From positions 1-47,820 of the forward strand of contig JAHJKL010000073.1 in the NCBI GenBank assembly GCA_018822365.1: a DNA stretch of 47,820 bases, in the 5' to 3' direction. Position numbers and translations under genes: made by a program. The notes under the pieces are model-generated. The model did not search any database, was not told the DNA's origin, and saw nothing but the letters and a program-made list of their open reading frames with translations. Below are positions 1 through 47,820 of the stretch, in pieces (the first letter of the stretch is position 1; the number at the start of each line of letters is the position of its first letter). The stretch is from Candidatus Margulisiibacteriota bacterium (GTDB lineage Bacteria > Margulisbacteria > WOR-1 > O2-12-FULL-45-9 > XYB2-FULL-48-7).

Positions 1-55
1 GCTCATCGCAACTTTTCCAGATCGAACTATAGAGTTGTGATTTTTTTATTGCCAT
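1..55 (-). CDS. hsdM: Type I restriction-modification methylase subunit HsdM, first 18 codons only
   Basis: The window opens inside a minus-strand gene whose first residues read MAIKKSQLYSSIWKSCDE. This matches the very conserved start of type I restriction-modification N6-adenine methylase subunits (typically MAIKKSELYSSLW followed by SCDELRGGMD). The start ATG has its A at base 55; the gene runs off the left edge, so no catalytic motif (NPPF) is visible. No strong Shine-Dalgarno is seen. It follows the DUF6602 gene by 20 bases in the same direction, so the two are probably co-transcribed. The identification rests on 18 residues and is inferred, but this N-terminus is distinctive. Confidence 0.72.
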   Translation of the reverse strand, partial: MAIKKSQLYSSIWKSCDE

Positions 56-75
56 GGTTGAATATTGTTATACAT

Positions 76-816
76 TTATTTCTTATTAATGGCAGTAATA
101 TATGCCTTTAAATCAATTGCTGATACTGTACCCAATTTCTGAAGCTCTTCAAGTAAATTAAGAAAGAAGAAGATTAACGCCTCTTCTTTTGCGCTCTTCT
201 CAAACACATCTATTCCCTTTTCGTTTTTCTTAAACCAAAAGGCCGCATGATCCAATGAGCAACCGAAATGGATAAATCTTTTAGCGGATAGTTTTGAAAG
301 CTTATTTTTTAATGAGTCACTGCATTTCCCATCAATAGTCAATATCCCCGATAGGATGCCAAATGGCTCTTTAGGCTTATCGATTTTACCACCCGCATGG
401 ACAATTGGTGCAGTTGTACGCTTCAAATCACGAACGGACGCTGCTTTTATTGCGGCGTAACTGATATTAGCCATATTTAAGGTTGGCTTAACTTCCACGA
501 CCGCATAAACACTTTCAGCGGGGATATAAGTTGAGCCATTCCGCTTAAGAATAAAAGGCGAATAGTGGCGGTCGTAAATTACTATATCAATCTGCTGGCT
601 AACATGACCATCACAATCAATAATAAAAGCTCGATCTGCGCGATAACGACTGGGCAAGTAAGCTGAGAGCATATCAATCCATTCAAGTTCACTTGCGCTC
701 CCCTTTGCAACTGGGTGAGTCAATATTTTTCTGTTTAAAGTTAATTTTGATCGCATTTGCTCTTGCAACCCTAAGAATATATCTCTGATATTAATTCGTC
801 GTTTAGATTTCACCAT
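76..816 (-). CDS. DUF6602-family protein, nuclease-like
   Basis: 246 residues. The central block resembles the DUF6602 family: E43/E45, then QIDIVIYD with D77, then VVEVK with E108 and K110. The order E...D...ExK is that of PD-(D/E)xK nucleases, so a nuclease role is inferred, not proven. The start is taken as the ATG at 816, seven bases after a run of G residues that can act as a ribosome binding site; a TTG 15 bases upstream (831) is possible. The start overlaps the end of the nucleotidyltransferase gene (stop at 810-812), which points to translational coupling. It is AT-rich compared with the metabolic genes further right and sits between a nucleotidyltransferase and hsdM, a defence-island context. 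No signal peptide or membrane helix. Confidence 0.72.
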   Translation of the reverse strand: MVKSKRRINIRDIFLGLQEQMRSKLTLNRKILTHPVAKGSASELEWIDMLSAYLPSRYRADRAFIIDCDGHVSQQIDIVIYDRHYSPFILKRNGSTYIPAESVYAVVEVKPTLNMANISYAAIKAASVRDLKRTTAPIVHAGGKIDKPKEPFGILSGILTIDGKCSDSLKNKLSKLSAKRFIHFGCSLDHAAFWFKKNEKGIDVFEKSAKEEALIFFFLNLLEELQKLGTVSAIDLKAYITAINKK

Positions 817-1574
817 ATTATTCCCCCCCAATTCTGCCCTCTTCTGCTTTGTAAGGCTTGATTAGCAATAGTTTGTTTTTCTGTAGCATTTAACTCGTCC
901 GAAATAATATTATTTGTATTTGCAGGATCAACAAATCGAGCCAAAACAAAAGAATTTGAAAGATAATCTAAAACTTTCAATAGATTATCCCCGAGGCCGG
1001 AACGAGAATATTTTAATGATTCGATTACAATAAGCTCAAGATAGATGGAAGGGATATCAATATTATGATTTTTTCTCCATATTTTTGCGAGAACAATTTC
1101 GCCTATTCTGCCTGAATTTCTAACCATGCTAATATGGGCATCAACATTCGTTTTCGTCCTTTCTCTATTTGCCCTATTAACATATAGCCAGTGATCTTCC
1201 GTATTGCCACCAAGGTGAACTGCTGGGACCAAATCAACCTCAAAACCAGCATGATTAACATGGATTGAAACATTTTGCTTACGTATACCGAGATATCCAG
1301 CATTGTTCATTTTGTCATAAAGCATGTTATATATTTGCTGCAATGTCTGTTGCGTATCCGACTTCAATGATATAAATAGATCAATATCCGTTCCGCCATG
1401 TATTGCCGTCCCCTTAGCGTAAGACCCCGAATATTTAATTTCCCTTAATTGGCTACCTGCCCAGGCCTTGATAATTGGGGATATGGAATCATAAACAATT
1501 GAGGCTGGGTTAATTTGTCCAGCGGTTACATGGTATCTACTAATCAAAGATTGTAGATATTCATCTGGGGTCAT
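810..1574 (-). CDS. Nucleotidyltransferase of the OAS/CD-NTase/CCA-like fold
   Basis: 254 residues. The pol-beta type NTase signature is clear: GSYAKGT at residues 50-56, TDIDLF with metal-binding D63 and D65, and a third acidic residue D114 in EVDLVPA. This arrangement is shared by 2'-5' oligoadenylate synthases, CD-NTases and archaeal CCA-adding enzymes. Possible products are therefore a cyclic or linear nucleotide signal, or a nucleotide added to RNA or protein; the sequence alone does not decide. A good ribosome binding site (AAAGGA) precedes the ATG. The downstream DUF6602 gene overlaps its 3' end, suggesting a functional pair. I see no known CBASS effector such as a phospholipase or transmembrane protein, so calling it CBASS would be unsupported. 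Confidence 0.78.
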   Translation of the reverse strand: MTPDEYLQSLISRYHVTAGQINPASIVYDSISPIIKAWAGSQLREIKYSGSYAKGTAIHGGTDIDLFISLKSDTQQTLQQIYNMLYDKMNNAGYLGIRKQNVSIHVNHAGFEVDLVPAVHLGGNTEDHWLYVNRANRERTKTNVDAHISMVRNSGRIGEIVLAKIWRKNHNIDIPSIYLELIVIESLKYSRSGLGDNLLKVLDYLSNSFVLARFVDPANTNNIISDELNATEKQTIANQALQSRRGQNWGGIIW

Positions 1575-1604
1575 ATAAACATCCTTTTTTGTTAATTAAC
1601 ATAA

Positions 1605-2135
1605 TTATTTACTCAACGTCGCATATATTCCAACCGCGACAGCCGCGCCGGTAAGAACCTTGTACCAATTATCTTCCCAGAAATCAGGCTTACTCCCCAT
1701 CGTAATTTTATAAATGTCCGAAGTCGGAAGTCCGACGTCCGAGGTCGAAAAGCCAAGATAAGCTTTAGCCTCATCAATTGAACCGGCCTTCTTAACTTCC
1801 CAAGTATCCTTCTTCAAGTCATATTGTACAACATAAATCGGCTTTGGAGTCAGACCAACCACAATCTGCGGCTTATCAAGATAAGCGGAATAATTATTGG
1901 TTAGGAACCGCTGAAAGCCTTTTAGCGACTGTCCCTCGACCGAAACAACGCCTAGCAACGGCAACGAGACCTGCCCATCCGGGGCGACAGTCTGCCTGGT
2001 CTTTAGCTCCGGGTGATTGACCACCTCGAGCTCCAAAGTATCGTAGGGGCCAAGATGGTATTCGGAAGCAAATGACAGATTTCCAAGAACAATCAAATTA
2101 AGAACTATTAACGACACTGATACGATCTTTTTCAT
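1605..2135 (-). CDS. Polysaccharide export (Wza-like) periplasmic protein
   Basis: 176 residues. A signal peptide (MKKIVSVSLIV..., cleavage after about residue 23) is followed by the Poly_export domain: YHLGPYDTLELEV, then PDGQVSLPLLGVVSVEGQ, the classic start of Wza/BexD proteins (PF02563). Such proteins form or line the outer-membrane channel for capsule or exopolysaccharide. Only the first domain is present; the usual SLBB domains are missing, so it is short. The start at 2135 is fixed by the SD AGGAGGG seven bases upstream; an in-frame ATG at 2195 is encoded by a repeat and lacks an SD. Residues about 128-142 (TSDVGLPTSDIYK) are encoded by a dispersed repeat that occurs again in the DUF457 gene. 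A C-terminal hydrophobic stretch (VLTGAAVAVGIYATL) may be a membrane anchor. Confidence 0.8.
   Translation of the reverse strand: MKKIVSVSLIVLNLIVLGNLSFASEYHLGPYDTLELEVVNHPELKTRQTVAPDGQVSLPLLGVVSVEGQSLKGFQRFLTNNYSAYLDKPQIVVGLTPKPIYVVQYDLKKDTWEVKKAGSIDEAKAYLGFSTSDVGLPTSDIYKITMGSKPDFWEDNWYKVLTGAAVAVGIYATLSK
1715..1747. repeat. GTCCGAAGTC-type short repeat, copy 1, inside a coding region
   Basis: A run of near-tandem octamers (GTCCGAAG, GTCGGAAG, GTCCGACG, GTCCGAGG). It lies in frame inside the polysaccharide-export gene and encodes most of TSDVGLPTSDIYK on the minus strand. Copies 2-4 are at 3156-3189, 4128-4164 and 4562-4595. Confidence 0.8.
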
Positions 2136-2154
2136 ATATTCCCTCCTATTATTC

Positions 2155-2220
2155 AATAACCAATTACCAAGAGACAATAACCAAACAAAATTCAATTACC
2201 AAGAAACAAAAACCAAACAC
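2155..2220. repeat. CAATTACCAAGA/CAATAACCAAAC short repeat array
   Basis: Two imperfect units of roughly 30 bases, each of the form caattaccaagaRacaa-aaccaaac, lie between the four-helix-bundle gene and the polysaccharide-export gene. Related sequence is found inside the DUF457 gene (3824-3870) and at 6577-6620. The unit reads as SLFVWLLS-like hydrophobic peptide when translated. Confidence 0.65.
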
Positions 2221-2226
2221 TCGCTG

Positions 2227-2568
2227 CTATTCTGAACGGTTGATAATTGCCGAAAGAATTTTGATCAACTCTTTCGATTCCTTTAACAACGGCGCTATTT
2301 CCAGCCGTTTATAATCATTCGCTTCTTCAATCAAACATAGCCAATGATTAATTTCTTTGGCTTCACGCCTTGAGATTTTCATTCGCTGAAGAAAATCTTT
2401 TTTGCCGAGAGCATCATTAGCTTCCCGATAATTGGCCCCGACCGATCCAGCCGAGCCTACGGCCTGCCCGGTTAAGCGGTCGTTCATTGGATTTCTGGGC
2501 AGACTTTTGCATAGTCTTATTACGGATCGAGCAAAGTTTGTTGTTCTTTCTTCAAGGTCAAAAACCAT
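2227..2568 (-). CDS. Four-helix bundle protein (TIGR02436, 23S rRNA intervening-sequence type)
   Basis: 113 residues with the family pattern: an N-terminal [16 protein letters not shown] helix, [20 protein letters not shown] in the middle, and [18 protein letters not shown] in helix 3. Proteins of this family form pentameric helical bundles; some are encoded in insertions in 23S rRNA genes, and relatives (bAvd) assist retroelements. Their own function is unknown. The SD (GGGGGTG) precedes ATG 2568. The gene starts 49 bases inside the 3' end of the sigma region 4 gene in another frame, and a repeat array follows its stop, so it looks like a later insertion. A second member of the same family lies at 4146-4547. 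Confidence 0.85.
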
Positions 2569-2789
2569 GTTTCACCCCCTTTTTTAATCCGGCTTGGATG
2601 TTTTAACTTTCTGAGCGCTTTTCTTTCAATTTGCCTGATCCTTTCCCGACACACACCAAAAACATCGCCGATCGCCTGCAATGTCATTTTGCGTCCATCT
2701 AATAATCCATAGCGCATTTCAATGACTTGTCTTTCCCTTTGGGATAAATAAACAAGAAGCTCCTTTTTAATCAATAAACTGTCAATCAT
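2520..2789 (-). CDS. Stand-alone sigma70 region 4 protein
   Basis: 89 residues. [16 protein letters not shown] is region 4.1 and [20 protein letters not shown] plus [11 protein letters not shown] is the region 4.2 helix-turn-helix that reads -35 boxes in RpoD-type sigma factors. Regions 1-3, including the core-binding region 2, are absent, so it cannot be a full sigma factor. It might be a remnant of an rpoD-like gene or a small regulator. The natural end of RpoD proteins is close to the HPSR motif; here the frame continues 22 residues into the start of the four-helix-bundle gene, which suggests the original stop was lost by insertion. The SD AGGAGATAG precedes the ATG. It begins 2 bases after the DUF457 gene ends, so they form one transcript. 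Confidence 0.75.
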
Positions 2790-2791
2790 GA

Positions 2792-4123
2792 CTATCTCCT
2801 AATATAAACTTCGCCGGAAAAGAGAGGTCGGCCGGAAGCAAGTTTAAGTTTTAGCTCATCGATCCTGACGTTTAGTTCCTCAAGCTGGCTGGTTAATTCA
2901 GCTAGCCGCGTCCCCTGCTTCTCTGCCTCGGCCCTATCAACCAAAACTTCTTTTCCAAGAGCGGTCAAGCCACCATCGTCAAGAGCCGCTATCTCGCCCC
3001 GAATCCTTCTGGCCTGGGCATTTAACCGGGAAAGTTCCGCCAGATTCCGCCTGTTCTTCATTTCATATTCCTGCGTCAGCGCCAGCTTCTCGATCTGCCT
3101 CCGGGAAGCGTAGGTAAGAACTAAGTCGCGGCCTTTTTGTTCTATAGTTTTATAAACGTCCGATGTCCGAAGTCCTAGGTCCGAAGTCGTGGAAAAGTCG
3201 ATCGTCATATCTTCTGGAAGGTGGATTGTTCCAGAAACCAGGGCATTTTTGGGAATCTGGGCCAAAAGATAATCCCGACTTTTATCCCTAAACTCCCGCC
3301 GTTCAATTTTGATCGGTTGGTCTGTCTTTTTAACCCGGACATGCGAAGCGAAGATATCGGCGGCAAGTTCATCGCTTAAGGTATAAATATTCCCTTCAAA
3401 CAGAATAACCAGCCGCTGGTTGTTGACGTCAAGCACCTCTCCCCGACCAGCGATCGGCTCTTTGGTTTCATTTAAGACCCCTTTGAAATCGAGATAAGCG
3501 TGCGTCTTAAGGGTTTTAAACTCCTGGATCGCCGATCCGGGGGTCGCCAGAAGCCACCGCAAAGAGCTGGCTAAACCGAATTTGGATAAAGGGAACGCCA
3601 GGACCATCAAAATAACCAGGATGAAAAACACCAAAACTTCCGCTTTCGCCCCTGATTCCAACCTGAATTTTGGGTTTTTAGGGATAACATCCCGTCCGGG
3701 ATCGGGCCAAAACATCTGGGAACCGCGGGGATTGAACATATCAAGGATCAGATGAGACAAGTAACTAATACTGAACGAAGCAATCCATCTTGGAACTAAA
3801 TCCCAAGCTCCAAAGCCCAAATCACAAACAAAGCTCAATAACCAAACTATAAATAGAGACAAGAAACTAAATACTACTGAAAAAATAATCCAGCCGATGA
3901 GTGAATGCGTGACGGTCCGATGGCCGTATCGCCGCTCAAGCGGGCCGGAAATAAAAGAGAAGATCCGACCGATGGTGGAATTGGGATGGTCGATATCCGG
4001 CATGATCGATCCAATGACGGCAAACAAGATAATCGTCCAGTGCAGGCTCCACTGAACGCCAAAAATCGCCAAAACGATCAGCGTCAGGAAGATACCAAAG
4101 ATTCCATGGGTCGGCGCGAGCAT
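2792..4123 (-). CDS. DUF457/YdjM-type membrane-bound metal-dependent hydrolase
   Basis: 443 residues. The N-terminus has the family pattern: THGIFG, then [11 protein letters not shown] (metal-binding D and H residues), then [14 protein letters not shown], and [13 protein letters not shown], with about four to five membrane segments in the first 190 residues. Family members (PF04307, YdjM is SOS-regulated in E. coli) are assigned as membrane-bound hydrolases from their motifs. The C-terminal 220 residues are soluble and end in a predicted coiled coil (about 340-425), which is longer than usual. Residues about 86-100 and 311-325 are encoded by two different dispersed repeats. The ATG has no SD: immediately upstream lies the terminal inverted repeat of the inserted unit at 4128-4595, which may have removed the native leader. 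Confidence 0.75.
3156..3189. repeat. GTCCGAAGTC-type short repeat, copy 2, inside a coding region
   Basis: Near-tandem octamers (GTCCGATG, GTCCGAAG, GTCCTAGG, GTCCGAAG). Read on the minus strand in the frame of the DUF457 gene it gives [13 protein letters not shown], almost the same peptide as copy 1 gives in the polysaccharide-export protein. Confidence 0.8.
3824..3870. repeat. Second repeat family inside the DUF457 gene
   Basis: AT-rich sequence with caataaccaaac and agagacaagaaac, related to the array at 2155-2220. In the reading frame it encodes the hydrophobic stretch [12 protein letters not shown], so it forms part of a membrane helix. Confidence 0.5.
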
Positions 4124-4127
4124 AAAA

Positions 4128-4595
4128 TGTCCGACGTCCGAAGTCCTAAGTCCGAAGCCCTAGGCTAGACGTCTTTCCTCCTTTATTCGTTTTTTGTAAA
4201 TATCTAATAAAACCATAAATAAGATTCTTGATTTTAACGATGTCATCGGAAAGCTTTCGAAAATATTCCTCCGATAAATACGCCTGATCTAAAGCGACAT
4301 AGAGATGCGATTGGACTTCGGACGCGGATCGTCTTGAGTAAATTAAAAACTTGATAAATTCTAAGTCCGACTGCGCATCAAATCCTTCGGCAATGTTAGC
4401 CATTATGGAAGCGGCCGCGCTTCTAATTTGATCTTTTAAGCGGAAATCTTTGTCAAAATTTCCCTTTGAGGTCAGAGCATAAATGCTTTTTGTTAATTCT
4501 CTGGCCTCATGCCAGGCTTTAATATCTTCAAATTTATCGATTTTCATAATTCCCATCCTTTGACTTCGGACATCGGACTTCCCCAACGTCGGACA
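4128..4595. mobile_element. 468-bp unit with 10-bp terminal inverted repeats carrying a four-helix-bundle gene
   Basis: The ends are TGTCCGACGT (4128-4137) and ACGTCGGACA (4586-4595), a perfect inverted pair. Inside each end lies more of the GTCCGAAG-type repeat, in opposite orientations (copy 3 at 4128-4164, copy 4 at 4562-4595). The only gene inside is the four-helix-bundle gene. The unit sits exactly between the stop of the recombinase-ATPase gene (4600) and the ATG of the DUF457 gene (4123). I see no target-site duplication and no transposase. That it is mobile is an inference from the ends and the gene's frequent scattered occurrence in other bacteria. Confidence 0.5.
4146..4547 (-). CDS. 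Four-helix bundle protein (TIGR02436), second copy
   Basis: 133 residues from the ATG at 4547, which has the SD AAGGA eight bases upstream (an ATG at 4586 lies in the repeat and has none). Family motifs: FEDIKAWHEARELTKSIY, FRLKDQIRSAAASIMANIAEGF, FIKFLIYSRRSASEVQSHLYVA, all typical of this group of small helical-bundle proteins of unknown role. It is only distantly similar to the copy at 2227-2568, so it is not a recent duplicate. Its last residues (SSLGLRT) and stop codon are encoded by the flanking repeat, so the repeat has replaced the native 3' end. Confidence 0.87.
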   Translation of the reverse strand: MKIDKFEDIKAWHEARELTKSIYALTSKGNFDKDFRLKDQIRSAAASIMANIAEGFDAQSDLEFIKFLIYSRRSASEVQSHLYVALDQAYLSEEYFRKLSDDIVKIKNLIYGFIRYLQKTNKGGKTSSLGLRT

Positions 4596-4599
4596 GTTG

Positions 4600-6054
4600 C
4601 TACTTCATTTTGAACATAAAAACCCGCACCGTCGCGAGCAAAGCAGTGCCGAAACCAGCCAGAATGTACCCCTCAAAGCTGTGCATACCAAGAGCCACAA
4701 ACCGGAACGCTATCACTATTCCCCAAAGAATGATGATCACGGGGGTCCAGTCGCGGAAATAAACCCCCGCTTCATGGTAAACCTCACGAATAACCTCCTT
4801 ATTGACCACCGGCCGGTGACTGACCTGATGGATCATGTCGACAATCGCGACCGGCAGATGGTTGGACAAAGAAAGTATCCTGGTCTCGAGCATCTCGTAA
4901 TCGGTAATGGAGAGATTCTGGGTCAAGTAACGGATCAACTCTTTGGCCGCCTCTTCGCTCAACGGTTTCAGGTCGATCCGTTTGAATTTCCACCAAACCG
5001 ATTTGAGCTTCGGTTTCGGCTCTTCGACCGCCGCCAGGATAGTAAACTTCTCGAGAAGTGTAAGAAAGTTCTCGATATCCGACGCTTTCAGGCTATCCAG
5101 GTTGTCGATAATCAGAATGGTTTTTTGAGCTTCAAGCGCACCGGTAATCTGGCCAACGATCTCCTTTGAAGAGGAACGGCCGAGCTTCTCTCCTGGACAA
5201 TTTAGCTTTTTATGTAATTGTTTGAGCAAGTCGCGCATCGGTGAAGGAGACGAGAAGTACAAGGCGCTGGGACCAAGCGCGTCGGTAATGTTTTTGAGAA
5301 GATGTGTTTTCCCGATCCCCACTTGGCCGGTTAAAAGAACCGACTGGCCTTTCTTAAGATGTCCCTTGATATCTTCAATTACCCCCTCTCGCCCAAAAGC
5401 AACTTCCGTTGGGCTGGGCAGGATCACCCCTTTGATGCCGGTTAGTGGTTTAGCGATCTTCGGTTTGGTTGGAAAGAGTTTGGCCAGAAGCTTCACCAGA
5501 ACCGGGCGAGTATCGACCTCTTCCGGAACGAGGTTAACTTTCGGCGGCTCTTTTGCCGCTTTAATATAGCGGCTGATCGATTCGGAGTCGGTAATCCCAA
5601 GAATGGCGGCCGCCCGGTCGATCGAGACCTCTTCCCGGCAGAGCCTGGCCGCGAAAGTGTGTCGGAGCATCTTGGCGTTAACCTTTTTGCCGATCCCGGC
5701 TTGGGCGGCATATTTGCGGATAAGGTGATCGACAGTTCGGGCAGAAAGTGCGTTGACCTCTCCTTTGGTGGTCGTAAACAACGCAGTGATTTGAGTATTC
5801 ACTCTAACCTTGGACCATTTGGCCAAAGCCTCAAAGAGCTGGTCATTTAATTGAATTTCCCTCCCCCTATTACCGGCAACCGCGAGTATCTTCTTTTCCC
5901 AATTAATTGAATCGGTTTTTAAGTTAACCAGCTCGTTGAGAAATATCCCGGTATTCAAAAAGAGGAGGATAATCGCCAGATCGCGAGTATCATCGATCGC
6001 GGACAATAGCGCGTTAATTTCGTTGGTCGTTAAGTATTCAACATTCCCTGGCAT
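4600..6054 (-). CDS. Degenerate tyrosine recombinase fused to AAA ATPase and C-terminal membrane helices
   Basis: 484 residues in three parts. Residues 1-170: tyrosine-recombinase catalytic fold (LTTNEINALLSAI, NTGIFLNELVNLK, MLRHTFAARL, ILGITDSESISRYIKAA). The first catalytic Arg of TGLRxSEL is F38, the HxLRH histidine is replaced (AKMLRH) and the LLGH histidine is lost; R131-H132 and Y163 remain. The N-terminal SAM-like arm-binding domain is absent. Residues about 215-430: P-loop ATPase with Walker A GQVGIGKT (243-250) and Walker B TILIID (312-317). Residues 436-454 and 463-478 are membrane helices. SD AGGGGTG before the ATG. A recombinase activity is unlikely; DNA binding coupled to a membrane ATPase is the inference. 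Genes around it carry repeats and an inverted-repeat unit. Confidence 0.8.
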   Translation of the reverse strand: MPGNVEYLTTNEINALLSAIDDTRDLAIILLFLNTGIFLNELVNLKTDSINWEKKILAVAGNRGREIQLNDQLFEALAKWSKVRVNTQITALFTTTKGEVNALSARTVDHLIRKYAAQAGIGKKVNAKMLRHTFAARLCREEVSIDRAAAILGITDSESISRYIKAAKEPPKVNLVPEEVDTRPVLVKLLAKLFPTKPKIAKPLTGIKGVILPSPTEVAFGREGVIEDIKGHLKKGQSVLLTGQVGIGKTHLLKNITDALGPSALYFSSPSPMRDLLKQLHKKLNCPGEKLGRSSSKEIVGQITGALEAQKTILIIDNLDSLKASDIENFLTLLEKFTILAAVEEPKPKLKSVWWKFKRIDLKPLSEEAAKELIRYLTQNLSITDYEMLETRILSLSNHLPVAIVDMIHQVSHRPVVNKEVIREVYHEAGVYFRDWTPVIIILWGIVIAFRFVALGMHSFEGYILAGFGTALLATVRVFMFKMK

Positions 6055-6553
6055 TGCTTATCACCCCTTGTTTAGTCCCGCTAAGGTAGAAAGCAAAATC
6101 CTTGCCAAAAGCTATTGGAACCAACTATTTCTTATAATATCAAGCTATTTTTACGGGATTATGCGAACTTTTCGGTCGATATGGCGAAATACCCCCAGGG
6201 ATATTGCCGACTTTCCGTCACTCTCCCACTCTTCTTGTCTTGTTCCCGGGGCGGGGGGGTTTTCAAAGCGGCTGGGGAGGGAAAGAGCGGGAGGGGAAGG
6301 CGACTCACTTAAGCCCGCCAATCCCCGCCAAAGGCGGGATTTAGGAGCGTTAGCTCTGCCGCGATAGCGGTGGCGGGCGGGAGCGGGAACTATAGGGGTT
6401 GGTTTGGCTTGTTATTAAATACGAGATACCGACGGTAAAAGATAAGCTGAAGGAAAAGATCGTGGTGTAATTATTATTGGGAAATTTAACAACTAATTGA
6501 GCGGCAAGAGTTATTGAGTGAGTGAACAAGGCTTCTTATTAGAGGTGGAATAA
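6055..6553. other. Intergenic region, about 500 bases
   Basis: No convincing complete gene. It holds the cloverleaf-like repeat at 6313-6378. At about 6406-6470 the plus strand reads VIKYEIPTVKDKLKEKIVV and then a stop, which looks like the charged tail of a lost gene but has no start. The rest is low-information AT-rich sequence. Confidence 0.4.
6313..6378. repeat. Cloverleaf-like GC-rich structured element
   Basis: An 8-bp outer stem GCCCGCCA (6313-6320) / TGGCGGGC (6371-6378) encloses three hairpins: CCCGCC-aaa-GGCGGG (6324-6338), GAGC-gtta-GCTC (6345-6356) and CCGC-gata-GCGG (6359-6370). It is tRNA-sized but has no tRNA conserved positions. Most likely a dispersed palindromic (REP-like) element or a small structured RNA. 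Confidence 0.6.
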
Positions 6554-6730
6554 ATGAGCCAGGAGAGAGTTTTGTTTGGCAACTTGGTGTTTGGCCCTTG
6601 TTTGGTAATTGTCTCTTGTTTCTTGCAGGTAGCAGCGCGCAAGGTAAAAATATATAGGGATGTTGCGATGTTAGCCGGTAGCTTGGTAGTTAAAGAATGG
6701 TTTAAAGATGAGCTCCTGGGCTGTTTTTAG
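6554..6730 (+). CDS. Possible small protein, 58 residues
   Basis: The frame starts with ATG after a good SD (GAGGTGG) and encodes 58 residues. It has a hydrophobic stretch (NLVFGPCLVIVSCFL) and a charged end (VVKEWFKDELLG). Part of the hydrophobic stretch is encoded by sequence related to the CAATTACCAAGA repeat family, so the frame may be chance coding over a repeat. No family recognised. Low confidence. Confidence 0.25.
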   Translation: MSQERVLFGNLVFGPCLVIVSCFLQVAARKVKIYRDVAMLAGSLVVKEWFKDELLGCF

Positions 6731-6833
6731 CATATGGTAGATCTTCAGTTTCAGGTCAGCCGTAGGTTTTAATGAAGTATCGTTTCACGTCTTAATTATA
6801 GCAGGTTTTAGGGATCAGGGCTGAAAACGCGCT

Positions 6834-6989
6834 TCAGGATCTCTTCAGCAAGCTCACTCCTGCCCACGCGCAGGAGACGATAAGAATGACATCAATTATT
6901 TCCCAATAGATGCCGTTTCTGACCACAAAGCCACTGATGACGAGAAAAGAGAGGGTGATGAGAAGCCAACCGAGGAATTTATTGTTCAC
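6834..6989 (-). CDS. Small two-helix membrane protein, 51 residues
   Basis: A GTG start at 6989 follows the SD GAGGTGG by five bases. The product begins MNNKFLGWLLITLSFLVISG and has two hydrophobic segments (about 5-23 and 30-47) separated by VRNGIYWE, ending in LLKRS. Composition and SD look like a real gene. No family recognised. It stands alone on the minus strand between the repeat-rich region and the potassium-channel-like remnant. Confidence 0.5.
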   Translation of the reverse strand: MNNKFLGWLLITLSFLVISGFVVRNGIYWEIIDVILIVSCAWAGVSLLKRS

Positions 6990-7015
6990 GCTTTCCACCT
7001 CATTTTCATATATAT

Positions 7016-7448
7016 TTTGCCGCCTTTGAGCTGACCGGCATGGGGCGTGATCAGGCCCGCTTCCAGTCCCTCTCCTGCTTCTCCGGGACCGGGTTTACCA
7101 CCCAGGAATCAGAGCTGGTCACCGGCCATCCGCAAAGAAGGAAGATCGCCAGCTACCTGATGATCCTGGGGAACGCCGGCTTAGTCACCCTGATCGCCAC
7201 TTTTGCCAACACCATCCGTCCGGTCGACGCACGAGGGATTCGGCGTGTCGCAATTTGACGTCCACGCGGACAGCACCCTGGTCGGAAAAAAGCTAAAGGA
7301 TCTTAAGCTAAAGGAAGCAGAGGTTCAGATCCCGCTCATCGAGCGGACCAAGGGGTCGGTGGTCATCCCCAAAGGACCGGACACTCTGGCATCCGGGGAT
7401 ACCCTGATCTGTTTCGGGCGGCTGGAGACTATCCGCAAACATGCCTAG
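7016..7448 (+). pseudogene. Remnant of a TrkH-like/RCK_C membrane protein
   Basis: The plus strand from 7016 reads FAAFELTGMGRDQARFQS and then SCFSGTGFTTQESE and LMILGNAGLVTLIATFANT, the pore-like segment of membrane proteins that carry a C-terminal TrkA_C (RCK_C) domain. At about 7225-7240 the frame shifts and the TrkA_C domain follows (FDVHADSTLVGKKLKDLKL ... SGDTLICFGRLETI), ending at 7448. The N-terminal part and start codon are missing, and the linker between the two halves is shortened. I read this as a decayed gene with 5' truncation, internal deletion and frameshift. Two separate short frames (7040-7258 and 7203-7448) are its visible pieces. It ends ten bases from the convergent Ktr operon. 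Confidence 0.75.
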
Positions 7449-7458
7449 CCCCGCTTTT

Positions 7459-8154
7459 TTACCCGGCCGGTGAAACAAAGATCACCGCCAGCCGGACTTT
7501 TTCCGCCTGGTCCTTGAGCGGCTGCATCTTGAGACATACCCTGCGGCTGGCATTCTTGATCGGCAGATGGAGATCAACCGTACAGGTCTCGATCACCTTC
7601 CCGTTGTCGACCAGCTCCTTGAAGAGGGGGAGAAACTGCTCGTTGTGCTCCTGCTTCTCAATGGCGTCAAAAGTGATCTTGCCCTGCTCAACGCCAAATA
7701 ATTTCTGCACCGCCGAATTGAGCATCAAGAGCTTTCGTTCAACGTCGATCAGGATGATCCCTTCGGCGACGTTCTCGGAGATCAGGTCGACCAGGCGGTT
7801 GAACTGGCCGATCCGGTCGACCCGCAGCTGGTCGTAGGTCCTAAGCTGGCCGATCATTTTATTGGCCAGCACGGCGAGCTCGGTCACCTCGTCCCCCAGC
7901 CAGAGCGATTCCTTGAGCCCGGTCTGGTAATCGTTGGCCAGAATCCGGCGCAAAAAGTTGTTCAGCTGCCGGCGAAAATAAACCGCTCTGGCCGTAAGAA
8001 AAACTAAAACCAGCAGGCCGGCGGCAAAAATGACGGTGAACAGGACCGCCAGGAACGCCCCGGCCGGCCGAACAAAGATAAAATAGGTCAGGCAATAAAC
8101 GGAGAGCAAAAAGAACCAGCCGGCTTTTATCAGGTGGCTTTTTAATAAGTTCAT
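7459..8154 (-). CDS. Membrane-anchored PAS domain protein
   Basis: 231 residues. Two N-terminal membrane helices (about 8-27 and 33-55), a linker of HAMP-like character (60-115) and a PAS domain (about 118-230: NRLVDLISENVAEGIILIDVERKLLMLNSAVQKLF is split here as ISENVAEGIILID and LLMLNSAVQKLFG). The layout equals the sensor half of a histidine kinase, but no kinase, cyclase or other output domain follows. It is the last gene of a three-gene operon with ktrB and ktrA, and its ATG overlaps the ktrA stop (ATGA), so the obvious inference is that it senses a signal for, or modulates, potassium uptake. Ligand unknown. Confidence 0.75.
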   Translation of the reverse strand: MNLLKSHLIKAGWFFLLSVYCLTYFIFVRPAGAFLAVLFTVIFAAGLLVLVFLTARAVYFRRQLNNFLRRILANDYQTGLKESLWLGDEVTELAVLANKMIGQLRTYDQLRVDRIGQFNRLVDLISENVAEGIILIDVERKLLMLNSAVQKLFGVEQGKITFDAIEKQEHNEQFLPLFKELVDNGKVIETCTVDLHLPIKNASRRVCLKMQPLKDQAEKVRLAVIFVSPAG

Positions 8155-8837
8155 TGTTTGGCGAATTTCTGCAGGTCTTCGTCTTTCCCTACCAGCAGAA
8201 GGACATCGGACTCTGCCAGCGGCTCTTCCGACGAAGGAACCTCTTCAATATATTCTTCAAAGGTCCTCTCCCCCAAACTGTTGATCTGCGGCCGGCTCTT
8301 TTTGATCGCCACGATATTGATCTTGAATTTGCGGCGCGGATGCAGTTCCTGGATGCTCTTGCCGACTATTGGAGCGGGGACCTTGATCTCCATAAAGCTA
8401 TGTCCCGGCATCAGGGAAATGAACCGGGAAATGTTGGGGGCGATCAGGCTGTTGGCGGTGATCTTCCCCATTTCTTCTTCCAGGTTGATGATATTATCGA
8501 CCGCCAAGGACTTGATTATTTCATGCTGGAGCGGGCTGATCGCCCTGGCCCAGATCTTTTTGACACCGATCTTTTTGAGCAGGATCGTGGTCAGGAGGTT
8601 GGCCTCGACATTCTCGCCGATGCAAACAACCGCGATATCGACGTTCTGCACGCCGATCGCCTTGAGCGCCTTTTCATCGGTCGTGTCGGCCGCCACCGCG
8701 GTACTGACGCATTCCTTGATCAGGTCAATGCGCTCTTTCTCCGAATCGATCGCCAGGACCTGGACCCCGCGATCGGTCAATTCCCTGGCCACCGTCGAAC
8801 CAAAATTACCCAGGCCGATCACCGCGATCTGTCTCAT
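8151..8837 (-). CDS. ktrA: Potassium uptake gating subunit KtrA/TrkA
   Basis: 228 residues, the normal length for KtrA. The RCK_N Rossmann fold is at the start (IAVIGLGNFGSTVARELTDRG is split as IGLGNFGSTVA, residues about 7-17, with GxGxxG) and binds ATP/ADP or NAD(H). An acidic residue at the end of beta-2 (AIDSEKERIDLI) is present. The RCK_C domain (about 140-225) ends in SDVLLLVGKDEDLQKFA. KtrA forms an octameric ring on the cytoplasmic face of KtrB. The SD GGGGAGGAG precedes the ATG; the gene follows ktrB by 18 bases. Confidence 0.92.
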   Translation of the reverse strand: MRQIAVIGLGNFGSTVARELTDRGVQVLAIDSEKERIDLIKECVSTAVAADTTDEKALKAIGVQNVDIAVVCIGENVEANLLTTILLKKIGVKKIWARAISPLQHEIIKSLAVDNIINLEEEMGKITANSLIAPNISRFISLMPGHSFMEIKVPAPIVGKSIQELHPRRKFKINIVAIKKSRPQINSLGERTFEEYIEEVPSSEEPLAESDVLLLVGKDEDLQKFAKQ

Positions 8838-8855
8838 TTTTTTCTCCTCCCCGAA

Positions 8856-10562
8856 CTAGCCGATCATGACGTGTTCTTCGGCATAGACGACTCTTGCCGG
8901 TTTCCGTTTTCTGGTGAAAGCGTAACCGATGGTCAAGGGGCCCAGCCGGCCGATGAACATCAGCAATGTTACCACAAGCTTCCCCCCGTTTGAAAGCGTC
9001 GGCGTCAGCCCGGTCGAAAGCCCGACCGTCCCAAAAGCGCTGACCGTTTCGAACAACACATCCCTCAAAGGCTTCTCTTCAAAATACAGGAGAAGCAGGG
9101 CAAAAAAGACCACCAGCAAAATGGAGACAACAAACAGAATGACCACTTTGTGTACGATCTCGTCCGGCAGGCTTTTTTTAAAGACCTGAACATTTTCTCT
9201 CTGCTTCATGGCGCTGGTCAGGATCGACCAGAGGACCGCCACCGTCGTGGTCTTGACCCCGCCCCCCGTAGAACCGGGAGACGCCCCAATGAACATGAGG
9301 ACGATCATCAGGAAAAGAGTGGCCGAGGATAACCCCCCGATATTGACGGTGTTAAAACCGGCGGTCCGGGCGGAGACCGACTGGAACAGGGAGATCAGCA
9401 GTTGATTGTCGTAGCTCAAGCCGGCCAGCAAGCGGCTTTTGTCGAACGCAAAGATCAGCAGGGCGCCAATCACAATAAGGAGCAGACTGACCAGCAAGAC
9501 CAGCCTGGTCTGGACGCGCAGTTTCATCCCATGGTCTTTTTTCCGGGAAAAGATATTCAGCAGGTTGTGGTAAAAGTCGCGGATGACCGGAAAGCCGACC
9601 CCTCCCATAATGATCAGGAACATGATCACCAGGTTGGTGCTCAAGTCATTATTAAAATGGACCAGGCTGTCGCTGAAGGTCGAGAAGCCGGCATTGCAGA
9701 AAGCGGAGATGGAATGAAAAAACGCGTGATAGAACGCGGCCAGCGGATCGCTAAAACTGTCGCGCCAGAGGAAAAAGAGCAGAAGAGTGCCGGTCAACTC
9801 GAGGACCAAAGTCATTTTGAAAATGAACACGATCAGGCTCTTAACGTTCCCCATCAGGTCCTGGTCCAATACTTCGCGCATTTCCAGGTTTTCTTTGGGG
9901 CCAAAGCTCCGCTTCAAGAGCATGACCAGCGAAACGGAAAAGGTCATGATCCCCAGCCCCCCCAGCTGGATCAGGGCTAGGATCACCATTTGGCCGAACG
10001 GGCTGAAGTAAGTCGCAGTATCCTTGACGATAAGCCCGGTCACGCAGGTCGCCGAAGTCGCCGTGAACAGCGCGTCGATAAAACCGGTCTTGACCCCGGC
10101 CGCGGTCGCCGCCGGTAGAGAGAGGAGAATGGTCCCCACGGCAATGGCAAAAGAGAAGCTGATCAGCATCAGTTGGGCTGGCCGGAAACTGATCATGGCA
10201 ATCAGGCGCCCCGCCCGCCGGCTCCTGGAGATCAGCATAAAAATAAGTATCGTTTGCCAGAGGATGACGTAGAACGGGAGGTTCTCAACAAAAGGGATGA
10301 ACCTCAACAACGGGACAAAGACGATCAGGTCGAGCCAGTGGCTCAATAAATACTGTTGCTTGTCCGGCGCGGCCACGGCCCTGGCAACAACATCAATGAT
10401 AAAAACCAGCAGAATAACAAAATTTATTTTGTGGATCAGCGCTTGATGCGCCTGAATAATTGAGAGGTTCTGGAAAAATAGCAATAGAAACGCGAACAGG
10501 GCGACGTAACCGATAAAATAATCGGCCAGGCCCGGTTTTGAAGATTTTTGCATTAATTCCAT
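8856..10562 (-). CDS. ktrB: Potassium transporter KtrB/TrkH with extra N-terminal membrane domain
   Basis: 568 residues, about 120 more than a standard KtrB. The four selectivity-filter loops are recognisable: TSATCVTGL, FCNAGFS, SARTAGFNT and SAFGTVGLS. Residues 1-120 form four hydrophobic segments, the last followed by the arginine-rich SRSRRAGRL, which recalls the voltage-sensor-like extension seen in some bacterial TrkH proteins. The role is Na+- or H+-coupled K+ entry together with KtrA. ATG 10562 is used; a second ATG is at 10553, and no strong SD distinguishes them. It heads the ktrB-ktrA-PAS operon, divergent from the GH15 gene across 137 bases. Confidence 0.9.
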   Translation of the reverse strand: MELMQKSSKPGLADYFIGYVALFAFLLLFFQNLSIIQAHQALIHKINFVILLVFIIDVVARAVAAPDKQQYLLSHWLDLIVFVPLLRFIPFVENLPFYVILWQTILIFMLISRSRRAGRLIAMISFRPAQLMLISFSFAIAVGTILLSLPAATAAGVKTGFIDALFTATSATCVTGLIVKDTATYFSPFGQMVILALIQLGGLGIMTFSVSLVMLLKRSFGPKENLEMREVLDQDLMGNVKSLIVFIFKMTLVLELTGTLLLFFLWRDSFSDPLAAFYHAFFHSISAFCNAGFSTFSDSLVHFNNDLSTNLVIMFLIIMGGVGFPVIRDFYHNLLNIFSRKKDHGMKLRVQTRLVLLVSLLLIVIGALLIFAFDKSRLLAGLSYDNQLLISLFQSVSARTAGFNTVNIGGLSSATLFLMIVLMFIGASPGSTGGGVKTTTVAVLWSILTSAMKQRENVQVFKKSLPDEIVHKVVILFVVSILLVVFFALLLLYFEEKPLRDVLFETVSAFGTVGLSTGLTPTLSNGGKLVVTLLMFIGRLGPLTIGYAFTRKRKPARVVYAEEHVMIG

Positions 10563-10699
10563 TAGATCAACAGCCCTTGATGAATGCGGTAATTTTAGAA
10601 CAAAAACAGCATTAATGGTAGATGATTCTTGCTCATCACCATTCCCTCCCCCGTCATGCTGTATAATATGTGTATTAGTAACAAAAAGGCGGCTTAATA

Positions 10700-12523
10700 A
10701 TGACGACTGATATAAACTACAACTTTGGTTTGATCGGCAACTGCGCCAGCGCGGCGCTGGTCTCGCCGGACAGCAGTATCGAATGGCTCTGTCTCCCCTT
10801 CTTTGACTCCCCTTCCGTCTTTGCCAGACTGCTGGACAAGGATAAAGGGGGGCACTTTAAGATCTCCGGCGTTGGGACGACCAAGATCGAGCAAAAATAT
10901 GTCCCCGGCACCCCGATCCTCAAGACCATTGTCGCGACCAAAGACGGAAGCTTTGAGATCAATGATTACATGCCCCGTTATTTTGTCGGGGCCGATAAAG
11001 TTTATTCCCCTTCCGAAGTCCAGAGAAACATCATGGTCCTGTCCGGCAAGCCAAAGATCAGGGTCGAGCTCAAGGCGATGCCCAATTACGCCTCAACTGA
11101 CGCTGAATACACGGTCAACCGCGACCACATCAAGATCGCTTCGGTCAAAGGGGATTACAACAGCTTTTTTCTTTACAGCAACCTCAACCTGAACAAGATC
11201 ATTGCCGGGGAGCTGATCGAGCTGGAACATTTTTCCTACTTCCTTTTTTCCTACCACGAAAAACTGGAAGAGATCTGCAACGACAAGATCTACGTTGAAT
11301 ACGAAAAGACCAAGACCTACTGGCTTGACTGGTGCCAGAAGACCCGCGCCCCCAGGAACCATCGGCCGGAAGTGCTCCGGTCGGCGATCACCCTCAAACT
11401 GTTGACCTTTCAAAAGACCGGCGCCGTCGTCGCCGCCCCCACCACCTCTCTCCCCGAGATCATTGGCGAAGGGAGGAATTGGGATTACCGCTTTTGCTGG
11501 GTCAGGGACGCTTCCATGACCATCGAGCTTTACGCTCGACTGGGCCACACCGAATCGGCGACCCGCTTTATGAACTTTATCCTGAACCGCCTACCCCGCA
11601 AGGCCGAGAACATCCGGGTCATGTACAGCATCAGCGGCGAAAAAACGCTGGAAGAACAGATCCTCCCCCACTTGAGCGGCTATCAAGACTCCCGTCCCGT
11701 CCGGACCGGCAACCAGGCCTATACCCAGGACCAGAATGACCTATACGGAGAGCTGATCGAAGCGATCTACACCTACTTTGTGATCAACATTGACCGGGAC
11801 ATCCAGCTGATCGAAGAGGTCTGGACCGTGGTCCGCTCTCTTATCAACCAGGTGGAGCGCTGCTGGACCAAGCCGGACAGCGGGATCTGGGAGCGCCGCG
11901 GGCCGGCCCAGCATTACGTCCACTCCAAAATGATGAACTGGGTGGCGGTCGACCGGGCGGCCAAGATCGCCCGGCTCCTAGAGAAACCGGCTTATGTCGA
12001 CAAATGGTCGGGCCTGGCCCACCAGATCAAAGAAGATATCCTGACCCATGGCTGGGACGAGCCCCTGGGCTCTTTTGTCATGCATTACGGCTCAAAGATT
12101 TATGACGCATCCAATCTCTTGATGCTCCACTATGGTTTTCTGGAGAGGACCGACCCGAAAATGATCAATACGGTCAGGCAAAGCTACGACAACCTGGTCA
12201 AGAACGACCTGGCCTTTCGCTATATCGCCGAAGACGACTTTGGCCTCCCCAGGAACGCTTTTATTGTCACGACGTTCTGGATGATCAACGCCCTATACCT
12301 GATCGGTGAAAAAGAGAAGGCAAAAAAAATGTTCGAGAAAATCAGCCGGCACCGGAACAAGCTGGGGCTTTATTCGGAAGCGATCGATATCACCAGCGGC
12401 CGCCTGACCGGCAACTTCCCGCAGGGGTACTCTCATTTGGCCCATATTCAGACGATCTTTCTGCTGGAAACCGATTATGACTGGAGCGACGTGACCAAGA
12501 CCAGAAAGACAACCTTTCTTTAA
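10700..12523 (+). CDS. Glycoside hydrolase family 15 protein (glucoamylase/trehalase-like)
   Basis: 607 residues. The N-terminal beta domain starts with YNFGLIGNCASAALVSPDSS, as in bacterial GH15 enzymes. The (alpha/alpha)6 catalytic domain carries GEGRNWDYRFCWVRDAS (subsite -1), SGIWERRG with the general acid Glu at about 398, and SEAIDITSG with the general base Glu at about 561, followed by GNFPQGYSH. Family members release glucose from alpha-glucans or split trehalose; the substrate cannot be told. No signal peptide, so it acts in the cytoplasm. SD AAGGCGG before the ATG; a TATAAT box lies at 10662-10667 without a clear -35. Its stop overlaps the convergent protease gene by four bases. Confidence 0.9.
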   Translation: MTTDINYNFGLIGNCASAALVSPDSSIEWLCLPFFDSPSVFARLLDKDKGGHFKISGVGTTKIEQKYVPGTPILKTIVATKDGSFEINDYMPRYFVGADKVYSPSEVQRNIMVLSGKPKIRVELKAMPNYASTDAEYTVNRDHIKIASVKGDYNSFFLYSNLNLNKIIAGELIELEHFSYFLFSYHEKLEEICNDKIYVEYEKTKTYWLDWCQKTRAPRNHRPEVLRSAITLKLLTFQKTGAVVAAPTTSLPEIIGEGRNWDYRFCWVRDASMTIELYARLGHTESATRFMNFILNRLPRKAENIRVMYSISGEKTLEEQILPHLSGYQDSRPVRTGNQAYTQDQNDLYGELIEAIYTYFVINIDRDIQLIEEVWTVVRSLINQVERCWTKPDSGIWERRGPAQHYVHSKMMNWVAVDRAAKIARLLEKPAYVDKWSGLAHQIKEDILTHGWDEPLGSFVMHYGSKIYDASNLLMLHYGFLERTDPKMINTVRQSYDNLVKNDLAFRYIAEDDFGLPRNAFIVTTFWMINALYLIGEKEKAKKMFEKISRHRNKLGLYSEAIDITSGRLTGNFPQGYSHLAHIQTIFLLETDYDWSDVTKTRKTTFL

Positions 12524-13284
12524 TAGTAAACAACCTTTATCCCAAGCTTCTCGGCCAGATCAACATCCTGCGCGCCGGAAACATTTTTGATGCCGTAATC
12601 CTCCATCGTTCTAAGCGACGGGAGAAGGAAATCAAAACCCTCGCCTGACGCGACGGAAACCCCTTTTCCCGGCTCCTGTGTCAGGTCAAAAAGTTTTTGG
12701 GAGACATTAATTTTGCCGTAAAACTCTTTTTCCAATCCGATCGTCTCTTCCTGCTCCCGCTTGAAAGTTGCAAAATATTCGTCGCTGATCTTGTATCGCG
12801 CTTGCATCTCTTTTTTCAGTTTGTCAAAGCCCCCCGCCTGGGCGACCATCGCCCGGGAGTTGCCGTGGAAACCGACAAACCCTTTGGCGATGATCTTTTC
12901 ATTGCCTCCGAGAAACAGATAATTGGCGGCGCTGGAAGCGGCCGCCCCTTCGATAACAACGGTTAATTTTCGCCTCATGATATCCAGCCCCATCCTGACC
13001 CCGCTGTAAGTGTCACCGCCGGGAGAATTGACCACCAAGACCTTGACCCGGTCGTCAATATTTTTCAGGTATTCCGGATAGCTCTCCCGGACAATATACC
13101 CTTCAAACTTCAGGGTCTCCGGGCTGACCCGGACAAACTTGCCGGCTTGCTTTGCTTGGCGGATCTCCCCGATCTTTGCGATCAGCTCTTCTCCGGTCAA
13201 CTTTGATTCGTATGGGACCGCGGCGCGGGCGGCAAACGAGAGGGCAATGGTCAAAACAAATAATAGAGCGGTCAGTTTTTTCAT
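12520..13284 (-). CDS. Secreted ClpP/SDH-fold serine protease-like protein
   Basis: 254 residues. A signal peptide (MKKLTALLFVLTIALSFAARA) is followed by a crotonase/ClpP fold: VLVVNSPGGDTYSG (oxyanion loop, residues about 82-95), EGAAASSAANYLF (nucleophile Ser117 or Ser118) and GFVGFHGNSR (His140). The Ser-to-His distance of about 23 matches ClpP (25). ClpP itself is cytosolic and twice regulated by ATPases; this one is exported and has no partner here, so it is more like the periplasmic Clp-fold proteinases of unknown substrate. SD GGGAG before ATG 13284. It is downstream of, and codirectional with, the beta-barrel gene at 13342-14094. Confidence 0.75.
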   Translation of the reverse strand: MKKLTALLFVLTIALSFAARAAVPYESKLTGEELIAKIGEIRQAKQAGKFVRVSPETLKFEGYIVRESYPEYLKNIDDRVKVLVVNSPGGDTYSGVRMGLDIMRRKLTVVIEGAAASSAANYLFLGGNEKIIAKGFVGFHGNSRAMVAQAGGFDKLKKEMQARYKISDEYFATFKREQEETIGLEKEFYGKINVSQKLFDLTQEPGKGVSVASGEGFDFLLPSLRTMEDYGIKNVSGAQDVDLAEKLGIKVVYY

Positions 13285-13341
13285 GAATATTCTCCCAAAG
13301 ATGAAGTATCTAACAAAGGGGCTGTCCCCCTCGCAGGTCTA

Positions 13342-14094
13342 TTAGAAATACTTACTCCCCGATATTCTGATGGTCGTGCCAGCCAGGTCGATGTCGGGAG
13401 CGGTGGAGTCTACCCCGCTAAAAATCTTACGCATATTGGCCAGCTTACCCGAAAAAGAGCTGACCCCAACACCAAAACCCCAATCCTGGTAAACCTTCCA
13501 GGTCGCGTCGAGCGCCAGGCTGGCGCAAAACCCGGAACCCCAACGATTGGTCCCGTAAGAAGCCCTGGTATTATCATCTGTCCTGGAATAGTTGAAGCCC
13601 CCCAGCATCACGCCAACACCCGGAGTTAAGCTAAGAACGAAATTCTCGGTCTTTAACAACCTAAAGTCCATCACGACCTGCGCGTTGCCATAAACAAGGA
13701 ACAGATCTTCATAGACTTTTGGAGCGCTTTCGCCATAGGTATAATTTCCCGCGCCGCTGAAGGTGCCGCCAATCAAAACCTTGTCGGTGATCGGCGCGCG
13801 CAGGTCGTAAGCACAGCCATACAAATTGCCGATGTTGCGCACCCCGGGATAGGCGCTCATAAGCGCGGCCGGGTTGACCAATTGGACAAACCCGCTGATC
13901 CGGCTGTTCTCCGGTGTTGCCGCCTCAAATCTTTTTTGTTCAAGCTTTTTCTCCAGTTCGACCGCTTGCTGCGGGGTCAGGGAATCGACATCTTCGAGCA
14001 AACCGGCGGAAACCGGCACCGCCAGCAGACTAACGACGAAGAGTGCGGCACAAATACTTATTAAAACATTACCCGAAACTCTATTATTGTCCAT
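13342..14094 (-). CDS. Hypothetical outer-membrane beta-barrel protein
   Basis: 250 residues. A signal peptide (to about VPVSAG, residue 30) is followed by a short charged helix (PQQAVELEKKLEQKRFEA) and then by alternating polar/hydrophobic strands rich in Gly, Tyr and Asn (GGTFSGAGNYTYG, TPGVGVMLGGFNYS, WGFGVGVSSFSG). The last residue is Phe after GSKY, the usual C-terminal aromatic signal for the BAM complex. No enzyme motif. SD GGAGG lies 11 bases before the ATG. No family name can be given; the role is inferred only as an outer-membrane protein. Confidence 0.6.
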   Translation of the reverse strand: MDNNRVSGNVLISICAALFVVSLLAVPVSAGLLEDVDSLTPQQAVELEKKLEQKRFEAATPENSRISGFVQLVNPAALMSAYPGVRNIGNLYGCAYDLRAPITDKVLIGGTFSGAGNYTYGESAPKVYEDLFLVYGNAQVVMDFRLLKTENFVLSLTPGVGVMLGGFNYSRTDDNTRASYGTNRWGSGFCASLALDATWKVYQDWGFGVGVSSFSGKLANMRKIFSGVDSTAPDIDLAGTTIRISGSKYF

Positions 14095-14172
14095 GATCGT
14101 TACTTCCTCCCTTTGATTACAACAGAGTATTATACTTACTTAAACCGCCAATTCAATCCAGTATTTAAAACA

Positions 14173-14201
14173 TTGCTTTTTCGCCGGATAAATATTAACA
14201 T
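14173..14201 (+). promoter_or_regulatory. Candidate promoter of the GH130 gene, ending 6 bases before the ATG
   Basis: TTGCTT (14173-14178), 17 bases, TAACAT (14196-14201), then 6 bases to ATG 14208. No SD. Both boxes match only four of six consensus bases, so it is one of the weaker leaderless candidates. Confidence 0.3.
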
Positions 14202-14207
14202 TACGCC

Positions 14208-15773
14208 ATGGCAGGAGAGAAAAAAACACCTTTCGGCAAAAACGCCGAGGTTTTGATCGCCAACAAGCATCTGGGGAAGCCAGCCCTCCATGATCCTGTC
14301 GTTATTTCCCGTATGTTCAAGCGGATCACCAACAAAACCCTGAAAAATATCCAGCCGGACAAGCGGCTGGTCATTACCCGCCCTTTCCGCCCCGGCCGGG
14401 AAAGCCACACCATCAATATCATCAACCGGCTTCTGGCCCTCTCCGAAGCCGAAGCCAAAAACCTGCTCAAGCAAACCCTCAAAGAGTTTGCTCACCGCCA
14501 TAAGGATATCAAAACCATCCTGCTGAATAATTTCCGCCATATTGAAAGATACGTCAAAGAGCCGGCCTCCCTGTCCGAAGAGCGAAAGCTCCTGCTCGGC
14601 TCATGTTTTACTATGGAATACTCGATCGAATCGGCCGCCCTCTTTAACCCCTCGATCGTCATCTATCCCAAGCAGAACCAGCTGAAGAAGGGACAGACCC
14701 GCGTTATTTTCAGTTTCCGCGCCACCGGCGAAGGGCATATTTCGTCGATCGTTTTCCGCAGCGCCATTATCGACCAGGACAATTCGATCTTTATGGAGCC
14801 GGTCAGCCAGTTTTTGGGCACCCCAGAAGTCGTCCTGAACGCCGCTTACGACCGGGAACTGTTCAAGGCCAAGCTGGAAGAGATGGGGCAGTTTAGCGAA
14901 GCGGTCAGCGCGATCTACCAGCAACTGCCGGCCAGTTTCACCCTGGATGGATTGGGCCAGGCGATCGCCAGGGTCGGTGACAGCCAGGTTTTTACCCCGG
15001 CCGACCTGGACGTCGCGATCAACAACGTCCGGTGGCTGGCCGAATCCAATTACGAGGTGTTTTTCCCTCCGGAGCATTTGATCTCGGAGCGGGTCATCTT
15101 CCCCATCTCCCAGAACGAGAGCAACGGGGTGGAAGACGCGCGGTTCGTCCGTTTTATCGACGACGACGGCACCGCGGTTTATTACGCGACCTATACCGCA
15201 TACAACGGCCGGGAAATACTCCCCCAGCTGATCGAGACCAGGGACTTTCATCATTTTAAGATCTCGACACTTAACGGCCCGATGGCGCGCAACAAGGGGA
15301 TGGCCCTCTTCCCCCGCAAGATCAACGGGCGGTACGCCATGATCACCCGCAACGACGGGGAAAACCTATTCTTATGCTATTCGGACAACATCCATTTCTG
15401 GTTCGAAGGGATCAAAATTGAAGCGCCGGAAAAAACCTGGGAACTTCTCCAGATCGGCAATTGCGGCTCACCGCTCGAGACAAAAAAAGGGTGGCTCCTG
15501 CTGACGCACGGCGTGGGCCCGATGCGCAAATACTGCATCGGCGTTTCGCTGTTGGACACCAAAGACCCATCCAAGATCATCGGGCGGCTGGACGAGCCTT
15601 TGCTGGCGCCAAAAGAAGAAGAGCGTGAAGGCTACGTGCCGAACGTGGTTTACAGCTGCGGCTCGATCATCCTCAACGGCGAACTGATCATCCCCTACGC
15701 CATCTCCGACTCGGAATCGCACGTGGCGAGCATCCCGGTCGACGAACTGCTGGAGAAACTGCTAAAAAAGTAG
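14208..15773 (+). CDS. Glycoside hydrolase family 130 protein (beta-mannoside phosphorylase type)
   Basis: 521 residues. Family GH130 (old DUF377) is recognised from RPFRPGRE near the N-terminus, FSFRATGEGHISSIVFR, NGVEDARFVRF (the conserved catalytic-site Asp of the phosphorylase family) and MARNKGMALFPRKINGRYAMI and GNCGSPLETKKGWLLLTHGVG (split, residues about 360-440). GH130 enzymes phosphorolyse or hydrolyse beta-mannosides. The N-terminal extension of about 180 residues places it with the long GH130 proteins rather than with the 330-residue mannosylglucose phosphorylases. Cytoplasmic. No SD; see the promoter entry. It converges with the GT4 gene, with only four bases between the stops. 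Confidence 0.85.
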   Translation: MAGEKKTPFGKNAEVLIANKHLGKPALHDPVVISRMFKRITNKTLKNIQPDKRLVITRPFRPGRESHTINIINRLLALSEAEAKNLLKQTLKEFAHRHKDIKTILLNNFRHIERYVKEPASLSEERKLLLGSCFTMEYSIESAALFNPSIVIYPKQNQLKKGQTRVIFSFRATGEGHISSIVFRSAIIDQDNSIFMEPVSQFLGTPEVVLNAAYDRELFKAKLEEMGQFSEAVSAIYQQLPASFTLDGLGQAIARVGDSQVFTPADLDVAINNVRWLAESNYEVFFPPEHLISERVIFPISQNESNGVEDARFVRFIDDDGTAVYYATYTAYNGREILPQLIETRDFHHFKISTLNGPMARNKGMALFPRKINGRYAMITRNDGENLFLCYSDNIHFWFEGIKIEAPEKTWELLQIGNCGSPLETKKGWLLLTHGVGPMRKYCIGVSLLDTKDPSKIIGRLDEPLLAPKEEEREGYVPNVVYSCGSIILNGELIIPYAISDSESHVASIPVDELLEKLLKK

Positions 15774-15777
15774 CTGG

Positions 15778-18015
15778 TTAGGTCGAACCTTCGAGTTCGT
15801 ATTCTTCGATCATCGCCAAAAGCGCCATGAGAAAAGAGACGGTACTCTCGCCCCCCTGGTTCAAACTTACTCCTTCAGGGAGCAGGCCGTCGGCACACCC
15901 TTTGGTCTCGTGATCGTACAAAGACATCCCCATGTCGTTCTCTCCCAGGAACCAGCCAAAAGCCCAGCGCATCTTTTTGAGGTACGCCGTCTCCCGGGTC
16001 ACCCGGTAAGCCGACTGGTAGGCCAGGACCATGGCGGTCGCGTCGATCGGCTGTTGGTCGTACTGCCCCCTCTCCCCCCCTTTTTTGTACCAGCCCCGGC
16101 TGCCGACCAGCGACAGGCGGCCGTTGTTGCTGGTCACTTTCTCCAAAAAGTCGAGCGTCTCCCTGGCGACCCGCAGATATTTTTCTTCGTGAAGAATGGA
16201 ATAGGTTTGAAAAAGTGCCATCGGCATGATCCCATTGTCGTAGCAGATGATATCTTCGAACCAGCGCCAGTTATCGTCTGAAACATCCTGGTGCACCGCC
16301 AGAAGATGGTCGGCGCATTCGCGCAGGAGAGCGGTGACGCTCTCGTCCCCCTGGTAACAGCGCAAATATGAGGTCATCCCGAGCATTGCCAGCGCCTTCC
16401 CCCGCAGGTTCAGGCCGCGCACCTGGGGGAGAGCCTTGTGAAAACATTCGCAGGCAAGAGAGCGGTAGGCGTTGCGCGGCGGCCGCCAGATGATGAACCC
16501 GAGCGCCCAAAGGGCCCGCCCAAAGGCATCGTCCGAGCCGGTCTCGTCCAAAAAGCGGCGCTGGTAATCGATAAAATTATGGAAGTTTCCGTCGGGGTTT
16601 TGCAGGAAATGGGTAAAGCTGAAGTAAGTGGGAATAAGGGCGCGCGCGTCTTCGCTCTGTAAAAGAAAGAACGCCCAGGCGCACAACATCAGGGCGCGGG
16701 AATTATCGTCGAGACAGTAACCGGTATGCCGGTCGGGAACAATATATTTGGCATGCTGGATCAACCCGGTCCCGTCGGTCAGGCGCTTTAAATGGGCCAG
16801 GTCAAAGGCCGGTTCGCGCATCAGCAGGGCGGGTGTTTTCAGTACCAGGGACCTTTTTACCCCTCCTGACTTGGCCTGCCGGAATACCTCCAGGTACTTT
16901 TCCGAAACTTTTTCCCAGCGCATCTGCCGGCCGAATTTATAGGACTTGTCGCGCATTGATTTGAGCTTCTTTTTGTCCCCCAAAAGATCGCGGAGCGAGG
17001 AAGAGAGAGCCTCGGAATCGCCGAAGTTTATCAATTGGCCCCGGTTCTCGGAGAGCATCTCCTTGGCATACCAGTACGGGGTCGAAATAATGGCATTCCC
17101 CGCACCGATCGCGTAAGAAAGGGTCCCGCTGACGATCTGCGCCTCGTTCAGGTAAGGGGTGATGTAAATATCGGCCGCCATCAGCCAGGCGTAGAGCTCT
17201 TCCAGGCTGACAAAGCGGTCGTCAAAGATCACGTGCTCATTGAGGCCGAGTTCGTCGACCAGGGCGACCAGGCCGGCCCGGTATTTTTCGCCGTACTCTT
17301 TCAGGACATTGGGATGGGTCTTCCCCAGCACAATATAGATCAGCCGGGGAAAATCCTTCACCAGTTTGGGAAGAGCTTTGATGACCGTTTCGATCCCCTT
17401 GTTCGGGCTAAGCAGGCCAAAGGTCAGCAGGGTCTGGTTCCCTTCGACCCGAAAACGTTTCTTGTAATGGCTGTTATCGAGAGATGTAAAATCGGGGGTG
17501 CCGTGATAGACCATTTTTATCTTCTCGGCCGGGACCGCGTAGACCTCTTGGAGCAAGGTCACCGCCAGCTCGCTCATGACGACCAGCTTGTTGGCCCGCT
17601 GGGCCATCTCCTGAATGATCTTTTTCTGGTTGGGGGTCGGGTTCTTGAGGACCGTGTGCAAAACCACGACCACCGGCACGCTCAAGCTGGAGATCAGGGA
17701 GAGGATATAAACGCCGTCCCAGCCGCCGTAGATCCCGTATTCGTGCTGGACGCAGACCACATCGGCATTGCTGGAGTTGATAAAATTGGCCGCTTCGTAA
17801 TAATCGCTCTGCTGGTTCCTTTGCAGGGTAAATTCAACCCGGCGCGGATAAGGGTACCCCTGGTCGGTGTCGTTGACGGCGACCGTAAAGACGTTGGACT
17901 TGCGTCCCAGCTGTTTGGCGGTCGCTTCGCAAAGGTCGGTGGTAAAAGTGGCGATCCCGCAAATGCGCGGTGAATAATTGCCGACAAAAGCGATGTTAAG
18001 GTTCGGTTTCAGCAT
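15778..18015 (-). CDS. GT4 glycosyltransferase fused to a helical (alpha/alpha-barrel-like) domain
   Basis: 745 residues. Residues 1-385 are a GT-B fold family 4 glycosyltransferase: FVGNYSPRICGIATFTTDL at the start, VCVQHEYGIYGG, LLTFGLLSPNKGIETVI, and SGTLSYAIGAGNAIISTPY near the nucleotide-sugar site. Residues about 395-745 are alpha-helical with repeated Trp/Asp/Gly-rich turns (DDNSRALMLCAWAF, DDAFGRALWALGF, DNGIMPMALFQTY), typical of (alpha/alpha)6 glycosidase-like domains. Such fusions occur beside GH130 genes, and here GH130 is the convergent neighbour, so joint work on a mannose-containing polymer or glycan is a reasonable inference. No signal peptide. No SD before ATG 18015. Confidence 0.85.
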   Translation of the reverse strand: MLKPNLNIAFVGNYSPRICGIATFTTDLCEATAKQLGRKSNVFTVAVNDTDQGYPYPRRVEFTLQRNQQSDYYEAANFINSSNADVVCVQHEYGIYGGWDGVYILSLISSLSVPVVVVLHTVLKNPTPNQKKIIQEMAQRANKLVVMSELAVTLLQEVYAVPAEKIKMVYHGTPDFTSLDNSHYKKRFRVEGNQTLLTFGLLSPNKGIETVIKALPKLVKDFPRLIYIVLGKTHPNVLKEYGEKYRAGLVALVDELGLNEHVIFDDRFVSLEELYAWLMAADIYITPYLNEAQIVSGTLSYAIGAGNAIISTPYWYAKEMLSENRGQLINFGDSEALSSSLRDLLGDKKKLKSMRDKSYKFGRQMRWEKVSEKYLEVFRQAKSGGVKRSLVLKTPALLMREPAFDLAHLKRLTDGTGLIQHAKYIVPDRHTGYCLDDNSRALMLCAWAFFLLQSEDARALIPTYFSFTHFLQNPDGNFHNFIDYQRRFLDETGSDDAFGRALWALGFIIWRPPRNAYRSLACECFHKALPQVRGLNLRGKALAMLGMTSYLRCYQGDESVTALLRECADHLLAVHQDVSDDNWRWFEDIICYDNGIMPMALFQTYSILHEEKYLRVARETLDFLEKVTSNNGRLSLVGSRGWYKKGGERGQYDQQPIDATAMVLAYQSAYRVTRETAYLKKMRWAFGWFLGENDMGMSLYDHETKGCADGLLPEGVSLNQGGESTVSFLMALLAMIEEYELEGST

Positions 18016-18023
18016 ATCTATTA

Positions 18024-18052
18024 ACTTTAACCGATATCGCCAAGAGTTACAA
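18024..18052 (-). promoter_or_regulatory. Candidate promoter of the GT4 gene, leaderless geometry
   Basis: Minus strand: TTGTAA (18047-18052), 17 bases, TAAAGT (18024-18029), then 8 bases to the ATG at 18015. Four of six matches in each box. Confidence 0.35.
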
Positions 18053-18080
18053 CCCGGTCCGCCCCGCAGAGGATAAAGGA

Positions 18081-19769
18081 TCAGCGCGCCAGCGCCATGA
18101 CATGGACGATGATCGTCCCCCAGACGGTCAAGATGACATTGCCGATCGCGTAAGGGACCGCGAAGCCAAGGGCCGGGACCGCGCTCTCGCTTTCGTCTTT
18201 GAGGGCATTGAGCGATGGAGTGGCGGTCCCCGCTCCGGTCAACGCCCCAAAAAGGACCAACTGGTCCATTTTCAACACCAAACGGCCAAAGATAATGCTG
18301 ACGATATGCGGGACCAGGGTCAGAATCGCACCCGCGATAAAGACCGTCACTCCCATGGTCTTGATCGCCTGCAGAGCGAGCGGCCCGGCGCTAAGCCCGA
18401 CGCAGGCGACAAAAAGATTAAGCCCCAGGTCGGTCAATATCCATTGTCCCCCTCCGGGGATCATGCCAAAAGTAGGATGGACAGACCGCAGCCAGCCGCT
18501 GACCAGCCCGGCGACCAGAATACCGCCGCCGATCCCGAGCGAGACCGGGATCCCCAATACAGTAATGGAAAGCAGTCCGGCCAGGGTCCCCAAAAAACAG
18601 CCGATCCCCACCATCACCAGGTCGGTCATAGCGGTAGGTCGTTCCACGTAACCCAGATAGGCGATATATTTTTCCAGGTCGTCGCGGGAACCGGCCAGGG
18701 TCAGAATATCGCAATTGTTGATCATCGTCCCCGGGATGAGCGGCAGGTCATGCTCTTCCCTCCTGATCCGCTTCAGGAAACAGCCATGCCCAATGCTTTT
18801 GCTCAATTCCTCAAGGCTCTTCCCCACCACCGCTTTATTCAGGACCACCACATCCAGGACCTCTCCTTCCAGGCCAAGTAAAAGTTGATCGTCAATTTCC
18901 GGCCCGATCAGCTCCGGAGCGGAACACAATCCCTTATAACCGCCGGTCAACACAAGCTCGTCCCCAAGCCGGACAACCGTCTCCGGATCATAAGAGATCA
19001 GTTCTCCCCCGCGTTTGATCTTTTCCAGCGCGACCTTGTCCGGAAAAACTGCTTCAAGCTCTTTGACCGTTTTTCCGGCCATTTGACGATCGGTTAATTT
19101 ATATGCCCGCAGGTTGACCTGCTTGTACCAGGAAAATATTTCCGGCCGCTCTTCTTCCCCGGAGCCCCCCATTTTCGCTTCCAGCGTCCGGGCTTCTTTT
19201 TTTAGATCAAGTCCCATGATCTTTGGCACGAGCCGGTAAAAAATGATCAACCCTGCCACCCCGAATATATATGTAATCGCATAGGCGACGGCAACGTTGC
19301 TCTGCATCAAGGTTTTAGCCTGGTCGGTAATGGGAAGGGCCTTGATCGCCCCATCGGCCGTCCCTATAATGGTCGACTGGGTCATTGCCCCGGCCAGTAG
19401 ACCGGCGGTAGTGCCGGGATCAAAAGCAAAGATCTTCCCCAGGGCCAGAGCGGTGATCAAACCGGAGACCGCCAGGACCAGAGAGACCCAAATGTAGCTC
19501 AAGCCGTCTTTTTTTAGCGCGCTGAAGAACGAAGGCCCGACCTTGTAGCCGATGGCAAAAATAAAAAGGGCAAAGGCGACTTCCCGCAGCAGCTCGTGGA
19601 CCTCGATGTTCATCTGCCCCAGGACCAGCGCGGCCAGCAGGACCCCGACGGTCGAACCCGGAGTAAAGCCAAAGATCTTGATCCTGCCGACAAAATAACC
19701 GACCGCGATCGCCAGAAAAACCGTCAGCTGGGGATAGGCGCGGCATAAACCGGAAAATAATTCGAACAT
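18081..19769 (-). CDS. aspT: Aspartate:alanine antiporter AspT
   Basis: 562 residues, the length of AspT/YidE/YbjL (AAE family) transporters. The two membrane halves (1-170 and about 385-562) hold the family repeats: FTPGSTVGVLLAALVLGQ, GLLAGAMTQSTIIGTADGA and, in the second half, FGALTGAGTATPSLNAL. The central 210 residues carry two TrkA_C domains (GKTVKELEAVFPDKVAL and GKSLEELSKSIGHGCFL). AspT exchanges external aspartate(-1) for internal alanine(0), which moves net charge and produces membrane potential. It begins three bases after the AsdA stop and has a G-rich SD, so the two form one operon, as in Tetragenococcus halophilus and Comamonas. Confidence 0.92.
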   Translation of the reverse strand: MFELFSGLCRAYPQLTVFLAIAVGYFVGRIKIFGFTPGSTVGVLLAALVLGQMNIEVHELLREVAFALFIFAIGYKVGPSFFSALKKDGLSYIWVSLVLAVSGLITALALGKIFAFDPGTTAGLLAGAMTQSTIIGTADGAIKALPITDQAKTLMQSNVAVAYAITYIFGVAGLIIFYRLVPKIMGLDLKKEARTLEAKMGGSGEEERPEIFSWYKQVNLRAYKLTDRQMAGKTVKELEAVFPDKVALEKIKRGGELISYDPETVVRLGDELVLTGGYKGLCSAPELIGPEIDDQLLLGLEGEVLDVVVLNKAVVGKSLEELSKSIGHGCFLKRIRREEHDLPLIPGTMINNCDILTLAGSRDDLEKYIAYLGYVERPTAMTDLVMVGIGCFLGTLAGLLSITVLGIPVSLGIGGGILVAGLVSGWLRSVHPTFGMIPGGGQWILTDLGLNLFVACVGLSAGPLALQAIKTMGVTVFIAGAILTLVPHIVSIIFGRLVLKMDQLVLFGALTGAGTATPSLNALKDESESAVPALGFAVPYAIGNVILTVWGTIIVHVMALAR

Positions 19770-19772
19770 ATT

Positions 19773-21344
19773 TTACTTCCCCCCCCACTCTTGATGGTAC
19801 TGCGCCAGCAGATCACTGACCCCACGGCCGATCTTTTCGTACGCGTCAAGCTGCAGGTTGGCCAGGGAGACCCGGATCGACATGTTGGGGGCGTCAAACC
19901 CTCCCCCGTCCAGCAAAACTACCCCTTTTTCTTCCGCCAGCCGCCAGATAAAGTCGATCGGCTCATGCTGTTCCACCAGCCAGGCCGAGAACTCTTTCCC
20001 GTAACGCTGCTCCGCCAGGGCGGGGATATCGATGGTGGAATAGTAATGGGCGTCGGCTTCGTGCCGGGGGGCCGGGATCCCAAGGTTCTTATACAGCGCT
20101 TCAAACCGTTCGCGGACAATGGATTGCGCCTCCTGTTTATAAACCCCCTTGCCATCGCACAAACAATAAAGGGAGAAAAATACCATCATCACCTGCTGGG
20201 GGGTCGAAAGCCCGGCGGTGTGATGCAGCGCCACCGAGCGGCTGTCGGCCACCATCCGGTCGATCAGCCGCATATTGTCCGGATCAAACTCCACGTGGCA
20301 ATAGCGCTGACGCAGTTCTTTTAATTCTTTGCCCGGGAGCTGTTTGATCAGGCCATCCAGTACATTGTCAGACCGGAGGCCGATCACCCCCAACCGCCAG
20401 CCGGTCGCCCCAAAGTATTTGGAGAACGAATAGACCAGGATAGTGTTCCGGGGAGCGGCCGCCGCCAGGGAGCGGAAGCCGTTGACAAAGGTCCCGTAGA
20501 CGTCGTCGGTCAGGATAATAAGGTCTTTTCTTTTGGTGTCGACCAGCTTCGCGATCTTGTCCAGGGACTTTTGATGCACGGCGACCGAAGTGGGGTTGGA
20601 AGGATTGACCAGGAAAAAAGCTTTTATTTTGGGATCTTCAAGCTTTTTGAGCTCGGCGTCCGGATACTGCCAGTCGTTGTTCTCATCCTGCTCAATATTG
20701 ACCTCGACAAACCGGTAGTCGTTCAGCCGCGGGATCTCGATATACGGGGTAAAGATCGGGGTCCCCAGGGCGATCCTGTCCCTGACCTTGAAAAGCTTGT
20801 TCGCCTTGAGGGAATAAAAAATATAATCCATCGCCGCAGTCCCCCCTTCGGTCGCGAAGAGGTCCCATTGGCCGCCAAGCCCCATTTCCCGCGTCAAATA
20901 TTGGTGGACGATCCGTTCAGAGAGAGTAAGCATCCGGTCCGGCGTCGGATAGTGGTCCCCCAATATGGCGTCGCACATCTCCAGCGTAAATTCATCGGGG
21001 TCGATCTTCATTTCGTGTTCAACATAGTCCAGGGCGGCCCGCAAAAACTTTGTTCCGTCCAGGCCCGGCCGGCTTTGCAGGAATTCCCGCAGCCGCCCGG
21101 CAATGCCGTGCTTTTCCGGAACATTCCCGATCCTGGGGCGATGGGGCCGCCGCTCCGATTCCGCCACCGCAAAAAGCAGGAACTCCGCGAACCCCTTGCG
21201 CGGGACCATTGCGACCCAGTTGGGATTCCCCCGGCCGGCGTTAAGCATGGTCTTTTCTCCCCGCTCTTTGGCCATGGCGATCAGTTTGTTCTTCAGTTCA
21301 AAGGGGCTCAACGACTCATATTTTTTTTCTTCTTTTCCGCTCAT
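19773..21344 (-). CDS. asdA: Aspartate 4-decarboxylase (bifunctional aspartate aminotransferase)
   Basis: 523 residues, normal length for AsdA. Fold-type I PLP enzyme: NPSNPTS (247-253), TDDVYG (279-284) and the PLP lysine K309 in SFSKYFGATGWRLG; GRGNPNW at 37-43 is typical of this group. The reaction is L-aspartate to L-alanine plus CO2 and consumes a cytoplasmic proton. With AspT immediately downstream this makes a proton-motive metabolic cycle. SD AAGGAAG precedes the ATG. The gene follows hydG by 24 bases in the same direction, though a shared function with HydG is not evident. Confidence 0.93.
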   Translation of the reverse strand: MSGKEEKKYESLSPFELKNKLIAMAKERGEKTMLNAGRGNPNWVAMVPRKGFAEFLLFAVAESERRPHRPRIGNVPEKHGIAGRLREFLQSRPGLDGTKFLRAALDYVEHEMKIDPDEFTLEMCDAILGDHYPTPDRMLTLSERIVHQYLTREMGLGGQWDLFATEGGTAAMDYIFYSLKANKLFKVRDRIALGTPIFTPYIEIPRLNDYRFVEVNIEQDENNDWQYPDAELKKLEDPKIKAFFLVNPSNPTSVAVHQKSLDKIAKLVDTKRKDLIILTDDVYGTFVNGFRSLAAAAPRNTILVYSFSKYFGATGWRLGVIGLRSDNVLDGLIKQLPGKELKELRQRYCHVEFDPDNMRLIDRMVADSRSVALHHTAGLSTPQQVMMVFFSLYCLCDGKGVYKQEAQSIVRERFEALYKNLGIPAPRHEADAHYYSTIDIPALAEQRYGKEFSAWLVEQHEPIDFIWRLAEEKGVVLLDGGGFDAPNMSIRVSLANLQLDAYEKIGRGVSDLLAQYHQEWGGK

Positions 21345-21368
21345 TACAACACTTCCTTTTGTTATATC

Positions 21369-22751
21369 CTAGAAATACAGGTCCCTTGCTCCCTGTTCCA
21401 ATTGGCTTAACTTCTCTTTTGTTTTTCCGAGGGCTGGCTCATTCTTCATTTCCGCCAAATGTTCCGTTAAAACCCGCTCGCCGATCTCCCTGGTGGCAGA
21501 CGATGCGTGATCCAAAAGATATTCTTTAAAGGTCAACAGGGCGTTGGGGGTGCAAAATTCGCGGATGAACCCGGTCTTGGCAAAACCCATAAAATGCTCG
21601 CCGGTCCTGCCGAGACGATAACAGGCGGTGCAAAAGCTGGGAATATGTCCGATCACGCATAGGTCGTTAATTACCTGATCAAGCGTCCGATCATCCTCGA
21701 TCTGGAATTGCTCTTCGACCGCCACATGCGCCGACTGGTCCTTGTATCCTCCCGGATAGGTCCTGGAACCGGCGGAGAGTTGGGAAATGCCTAACCCAAT
21801 CAGCTCGTTTCTCAATGCGGCGGATTCCCGGGTTGAGAGGATCATCCCGGTATAAGGGACGGCCAGGCGGATAATCGCCACGAGCTTCTTGAATTCATAA
21901 TCAGAAACAGGGTGCGGCGGCTGATTGGCCGCGGGAGCGTTGAGTGCCGGCTCAAGCCGGGGAACCGAAATGGTATGTGGGCCTGATCTATATTCCTTTT
22001 CCAAGTGCATTGAATGAAAAAGCAAAGCCAGGACCTCAAATTTATAATCGTACAGGCCGAACAACACGCCGGCACCAAGATCGTCAATTCCGGCCTGTTG
22101 GGCCCGATCAAAAGCGGAGAGACGCCAATCATAATCGGCTTTTTTCCCCGAAGGGTGCATCTTTTTATATGTTTCCCGATGATACGTCTCCTGAAAAGCC
22201 TGGTACGTGCCGATCTTCGCCGCTTTAAGTCGTTTAAAGTCTTCTAGGGAAAGTGGGGCCAAATTAACGTTAATTCTCCGAATCTCGCCTTTTTCGGTCT
22301 TGACGGAATAAGCCCGATCGATCGCTTGCTCAATAAAATCAATGTTCGCGTATTTGGGATGCTCCCCGAAAACCATCAATATTCTTTTATGTCCCGTGTT
22401 TTCGAGGATTGTAACTTCTTCCGCCAGTTCCGGCAGGGAGAGGGTTTTGCGGATCAACCCGGTATTATCTTTGCGAAAACCGCAATAAAGACAATTGTTG
22501 ACGCATTCATTCGTCACGTATAGCGGGGCAAAGAGGACCATCCGTTTACCGTATATTTGTTCTTTCACTCTACTGGCGGTCTGGAATATTTGCCCAACCA
22601 GATCTTTATCGTCGCACTGCAAAAGGGGGGCGGTCTCTTGCGGGGTCAACCCCTTCCCCTCCCCGGCCTTGGCCAGGATCTCCCTAACCAACCCCTGGTC
22701 AGGACTTTTGGCCGCGGTTAATAGCGATCCAATTCCCCGCTCATCGATCAT
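21369..22751 (-). CDS. hydG: [FeFe]-hydrogenase H-cluster maturase HydG
   Basis: 460 residues. Radical SAM motif C83-x3-C87-x2-C90 (ECVNNCLYCGF). The C-terminal auxiliary-cluster motif CTAC...C with 22 residues between (CYRLGRTGEHFM, then IREFC) is present and marks HydG rather than the tyrosine lyase ThiH. HydG cleaves tyrosine to p-cresol and supplies the CO and CN- ligands of the H cluster. Neither hydE, hydF nor the hydrogenase is in this window. The ATG directly follows the stop of the CPBP protease gene (TAAATG), which implies coupled translation. Confidence 0.93.
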   Translation of the reverse strand: MIDERGIGSLLTAAKSPDQGLVREILAKAGEGKGLTPQETAPLLQCDDKDLVGQIFQTASRVKEQIYGKRMVLFAPLYVTNECVNNCLYCGFRKDNTGLIRKTLSLPELAEEVTILENTGHKRILMVFGEHPKYANIDFIEQAIDRAYSVKTEKGEIRRINVNLAPLSLEDFKRLKAAKIGTYQAFQETYHRETYKKMHPSGKKADYDWRLSAFDRAQQAGIDDLGAGVLFGLYDYKFEVLALLFHSMHLEKEYRSGPHTISVPRLEPALNAPAANQPPHPVSDYEFKKLVAIIRLAVPYTGMILSTRESAALRNELIGLGISQLSAGSRTYPGGYKDQSAHVAVEEQFQIEDDRTLDQVINDLCVIGHIPSFCTACYRLGRTGEHFMGFAKTGFIREFCTPNALLTFKEYLLDHASSATREIGERVLTEHLAEMKNEPALGKTKEKLSQLEQGARDLYF

Positions 22752-23591
22752 TTACTGAAATCGCTCCGGACTCCCAAAGTTTGATTTGACAAATTCACGG
22801 GCAAGAAAAACGGCCAGGACCGAACCGGTCACAATGACCAGGCCGAGGACATAAGGCCAGTGGATCGTCAACAACCCTGGCGCTCCCTGGCCGGGACCGG
22901 TACTGCCCGAAGTGGAAAAGAACGCCACCCCGGCCGCCTTGTCATAAACCGCATGGAACAGAACACAGGGGAGAAGATTGCCGTTCAAATAAAACAGATA
23001 AGTGTAAGGGAAAGCGCCGACCGTCACAAAGATCACGGCGATCGCGGTCAACAGGATCGGATTCCCCAATCCGGCCTGGCTGTAGGTTATATAATATGAA
23101 GGGATATGCCAGAGCCCCCAAACCAGACCGGTGATCACGGTCGCCCAAACCCGGCCGTGCTTTTTGTCCAACTCCGGCAGGAGATAACCCCGCCAGCCGT
23201 ACTCTTCGCCAAAAACGACCGGCGCCATAATAAGCACCATAGTGATAAAGCTGGTCAGGAATGGCCAGCTGGCGACAACCGCGAGAGCGTCGGCGTTGAA
23301 TTTCCCCAAACCGGCGGCCAGGGCGATCGCGATAATTATGCCGAACCAGATCAAAGGATAGATCAGGGCAAAGATCCATGACCAGAGGCTGGTCCGGCGG
23401 GTAAAGAGGGCCGCCTGTCTTTTCCATGGGTCATTGCCGAACAGGAAAAAAACAAAAGCGAGCGCCGCCGGAACGAACATGTAAAGAGAAAGATATTTTT
23501 CCGGCAGCATTCCCGAAAACAGGACGTATTGCACGATCCAGCTCAAGACCAAAACCGCGACAATATAAGCATAAGAACGATTTTTTTTCAT
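22752..23591 (-). CDS. CPBP-family intramembrane glutamic protease
   Basis: 279 residues with about eight membrane helices. Family motifs (PF02517, Rce1/CAAX-protease-like): EEYGWRGYLLPEL (motif 1, EExxxR), GLWHIPSY (motif 2, His) and LFHAVYDKAAG (motif 3). These proteins cleave within membranes; bacterial roles include bacteriocin self-immunity and regulated proteolysis. The substrate is unknown. ATG 23591 is chosen because the SD GGAGGG lies ahead and the signal-anchor begins there (MKKNRSYAYIVAVLVLSW); a longer frame to 23804 runs through the promoter. First gene of a likely CPBP-hydG-asdA-aspT transcript. Confidence 0.85.
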   Translation of the reverse strand: MKKNRSYAYIVAVLVLSWIVQYVLFSGMLPEKYLSLYMFVPAALAFVFFLFGNDPWKRQAALFTRRTSLWSWIFALIYPLIWFGIIIAIALAAGLGKFNADALAVVASWPFLTSFITMVLIMAPVVFGEEYGWRGYLLPELDKKHGRVWATVITGLVWGLWHIPSYYITYSQAGLGNPILLTAIAVIFVTVGAFPYTYLFYLNGNLLPCVLFHAVYDKAAGVAFFSTSGSTGPGQGAPGLLTIHWPYVLGLVIVTGSVLAVFLAREFVKSNFGSPERFQ

Positions 23592-23615
23592 ATTATTTCC
23601 CTCCGGATGCCCAAA

Positions 23616-23644
23616 AGTATAACACCAGATCAGGGGGGAAACAA
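23616..23644 (-). promoter_or_regulatory. Promoter of the CPBP protease / hydG / asdA / aspT genes
   Basis: Minus strand: TTGTTT (23639-23644), 17 bases, TATACT (23616-23621). The predicted start of transcription gives a leader of about 18 bases that contains the SD, so this is a normal leadered promoter. Confidence 0.5.
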
Positions 23645-23688
23645 ACCAGCAATTGACACAATTTGCCAATAATGGGAAAATCAGGACA

Positions 23689-25206
23689 ATGCATATGAAG
23701 CGCTTTCTAATTCTTGGCTTCTTCTGCCTTCTGATCAGCGTTATCGTCGTTAGCTGCGCCAACCCATTTGCCTCGCCGGGTGAAAAGCTTTTCACCCAAG
23801 CCAAAGAGATTGAAATGAAAACCGAATACTTCGGCGCTTTTGACCACTACCTTTCGGCAATTACCAAACTGCGCGCGGAGGGAAAAATCGGACAGGTCAA
23901 TGAATGCCGCGATGCTCTGACCCGGGTCGAGAAGATCACCTCCACCTATAGCTTGAGCGAAGAAGCGGCCCGGGGAATGATCAAACAGGCTCTCCCGGAT
24001 ATCCCCGAAAGTACGATCGATCAGGTGATCAAAGAAGGACGCCTTCCCAGTTTAAAGATCGGAGGGACGGTCTATTATTTTGTTGATTTCCTGAACACCC
24101 TGGCCCATATCTACCCCAAGCTTCGCGGCGAGCAGTCGGCCTCGGCGCTGGGCAAAAGCACCAATTTTTTCCAGATCATGAGCCGTTATATCTACGCCAA
24201 GGATGATCTCCTTCCCGGACAAACCCTGACCAACCCGATCAGCTACCGGGCCAAAGGGGAGATCTCTATTCCCAGAAAGTCTCTTCCCGATAAAGGGCTG
24301 TATAAAGTCTGGCTCCCCCTCCCGCTGGTCACAGCGGCCCAGCAGGATATCAAACTGATCTCAATTTATCCGCGAGAATATCTGAAGTACCCGCTCAAAC
24401 AGGACGGCGACCTGGGGGTCGCCTATTTTGAGATCCCGCTCGAAGAGATCAAAGACGACCTGTCGATCGGCCTGGAAATATTGTTCACCCACTACGAAGA
24501 GCGCTTCAAGGTCGACCCGGATAAGATCGGCCAATACGACCGCCAGAGCCCGTTATACAAACAATACACCGCCTCCGGTAAAAATATCGCCCTGACCCCG
24601 GCTATCAGGGCCAAGGCCCGCCAGCTCGCCGGACGGGAAAAAAATCCATATAAGATCGCCAAGATATTTTATGACCACATTGTCTGGGATCTGGACTATA
24701 GCTTCACTCCGCACCTCGCCCTTGAGGCGTTAAAAATACCGGAATCGGTTTTCGTGCAGGAACAAAGATATGGGGATTGCGGGGCACAGAGCATGTACTT
24801 CGCGGCTTTATGCCGTTCGGTCGGGATCCCGGCGCGGGCCTCCGGCGGGCTCCAGCTTTTCCCGGTCAATGATGCGGGCTGCGGCGATCACTTCTGGGCC
24901 CAGATCTACCTGCCAAACTACGGCTGGGTCCCGGTCGATACTTCGGCCGGCCAGATCGCGAAATATATGCCTCAATTGACCAGTGAGGAGCAGCATGATT
25001 TTGCCAATTACTATTTTGGGAAAATGGACCCGTTCCGTTACCTGATCCAGCACGATGTCGATCTCCCCTTGACCCCGCCTCCCGACCGGACCCTCGCCTT
25101 CGGCATGGTCCTGCAATCCCCCACCGCCCTCTGCTCCGAAATGGACCGTAATCCCGGACTGACCATAATGGACGGCTGGCAAATGACCGTCACCCCGATC
25201 CGCTAG
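23689..25206 (+). CDS. Transglutaminase-like lipoprotein
   Basis: About 505 residues. A lipoprotein signal (hydrophobic FLILGFFCLLISVIVV then lipobox VVSC, Cys at about residue 25) targets it to the cell envelope. A helical N-terminal domain (about 30-170) is followed by a transglutaminase-like cysteine-protease fold with the triad Cys in RYGDCGAQS, His in CGDHFWAQIY and Asp in WVPVDTSAG. Bacterial relatives are often peptidases acting in the envelope; the substrate is unknown. Two start codons are close: ATG 23689, which lies 7 bases after a possible -10 (TTGACA at 23653, 17 bases, GAAAAT), and ATG 23695 eight bases after AGGA. The choice affects only two residues. Confidence 0.8.
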   Translation: MHMKRFLILGFFCLLISVIVVSCANPFASPGEKLFTQAKEIEMKTEYFGAFDHYLSAITKLRAEGKIGQVNECRDALTRVEKITSTYSLSEEAARGMIKQALPDIPESTIDQVIKEGRLPSLKIGGTVYYFVDFLNTLAHIYPKLRGEQSASALGKSTNFFQIMSRYIYAKDDLLPGQTLTNPISYRAKGEISIPRKSLPDKGLYKVWLPLPLVTAAQQDIKLISIYPREYLKYPLKQDGDLGVAYFEIPLEEIKDDLSIGLEILFTHYEERFKVDPDKIGQYDRQSPLYKQYTASGKNIALTPAIRAKARQLAGREKNPYKIAKIFYDHIVWDLDYSFTPHLALEALKIPESVFVQEQRYGDCGAQSMYFAALCRSVGIPARASGGLQLFPVNDAGCGDHFWAQIYLPNYGWVPVDTSAGQIAKYMPQLTSEEQHDFANYYFGKMDPFRYLIQHDVDLPLTPPPDRTLAFGMVLQSPTALCSEMDRNPGLTIMDGWQMTVTPIR

Positions 25207-25208
25207 AC

Positions 25209-25241
25209 AAAAAAAAGGCGCCTGATGGTCTCAGGCGCCTT
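25209..25241 (-). terminator. Rho-independent terminator of the RRM protein gene
   Basis: GGCGCCTGA (25217-25225), loop TGGTC, TCAGGCGCC (25231-25239): a perfect 9-bp stem. On the minus strand it is followed by eight U residues. It lies between the convergent lipoprotein and RRM genes; on the plus strand the U-tract is weak. Confidence 0.9.
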
Positions 25242-25261
25242 ACAAAGTCAACTACGCAGAA

Positions 25262-25549
25262 CTAGAAGCGTTTAAAGTCTCTGCGGCCGCCGCTGTCGCG
25301 GTTTTCGGTCCGTGGCTTGGCTTCGTTAACTGTTAGTTCACGATCGCCCCACTTGTAACCGCTCATAGCCGTTACGGCTTTCGCCATATCGTTGTCGTCC
25401 ATGTCAACAAAACCAAATCCGCGGGATTTGTTCGTCATTTTATCGATCATGATCCTGGCGGAAATGACATTGCCGAATTCAGCAAACTTACTTCTGAGTT
25501 CGTCGTCAGTCGCCGACCATGGCAAATTTCCTACAAATATGCTTTTCAT
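25262..25549 (-). CDS. RNA-binding protein with one RRM domain
   Basis: 95 residues: RNP2 SIFVGNLPW at residues 3-11, RNP1 KSRGFGFVDM at about 41-50, and a short Arg/Gly/Asp-rich tail (ENRDSGGRRDFKRF). This is the compact RRM protein found in cyanobacteria (Rbp) and several candidate phyla, usually induced by cold and thought to bind single-stranded RNA. SD AAGGAG lies nine bases before the ATG. It has its own terminator (25209-25241) and is monocistronic. Confidence 0.92.
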   Translation of the reverse strand: MKSIFVGNLPWSATDDELRSKFAEFGNVISARIMIDKMTNKSRGFGFVDMDDNDMAKAVTAMSGYKWGDRELTVNEAKPRTENRDSGGRRDFKRF

Positions 25550-25661
25550 ATTATTGAGCTCCTTATATCAGATTAAATACCATTAATAGAAACTATTAAT
25601 TTCGACCTTGGTACCAGTATGACACGCTTTCCGGGAAAAGCCCAGCGAAAGATCGCCGGAG

Positions 25662-26126
25662 TTATGATATCTCCAAAATTTGATATTTGATCAGCCCCCG
25701 GGGAACCTCTACTTCGACCTTGTCCCCCACTTTGCATCCAAAGACCGCTTCACCGATCGGGGAATCGGTTGAGATCTTATTCTCCAGAGGATCGCTTTCC
25801 ATTTCCGTCACCAGGGTGAACTCTAGTTCGCTCCCGTTATCGAGCGCTTTGACCTTTACCGTTGACCCAAGAGAGATCCCGTCCCCTTTAGGCATCTGCC
25901 CTTTCTCAACGATCGTCGCATTGGCGAGCTTGGCTTCCAGATCGCGGATCCGCATTTCGTTAAGCCCCTGTTCATCTTTGGCGGTATGATAAGCGGAATT
26001 CTCCCGAAGGTCACCATGCTCCCGCGCTTCGCCGATCACCTTTGATATCTTAACCCGGCGCTTTTTGAGCTCTTCCAGTTTCTGCCGCAATTTCTCAAAG
26101 TTCTCTTTAGTTATTAATTCTCCCAT
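25662..26126 (-). CDS. greA: Transcription elongation factor GreA
   Basis: 154 residues, the normal length. The N-terminal coiled coil carries HGDLRENSAYHTAKDEQ, whose acidic tip (D and E) reaches the RNA polymerase active site and stimulates cleavage of backtracked RNA. The C-terminal FKBP-like domain has SDPLENKISTDSPIGEA and ends VEVPRGLIKYQILEI. The SD GGGAG precedes the ATG. Confidence 0.96.
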   Translation of the reverse strand: MGELITKENFEKLRQKLEELKKRRVKISKVIGEAREHGDLRENSAYHTAKDEQGLNEMRIRDLEAKLANATIVEKGQMPKGDGISLGSTVKVKALDNGSELEFTLVTEMESDPLENKISTDSPIGEAVFGCKVGDKVEVEVPRGLIKYQILEIS

Positions 26127-26169
26127 ATCAAGCTCCCTTTAAAAGTAATTATCTATTATAGCAAACAAG

Positions 26170-27912
26170 TCAAAAGAGGTTTAAAATAAAATTCAACAGG
26201 CCGCCGACGGTCAAAGAAGTAACCAGCATGATCGCCGTCCCCTTGAGCATGTCCTTCCAGCCGAGCTCCCTGATAAAAATAATAAAGGTGGCAATGCACG
26301 GAAAAAATGTCGCCAGAACGACCGACGCGACAATCAGCTGTTTCACCGTCAGGGCCAGCGGCACCAGCATGCCGACCGCGACATCTTTTCGTAAAAAGCC
26401 GATCACGATCGCCACGATCGCCCCTTTGGGCAAACCGAGCAGGCCGCTGACGACAGGCGCGGTCACCGCGGCGATCGCGTCAAAAATATTCAAATAATAG
26501 AGCAGGTTGACGACCAGCACGCCAAGCATGATCAGGGGGAGAGCCTCGGTTATAAACTCCCTGACCCGCCACCAGGTCTTGCGGAACAAGACCCTGGGGG
26601 GAGGCCAGCGGTATGGCGGGATCTCCAGCAGAAGCTCCGGGCTGAACCCGGGGGTCAACCGGTTCATGATCATCCCTAACACCAGCCAGGTCAAACCGAG
26701 CGTTCCGTAGACGACCAAAACCGGTAAAAGCCCGTGCCGGCCCAGCAGTCCAATGATCATTGCCTGCAGGGCGGCGCAGGGGATGCCGATCGAGATCAGG
26801 GTTGAAGCGATAAAACGCTCCCGCTTGCTTTCCAGGACCCTGGTCGCCAGGATCCCCGGGACATTACAGCCAAACGAAAGGAGGGTCGGGACAATGGCAA
26901 ACCCGTGCAGGCCAATGTGGTGCATCAGGTTGTCCATCAAAACCGCCAGGCGCGGCAGGTAGCCCGAATCCTCCAGCAAGCCAAGGATCAGATAAAAGGA
27001 AACTATATATGGAAGGACCATGGCAAATTCAACATAAAGCGCAGTGCTCAAGACCCCGAACGATTGGATGTAATCGATCTGGCCGGCGATCAGTTTGCCG
27101 ACCAGAATGTCATGAAACAGCCCTCCCCCGCCAAGCCAGGCACTTAATTTCAGCAAGATCGGGGTCCACAAATTATTGAACACCGGGTCGGAGATATAGT
27201 TGATGATCCCCTCGCCAATAAAACGGATAACGAAAAAAGAGAAAAAGGCAATGACCAGAGCGAACGGCAAGCCGGTCTCCGGTTTGATCGTCATATCCTG
27301 GATCCGTTCCCAGATCGTATGGTGCCGGTGCTCCAGCCGCTGGGCCAGGGCGATGATCCGGCCGATATCTTCCCAGCGCTCGTCGCGGGTGTGCTTTCTT
27401 ACCTTTGGCGGCCTGGCTTTATAGACCTGGCCGATCAGTCGGGCAAACCCTTCGCCGGTCACCGCCACGGTCGGCACGACCGGTACGTCAAGCCAGTCGG
27501 ACAATTGCTTCAGGTCGATATGGATCCCCCGGTGCTTGGTGTCGTCCCACATGTTCATGGCGACAATGACCGGGATCTTGAGCTCCATCAGTTCCAGGGT
27601 CAGATAGAGGTTCCGCTCCAGGTTGGTCGCGTCAACCACATTGATGACCACATCCCCGGTTTTGAGCGCCGCTTTGGTCGCTTCTTTGAGGATATCGCAG
27701 GTTACCTCTTCCGCTTTGCAGTTCGGCTCCAGAGTATAGGTCCCGGGAACGTCAACCACTTCGACTTTTTCTTCCCCCAGGAGCATGTACCCCTTGCGGA
27801 ATTCAACGGTTGTCCCCGGATAGTTTGAGGTAATAACTTCCAACCCGGTCAACCGGGCAAAAACCGCACTCTTGCCGACGTTGGGATTGCCGATCAGCAG
27901 GATCTTTCTCAT
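26170..27912 (-). CDS. feoB: Ferrous iron transporter FeoB
   Basis: 580 residues, shorter than the 770 of E. coli. G domain: G1 GNPNVGKS (8-15), G2 Thr in YPGTTVE, G3 DVPGTY, G4 NMWD. The GDI-like helical linker is short. The membrane part (about 200-580) has two inverted Gate segments (VLPYIVSFYLILGLLEDSGY and the REFITEALPLIMLGVLVVN region) and the Cys of SFGCNVPGI, typical of FeoB. It imports Fe2+ under anoxic conditions. The start overlaps the FeoA stop (ATGA). Confidence 0.94.
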   Translation of the reverse strand: MRKILLIGNPNVGKSAVFARLTGLEVITSNYPGTTVEFRKGYMLLGEEKVEVVDVPGTYTLEPNCKAEEVTCDILKEATKAALKTGDVVINVVDATNLERNLYLTLELMELKIPVIVAMNMWDDTKHRGIHIDLKQLSDWLDVPVVPTVAVTGEGFARLIGQVYKARPPKVRKHTRDERWEDIGRIIALAQRLEHRHHTIWERIQDMTIKPETGLPFALVIAFFSFFVIRFIGEGIINYISDPVFNNLWTPILLKLSAWLGGGGLFHDILVGKLIAGQIDYIQSFGVLSTALYVEFAMVLPYIVSFYLILGLLEDSGYLPRLAVLMDNLMHHIGLHGFAIVPTLLSFGCNVPGILATRVLESKRERFIASTLISIGIPCAALQAMIIGLLGRHGLLPVLVVYGTLGLTWLVLGMIMNRLTPGFSPELLLEIPPYRWPPPRVLFRKTWWRVREFITEALPLIMLGVLVVNLLYYLNIFDAIAAVTAPVVSGLLGLPKGAIVAIVIGFLRKDVAVGMLVPLALTVKQLIVASVVLATFFPCIATFIIFIRELGWKDMLKGTAIMLVTSLTVGGLLNFILNLF

Positions 27913-28142
27913 CTCTCAACCTCAAGGATCACTTTCCCAGCCATGCCGTGTCCCAGGGCGATCTGGGTATGGCCGACTTTCACTGTGATCGGGCCAAGGA
28001 AGATCATCCCGCTGACCCTGGTCACATTCAAAGCAACGCGCAATCCCAGGGCGGCCAGCCGGTTCTTTAACTCTCCGCCCCCCCTGATCTCCTGGACAAC
28101 GCCTGATTCGCCGTTGCGCATTTTTGATAATGGAATAAGCAT
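27909..28142 (-). CDS. feoA: FeoA ferrous iron transport accessory protein
   Basis: 77 residues with an SH3-like FeoA fold: MLIPLSKMRNGESGVVQEI, RLAALGL, PITVKVGHTQIALGHGMAGKI-type end (here MAGKVILEVER). FeoA binds FeoB and is needed for iron uptake. The start is the ATG at 28142; a TTG at 28160 is in frame but less likely. A TATAAT box ends six bases before this ATG, so the mRNA may be leaderless; the alternative is the distant GGAG at 12 bases. Confidence 0.88.
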   Translation of the reverse strand: MLIPLSKMRNGESGVVQEIRGGGELKNRLAALGLRVALNVTRVSGMIFLGPITVKVGHTQIALGHGMAGKVILEVER

Positions 28143-28148
28143 AATATT

Positions 28149-28154
28149 ATTATA
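28149..28154 (-). promoter_or_regulatory. -10 box of the feoAB operon
   Basis: TATAAT on the minus strand, six bases from the feoA ATG. No good -35 is seen (best TTCAAC at 19-base spacing), so this is tentative. Confidence 0.35.
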
Positions 28155-28223
28155 CTCCAAAACGCGACAAAAGGTTGAAATTGTTCCGCGGCGGTCACGA
28201 TAGATAAGTGATCATCGTCTATC

Positions 28224-28232
28224 TGCTATAAT
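28224..28232 (+). promoter_or_regulatory. Extended -10 promoter of typA
   Basis: TGCTATAAT: a full extended -10 (TGn plus consensus TATAAT at 28227-28232). ATG 28242 is 9 bases further, so transcription from here would start at or almost at the start codon, even though GAGGAAG lies between. Confidence 0.5.
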
Positions 28233-28241
28233 GAGGAAGTC

Positions 28242-30038
28242 ATGAAAAAGATAATCAATATCGCGATCATTGCCCACGTCGACCACGGCAAAACGACGTT
28301 GACCGACCATCTCCTCCGCCAGGGGGGAGCGTTCGGCGAGCGGGACGAAGTCGTGGAACTGGTCATGGACAGCAACGACCTGGAAAAAGAGCGCGGGATC
28401 ACCATTTTTTCCAAGAACTGCTCGATCAAATACAAGGATTACAAGATCAACATCGTAGACACCCCCGGCCACGCCGATTTCGGCTCCGAGGTCGAACGGG
28501 TCCTGAAAATGGTCGACAGCGTCCTCCTGCTGGTCGACGCCCGCGAAGGGCCGATGCCGCAGACCAAGTTCGTCCTCTCCAAGTCGCTCAAGCTGGGTCT
28601 CAAGCCGATCGTCGTTATCAATAAGATCGACAAGAAAGGGCACCGGGCCCACAACGTCGTCGACGAAGTTTTTGACCTGTTCGTCAAGCTCGACGCGACC
28701 GATGAACAGCTTGATTTCCCAATCGTCTATACCATTTCCCGCGAAGGGGTCGCCAAGCACGCGCTGGAAGATACCAGTACCGACCTGACCCCCCTTTTTG
28801 AAACGATCCTTAAACATGTCCCGCCCTATCCGGACAAAAGCGCCGACCCTCTTCAGATGCAGGTGACCAACCTAGCCTATGATGATTATGTCGGAAGAAT
28901 AGCGATCGGCCGGGTCAACAGCGGCCGGCTGAACAAAGGAGCCAACATCGTCGTTTGCAAGCGGGACGGCTCGGTCAAACCGGGAAAGATCACCAAGCTC
29001 CATATTTTTGACGGGTTAAAGCAGGTCGAGGTCAACGAAGCCGACTGCGGCGACATTGTCTCGGTCGCCGGAATGCCCGACATCACCATTGGCGAAACGA
29101 TCACCGTTGCCGAAGATCCGCGGCCGCTCCCCCTGCTGGTCATTGACGAACCGACCCTGACGATGGAATTTATCGTCAACAATTCCCCTTTCGCCGGACG
29201 CGAAGGAAAATTTGTCACCACCCGCCAGATCAAAGAACGGCTGGAAAGAGAGCTGGAGACTAACGTCGGCTTGCGCCTGGAACCGCTCGAGAACGGCGAG
29301 GGGTTTACCGTCTCCGGCCGCGGCGAGCTCCATCTTTCAATTCTTTTAGAAGAGATGCGCCGGGAAAATTACGAGGTCCAGGTCTCCCAGCCCAAAGTAA
29401 TTTTCAAGACGATCAACAATGAAAAAATGGAACCAATGGAACAGACGATCATCCAGGTCCCCGAACAGTTTGCCGGCACGGTGATCGAAAAGCTCGGTCA
29501 GCGTCGGGGAGAAATGCTCGACATGTCGAACAAGAACGGGACCATCACTCTCACCTACATGATCCCAACCCGCGGCCTGCTCGGTTTCCGGGCGGAATTT
29601 ATTATGGACACCAAAGGGGAAGGGATACTGAACCACGCTTTTGCCAAATACGAACGCTTTAAAGGGGAGATCGCCCAGCGGCAGAACGGGGTCTTGATCT
29701 CCGGCAACACCGGCAAGACCGCCTCTTACGCCCTCGACAACCTTCAGCAGAGGGCCCGCCTCTTTGTTAAACCGGGAATTGAAGTGTACGAGGGGATGAT
29801 CGTGGGAGAAAACTCCCGCGCCATGGACATGACGGTCAATCCGTGCAAAGAAAAAAAGCAGACCAACATCCGGGCGGCGAGCGCCGATGAAGCGATCCGG
29901 CTGACCCCGCCGATCATTTTAACCCTGGAACAGGCGCTCGAATTCATCGACGACGACGAACTGGTGGAGATCACCCCGAAAAATATCCGCCTGCGGAAAA
30001 AATTCCTCACCGAGAACGAGCGGGATCGGAATCGCTAA
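28242..30038 (+). CDS. typA: Ribosome-associated GTPase TypA/BipA
   Basis: 598 residues, the normal length. Translation-factor GTPase: [10 protein letters not shown] (G1, about 10-19), RGITIFS (G2), DTPGHADFG (G3), NKIDKKGHR (G4). Domain II follows, then EF-G-like domains III and V ([29 protein letters not shown]) and the TypA-specific C-terminal domain ([31 protein letters not shown]). TypA binds the 70S ribosome and helps assembly and stress or cold adaptation. Confidence 0.96.
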
Positions 30039-30070
30039 TTAACAACTTACAATTCCACTGTTTACTCAAA

Positions 30071-30105
30071 AAGGAAACCAGCGACATTATCGTCGCGGTT
30101 TCCTT
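30071..30105 (-). terminator. Hairpin terminator of mrr (GGAAACC-type hairpin 1)
   Basis: AAGGAAACC (30071-30079), bulged A, GCGAC, loop attatc, GTCGC, GGTTTCCTT (30097-30105). On the minus strand it is followed by TTTTTG. Its outer arm overlaps the mrr stop codon. It may also serve typA from the other side, where the U-tract is poor. Confidence 0.75.
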
Positions 30106-31015
30106 ACTCTTCAATAAAATAGTCAGAATCTATCTTTTTAACATCATAGCTGATTACTTTTGAAACACCTATGTCGTTCTCTATCATAAGTCGCGCAAGA
30201 TTTACGCCTTCAATCAAAATAACTTTATGCGTTATCGTTTTTACATACTCCAAAGCATCTTTTGTAAATCCAGAGGTAGTGATAAAAACCCCTTTATTCG
30301 CTTTTTGCCCAACCAAGCTACCAACAAAATTTCTAATTTCTTTGGAACCAACGACCCCCTCCCAACGCTTTGCTTGGATATAAATAACATCAAGCCCAAG
30401 TTTATCCTCCTTGATAATCCCATCTATTCCGCCATCACCACTTTGCCCAATTGCTTGGCCAGCATCTTTTCGAGATCCTCCATAGCCCATAGCAAGCATA
30501 AGCTCAACAACCAATTTTTCAAAAAAGCGAGGTGAGCTTTGTTTCACAAATCCCAACAATTCCTCCGACAAATCTCTCTTGATTTTTTGGTAGCCATATT
30601 CCAAAAGTTCTTGGGGTGTTTGTGTTGCGCTGAATGCCATCTCTTGTTCTTCATCTTGGTCTTTTTCCTTTTTGATATTTCTAAATCTCATGAATAAAGG
30701 AAATTGCTCAAGGAATCCCACATTGATTTCCGAAGGATTTTTTTTAAGAGTATTAAGTCCAAGATCAGTTATTCTAAAATATGCTCGCTTTGTTGATTCA
30801 AGTAGTCCAGCCTTTTTAAGGTATGTTCTTGCCCAACCAACACGATTATCAATAATATACTGTGACCCACTCGGCAAAACCTCTTTTCTATCCTGTTCGG
30901 TCAAGCTAAAATAATCGGCAATATATTCAATAGCCTCCCTTATCCCATGCTCTTTATTATCACTCGCGTATTTTAAGAGTGGAAGCATTATTGATTGATA
31001 GTCAGGTATTTTCAT
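30104..31015 (-). CDS. mrr: Mrr-type restriction endonuclease
   Basis: 303 residues. Residues 1-100 are a winged-helix domain (Mrr_N type: QSIMLPLLKYASDNKEHGIREA is split here as LPLLKYASDNKEHGI, then RTYLKKAGLLES and FRITDLGL). Residues about 155-285 are the Mrr catalytic domain: FFEKLVVELMLAMGYGG, then GDGGIDGII (catalytic D), then DVIYIQAKRW (QxK). Mrr cuts modified (methylated) DNA. AT-rich compared with typA and trpB, which suggests transfer. SD GGGTGA before the ATG. No partner restriction genes nearby; next upstream is tRNA-Ala with a broken partial copy. Confidence 0.9.
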   Translation of the reverse strand: MKIPDYQSIMLPLLKYASDNKEHGIREAIEYIADYFSLTEQDRKEVLPSGSQYIIDNRVGWARTYLKKAGLLESTKRAYFRITDLGLNTLKKNPSEINVGFLEQFPLFMRFRNIKKEKDQDEEQEMAFSATQTPQELLEYGYQKIKRDLSEELLGFVKQSSPRFFEKLVVELMLAMGYGGSRKDAGQAIGQSGDGGIDGIIKEDKLGLDVIYIQAKRWEGVVGSKEIRNFVGSLVGQKANKGVFITTSGFTKDALEYVKTITHKVILIEGVNLARLMIENDIGVSKVISYDVKKIDSDYFIEE

Positions 31016-31070
31016 ATTTTAATCACCCAATTAATAAATTAAACTCTTACCGACTTAACCCAAAGTTTAT

Positions 31071-31157
31071 GGAGCCGAGGGGGATCTCCCGATGAAATCG
31101 GGATCCCGACGATTCCATCATTATTACAAATTATTGACCGTCGGGAGAACCCCTGAC
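31071..31157 (-). repeat. Partial copy of the tRNA-Ala 3' end, split by a 62-bp insert with inverted ends
   Basis: 31071-31085 matches the tRNA 3' acceptor strand and T-stem (15 identical bases) and 31148-31157 matches the other T-stem strand (10 bases). Between them, replacing two T-loop bases, are 62 bases that begin CTCCCGA and end TCGGGAG. The complete tRNA lies 36 bases away. Remnant of an integration or duplication event. Confidence 0.6.
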
Positions 31158-31192
31158 TGACCTTTCAACAAGCAGGCATTTCTTCAATTAGA

Positions 31193-31268
31193 TGGTGGAG
31201 CCGAGGGGGATTGAACCCCTGACCTCTAGAATGCAAATCTAGCGCTCTCCCAGCTGAGCTACGGCCCC
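31193..31268 (-). tRNA. tRNA-Ala (anticodon UGC)
   Basis: 76 bases with encoded CCA. The acceptor stem GGGGCCG/CGGCTCC includes the G3:U70 pair, the identity element of alanine tRNAs. D arm GCTCAGCTGGGAGAGC, anticodon loop TTTGCAT in the stem CTAGA/TCTAG, T arm AGGGGTTCAATCCCCCT, discriminator A73. Confidence 0.97.
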
Positions 31269-31397
31269 ACAACCCGCCTGCGGCGGGTAATGACCAATTT
31301 CCAATGAACAAATGACAAATGGATTATTTTTCGGTTTCCATCTAACCGCGCAATTAATTGCGCGGTTAAACCAAACCCAGGATACCATCCCATGACA
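31269..31397. repeat. Palindromes between tRNA-Ala and trpB
   Basis: CCCGCC-tgc-GGCGGG (31273-31287) and a perfect 26-base palindrome centred on AATT with arms TAACCGCGCAATT (31343-31368), the latter between short GGTTT/AAACC arms. Between them is a run of caatgaccaatttcc/aatgaacaaatgac-type repeats. The palindrome may end transcription of trpB, but no U-tract follows on the minus strand. Confidence 0.55.
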
Positions 31398-32747
31398 TTA
31401 AACTTTAGGAACTTTTTTCAAAGCTTCTTTTATCTTCTCCATCGGGTATTCATAATCCTCGAGCTTCCCGGAAAGATAGGTGTCATATGCGGCCAGGTCA
31501 AAATGCCCGTGCCCGCTTAAATTGAAAATGATCACTTCCCCCTCTTTCGCTTTTTTCGCTTCTTCGATCGCGCAATGGATGGCGTGCGAGCTCTCCGGCG
31601 CGGGGATGATCCCTTCGGTCCGGGCGAAAAGGACCGCGTCAGCAAAACACTCGGTCTGATGATACGCCTTGGCCTCAATAACTTTATCTTTGGCCAGGTT
31701 GCTGACGATCGGGGCCATGCCGTGATAGCGCAACCCGCCGGCATGGATTCCCGGCGGCATAAAGTCATGCCCCAGGGTGAACATCTTGACCAATGGGGTC
31801 AGCCCGGCGGTATCGCCAAAATCATATTCATATAGCCCTTTGGTCAGGGTCGGGCAAGACATCGGCTCAACGGCGATAACTTTTGGATTGGTCTTTCCTT
31901 TCAACTTATCTTTCAGGAACGGAAAAGCAAGGCCGGCAAAATTGCTCCCGCCGCCGACACAGCCGATGACGACATCCGGGCTCTTTTCACCGATTGACTT
32001 AAGTTGTTCAATGGCCTCCAACCCGATAATTGTTTGATGCAAAAGAACATGGTTCAAGACCGAACCGAGAGAATATTTGGTATCTTCCCGTTTGACCGCG
32101 TCTTCCACCGCTTCGGAAATCGCCATCCCCAGACTCCCTTTGTTGTTCGGATCGCTCTTTAAGACCGCCCGGCCGTATTCGGTCAGCTCACTCGGCGAAG
32201 CGACAACGTTCCCCCCCCAGGTTTGCATCATCAGCTTCCGGTATGGTTTCTGATCAAAGCTGACCCGGACCATATAGACCTGGCATTCTAATTTAAACAA
32301 GGCACAGGCAAAGGAAAGAGCCGATCCCCACTGCCCCGCCCCGGTCTCGGTCGCGATCCTTTTGACCCCTTCTTTTTTATTATAGTAAACCTGCGCCACG
32401 GCGGTGTTCGGCTTGTGCGACCCGGCCGGGGAGACGCTTTCGTTTTTATAGTAAATTCTGGCTTTTGTTCCCAGCGCTTTTTCCAGGCTCAAAGCCCGGA
32501 CCAGCGGCGTTGGCCGCCAAAGCTTGAGAATGTCGATGACTTCCTGGGGGATATCGATCCACGGGTCGATCGAAACCTCCTGCTTGATGATCTCCATCGG
32601 AAAAAGAGGGGCCAGGTCGGCCGGACCAAGTGGCTTATGGGTCGCCGGATGGAGCGGCGGCGCCAAGGGAGTTTTCAAGTCCGGAGCAATGTTGTACCAG
32701 CGGGTCGGCATCTCTTTTTCACTTAGCAGGATCTTTCTGTCGGTCAT
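31398..32747 (-). CDS. Tryptophan synthase beta chain, TrpB2 type
   Basis: 449 residues. TrpB2 is longer than TrpB1 (about 400) and has the N-terminal [19 protein letters not shown] segment seen here. PLP site: [17 protein letters not shown] with the catalytic Lys in GSHKPN (about residue 112); [30 protein letters not shown] as the phosphate loop. TrpB2 makes tryptophan from indole and serine, often without TrpA; there is no trpA near. Start at 32747 after the SD GGGGGGAA; an upstream ATG at 32777 has no SD. Confidence 0.88.
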
Positions 32748-32830
32748 ATTTATTCCCCCTAAATCCCGCGAATTCATTCACGGTTAAAGGCTATTTTAGC
32801 AAAATATTACCGGGAATGCTATTTTAACCC

Positions 32831-32864
32831 CAGGAAACCTGCGAATAAACTTCGCGGTTTCCTG
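32831..32864. repeat. GGAAACC-type hairpin 2
   Basis: CAGGAAACC, bulged T, GCGAA, loop taaac, TTCGC, GGTTTCCTG. Same plan as the hairpin at 30071-30105 (9-bp arm, single-base bulge, 5-bp inner stem), but located between divergent trpB and pyrK, where a terminator is not needed. Suggests a dispersed element. Confidence 0.7.
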
Positions 32865-32896
32865 GCACTCAAACACTACCTCCGCAGCTGCTTTTT

Positions 32897-32905
32897 TGCT
32901 ATAAT
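32897..32905 (+). promoter_or_regulatory. Extended -10 promoter of pyrK, leaderless geometry
   Basis: TGCTATAAT with TATAAT at 32900-32905; ATG 32913 follows after 7 bases (AATAGTA). No Shine-Dalgarno sequence exists in front of this ATG. Confidence 0.6.
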
Positions 32906-32912
32906 AATAGTA

Positions 32913-33707
32913 ATGGCGACACAAGAACAGTGCCAAGTCCTCGACCATAAACAAGTTGGCCCTCGATATTTCAAGCTGACCCTCAAATCCCATTATATCT
33001 CTACCAACGGCGAACCGGGGCAATTCGTCAACGTCAGGGTAGATAACGGGACCGAGCCCCTTTTGCGGCGGCCGATCAGCCTCCATCGGATCAACAAGGA
33101 ACATCAGACTTTTGAACTCCTCTACGAGGTTGTCGGCGAAGGGACCACTCTCCTGACCAAAGCGACCATCGGGAGCAAGGTTGACGTTCTCGGACCGCTC
33201 GGGAGCGGCTTCAAGCTTGACCCGGCCAAAAAGATCGCCATTCTGGTCGGCGGCGGCATGGGGATCGCCCCGCTGGCGGCACTGGCGGAAAAACTCAAAA
33301 CGCTCGGCGGACGGGCGGTCTACGCTCTGGCCGGGGCTCGCGACAAAAGTTGTCTGGTTTGCGAGGATGAGCTCGCTTCCCTGGCCAACCAATCGGTTGT
33401 CGCCACCGACGACGGCAGCCAGGGCAGAAAAGGGTATGTTTCTGATCTCCTGATCGACCTGTTGAACAATACCGTGACCCAGATCCATTACCCGGAAACC
33501 GCTATTTACGCCTGCGGCCCCAAGGGGATGCTCAAGGCGGTCGCCGAGATCGCCGGCCAAAAGAAGATCGCCTGCCAACTTTCCCTGGAAGAAAAAATGG
33601 CCTGCGGGATCGGCGCCTGCCTTGGCTGTTCGGTAATGACCATCAACGGCTATAAAACCGTCTGCAAAGACGGCCCGGTCTTCGACGCGAAGGAGATATC
33701 GTGGTAG
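32913..33707 (+). CDS. pyrK: Dihydroorotate dehydrogenase electron-transfer subunit PyrK
   Basis: 264 residues. FAD-binding barrel with RRPISLHR (about 54-61), NAD-binding domain starting KKIAILVGGGMGIAPLAAL, and the C-terminal [2Fe-2S] site MACGIGACLGC plus a Cys in KTVCKDGP. With PyrD (next gene, overlapping) it forms the class 1B enzyme that passes electrons from dihydroorotate to NAD+ in pyrimidine synthesis. No SD; a consensus extended -10 ends seven bases before the ATG. Confidence 0.94.
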   Translation: MATQEQCQVLDHKQVGPRYFKLTLKSHYISTNGEPGQFVNVRVDNGTEPLLRRPISLHRINKEHQTFELLYEVVGEGTTLLTKATIGSKVDVLGPLGSGFKLDPAKKIAILVGGGMGIAPLAALAEKLKTLGGRAVYALAGARDKSCLVCEDELASLANQSVVATDDGSQGRKGYVSDLLIDLLNNTVTQIHYPETAIYACGPKGMLKAVAEIAGQKKIACQLSLEEKMACGIGACLGCSVMTINGYKTVCKDGPVFDAKEISW

Positions 33708-34600
33708 AACTTGCCGGTCTCAAATTAAAGAACCCAGTTTTAGTCGCTTCCGGAACCTTTGGCTACGGCAAAGAGTTTGCCGATTATCTCGACCTCAACA
33801 AACTTGGCGGGCTGATCACTAAAAGCGTCTCCCTGAAAGCTAAAGAAGGGAATCCACCGCCGAGGATCGTTGAAACCCCTTCAGGGATGATCAATTCGAT
33901 CGGCCTGCAGAACGAAGGATTGGAAGCCTTTATAAAAAACGCCATCCCTTTCCTGGCTAAACTTGAGATCCCGGTCATCGTTAACATCGCCGGCGATACC
34001 ATAGAGGAATACGCCGAACTGGCCAAACAGCTCGGCAAAGAGAAAACGGTCAAGGGGCTGGAAGTTAACATCTCTTGCCCTAACGTCAAAAAAGGGGGAA
34101 TGGCTTTTGGGATCGACCCGACCGCGACCAAAGAAGTAATCAGTGCGGTCCGTAAAGCAACCACTTTGCCGATCATCGCCAAACTCTCCCCCAACGTCAC
34201 CGATATTACCCTGACCGCCAAAGCGGCGGAAAACGCGGGAGCCAACGCCATTTCCCTGATCAACACCGTGGTCGGGATGGCGATCGATATCGAGACCCGG
34301 CGCTCCCGGATCGGCCGTCCGACCGGCGGGCTCTCGGGCCCGGCGATCAGACCGATCGCGGTCCGGATGGTTTATGAAGCGTCTAAAGCGGTCAAGATCC
34401 CGGTCATCGGGATCGGCGGGATCATGACCGGCTCCGACGCGATCGAATTCTTTATCGCGGGGGCTTCGGCGGTTGAAGTCGGGACCGCCAACTTTGTAGA
34501 CACCGCCGCTCCTTTGCGGATCTTAAAAGAGATCAACGACTATCTCGCTAAACACGAGATCGGTGATCATCACGAACTGATCGGCACCTTCAAAGAATAA
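33701..34600 (+). CDS. pyrD: Dihydroorotate dehydrogenase class 1B catalytic subunit
   Basis: 299 residues. FMN-binding TIM barrel: NPVLVASGTFGYG at 11-23, EVNISCPNVKKGG with the catalytic Cys that marks class 1B, AKLSPNVTDI, IPVIGIGGIMTGSDAIEFFIAGA. Start is GTG 33701 after GAAGGAGATATC, overlapping the pyrK stop by seven bases. Oxidises dihydroorotate to orotate; electrons leave through PyrK. Confidence 0.95.
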   Translation: MVELAGLKLKNPVLVASGTFGYGKEFADYLDLNKLGGLITKSVSLKAKEGNPPPRIVETPSGMINSIGLQNEGLEAFIKNAIPFLAKLEIPVIVNIAGDTIEEYAELAKQLGKEKTVKGLEVNISCPNVKKGGMAFGIDPTATKEVISAVRKATTLPIIAKLSPNVTDITLTAKAAENAGANAISLINTVVGMAIDIETRRSRIGRPTGGLSGPAIRPIAVRMVYEASKAVKIPVIGIGGIMTGSDAIEFFIAGASAVEVGTANFVDTAAPLRILKEINDYLAKHEIGDHHELIGTFKE

Positions 34601-35364
34601 TGTTCATCGACACCCACGCCCATCTGACTTACCCGGAATTCGATCTTGATCTAAACGGCGTGATCGCCCGGGCAAAAGAAGCCCGGCTGGAGGCGATCGT
34701 TAACATCGCGCTTGACGAAGAGGCCAGGCGGAAAGCCCGCTCAATTGCCGCCAAATACCCGGGCTATATTTTTACCGCGGTCGGGATCCATCCGCACGAA
34801 GCTTCGACCTGGACCAAACAGACCGAAGCCGATCTCCGCTTATATATGAAAGAAAACAAGGTGGTTGGCCTGGGCGAAATGGGACTGGACTGTCACTACA
34901 AGCTCTCCCCGCTCGAGAAACAACAGGAGGTTTTCCGCCGCCAGCTCCAGATGGCGCAAGAGCTCGATCTGCCGGCGATCATCCACTCCCGGGAAGCGGC
35001 GGAAGATACGATCAACATTATCCGCGAAGAGAACAGGAACTTAAAAGGGGTTCTGCACTGTTTCGCCGGCGACCCGGAGCTGGAACAAGCCGCTCTTGAA
35101 GCCGGTCTTTACATATCTTATACGGCCAATATCACCTATCCAAAAGCAATAATCATAAGAGAGTCGGCTTCTCGTGTCCCGCTCGAGCGGATTCTGATCG
35201 AAACCGATTGCCCCTTTCTGGCGCCGCAAATTTTCCGCGGCCAGAGGAACGAACCAAGCTACGTCATTAAGGTCGCCGAAAAGATCGCCGAGCTCAAAGG
35301 GCTTACACCGGAAGAGGTCGCGATCTCCACCACCAGGAGCGCCAAACAACTCTTTAGCGTTTGA
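34600..35364 (+). CDS. tatD: TatD family metal-dependent DNase
   Basis: 254 residues, normal length. Metal ligands of the family are all visible: DTHAHL (4-9), GEMGLD with Glu, IHSREA, HCFAG and the ETDCPFLAPQ motif. TatD enzymes are 3'-5' exonucleases / DNA-repair-type nucleases or D-aminoacyl-tRNA deacylase relatives. The ATG overlaps the pyrD stop (TAATG), so it belongs to the pyrK-pyrD operon although its role differs. Confidence 0.93.
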   Translation: MFIDTHAHLTYPEFDLDLNGVIARAKEARLEAIVNIALDEEARRKARSIAAKYPGYIFTAVGIHPHEASTWTKQTEADLRLYMKENKVVGLGEMGLDCHYKLSPLEKQQEVFRRQLQMAQELDLPAIIHSREAAEDTINIIREENRNLKGVLHCFAGDPELEQAALEAGLYISYTANITYPKAIIIRESASRVPLERILIETDCPFLAPQIFRGQRNEPSYVIKVAEKIAELKGLTPEEVAISTTRSAKQLFSV

Positions 35365-35391
35365 CCGCCGCCTCTCTTACGTCAACCATTA

Positions 35392-35420
35392 TTGACATAT
35401 AAACCGACCCAGGCTATACT
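35392..35420 (+). promoter_or_regulatory. Promoter of the ars operon
   Basis: Perfect -35 TTGACA (35392-35397), 17 bases, TATACT (35415-35420), then exactly 7 bases to ATG 35428. Transcription should begin on the start codon. An inverted repeat GTCAA-ccatta-TTGAC (35381-35396) overlaps the -35 and could be the ArsR operator. Confidence 0.8.
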
Positions 35421-35427
35421 TATTAAC

Positions 35428-35733
35428 ATGAAGAAGCGCTGTCCCTGCGTCAAAAAGGAATTAAAGGCAGTCGCGGCCACCTTAAAAACGGTCGCGGAAG
35501 ATAATCGCCTCCGCATCATCTGCCTTCTGTTAAAGCACGAACTTTGCGTCTGCGAGCTGACCGAAGAGCTCGACCTGCCGCACAACCTCCTACTCCATCA
35601 TTTAAAGGCGCTGACCGCGCGCGGGCTGATAAAAAAAAGGACCGCCGGAAAATATTCGTACTATTGCCTGGACCAGTCAGCCTTTTCTAAATTCAAAAAA
35701 CAATTGGCGGCCTTATTTAATGGCAACCCGTGA
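35428..35733 (+). CDS. arsR: ArsR family arsenic-responsive repressor
   Basis: 101 residues. Winged helix-turn-helix with [14 protein letters not shown], then [11 protein letters not shown], the metal-binding motif (two Cys on helix 3) of ArsR proteins that sense As(III), and [19 protein letters not shown] as the recognition region. Cys residues also occur at the N-terminus (KKRCPCVKK). It is expected to repress the operon until arsenite binds. The start at 35428 is chosen because the promoter's -10 lies 7 bases upstream; a TTG further upstream is the -35 box itself. No SD. Confidence 0.9.
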
Positions 35734-35746
35734 ACAGGGGACTAAG

Positions 35747-36856
35747 ATGAATGACGGTAGAACGATAGCCCACGAAGAGAGACGTTTAAGTTTTTTCGAA
35801 AAATACCTGACGATTTGGGTTTTTCTCTGCATCGGCCTGGGAATCCTGCTGGGGAAGCTTTTTCCGCAAGCGGCGATCACCCTTGATTCGATCGCCGTCT
35901 ATCAAGTATCTGTTCCGATCGCGGTCTGTCTCTTTTTTATGATGTACCCGATCATGGTCAAGATCGATTTTCACGAAGTGGTCAAGGCGGGCAAAACTCC
36001 CAAGCCGGTCCTCCTGACCCTGTTCATCAACTGGTGCGTCAAACCTTTCACCATGCTGGCGATCGCTTCTTTTTTCCTTGGTTTTCTTTTTAAAGGAGCC
36101 CTCCCCGGCACCGAACTCCTCAAGAGCGGAGAGACCGTCGAACTGTTCCGTTCATACATTGCCGGGTGTATCCTGCTGGGGATCGCGCCCTGTACTGCCA
36201 TGGTCCTGATCTGGGGACATCTGGCCAGGGGGAACAACGGACACACGCTGGTCATGGTGGCGATCAATTCGCTGGCGATGCTCTTTTTATACGCGCCGCT
36301 TGGCGGCTGGCTGTTGGGAGTCAACCAGATGCCGATCCCCTGGGAGACGATCGTCCTCTCGGTCCTGATCTACGTCGGCCTGCCGCTTTTACTTGGGTAT
36401 TATTCCCGGAAATGGGTGATCGCCCGGAAAGGGTTCAAATGGTTCGAAGAAGAGTTTGTTCACTATCTGACCCCGGTCTCAATTGGCGCGCTTCTGTTGA
36501 CGCTCGTCCTGCTCTTTTCTTTTAAGGGCGAGTTGATCATCAACCAACCGCAGATCATCTTTTTGATCGCCATTCCGCTCTTTATCCAGACCTGCCTGAT
36601 CTTTGGCCTGACTTACGCTTTGGCCAAATGGTTAAAGCTCTCCTACCAGGACGCGGCCCCTTCGGCCCTGGTCGGAGCAAGCAATCATTTTGAGGTCGCC
36701 ATTGCCACGTCGACCATTTTATTCGGACTATCGTCCGGAGCATCGCTGGCAACGGTCGTCGGAGTTCTGATCGAGGTCCCGGTCATGCTCGGTTTAGTCT
36801 GGTTCGCTAAAGCTACTCGGCCAACATTATTCAGGGAGGCACACCATCATGACTGA
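35747..36856 (+). CDS. acr3: Arsenite efflux permease Acr3
   Basis: 369 residues, ten membrane segments. Family features: [21 protein letters not shown] at the start, [12 protein letters not shown], the essential Cys in [19 protein letters not shown], and [18 protein letters not shown] near the end. It expels arsenite with the ion gradient. ATG 35747 is preferred (SD AGGGG six bases ahead); ATG 35720 lies inside the arsR end without an SD. Overlaps arsC by eight bases. Confidence 0.95.
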
Positions 36857-37253
36857 AAAAGTAAAAATGCTGTTTGTTTGTGTCGAAAACTCCTGCCGTT
36901 CACAGATCGCGGAAGGGTTTGCAAAAAAGTTCGGCGGAGAGAAGATTGAAGCCTATTCCGCCGGGTCAAAGCCGTCGGGAGTGGTCAATCCTGACGCGAT
37001 CAAGGTCATGAGCGAGATCGGGATTGATCTGTCCGGGCAAAAATCCAAGGGATTTATGGAGCTCCCCTATCAGGCTTTTGACTACATCGTCACCATGGGG
37101 TGCAAGGACACCTGTCCCTATTTCCCCGCCAGGGAAAAGATCGACTGGCAGATCGAGGACCCGAAAGAAAAAGGTCCGGATTTCTTTAGGAAAGTCAGGG
37201 ACGAGATCGGGGAGAAGGTAAAAACAATAATTGATAAGCTGGAGGAGAAATAG
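36849..37253 (+). CDS. arsC: Arsenate reductase ArsC, low-molecular-weight phosphatase type
   Basis: 134 residues. P-loop CVENSCRS (CX5R, nucleophile Cys11) plus the redox pair in TMGCKDTCP, which marks the thioredoxin-coupled class (Staphylococcus pI258 type). EAYSAGSKP and the [10 protein letters not shown] acidic motif are also typical. Reduces As(V) to As(III) for export by Acr3. SD GGGAGG nine bases ahead, inside the acr3 end. Confidence 0.95.
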
Positions 37254-37261
37254 GTGGGCAA

Positions 37262-37732
37262 ATGTTCTTCTTAATATCGGCGGCAATTTTATGCTTCTTC
37301 CTCTCCCTGGCAGTTGACCAAAGAAAAACTATTGAGGGATTCAAGCGAGGCGTAAAGATGTTCTTGGGCCTCCTCCCTTCCCTGCTGACCGTCCTGGCCC
37401 TGGTCAGTGTTTTTCTTTACCTGGTCCCGGACGAAACGATCCTTGTCCTCCTGGGGAGCAAAAGCGGCGTGATGGGGATAGCTATCGCCGCGGTGGTTGG
37501 GTCAATCGCTCTTATCCCGGGGTTCATCGCTTTCCCAATAGCCAAGATCCTTATGGTCAAGGGAGTTTCATACCCGGTAGTGGCAGTCTTTATCACCACT
37601 TTGATCATGGTCGGAGTTTTAACCCTCCCCATCGAAATAAAGTACTTCGGCAAAAAAGCGGCGGTCATGAGGAATCTTTTAAGCTTCTTTGGCGCCTTAT
37701 TTGTCGGACTGCTGATCGGAATATTTTTATGA
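37262..37732 (+). CDS. Half-size permease of the ArsP/DUF318 family, subunit 1
   Basis: 156 residues, four to five membrane helices: GFKRGVKMFLGLLPSLLTVLALVSVFLYLVP is the conserved segment (given here in pieces GFKRGVKMFLGLLP and LLTVLALVSVFLYLVP), then GSIALIPGFIAFPIAKIL. This is one half of the permease fold of ArsP, which in one chain is about 300-340 residues. It follows arsC by eight bases and overlaps its partner gene (ATGA). A role in arsenic or organoarsenic export is inferred from the operon. Confidence 0.75.
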   Translation: MFFLISAAILCFFLSLAVDQRKTIEGFKRGVKMFLGLLPSLLTVLALVSVFLYLVPDETILVLLGSKSGVMGIAIAAVVGSIALIPGFIAFPIAKILMVKGVSYPVVAVFITTLIMVGVLTLPIEIKYFGKKAAVMRNLLSFFGALFVGLLIGIFL

Positions 37733-38247
37733 CCGGCAAAAATCATCTAAAAGCATATTTCTGGGCTGTATTGTTTGCCATTTTCATTATCGGCTCTCTG
37801 GCCCTTAGCTTTGACCCGGGCCTCAAGATCTACGCCAATTTCAGCGAGTTCTTTCTGGAAATGATCACCTTCCTGCCGCTCATGTTTTTGCTGGTCGGCC
37901 TCTTTGACGTCTGGATCCCCAAGGAAAAAATTGAAAAGCATATCGGCCATGGATCGGGGATCGGCGGAACTTTGTGGGTCATTCTTTTAGCCACGCTTCA
38001 GGCCGGGCCGCTCTACGGCGCTTTCCCTGTGGCTTATATCCTTTCCCAAAAAGGGGCGAGCGTCAGGAACATTTTTATCTATCTTGGCGTTTTCAGCGCC
38101 ATGAAGCTCCCGATGCTCACCTTTGAGATCGGCTTCCTCGGCCTCAAGTTCTCCATCCTCCGCACCCTATTTTCCCTGCCGGTCTTTATCGCTATCGGTT
38201 TTATAATGGAAAGGTACCTGGACAAAGATTATAAGGTTACGGCTTGA
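37729..38247 (+). CDS. Half-size permease of the ArsP/DUF318 family, subunit 2
   Basis: 172 residues, about five membrane helices. Conserved segments: MITFLPLMFLLVGLFDVWIP, GHGSGIGGTLWVILLATLQAGPLYGAFPVAY (pieces HGSGIGGTLWVILLA and QAGPLYGAFPVAY), LGVFSAMKLPMLTFEI. The GP.YGAFP region corresponds to the second repeat of DUF318 permeases. Together with subunit 1 it would make one transporter. Last gene of the ars operon; the next promoter overlaps its stop codon. Confidence 0.75.
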   Translation: MTGKNHLKAYFWAVLFAIFIIGSLALSFDPGLKIYANFSEFFLEMITFLPLMFLLVGLFDVWIPKEKIEKHIGHGSGIGGTLWVILLATLQAGPLYGAFPVAYILSQKGASVRNIFIYLGVFSAMKLPMLTFEIGFLGLKFSILRTLFSLPVFIAIGFIMERYLDKDYKVTA

Positions 38248-38272
38248 TTTTTTTCCCTCCCCTTTGCATAAT
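38244..38272 (+). promoter_or_regulatory. Promoter of the NSS transporter gene, leaderless geometry
   Basis: TTGATT (38244-38249), 17 bases, CATAAT (38267-38272), then 8 bases to ATG 38281. No SD between. Confidence 0.55.
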
Positions 38273-38280
38273 ATCTAAAC

Positions 38281-39801
38281 ATGGCGGAAGCGCGGCAAAA
38301 ATGGGGATCAAAGCTCGGAATAATTTTGGCGGTCGCCGGGTCGGCGGTCGGGCTGGGGAACTTTCTTCGCTTCCCGGTCCAGGCGGCGCAGAACGGCGGC
38401 GGCGCGTTCCTGATCCCCTACTTCATCTCTTTTGTACTGCTCGGCATTCCGCTGATGTGGATCGAATGGGCAATTGGCCGTCATGGTGGGCTTTTTGGCC
38501 ACGGCAGCGCGCCTCTCATCCTCAATCGGCTTTGGAAACACCGGCTGGCCAAATATCTTGGCGTGGTCGGGGTCTTTGGTCCGGTCGTAATTTTCCTCTA
38601 TTACACCTATATTGAATCGTGGCTTCTGGGCTACGCTTTCTTCTCACTGACCGGCCAACTCTTTGCAGTCGTTACCCCGGAAGCCATGAAAGGATTTTTA
38701 AGTACTTATCAGGGGCTGGCTCCGGGAAGCAATCTCACGACCGCTTACATCTTTTTTCTTCTTACTTTTCTGATCAACTTTTATTTTATTTATCGCGGTC
38801 TGCAGGGAGGGATCGAATTATTCTGCAAGATCGCCATGCCGATCCTTTTTCTCTTTGGCTTGATCCTGGCGATCAGGGTCCTGATGCTGCCCAACATTAT
38901 TGGTGGTTTCGGATTTCTCTGGAACCCCGACTTCTCGGTCCTGACCAGCGCCAAAGTCTGGATGGCGGCGGCCGGACAGATCTTTTTTACCCTAAGTGTC
39001 GGCATAGGGGTGATCTTAACTTATGCCAGCTATCTGAAAAAAGGGGATGACATCGCTCTCTCCGGGCTGACCGCCGCGTCGACCAATGAAATGGCTGAAG
39101 TCGTCCTGGGAGGCTCGATCGTTATTCCGGCCGCTTTTGTCTTTTTCGGCGCGGCCGGGGCAACCGCCGCGGCCAACAGCGGCGCCTTTAACCTTGGTTT
39201 TGTCACCATGCCGCTGATCTTCGGGCAAATTGAGTTGGGTGGCTTTTTTGCCCTCCTTTGGTTCACCCTCCTTTTTCTGGCCGGCATCACCTCTTCGGTC
39301 TCTTTATTGGCGCCGGCCGTCGCTTTTTTTTCCGATGATTTTGGCGTGACCAGAAAAAAAGCGGTCATTTGGCTGGGAGGGATCCTGTTCTTCCTCTGCC
39401 AGTTCCCGGTCTTCTTTCTGGGACAAGGCGTGGTCGATGAACTTGATTTTTGGGGCGGGACCTTCTCACTGGTCCTCTTCGGCACGATCGAGACGATCAT
39501 TTTTGTCTGGTTCTTTGGGATCGAAAAAGCATGGGACGAGATCCACAGCGGGGCGGAGATGAGTATCCCCTGGTTTTACAAGCCGATCATTCGCTACGTT
39601 ACCCCTGTTTTCCTGCTCTTTATTCTCGGCTTTTGGTTTTTTCAACAGGGACTTCCAGTCATCCTGATGCAAGGTGTTCCGGCGGCCAACCAACCTTATG
39701 TCCTGGCAACCCGGCTTGGCTTGATCCTGCTATTCATCGCCATCGCCTTGGCGGTCAGGATCGCTTATTATCGTAAAAAGCGGGCGGGAGAAATGGAATG
39801 A
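38281..39801 (+). CDS. Sodium-dependent amino-acid transporter, NSS/SNF family
   Basis: 506 residues, twelve membrane helices. The unwound TM1 motif GSAVGLGNFLRFP (sodium and substrate site, about 22-34) is a family hallmark, followed by NGGGAFLIPYF and YTYIESW. A small subunit gene directly follows with overlapping ATGA, as in the MetPS (methionine/alanine) importers, so an amino-acid substrate such as methionine or alanine is inferred. No Shine-Dalgarno; a sigma70-type -10 ends eight bases upstream. Confidence 0.92.
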   Translation: MAEARQKWGSKLGIILAVAGSAVGLGNFLRFPVQAAQNGGGAFLIPYFISFVLLGIPLMWIEWAIGRHGGLFGHGSAPLILNRLWKHRLAKYLGVVGVFGPVVIFLYYTYIESWLLGYAFFSLTGQLFAVVTPEAMKGFLSTYQGLAPGSNLTTAYIFFLLTFLINFYFIYRGLQGGIELFCKIAMPILFLFGLILAIRVLMLPNIIGGFGFLWNPDFSVLTSAKVWMAAAGQIFFTLSVGIGVILTYASYLKKGDDIALSGLTAASTNEMAEVVLGGSIVIPAAFVFFGAAGATAAANSGAFNLGFVTMPLIFGQIELGGFFALLWFTLLFLAGITSSVSLLAPAVAFFSDDFGVTRKKAVIWLGGILFFLCQFPVFFLGQGVVDELDFWGGTFSLVLFGTIETIIFVWFFGIEKAWDEIHSGAEMSIPWFYKPIIRYVTPVFLLFILGFWFFQQGLPVILMQGVPAANQPYVLATRLGLILLFIAIALAVRIAYYRKKRAGEME

Positions 39802-39905
39802 ACCTTTACGGCTGGATCTTTATGATCGGTTCGTGGGGAGCGATCATTTCCCTTTGCGTCTACTGCTTCTGGCGGGTCTTCACGACCCCTGATAAAGACC
39901 TGTAG
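39798..39905 (+). CDS. metS: MetS-like small subunit of the NSS transporter
   Basis: 35 residues, begins MNLYGWIFMIGSWGAIISL and ends VFTTPDKDL. A single membrane helix with a short charged cytoplasmic tail is the plan of MetS/MaAIMP small subunits (PF16951), which are encoded after NSS transporters. Its ATG overlaps the transporter stop by four bases. The last 47 bases of the gene are repeated 900 bases downstream. Confidence 0.8.
   Translation: MNLYGWIFMIGSWGAIISLCVYCFWRVFTTPDKDL
39859..39905. repeat. Direct repeat, left copy (3' end of metS)
   Basis: 47 bases that recur at 40759-40805 with five differences. The left copy is the functional gene end. Confidence 0.85.
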
Positions 39906-40016
39906 ATCTCTAGCTCTTTATACTTTTCCAATCTTTCTCATGAATAAATATTAATACTTCTTTCGTTGCAATTAGTTTAATTTATTATCGATAATATTGG
40001 GGAGGAATCTTTAATA

Positions 40017-40736
40017 ATGAGAATAGAAAAACATTTGCCAATAGGAACAATCCATTCAATAAAACCAATAAATGGTTGCAAATTCACACCGCTAGTAATT
40101 CCAGACAGATCAGTTATTACTGGATGTATCAGTGTCTGTGGTGAACAATCCGTAAAGATACTATTTCCTGAATTAGGGCTTGAAGGTTTAGTCACTAAAT
40201 TAAAGAAAATGTCGCCAGAATCAGTTATTCAAGAAGCAGCAAAACTAAATGTCATTAGCACCCCTAATCCCACAAGAAGCCTAGAAAAATGGCATCAAGC
40301 AATAGATGAAGATCGCATATATTCATTAGGAGAAGCGATTGCCGAACAAATGTGCACTTGTTTTCATCGAAGCATACATTTTAATCTTCTAATGGCAAGG
40401 ATGTCGATCCCTTCAACAATATTATCTGGCCTCGTAGTTGAATCTCCAGACTGCATTGATTTAGAACGAATACGTGGAGACAGACCTTCTCACTGGGGCC
40501 TGTCCAAGATCGATAAAAGAGATTATCATGGCACTAATCTTGTTTATTATAATGGTCAACATATATTTGTGGATACGGCCATGCTCATTGATGAGAAACC
40601 ACTGACCAAGCCGTTTGATCATCCAGATACAAGGAACTTTCCCTTAAGCGAACCTTTACCGGACAACAGATACAGATATTACAATTTAAAAGGAAGTAGT
40701 ATAGAAGTAACGGCTGACGCCTCCTGTTCGGTTTAA
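40017..40736 (+). CDS. Hypothetical protein, possibly transglutaminase/cysteine-protease-like
   Basis: 239 residues, strongly AT-rich and unlike its neighbours, between direct repeats of the metS end. No close family recognised. The order C-x2-FHRSIHFNLLMARMSIPS (residues about 117-136), then HGTNLVYYNGQHIFVDTAM (about 185-203) resembles the Cys-His-Asp plan of transglutaminase-like folds: CT-CFHR...LLMARMSIP, then H in HGTNLVYY, then D in FVDTA. This is an inference from pattern only. Excellent SD GGGGAGGAA nine bases ahead of the ATG. No signal peptide. Probably acquired by transfer. Confidence 0.55.
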   Translation: MRIEKHLPIGTIHSIKPINGCKFTPLVIPDRSVITGCISVCGEQSVKILFPELGLEGLVTKLKKMSPESVIQEAAKLNVISTPNPTRSLEKWHQAIDEDRIYSLGEAIAEQMCTCFHRSIHFNLLMARMSIPSTILSGLVVESPDCIDLERIRGDRPSHWGLSKIDKRDYHGTNLVYYNGQHIFVDTAMLIDEKPLTKPFDHPDTRNFPLSEPLPDNRYRYYNLKGSSIEVTADASCSV

Positions 40737-40758
40737 GGAAAGATGCACAGGCTCTGCC

Positions 40759-40805
40759 TCTACTGCTTTTGACGGGTCTTCACAACCCCTGATAAAGATC
40801 TGTAA
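40759..40805. repeat. Direct repeat, right copy
   Basis: Copy of 39859-39905 with five differences, every one a C-to-T or G-to-A change in this copy. Read on the minus strand it encodes the last residues of the methyltransferase (RSLSGVVKTRQKQ) and supplies its stop codon at 40760. Confidence 0.85.
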
Positions 40806-41428
40806 ACTATCAGCCGCCCTTCGATCGCCAACGAAGAAAAATCAAACTTTACCTTGATCCACTCCAACGCCTGGCGGCTATAAAAGAAGCGGTGGGTCGG
40901 GTCATTCTTGTAAAACCAGGCTGAGAAATCGATCTCCTCCTCGTACAATCTGGTCAGGCAAAAAAGGGCGCCGCCCGGTTTGATCATTTTACGAAGGTTC
41001 GCGAATTCTTTAGCCGGGGAGCGAAAATGCTCGATCACTTCGGAGCAGGCGATATAGTCGTAGTTTCGGCTCAAAAGTTCCCGGTTATCGTCATAAAATG
41101 GGTCATACGAAGCCGCATCATACCCTTTTTCCCGCAAAAGAGTTGAAACGATCGCGCCGGGACCAGAGCCAAAATCAAGTCCCCGGTCTCCCGGCTTAAA
41201 GCGCTCGGTTATTGCCGTTATTATCGGGGAGACATACTCCCGATAATCTGGATCGGTCGGGTCGTTACAGTGCAAATCATAGCGTTTTTTCTCTTCGGCT
41301 GGCGTGAGGTCATTCTCCGAATCACGAAAGACTGACCGACAACCACCGCATTTATAGAATACAGTTCCTTGGTGTTCTTGAAAAAAAACGGCAATTGAAG
41401 CACAAAGGGGGCAGGAAGAAGTTTTCAT
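40760..41428 (-). CDS. Class I SAM-dependent methyltransferase with zinc ribbon
   Basis: 222 residues. An N-terminal zinc-finger-like segment (SCPLC...KCGGCRSVF) precedes the Rossmann fold: GLDFGSGPGAIVSTLL (motif I, about 80-95), DYIACSEVIEHF (motif II), MIKPGGALFCLTRL. DPTHRFFYSRQALEWI is common to a group of methyltransferases of unknown substrate. No SD; TAGAAT lies five bases before the ATG with TTAAGA 18 bases further up, a weak leaderless candidate. The last 13 residues come from the metS repeat, so the native C-terminus has been replaced. Confidence 0.82.
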   Translation of the reverse strand: MKTSSCPLCASIAVFFQEHQGTVFYKCGGCRSVFRDSENDLTPAEEKKRYDLHCNDPTDPDYREYVSPIITAITERFKPGDRGLDFGSGPGAIVSTLLREKGYDAASYDPFYDDNRELLSRNYDYIACSEVIEHFRSPAKEFANLRKMIKPGGALFCLTRLYEEEIDFSAWFYKNDPTHRFFYSRQALEWIKVKFDFSSLAIEGRLIVYRSLSGVVKTRQKQ

Positions 41429-41490
41429 ACATTATTCTACTACTTTGCGGTAGCCGCTCTTAACACTGGGACAAACCACTCATTAAGCCA

Positions 41491-41524
41491 GGAAACCGTC
41501 CCGATCCGATCGGGACAGGTTTTC
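41491..41524. repeat. GGAAACC-type hairpin 3
   Basis: GGAAACC, GTCCCGA, loop tccga, TCGGGAC, bulged A, GGTTTTC. It lies between the end of the rnf operon and the methyltransferase. Same outer arms as hairpins 1 and 2 but a different inner stem. No U-tract on the minus strand, so terminator activity is uncertain. Confidence 0.65.
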
Positions 41525-41552
41525 GTTTTAGTCCACAGTTGTTAGTTGTAAG

Positions 41553-41702
41553 TTATCCTAAAAGTTTATACACTAACATCGCTGGCCAGACGATCGCCTT
41601 CAATATGCCAAGTACCCCGTTCCAAAAAGAGGTGGAGTGCTGAATATAATAAACTAAAGCGCCAATGAAACCGACACCATAAATACCGCCGCAATCTTTC
41701 AT
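41553..41702 (-). CDS. Conserved small membrane protein at the end of the rnf operon
   Basis: 49 residues: IYGVGFIGALVYYIQHSTSF is the first membrane segment and VLGILKAIVWPAMLVYKLLG the second. Proteins with GLIGALVYYIQHA and ILKAIFWPAFLVY-type sequence are widespread in candidate-phylum genomes but have no assigned role (from memory, not searched). The SD GGGAGGG lies seven bases before the ATG and the gene starts 15 bases after the rnfB stop, so it is co-transcribed with rnf. Confidence 0.7.
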   Translation of the reverse strand: MKDCGGIYGVGFIGALVYYIQHSTSFWNGVLGILKAIVWPAMLVYKLLG

Positions 41703-41716
41703 AACAATCCCTCCCG

Positions 41717-42505
41717 TTATTTAACGATACACTTGGTCGGACACTTAGCGATCGCCGGGGCCGGGTCGACCCCCTTGATATTATAATCAATAATCGCCAG
41801 ATTATCGACAACCTTGTATACTTCGGGGACCGCTTTTTCGCAGATCTTACAGCCAATACAGCCGACCGGACAGACCTTGCGGACCACCGCTCCCCCATCT
41901 TTTGAAGAACAGGCGATCACCGCCCCAAAGTCGTGCGGCACAAGAGTTATGATCTTGCGCGGACAGGCAGAGACGCACTGGCCGCAAGCGGTGCATTTGT
42001 CCGGATCGATCTTTGGCAGGCCGTCGACCATTGTGATCGCGCCAAAAGGACAGACGCAAAAGCAGTCGCCATAACCCAAACAGCCATAGCCGCAGGCTGT
42101 TCCCCCGCCGCGAAGCTGCTGAGCGGCCGAGCATTTGGCAACCCCCTGGTAGCGGGCGATCATCTTTCGCGCATTGGCCTTGGCGCCGCAATGGACCGCG
42201 GCGACTTGTTTGTGCAGATCGCTCGGGACTTCGATCCCCATGATCGCGCCGATCTTCTCCACTACCTCTTTCCCCCCGACCACACAACCGCTAATGGCGA
42301 TCTCCCCTTTAGCAACCCTTTCGGCAAAGTTGTGGCAACCGGCCGCGCCGCAGGCGCCGCAATTGGCCCCCGGCAAAATAGCGATGATCGCGTCAACTTT
42401 TGGGTCGGTCTCTACCTTAAAGTAGTCGGCTGCCAGGCCGAGCAGGCCGGCAAAAGCAAAACCCAAGATCCCCAATATTATTATCGAGATGACAAATATT
42501 TCCAT
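41717..42505 (-). CDS. rnfB: Rnf complex subunit B
   Basis: 262 residues. One N-terminal membrane helix (3-25), the Fe-S domain GANCGACGAAGCHNFAERV, then several ferredoxin-type clusters (CLGYGDCFCVCPFGAI, KCTACGQCVSACPRKI, CPVGCIGCKICEKAVP). RnfB receives electrons from reduced ferredoxin and passes them into the complex. Nine bases separate it from rnfA. Confidence 0.95.
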   Translation of the reverse strand: MEIFVISIIILGILGFAFAGLLGLAADYFKVETDPKVDAIIAILPGANCGACGAAGCHNFAERVAKGEIAISGCVVGGKEVVEKIGAIMGIEVPSDLHKQVAAVHCGAKANARKMIARYQGVAKCSAAQQLRGGGTACGYGCLGYGDCFCVCPFGAITMVDGLPKIDPDKCTACGQCVSACPRKIITLVPHDFGAVIACSSKDGGAVVRKVCPVGCIGCKICEKAVPEVYKVVDNLAIIDYNIKGVDPAPAIAKCPTKCIVK

Positions 42506-42514
42506 TATTACCCT

Positions 42515-43096
42515 CTACAATCCAAACATATGGGAAAAGCCAAAGAAAGCGAGCGACATGAGCGCCGCGGTAATAAAGGCGATCGGATACCCCTGAAACC
42601 ATTTGGGGATCGGCGCCAGGACTATCCGCTCCCTGATGTACGCGAACAAGATGATCGCCAGCGAGTAGCCGGCCGAAACGCCGATCGAATAGATCATCGC
42701 CTCAATAAAATTATACCGATAATCGATCGCCAGAAAAGCGACCGCCAGGATCGCGCAATTAGTGGTAATCAGCGGCAGGTAGATCCCCATCGCCCGGTAC
42801 AGGGTCGGGACCATCTTTTTAAGATATAGTTCGACCAGCTGGACGAACGAGGCGATGGTTAAGATAAAAACCGCCGTCCGGAGAAATTCCAGGTGGAACG
42901 GCCCCAGAACAAAATGATAAACGATCCAGGAAATGGCCGAAGAGATGGTCATGACAAAGATGACCGCCGAGCTCATCCCGATCGAAGTATCGAGCTTGGT
43001 CGAAACCCCAAAGAACGAACAAAGGGCCAAAAATCGCATCAACAAAATATTATTGATCAGGAAGGCGGCAAAAAATATCCCCAATAATCCGATCAT
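42515..43096 (-). CDS. rnfA: Rnf complex membrane subunit A
   Basis: 193 residues, six membrane helices. FLINNILLMRFLALCSFFGVS near the start holds the conserved Cys (with RnfE it binds a [2Fe-2S] cluster within the membrane), and PLITTNCAILAVAFLAID holds the second. The start overlaps the rnfE stop (ATGA). Confidence 0.95.
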   Translation of the reverse strand: MIGLLGIFFAAFLINNILLMRFLALCSFFGVSTKLDTSIGMSSAVIFVMTISSAISWIVYHFVLGPFHLEFLRTAVFILTIASFVQLVELYLKKMVPTLYRAMGIYLPLITTNCAILAVAFLAIDYRYNFIEAMIYSIGVSAGYSLAIILFAYIRERIVLAPIPKWFQGYPIAFITAALMSLAFFGFSHMFGL

Positions 43097-43683
43097 TGGA
43101 CCTTGTTCTCCACTTTATTTAAAATAGCCATTAAAAAACCGATGGTAATAAAAGCCCCCGGCGGCAGGATCATGATAGTGGCCGCCAACGCCGGGCTGTA
43201 AAAGGCGAACCCGAACAACGCGCCGGCCCCCAAAAGCTCCCTGATTGAGCCGATCGCCAGCAAAGCAATAGTAAAGCCAAGGCTCATCCCGATCCCGTCA
43301 AAGAGGGAACTTAGCACCGGGTTCTTGTAAGCAAAGGCTTCGGCCCGCCCCAGGATAATGCAATTGACGACAATAAGCGGAATAAAAACGCCAAGGGCGC
43401 TGTGGAGCTCCGGCGTAAAGGCCTGCATGACATAGTCGATAATCGTCACAAAAGTCGAGATGATAATAATAAAGATCGGGATCCTGACCTGGTCGGGAAC
43501 GAACTTGCGGATCGCCGCTATAACAAAATTAGAAAAGATCAGGACAAACGAGGTTGCCGCCCCCATCCCAAGGGCGTTGATGGCGTTGGTCGAGACCGCC
43601 AGCGCGGGACAGAGCCCGATCATCAGCCGGAGGACCGGGTTCTCGCCAACCAGGCCGCGGTTTAAAGCTCCCCAGAGGTTCAT
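43093..43683 (-). CDS. rnfE: Rnf complex membrane subunit E
   Basis: 196 residues, six helices, paralogue of RnfA in inverted orientation. ENPVLRLMIGLCPALAVST (Cys) and FIPLIVVNCIILGRAEAFA (Cys) are the conserved cluster-binding segments. Overlaps rnfG by four bases. Confidence 0.95.
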   Translation of the reverse strand: MNLWGALNRGLVGENPVLRLMIGLCPALAVSTNAINALGMGAATSFVLIFSNFVIAAIRKFVPDQVRIPIFIIIISTFVTIIDYVMQAFTPELHSALGVFIPLIVVNCIILGRAEAFAYKNPVLSSLFDGIGMSLGFTIALLAIGSIRELLGAGALFGFAFYSPALAATIMILPPGAFITIGFLMAILNKVENKVQ

Positions 43684-44189
43684 TGTTTCACCTTGCCCAA
43701 CAGGCCGATCGCCTGGCGGACCCCTTTACAGACCGCGTTGCTGGAGATGGTTGCCCCGGTAATGGCGTCGATATCGTCTTTGGCGATAATTTTATCGGCG
43801 GACGACTTGCCGGAGAATTGTTTCAGGAATTTCGGGTTAACGATATTCGTCCCCAACCCCGGGGTTTCCTTGTTGCTTAAGATCTTGACCGCCATGACCT
43901 TCCCTTCTTTATCAATGCTAACCAGCATTTCGATCGGTCCGCCGTACCCCTGCGGAGCGACCGGGAAAGCGTAACCGACCACCTCTTTCCCTTTGCGGCC
44001 AACGTAGCACCCCTGATCTGCCGGGGCAAAAGAGTCGGCCGGAATAACTTCCCTCAATGAACGATTAAAGGAGGCGGCGGAGTTTTTCTCTATAATTGGT
44101 TTGGTCAGATTGTAGACATACGCGAGCGCTCCGGCCGAGATCACGCAGAAGACCGTCAGGACCACGGCTAATTTAAGGTTTTTTGGCAT
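43680..44189 (-). CDS. rnfG: Rnf complex FMN-binding subunit G
   Basis: 169 residues. One N-terminal membrane helix (LKLAVVLTVFCVISAGALAYV) and an FMN-binding domain facing outward with DAITGATISSNAV, where the Thr of GAT is the covalent FMN site. Start 44189 chosen for the SD GGAG six bases upstream; MEQK at 44201 also possible. Overlaps the rnfD end by 17 bases. Confidence 0.94.
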   Translation of the reverse strand: MPKNLKLAVVLTVFCVISAGALAYVYNLTKPIIEKNSAASFNRSLREVIPADSFAPADQGCYVGRKGKEVVGYAFPVAPQGYGGPIEMLVSIDKEGKVMAVKILSNKETPGLGTNIVNPKFLKQFSGKSSADKIIAKDDIDAITGATISSNAVCKGVRQAIGLLGKVKQ

Positions 44190-45108
44190 TTTTTGCTCCA
44201 TATATCCGGGGCCGGCTGTACTTATCAATAACCGGGGTCGCGATATTCATCAGCAAGATCGAGTAGTTGACCCCTTCAGGAAACCCGCCGTAAAAACGGA
44301 TCAGGATGGTGATCAACCCGCAGCCAAAACCAAAGATCAATCTCCCTTTGGTAGTGACCGGGACGGTAACGTAGTCGGTGACCATAAAGACCGCCCCAAA
44401 AACCACGCCGCCGGTCAGCAAGTGAAACAGCGGATCGTGCCCCAAAGTAAAAGAGAGAAGAAAAACCGTCCCGATAAAAGCGACCGGCGCCGGCCAATCG
44501 ATCACTTTTTTCCAAATAAGAAACGCGGCCGCGATTAAGATCATTAGAATAGAAGTCTCGCCAAGCGAACCGGCCCGGTTGCCAAGAAAAAGGTCAAGAT
44601 AACCGGGAACACTCTGCCCGATCTTGGAGAGGTAAAGCGGGCTGGCGGTCGTCACCGCGTCAAAAGGCCTGGTCCACAAGGTCATAGCGACCGGCCAGGA
44701 AGCCATAAGAAAGGCCCGACCGGCTAACGCCGGGTTGAAAATATTAAAGCCAAGCCCGCCGAACAAAAGTTTTACAACAACAATAGAAAAGACCGCGCCA
44801 ATGGCCGCCATCCAAAGGGGAAAGGTCGGCGGCAAGACCAGAGCCAAAAGGACCCCGGTAATCAGAGCGCTTCCGTCGTTGATCGTATTTTCTTGTTTAG
44901 CCAGCCGCTGGAAAGCGGCTTCAGCGGCAACCGCGGCAGCAGCTGTTACGATCACCAGCAAAAGAGCCTGCCAGCCAAAAAAGAAGGTCCCCGCCACGGT
45001 TGGAAATATTAGCGAGATAGCGAACCAGCGCATCAGGCTCTTGGCATCTGTTTTGTCAATAAAGTGCGGTCCGTTCTGGATGATTAAATTATTTTCGTCT
45101 ATCGGCAT
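44173..45108 (-). CDS. rnfD: Rnf complex membrane subunit D
   Basis: 311 residues, about nine membrane helices. FDAVTTASPLYLSK holds the covalent flavin-binding Thr, and HDPLFHLLTGGVVFGAVFMVTDYVT (pieces HDPLFHLLTGGVVFG, AVFMVTDYVT) is typical. FPEGVNYSILLMN near the end is conserved in RnfD/NqrB. Start at 45108 (MPIDENN) overlaps the rnfC stop by ten bases; a longer frame to 45216 lies inside rnfC. Confidence 0.95.
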   Translation of the reverse strand: MPIDENNLIIQNGPHFIDKTDAKSLMRWFAISLIFPTVAGTFFFGWQALLLVIVTAAAAVAAEAAFQRLAKQENTINDGSALITGVLLALVLPPTFPLWMAAIGAVFSIVVVKLLFGGLGFNIFNPALAGRAFLMASWPVAMTLWTRPFDAVTTASPLYLSKIGQSVPGYLDLFLGNRAGSLGETSILMILIAAAFLIWKKVIDWPAPVAFIGTVFLLSFTLGHDPLFHLLTGGVVFGAVFMVTDYVTVPVTTKGRLIFGFGCGLITILIRFYGGFPEGVNYSILLMNIATPVIDKYSRPRIYGAKNAKKP

Positions 45109-46442
45109 ACTGATTTTTTCTCCGCTAATTTTAGCTCTCGGACCGCGCCCTTGGCCAGCTTGAAATACTGGACCAGTGGGATGCGGCTCGGGCAGACATA
45201 GCTGCAACAGCCGCATTCAATACAATCAATTACATTATAGTCAAAGGCGCCGTTCCAGTTGCCTGTCTTGGCGTATTCAGCCAGGAAATTGGGGGTTAAA
45301 CCAATGGGGCATGATTTGACGCACCGGCCACAGCGGATGCAATTCCCTTCGGGCTCGAGTTTAACTTCCTGGTCGGTCAACAGGAGAATAGCGCTGGTCG
45401 CTTTGACGACTGGGACCTGCAGGGTTGGGACCGTTATCCCCATCATCGGCCCCCCCATGATCACTTTGACAACATTCCCTTCGGTCCCGCCGCATTGTTC
45501 GATCAGCTCGGCAAAGGTCGTCCCGATCCTGACCAACAAATTCTGCGGCTCCCTGACCCCCGGCCCGGTCACCGTCACCACTCGTTTGGTGAGCGGAGTC
45601 CCCAGGGTTACCGCTTCGGCCACCGCCGCGGCAGTCGCCACGTTGCAAACTACCGCGCCAACGTCGGACGGCAGTCCACCTGACGGGACCTCCCGGTCGA
45701 GCAGGGCTTTGATCAGCATCTTTTCCCCGCCTTGCGGATATTTGGTTTTTACTTGAACGGTCGAGACCGGGAAAAGATTTTTGGCCTTGAGCCCTTCAAA
45801 GTTGACCTCTTTAAAGGCGTCCGGCTTGTTGCTTTCAATCCCGATCACAATTTTTTGCGCCCCAACCGCTTTGGCCATCGCTCTGGCGCCAAGAATGATC
45901 GAAGTCGCTTTTTCGACCATCAGGCGATGGTCGGAGGTAATGAACGGTTCGCATTCACAGCCGTTAACCACAATGGTATCAACGCTTTTGCCTTTGGGGA
46001 CGGCGAGTTTAACATGGGTCGGGAAAGCGGCCCCGCCTAAGCCAACGATCCCCGCCTCCCTGACGATCTTTTTGATCTGCTCGGGAGAGAGCTCTTCGAG
46101 CGACCAGCGGCTGCCGGGACGGGTAACTTTATCAACCGTATCGGTCGCTTCAATGACGATTGAGGAGAGAGAATAGTCGCAGGCGTTCGGATAGTATTTG
46201 ATCTCGGCAACCCGGCCGGAGATGGGGGCGTGGATCGGGGCGGAAACAAAAGCCGAGGCATCGGCTATTTTTTGGCCTTCGCTGACTTCGTCCCCCGCCT
46301 TGACCAGCGGCTCACAGGGGCATCCCAGGTTTTGCTGGAGGGGTAAAATTACCCGTCTGGGGGCAAGGGCTTCTTTGATCGATTTGGCAACAGACCGTTC
46401 CTTGCTATCTTTTGGATGGATCCCGCGACTGAAAGATTTCAT
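45099..46442 (-). CDS. rnfC: Rnf complex NADH-binding subunit C
   Basis: 447 residues. Starts FSRGIHPKDSK, as in other RnfC. GLGGAAFPTHVK is the NADH/FMN-binding region, then CECEPFITSDHRLM, and two [4Fe-4S] motifs CIRCGRCVKSCP and CIECGCCSYVCP. It exchanges electrons with NAD+. The start is taken as the second ATG (46442), because the promoter's -10 ends nine bases before it and the first ATG (46451) would fall upstream of the expected transcription start. First gene of the operon. Confidence 0.95.
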   Translation of the reverse strand: MKSFSRGIHPKDSKERSVAKSIKEALAPRRVILPLQQNLGCPCEPLVKAGDEVSEGQKIADASAFVSAPIHAPISGRVAEIKYYPNACDYSLSSIVIEATDTVDKVTRPGSRWSLEELSPEQIKKIVREAGIVGLGGAAFPTHVKLAVPKGKSVDTIVVNGCECEPFITSDHRLMVEKATSIILGARAMAKAVGAQKIVIGIESNKPDAFKEVNFEGLKAKNLFPVSTVQVKTKYPQGGEKMLIKALLDREVPSGGLPSDVGAVVCNVATAAAVAEAVTLGTPLTKRVVTVTGPGVREPQNLLVRIGTTFAELIEQCGGTEGNVVKVIMGGPMMGITVPTLQVPVVKATSAILLLTDQEVKLEPEGNCIRCGRCVKSCPIGLTPNFLAEYAKTGNWNGAFDYNVIDCIECGCCSYVCPSRIPLVQYFKLAKGAVRELKLAEKKSVCR

Positions 46443-46451
46443 TCCGGTCAT

Positions 46452-46479
46452 ATTATCATTTTATTTTTTAACTTGTCAA
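46452..46479 (-). promoter_or_regulatory. Promoter of the rnf operon
   Basis: Minus strand: TTGACA (46474-46479), 16 bases, GATAAT (46452-46457). The rnfC ATG at 46442 follows after nine bases; no SD. The -35 lies inside the end of hypB. Confidence 0.7.
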
Positions 46480-47115
46480 TTGCCGCGCCAACCAGGCGAT
46501 TAAGGGGTCGACCCCGCTATTTGTTTTGCAGGATAAGGGAAAGAGCGGGGCGAGTTCGTTTAGAACCCTGACCCGGGAGGTAAACGTATCGAGGTCAAAA
46601 TCGGATCGATCCAAAAGATCGGCCTTATTAATGACAATGGCGTCGGCGCTTTGGAAGACCGCCGGATATTTAATTGGTTTATCGTCCCCTTCCGGGACGC
46701 TCGCCACAACCAGCCGGAGGCCCTCTCCCAGATCATACTCAACCGGGCAGATCAGGTTGCCAATGTTCTCGATAAAAACGATCCCCGGTCCTTGGAGGCC
46801 GAGCTTATCGACAGCCGGGCCAATCATCGAGGCGGTCAGGTGGCATCCCCCGTCGGTATTGATCTGGACCGCGGGAAATCCGGCCGCCTGGATCTTTTCA
46901 GTATCGATTGTTGAGGCGACATCTCCTTCGATCACCCCAACGGATAATTTTTTTGAGAGTTCCTTAAGGAGCCGGAGGATAAGAGAAGTTTTTCCCGCCC
47001 CGGGAGAAGCAAGGATATTGACCGCCGCTAACTGCAAGCCGGCCAGTTTTTTTCTGACCGCTGCCGCTTCCCTATCATTCGTCGCGAAGATCGATTTTTT
47101 TATGTTTATTTTCAT
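46468..47115 (-). CDS. hypB: Hydrogenase nickel-insertion GTPase HypB
   Basis: 215 residues, the compact HypB without the His-rich tail. P-loop NILASPGAGKTSLIL (G1), EGDVASTIDTEKI, GGCHLTASMIGPAVDKL (metal-binding Cys-His), FIENIGNLICPVEYDLGE (G3-like), VINKADLLD (G4). It supplies nickel to [NiFe] hydrogenase with HypA; no hypA or hydrogenase is in this window. ATG follows the TAA of the upstream gene directly, so translation is likely coupled. Confidence 0.94.
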   Translation of the reverse strand: MKINIKKSIFATNDREAAAVRKKLAGLQLAAVNILASPGAGKTSLILRLLKELSKKLSVGVIEGDVASTIDTEKIQAAGFPAVQINTDGGCHLTASMIGPAVDKLGLQGPGIVFIENIGNLICPVEYDLGEGLRLVVASVPEGDDKPIKYPAVFQSADAIVINKADLLDRSDFDLDTFTSRVRVLNELAPLFPLSCKTNSGVDPLIAWLARQLTS

Positions 47116-47691
47116 TTACCACTTGCCGCTTAATGATATTCGATGGACGTTGTTCTTTGAGAGCTCGCGCTGGGAAACAAAGCCGTAATCGACAATGGCG
47201 TGACCAATGGCAAACCCAACCCCGGCGGTCAAACCACTTGTATTATACCCGACCCGGAAAGAAAGGCCCCGTTCAGACCATTCATAGCCGGTCGCGACTT
47301 CCGGACAATACCCCGATTTGACCGTCTGGCTGATATCGATCGCCCCTCTCCCTCCTATCCTTGGCAATTGCGCCCAGGCCAGACCCAATATCGCCCGAGC
47401 CGGAACCTGCTCAACCGTATCGGTCCCCCACTTTTGGTAATTGACCAGCTCATCGATCTTGAAGCCAATTGTTATAGGGGGAGGGATCGAGGGATCAAGG
47501 GATCGAGCCAGGCGAAGCATAATTCCAGGAGTCAAAGAGTAGCCCCAACCACTCCCGCCGCTGATCCCGAACATCTCGGAGCTTAAATATTTCGCTGTTA
47601 AACCAAAGGCAATGTGTTCATTAAACTTTTTCCCGTAGGAAAGCAGATACGCGCTCGAAAAGTAGCTGAACAGACTGATGTCCTCCCATCG
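47116..47691 (-). pseudogene. Outer-membrane beta-barrel protein, 5' part lost
   Basis: The frame from about 47691 reads WEDISLFSYFSSAYLLSYG and continues through GKKFNEHIAFGLTAKYLSS to ATG 47574 and the end (NNVHRISLSGKW). Alternating strands with Gly/aromatic residues (GLSFRVGYNTSGLTAGVGFAI, shortened here to LSFRVGYNTSGLTAG) suit PorV-type outer-membrane proteins. Upstream the frame meets a TAG at about 47697 and the sequence becomes AT-rich and belongs to another gene. So the N-terminal half and signal peptide are missing. A 152-residue product from ATG 47574 could still be made but would lack export. Confidence 0.6.
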
Positions 47692-47820
47692 AATGGGCTA
47701 TTACTATATATTTCGAAGGAATTTCTGAAACCAATGGTTCTCTGTCTTCTGCCTTACCTGGGCCATCCTTCTTAAACCATATTTTAAAATCTTCTTTCGC
47801 TTGTTCTAACCAACTCTTAC
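47621..47820 (-). pseudogene. Alpha/beta hydrolase fragment, 3'-truncated and running off the right edge
   Basis: The minus strand from the edge reads KSWLEQAKEDFKIWF, then SKYIVIAHSMGG, the nucleophile elbow (GxSxG type, AHSMGG) of lipase-like alpha/beta hydrolases. Directly after the elbow the frame passes into DNA of the outer-membrane gene (QSVQLLFERVSAFLREKV and stop at 47621), which is that gene's DNA in another frame. The hydrolase is therefore cut off at its active site. The 5' part is outside the window. Confidence 0.5.

Follow-up and report, generated by a model that had tools for sequence, protein, structure and literature searches.

In Tn6022-like Tn7 transposons, the inactivated tyrosine recombinase TnsF serves as a DNA-binding target selector, and an active homologue is found in Tsy elements (PMC10293859). 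The locus described here lies in a 47,820-nucleotide stretch (the window) of contig JAHJKL010000073.1, from the chromosome of a member of candidate division WOR-1 (Margulisbacteria), and resembles that system in several respects: a recombinase domain dead for catalysis appears to be kept for DNA recognition, it sits beside an ATPase, and active relatives occur in other elements. The differences lie in the parts. TnsF has zinc fingers, two core-binding domains, a partial catalytic domain and TniQ/TnsABC partners, whereas the window fusion keeps the catalytic-domain region only, joined to an AAA-membrane protein; TniQ and TnsABC are absent among the recurring neighbours and annotated plasmid loci. 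XerCD-FtsK likewise couples an Xer-family recombinase to a membrane-anchored ATPase, but the fusion has an AAA_22 ATPase with a C-terminal hairpin, a degenerate recombinase fused in cis and extra envelope components.

Some versions of the operon to which the fusion belongs also recall transport systems. Thermus and cyanobacterial versions share OEP-type and membrane-fusion-type components with tripartite exporters and type I secretion, but here the AAA-hairpin ATPase and the YdjM metalloprotein make up the inner-membrane portion, and no ABC, RND or MFS pump was found among the recurring neighbours in a 29-neighbourhood comparison. As with conjugation systems, the operon is plasmid-borne and includes a coupling-protein-like ATPase in cyanobacteria; relaxase and mating-pair genes are, however, absent from 49 of 50 carrier plasmids (MOB-suite). 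Wza exporters share the Poly_export domain with the exported window protein, in which Pfam gave no match to an SLBB domain. E. coli YdjM is SOS-regulated. The YdjM/DUF457 domain (PF04307) and its conserved His/Asp residues are present in the partner described here, but the partner's long C-terminal extracytoplasmic extension and its operon with an AAA-2TM gene are not described for the E. coli protein. The component families are all known; what is new is their combination and its spread. We found no description of the operon in the literature searched, whose coverage leaves out most subscription journals. An earlier note on this DNA was right that such a protein has no standard name.

Table 1 Features of the operon and its surroundings in the window
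Feature	Positions	Strand	Extent in the protein	Basis or remark
NucC-type CBASS effector nuclease	76..831	-		PADLOC E 9.5e-88, NucC E 3e-58, DUF6602; variable defence cargo
CBASS-type oligonucleotide cyclase	810..1574	-		PADLOC Cyclase E 3e-87; variable defence cargo
Exported Poly_export (Wza-type) protein	1605..2135	-	176 aa from inner ATG	PF02563 E 1.8e-18; third conserved component
Second 23S_rRNA_IVP protein	2227..2568	-		Profile match; cargo
Small sigma-70 region 4 protein	2520..2789	-		PF04545; present in 3 Margulisbacteria loci
YdjM inner-membrane metalloprotein	2792..4123	-	443 aa	PF04307 E 7e-28; conserved partner
Predicted YdjM C-terminal helical hairpin	2834..3103	-	~residues 341-430, then final strand SGEVYIR	AF2 model, alignment
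23S_rRNA_IVP four-helix protein	4146..4586	-		PF05635 E 5e-32; between fusion and YdjM; cargo, not conserved elsewhere
YR-AAA-2TM fusion gene	4600..6054	-	484 aa	Stop-free ORF; homologues exist
C-terminal membrane hairpin of fusion	4612..4746	-	~residues 437-481	Conserved motif RF.ALG.HSFEGYILAGFG
AAA_22 ATPase core of fusion	5050..5349	-	residues 236-335	PF13401 E 1.5e-14
Degenerate tyrosine-recombinase catalytic domain of fusion	5551..6036	-	residues 7-168	PF00589 Phage_integrase E 3e-26
Non-coding block upstream of fusion	6112..6221	-		105/110 identical to sister species

Pfam searches and hydropathy show that the fusion runs from a XerA/XerD-like catalytic domain through an AAA ATPase to a two-helix membrane hairpin at its C-terminus. 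Together with residue alignment, they confirm the earlier picture of a recombinase half with lost residues, an intact P-loop and two membrane helices. Homology to the recombinase catalytic-domain family is established by the PF00589 match, with XerA as the nearest family and the XerA-type 4a8e and 5hxy as the nearest solved structures (E ~3e-18). Because that match begins at residue 7, with no further sequence ahead of it, the N-terminal core-binding (SAM-like) domain is missing. The ATPase core carries Walker A (GQVGIGKT) and Walker B (ILIIDN) motifs that are conserved in the alignments; it scores as AAA_22 in Pfam, with FtsK_SpoIIIE not among the matches listed. Hydropathy places the membrane segments at about residues 439-457 and 463-481, and the hairpin motif is almost invariant in the Margulisbacteria copies, its pattern still visible in relatives from other phyla. 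An AlphaFold2 model of the fusion from a three-sequence input was poor (mean pLDDT 51.5).

Aligned to intact homologues, the catalytic positions of the window protein read R1=F38, H2=K128, R2=R131, RH=H132, H3=I154 and Tyr=Y163. The residues first listed for this protein (F38 and two histidines lost, RH pair and Tyr163 kept) were thus correct. Across the 12 Margulisbacteria copies R131 and Y163 are invariant, and R1, H2 and H3 are replaced in all 12 (R1 by F, Y or S; H2 by K, Q or L; H3 by I). Retention of the RH pair holds for the window and its sister species but not for the other ten copies, where the histidine is N or S. Four fusions on Bacteroidota plasmids and one on a spirochaete plasmid retain the full set R, H, R, H, H, Y. 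The earlier note took homologues that show full catalytic residues and act as integrases as grounds for refutation, and the first half of this is true of these plasmid relatives. Since they have the complete set, catalytic loss is a trait of the Margulisbacteria clade and not of the fusion architecture.

Could the fusion nonetheless be a working integrase with unusual residues? The invariant Tyr163 and Arg131 and the complete catalytic sets of the Bacteroidota relatives would fit, but with R1, H2 and H3 gone from every Margulisbacteria copy, the RH histidine gone from ten, the N-terminal DNA clamp missing and the window locus sharing its chromosomal position with that of the sister species, we regard this as very improbable indeed. 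Catalysis is hardly to be expected of the recombinase in the Margulisbacteria clade, and the best reading is that it docks on DNA, the role shown for inactivated TnsF; it makes a second case, after TnsF, of a catalysis-dead recombinase domain being retained. A comparison of the window with the sister species gives dN/dS values of 0.064 (recombinase part), 0.084 (ATPase) and 0.016 (hairpin), which indicate purifying selection on every part of the fusion. By these ratios, selection on the degenerate recombinase domain is strong, and the domain appears to keep a function without catalysis. In the tree, the degenerate copies group in one clade (support 100/99), separate from a clade of the plasmid copies (97/97); AU tests did not separate a single from a double origin of the fusion (p 0.15 for the recombinase part and 0.32 for the AAA part).

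Matches to the fusion occur in 10 of 74 Margulisbacteria genomes, nine of which hold full-length copies (45-94% identity), all Margulisbacteria copies being chromosomal. The closest relative, at 94% identity, is in another genome of candidate division WOR-1 (Margulisbacteria). A variant in G065 has the recombinase domain attached straight to the membrane hairpin, the ATPase being missing, and a 75-aa open reading frame near the full copy in G019 (L031, 11465-11692) is a second fragment comprising the C-terminal fusion hairpin alone. Beyond this phylum, tblastn recovered the same domain order, which the earlier note had proposed searching for, on five Bacteroidota plasmid records from four genera (coverage 92-99%, identity 23-27%). 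Given full-length relatives in independent genomes, one of them a single 1.67-Mb contig (G001), as well as on these plasmids, a chance fusion or misassembly is ruled out. A viral origin was considered and rejected: viral contigs held no relative, and phage records match the recombinase half alone.

The AAA-hairpin part is also found without the recombinase, on further plasmids where it is annotated 'ATP-binding protein'. In all, the AAA-2TM gene is carried by 50 plasmid records from at least seven phyla besides Margulisbacteria. The carrier groups are Thermus, cyanobacteria (among them Synechocystis PCC 6803 with pSYSX, genes SGL_RS01390-SGL_RS01405), Gammaproteobacteria, Desulfocapsa, Fusobacteria, Bacteroidota and one spirochaete. 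MOB-suite types 49 of the 50 records as non-mobilizable. On these plasmids, the operon genes are annotated merely as 'site-specific integrase', 'ATP-binding protein' and 'metal-dependent hydrolase'. The operon bears on how plasmids that have no relaxase genes spread, for it is conserved on such plasmids and combines envelope-spanning parts with a module for DNA recognition; as two carriers are genetically tractable, the question is directly testable.

Inspection of the genomic neighbours, also proposed earlier, revealed conserved partners (YdjM and an exported protein) and with them a larger operon that had been missed. The window YdjM protein scores 97.7 bits against a PF04307 gathering cut-off of 29 and keeps the metal-type residues H6, D43, D45, H68, H73 and D128, which are at least 90% conserved across 25 sequences. 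A 'metal-dependent hydrolase' gene near the AAA match proved to be YdjM in every plasmid locus opened, the spirochaete included. On at least 46 of the 50 plasmid records with an AAA-2TM gene, YdjM lies within ~5 kb on the same strand, the remaining four records not being among the best 60 YdjM matches. A neighbourhood comparison of 29 loci recovered the AAA/fusion family in 28 and YdjM in 26, counts from which the L050 AAA and L053 YdjM genes, though annotated, dropped owing to overlapping open reading frames. Among the 74 Margulisbacteria genomes, with presence scored by a match of at least 225 aa, YdjM occurs in 9 of 10 that bear the fusion and 2 of 64 others (Fisher p 5e-9), and AAA and YdjM distances are correlated over 24 loci (Mantel rho 0.75, reached in 0 of 2000 permutations).

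The partnership has exceptions. Some copies stand alone, as does the G023:C4 fusion, near which there is no YdjM. Shortened C-terminal remnants of YdjM, some with internal stops, occur in G009, G011, G013, G021 and G029, genomes without a full fusion, which indicates that the module decays, is lost and is gained. On the Flammeovirga MY04 plasmid (L047, 4179-5443), YdjM is annotated as two open reading frames matching one protein, probably through a frameshift. An AF2 model of the window YdjM from a two-sequence input had a mean pLDDT of 44.4, the C-terminal helical hairpin alone being well predicted; the layout and this low-confidence model suggest that the WOR-1 YdjM tail may be of the membrane-fusion type (MFP-like). 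The Thermus YdjM has a lipoyl-like segment at its C-terminus.

The exported component is more varied. Proteins of the Poly_export/Wza-type family are present in seven Margulisbacteria loci and track the fusion across the 74 genomes (p 7e-6), while OEP/TolC matches were obtained in Thermus (1.4e-9) and Fusobacteria (1.8e-4). The Gammaproteobacteria and Thiospirochaeta have a secreted protein of uncertain family, the TolC likeness of the gammaproteobacterial one being weak (hhalign probability 14%). The notion of split forms with the recombinase as upstream gene was dropped, the upstream gene in these two groups encoding a secreted TolC-like or unknown protein. No exported outer-membrane-type component was identified in the Bacteroidota plasmids. 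We assume that exported proteins from differing families (Wza-type, TolC-type) would play an analogous role.

Several further genes recur. Coupling-protein-like ATPases follow the AAA-YdjM pair in the cyanobacterial versions only: a TrwB/VirD4-like protein directly downstream of YdjM in Synechococcus (PF10412 E 6.7e-11), whereas those of Synechocystis and Gloeocapsa belong to DUF87. Synechocystis and Synechococcus also encode a membrane-fusion-type protein in which the half-motifs EGDTVNRGQVL and KSPYSGTIRRI flank a coiled coil. Genes for secreted nucleases, of the SNase family or the DNA/RNA non-specific endonuclease type, are repeatedly found close to the locus: in Thermus, Desulfocapsa, Fusobacteria, Synechocystis, Synechococcus, Flammeovirga, Thiospirochaeta, three Margulisbacteria loci and Picosynechococcus, for which YdjM is present and an AAA gene was not identified. 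In Desulfocapsa an intact separate recombinase is encoded in the same operon and overlaps the next gene.

That the fusion is one subunit of a conserved operon, consisting of a (YR-)AAA-2TM protein, YdjM and an exported outer-membrane-type protein, is near certain. The envelope-spanning parts, the cytoplasmic ATPase, the DNA-recognition module, the coupling-type ATPases of one lineage and the plasmid location point to DNA handling at the envelope. Tentatively, and with somewhat less than even confidence, we take the fusion to be a DNA-binding ATPase, anchored to the membrane from the cytoplasm, within an envelope-spanning complex whose task would be to tether DNA or translocate it. The domains, the conserved partners, the lost residues, the purifying selection and the location on plasmids and in islands are shown; that the protein binds DNA, that the parts assemble and that DNA is the substrate we infer. 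In such a complex, the AAA ATPase with its C-terminal membrane hairpin would lie at the cytoplasmic face. YdjM would occupy the inner membrane and extend into the periplasm by its coiled-coil/lipoyl-like C-terminus or through a distinct membrane-fusion protein. A Wza-like or TolC-like exported outer-membrane-type protein would be the third part, often accompanied by a secreted nuclease. DNA would be bound by the recognition module: by a recombinase domain, at a specific site in the element, or by a recombinase or KfrA-like protein encoded separately. ATP-driven assembly would keep the bound DNA at the inner-membrane complex, which would tether it at the envelope or pass it across. In Margulisbacteria the recombinase would no longer cut and would act, like TnsF, as a DNA-binding module only; its relatives on plasmids of Bacteroidota and the spirochaete may have kept recombination, for example in multimer resolution. 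It is possible, though doubtful, that the operon encodes an undescribed, relaxase-independent apparatus by which plasmid DNA crosses the envelope through export, uptake or both, spread over at least eight phyla on plasmids typed as non-mobilizable; the chromosomal Margulisbacteria form would be a domesticated version with a DNA-docking recombinase.

Another reading is a role in plasmid maintenance, where the AAA-2TM complex would anchor the plasmid at the membrane so that it is partitioned or its multimers are resolved. The recombinase, still active in Bacteroidota but degenerate in Margulisbacteria, would recognise a site, and the envelope partners would act as anchor only. ParA/ParB and Rep genes are near the operon on several plasmids, a KfrA_N DNA-binding protein is encoded immediately upstream of the AAA gene in Anabaena, and the Bacteroidota fusions keep all catalytic residues. 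Partition, however, needs no outer-membrane-type exported protein, membrane-fusion-type protein or YdjM metalloenzyme; ParAB is already present on many of these plasmids; and conservation extends to the Margulisbacteria copies, which are catalytically dead and lie in chromosomes. We consider maintenance rather unlikely.

The window locus consists of eight minus-strand genes separated by gaps of at most 91 bp, in the order fusion, IVP, YdjM, sigma r4, IVP, Poly_export, CBASS cyclase and NucC. The CBASS pair (76-1574) lies at the contig start, co-oriented with and directly downstream of the Poly_export gene. In the sister species, the trio is at the identical chromosomal place and the cargo is an RNase_H_2/Cas4-like protein, a DrmD-like SNF2 helicase and an SMC-type ATPase; SIR2/pAgo-like or AbiEi genes are the cargo at other Margulisbacteria loci. 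Because the defence genes differ between loci while the trio stays, the Margulisbacteria trio is a stable core within a defence island of changing cargo. A mobile element that moved between the two sister species is rejected for that pair, which share the place and a neighbour though the cargo differs.

Such surroundings invite a reading as anti-phage or anti-plasmid defence, in which a STAND-like membrane sensor would detect incoming DNA and, with YdjM and a nuclease, block it or damage the membrane. The trio lies amid CBASS, DrmD-like helicase, pAgo/SIR2-like and AbiE genes, and secreted nucleases are close by. The AAA part has weak nSTAND, NACHT and NB-ARC matches below cut-offs, weak NACHT/Avs similarity and, in most copies, a GxP motif. 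Against this, the AAA-2TM protein has no C-terminal sensor repeats of the STAND type, no PADLOC model matches the three trio proteins above background, and the defence genes, varying by locus beside a constant trio, look like cargo, of a kind that plasmids carry anyway. Defence thus seems unlikely as the function of the trio. Of the roles first suggested for a recombinase-derived membrane protein (DNA organisation, transfer or defence), each is plausible in a context of YdjM, a Wza/TolC-type protein, plasmids and defence cargo, and the envelope DNA-handling complex remains the one we favour.

The non-coding block upstream of the fusion has only 5 differences in 110 bp between the two species, though dS of the fusion gene is 0.39, and includes an imperfect 26-bp inverted repeat at 6183-6208. 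No copies of the block were found elsewhere in the genomes. A structured RNA was rejected (z +1.6, no Rfam match), and the block is a candidate operator or binding site. An operator here would agree with the view that the operon secretes or exports protein, polysaccharide or lipid in the manner of a tripartite exporter and that the recombinase domain merely regulates its own operon; the Wza/TolC-type and membrane-fusion-type components fit as well. But the operon has no conserved partner of the ABC, RND or polymerase kind, the neighbourhood comparison found no shared substrate gene, and the coupling-protein-like ATPases point to DNA. We hold such export to be as improbable as a defence function.

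Around the locus, some smaller features were seen. In the sister genome (G001, contig 1), a ~586-bp inverted repeat, 85% identical between its copies at ~722.7-723.3 kb and 756.6-757.1 kb, flanks the defence island, and a piece of it is present at 6625-6780 of the window. A serine recombinase is encoded near 720.7-722.3 kb of the same contig. About 15 kb from the sister trio operon, three adjacent same-strand genes (L073, 736149-739149), two of which overlap weak tyrosine-recombinase matches, resemble a recombinase-in-trio array. Finally, a short open reading frame at 7203-7448 of the window, between the operon and complete TrkA/TrkH-type genes, is like the TrkA C-terminal domain with the rest of the gene missing, and is possibly a remnant.
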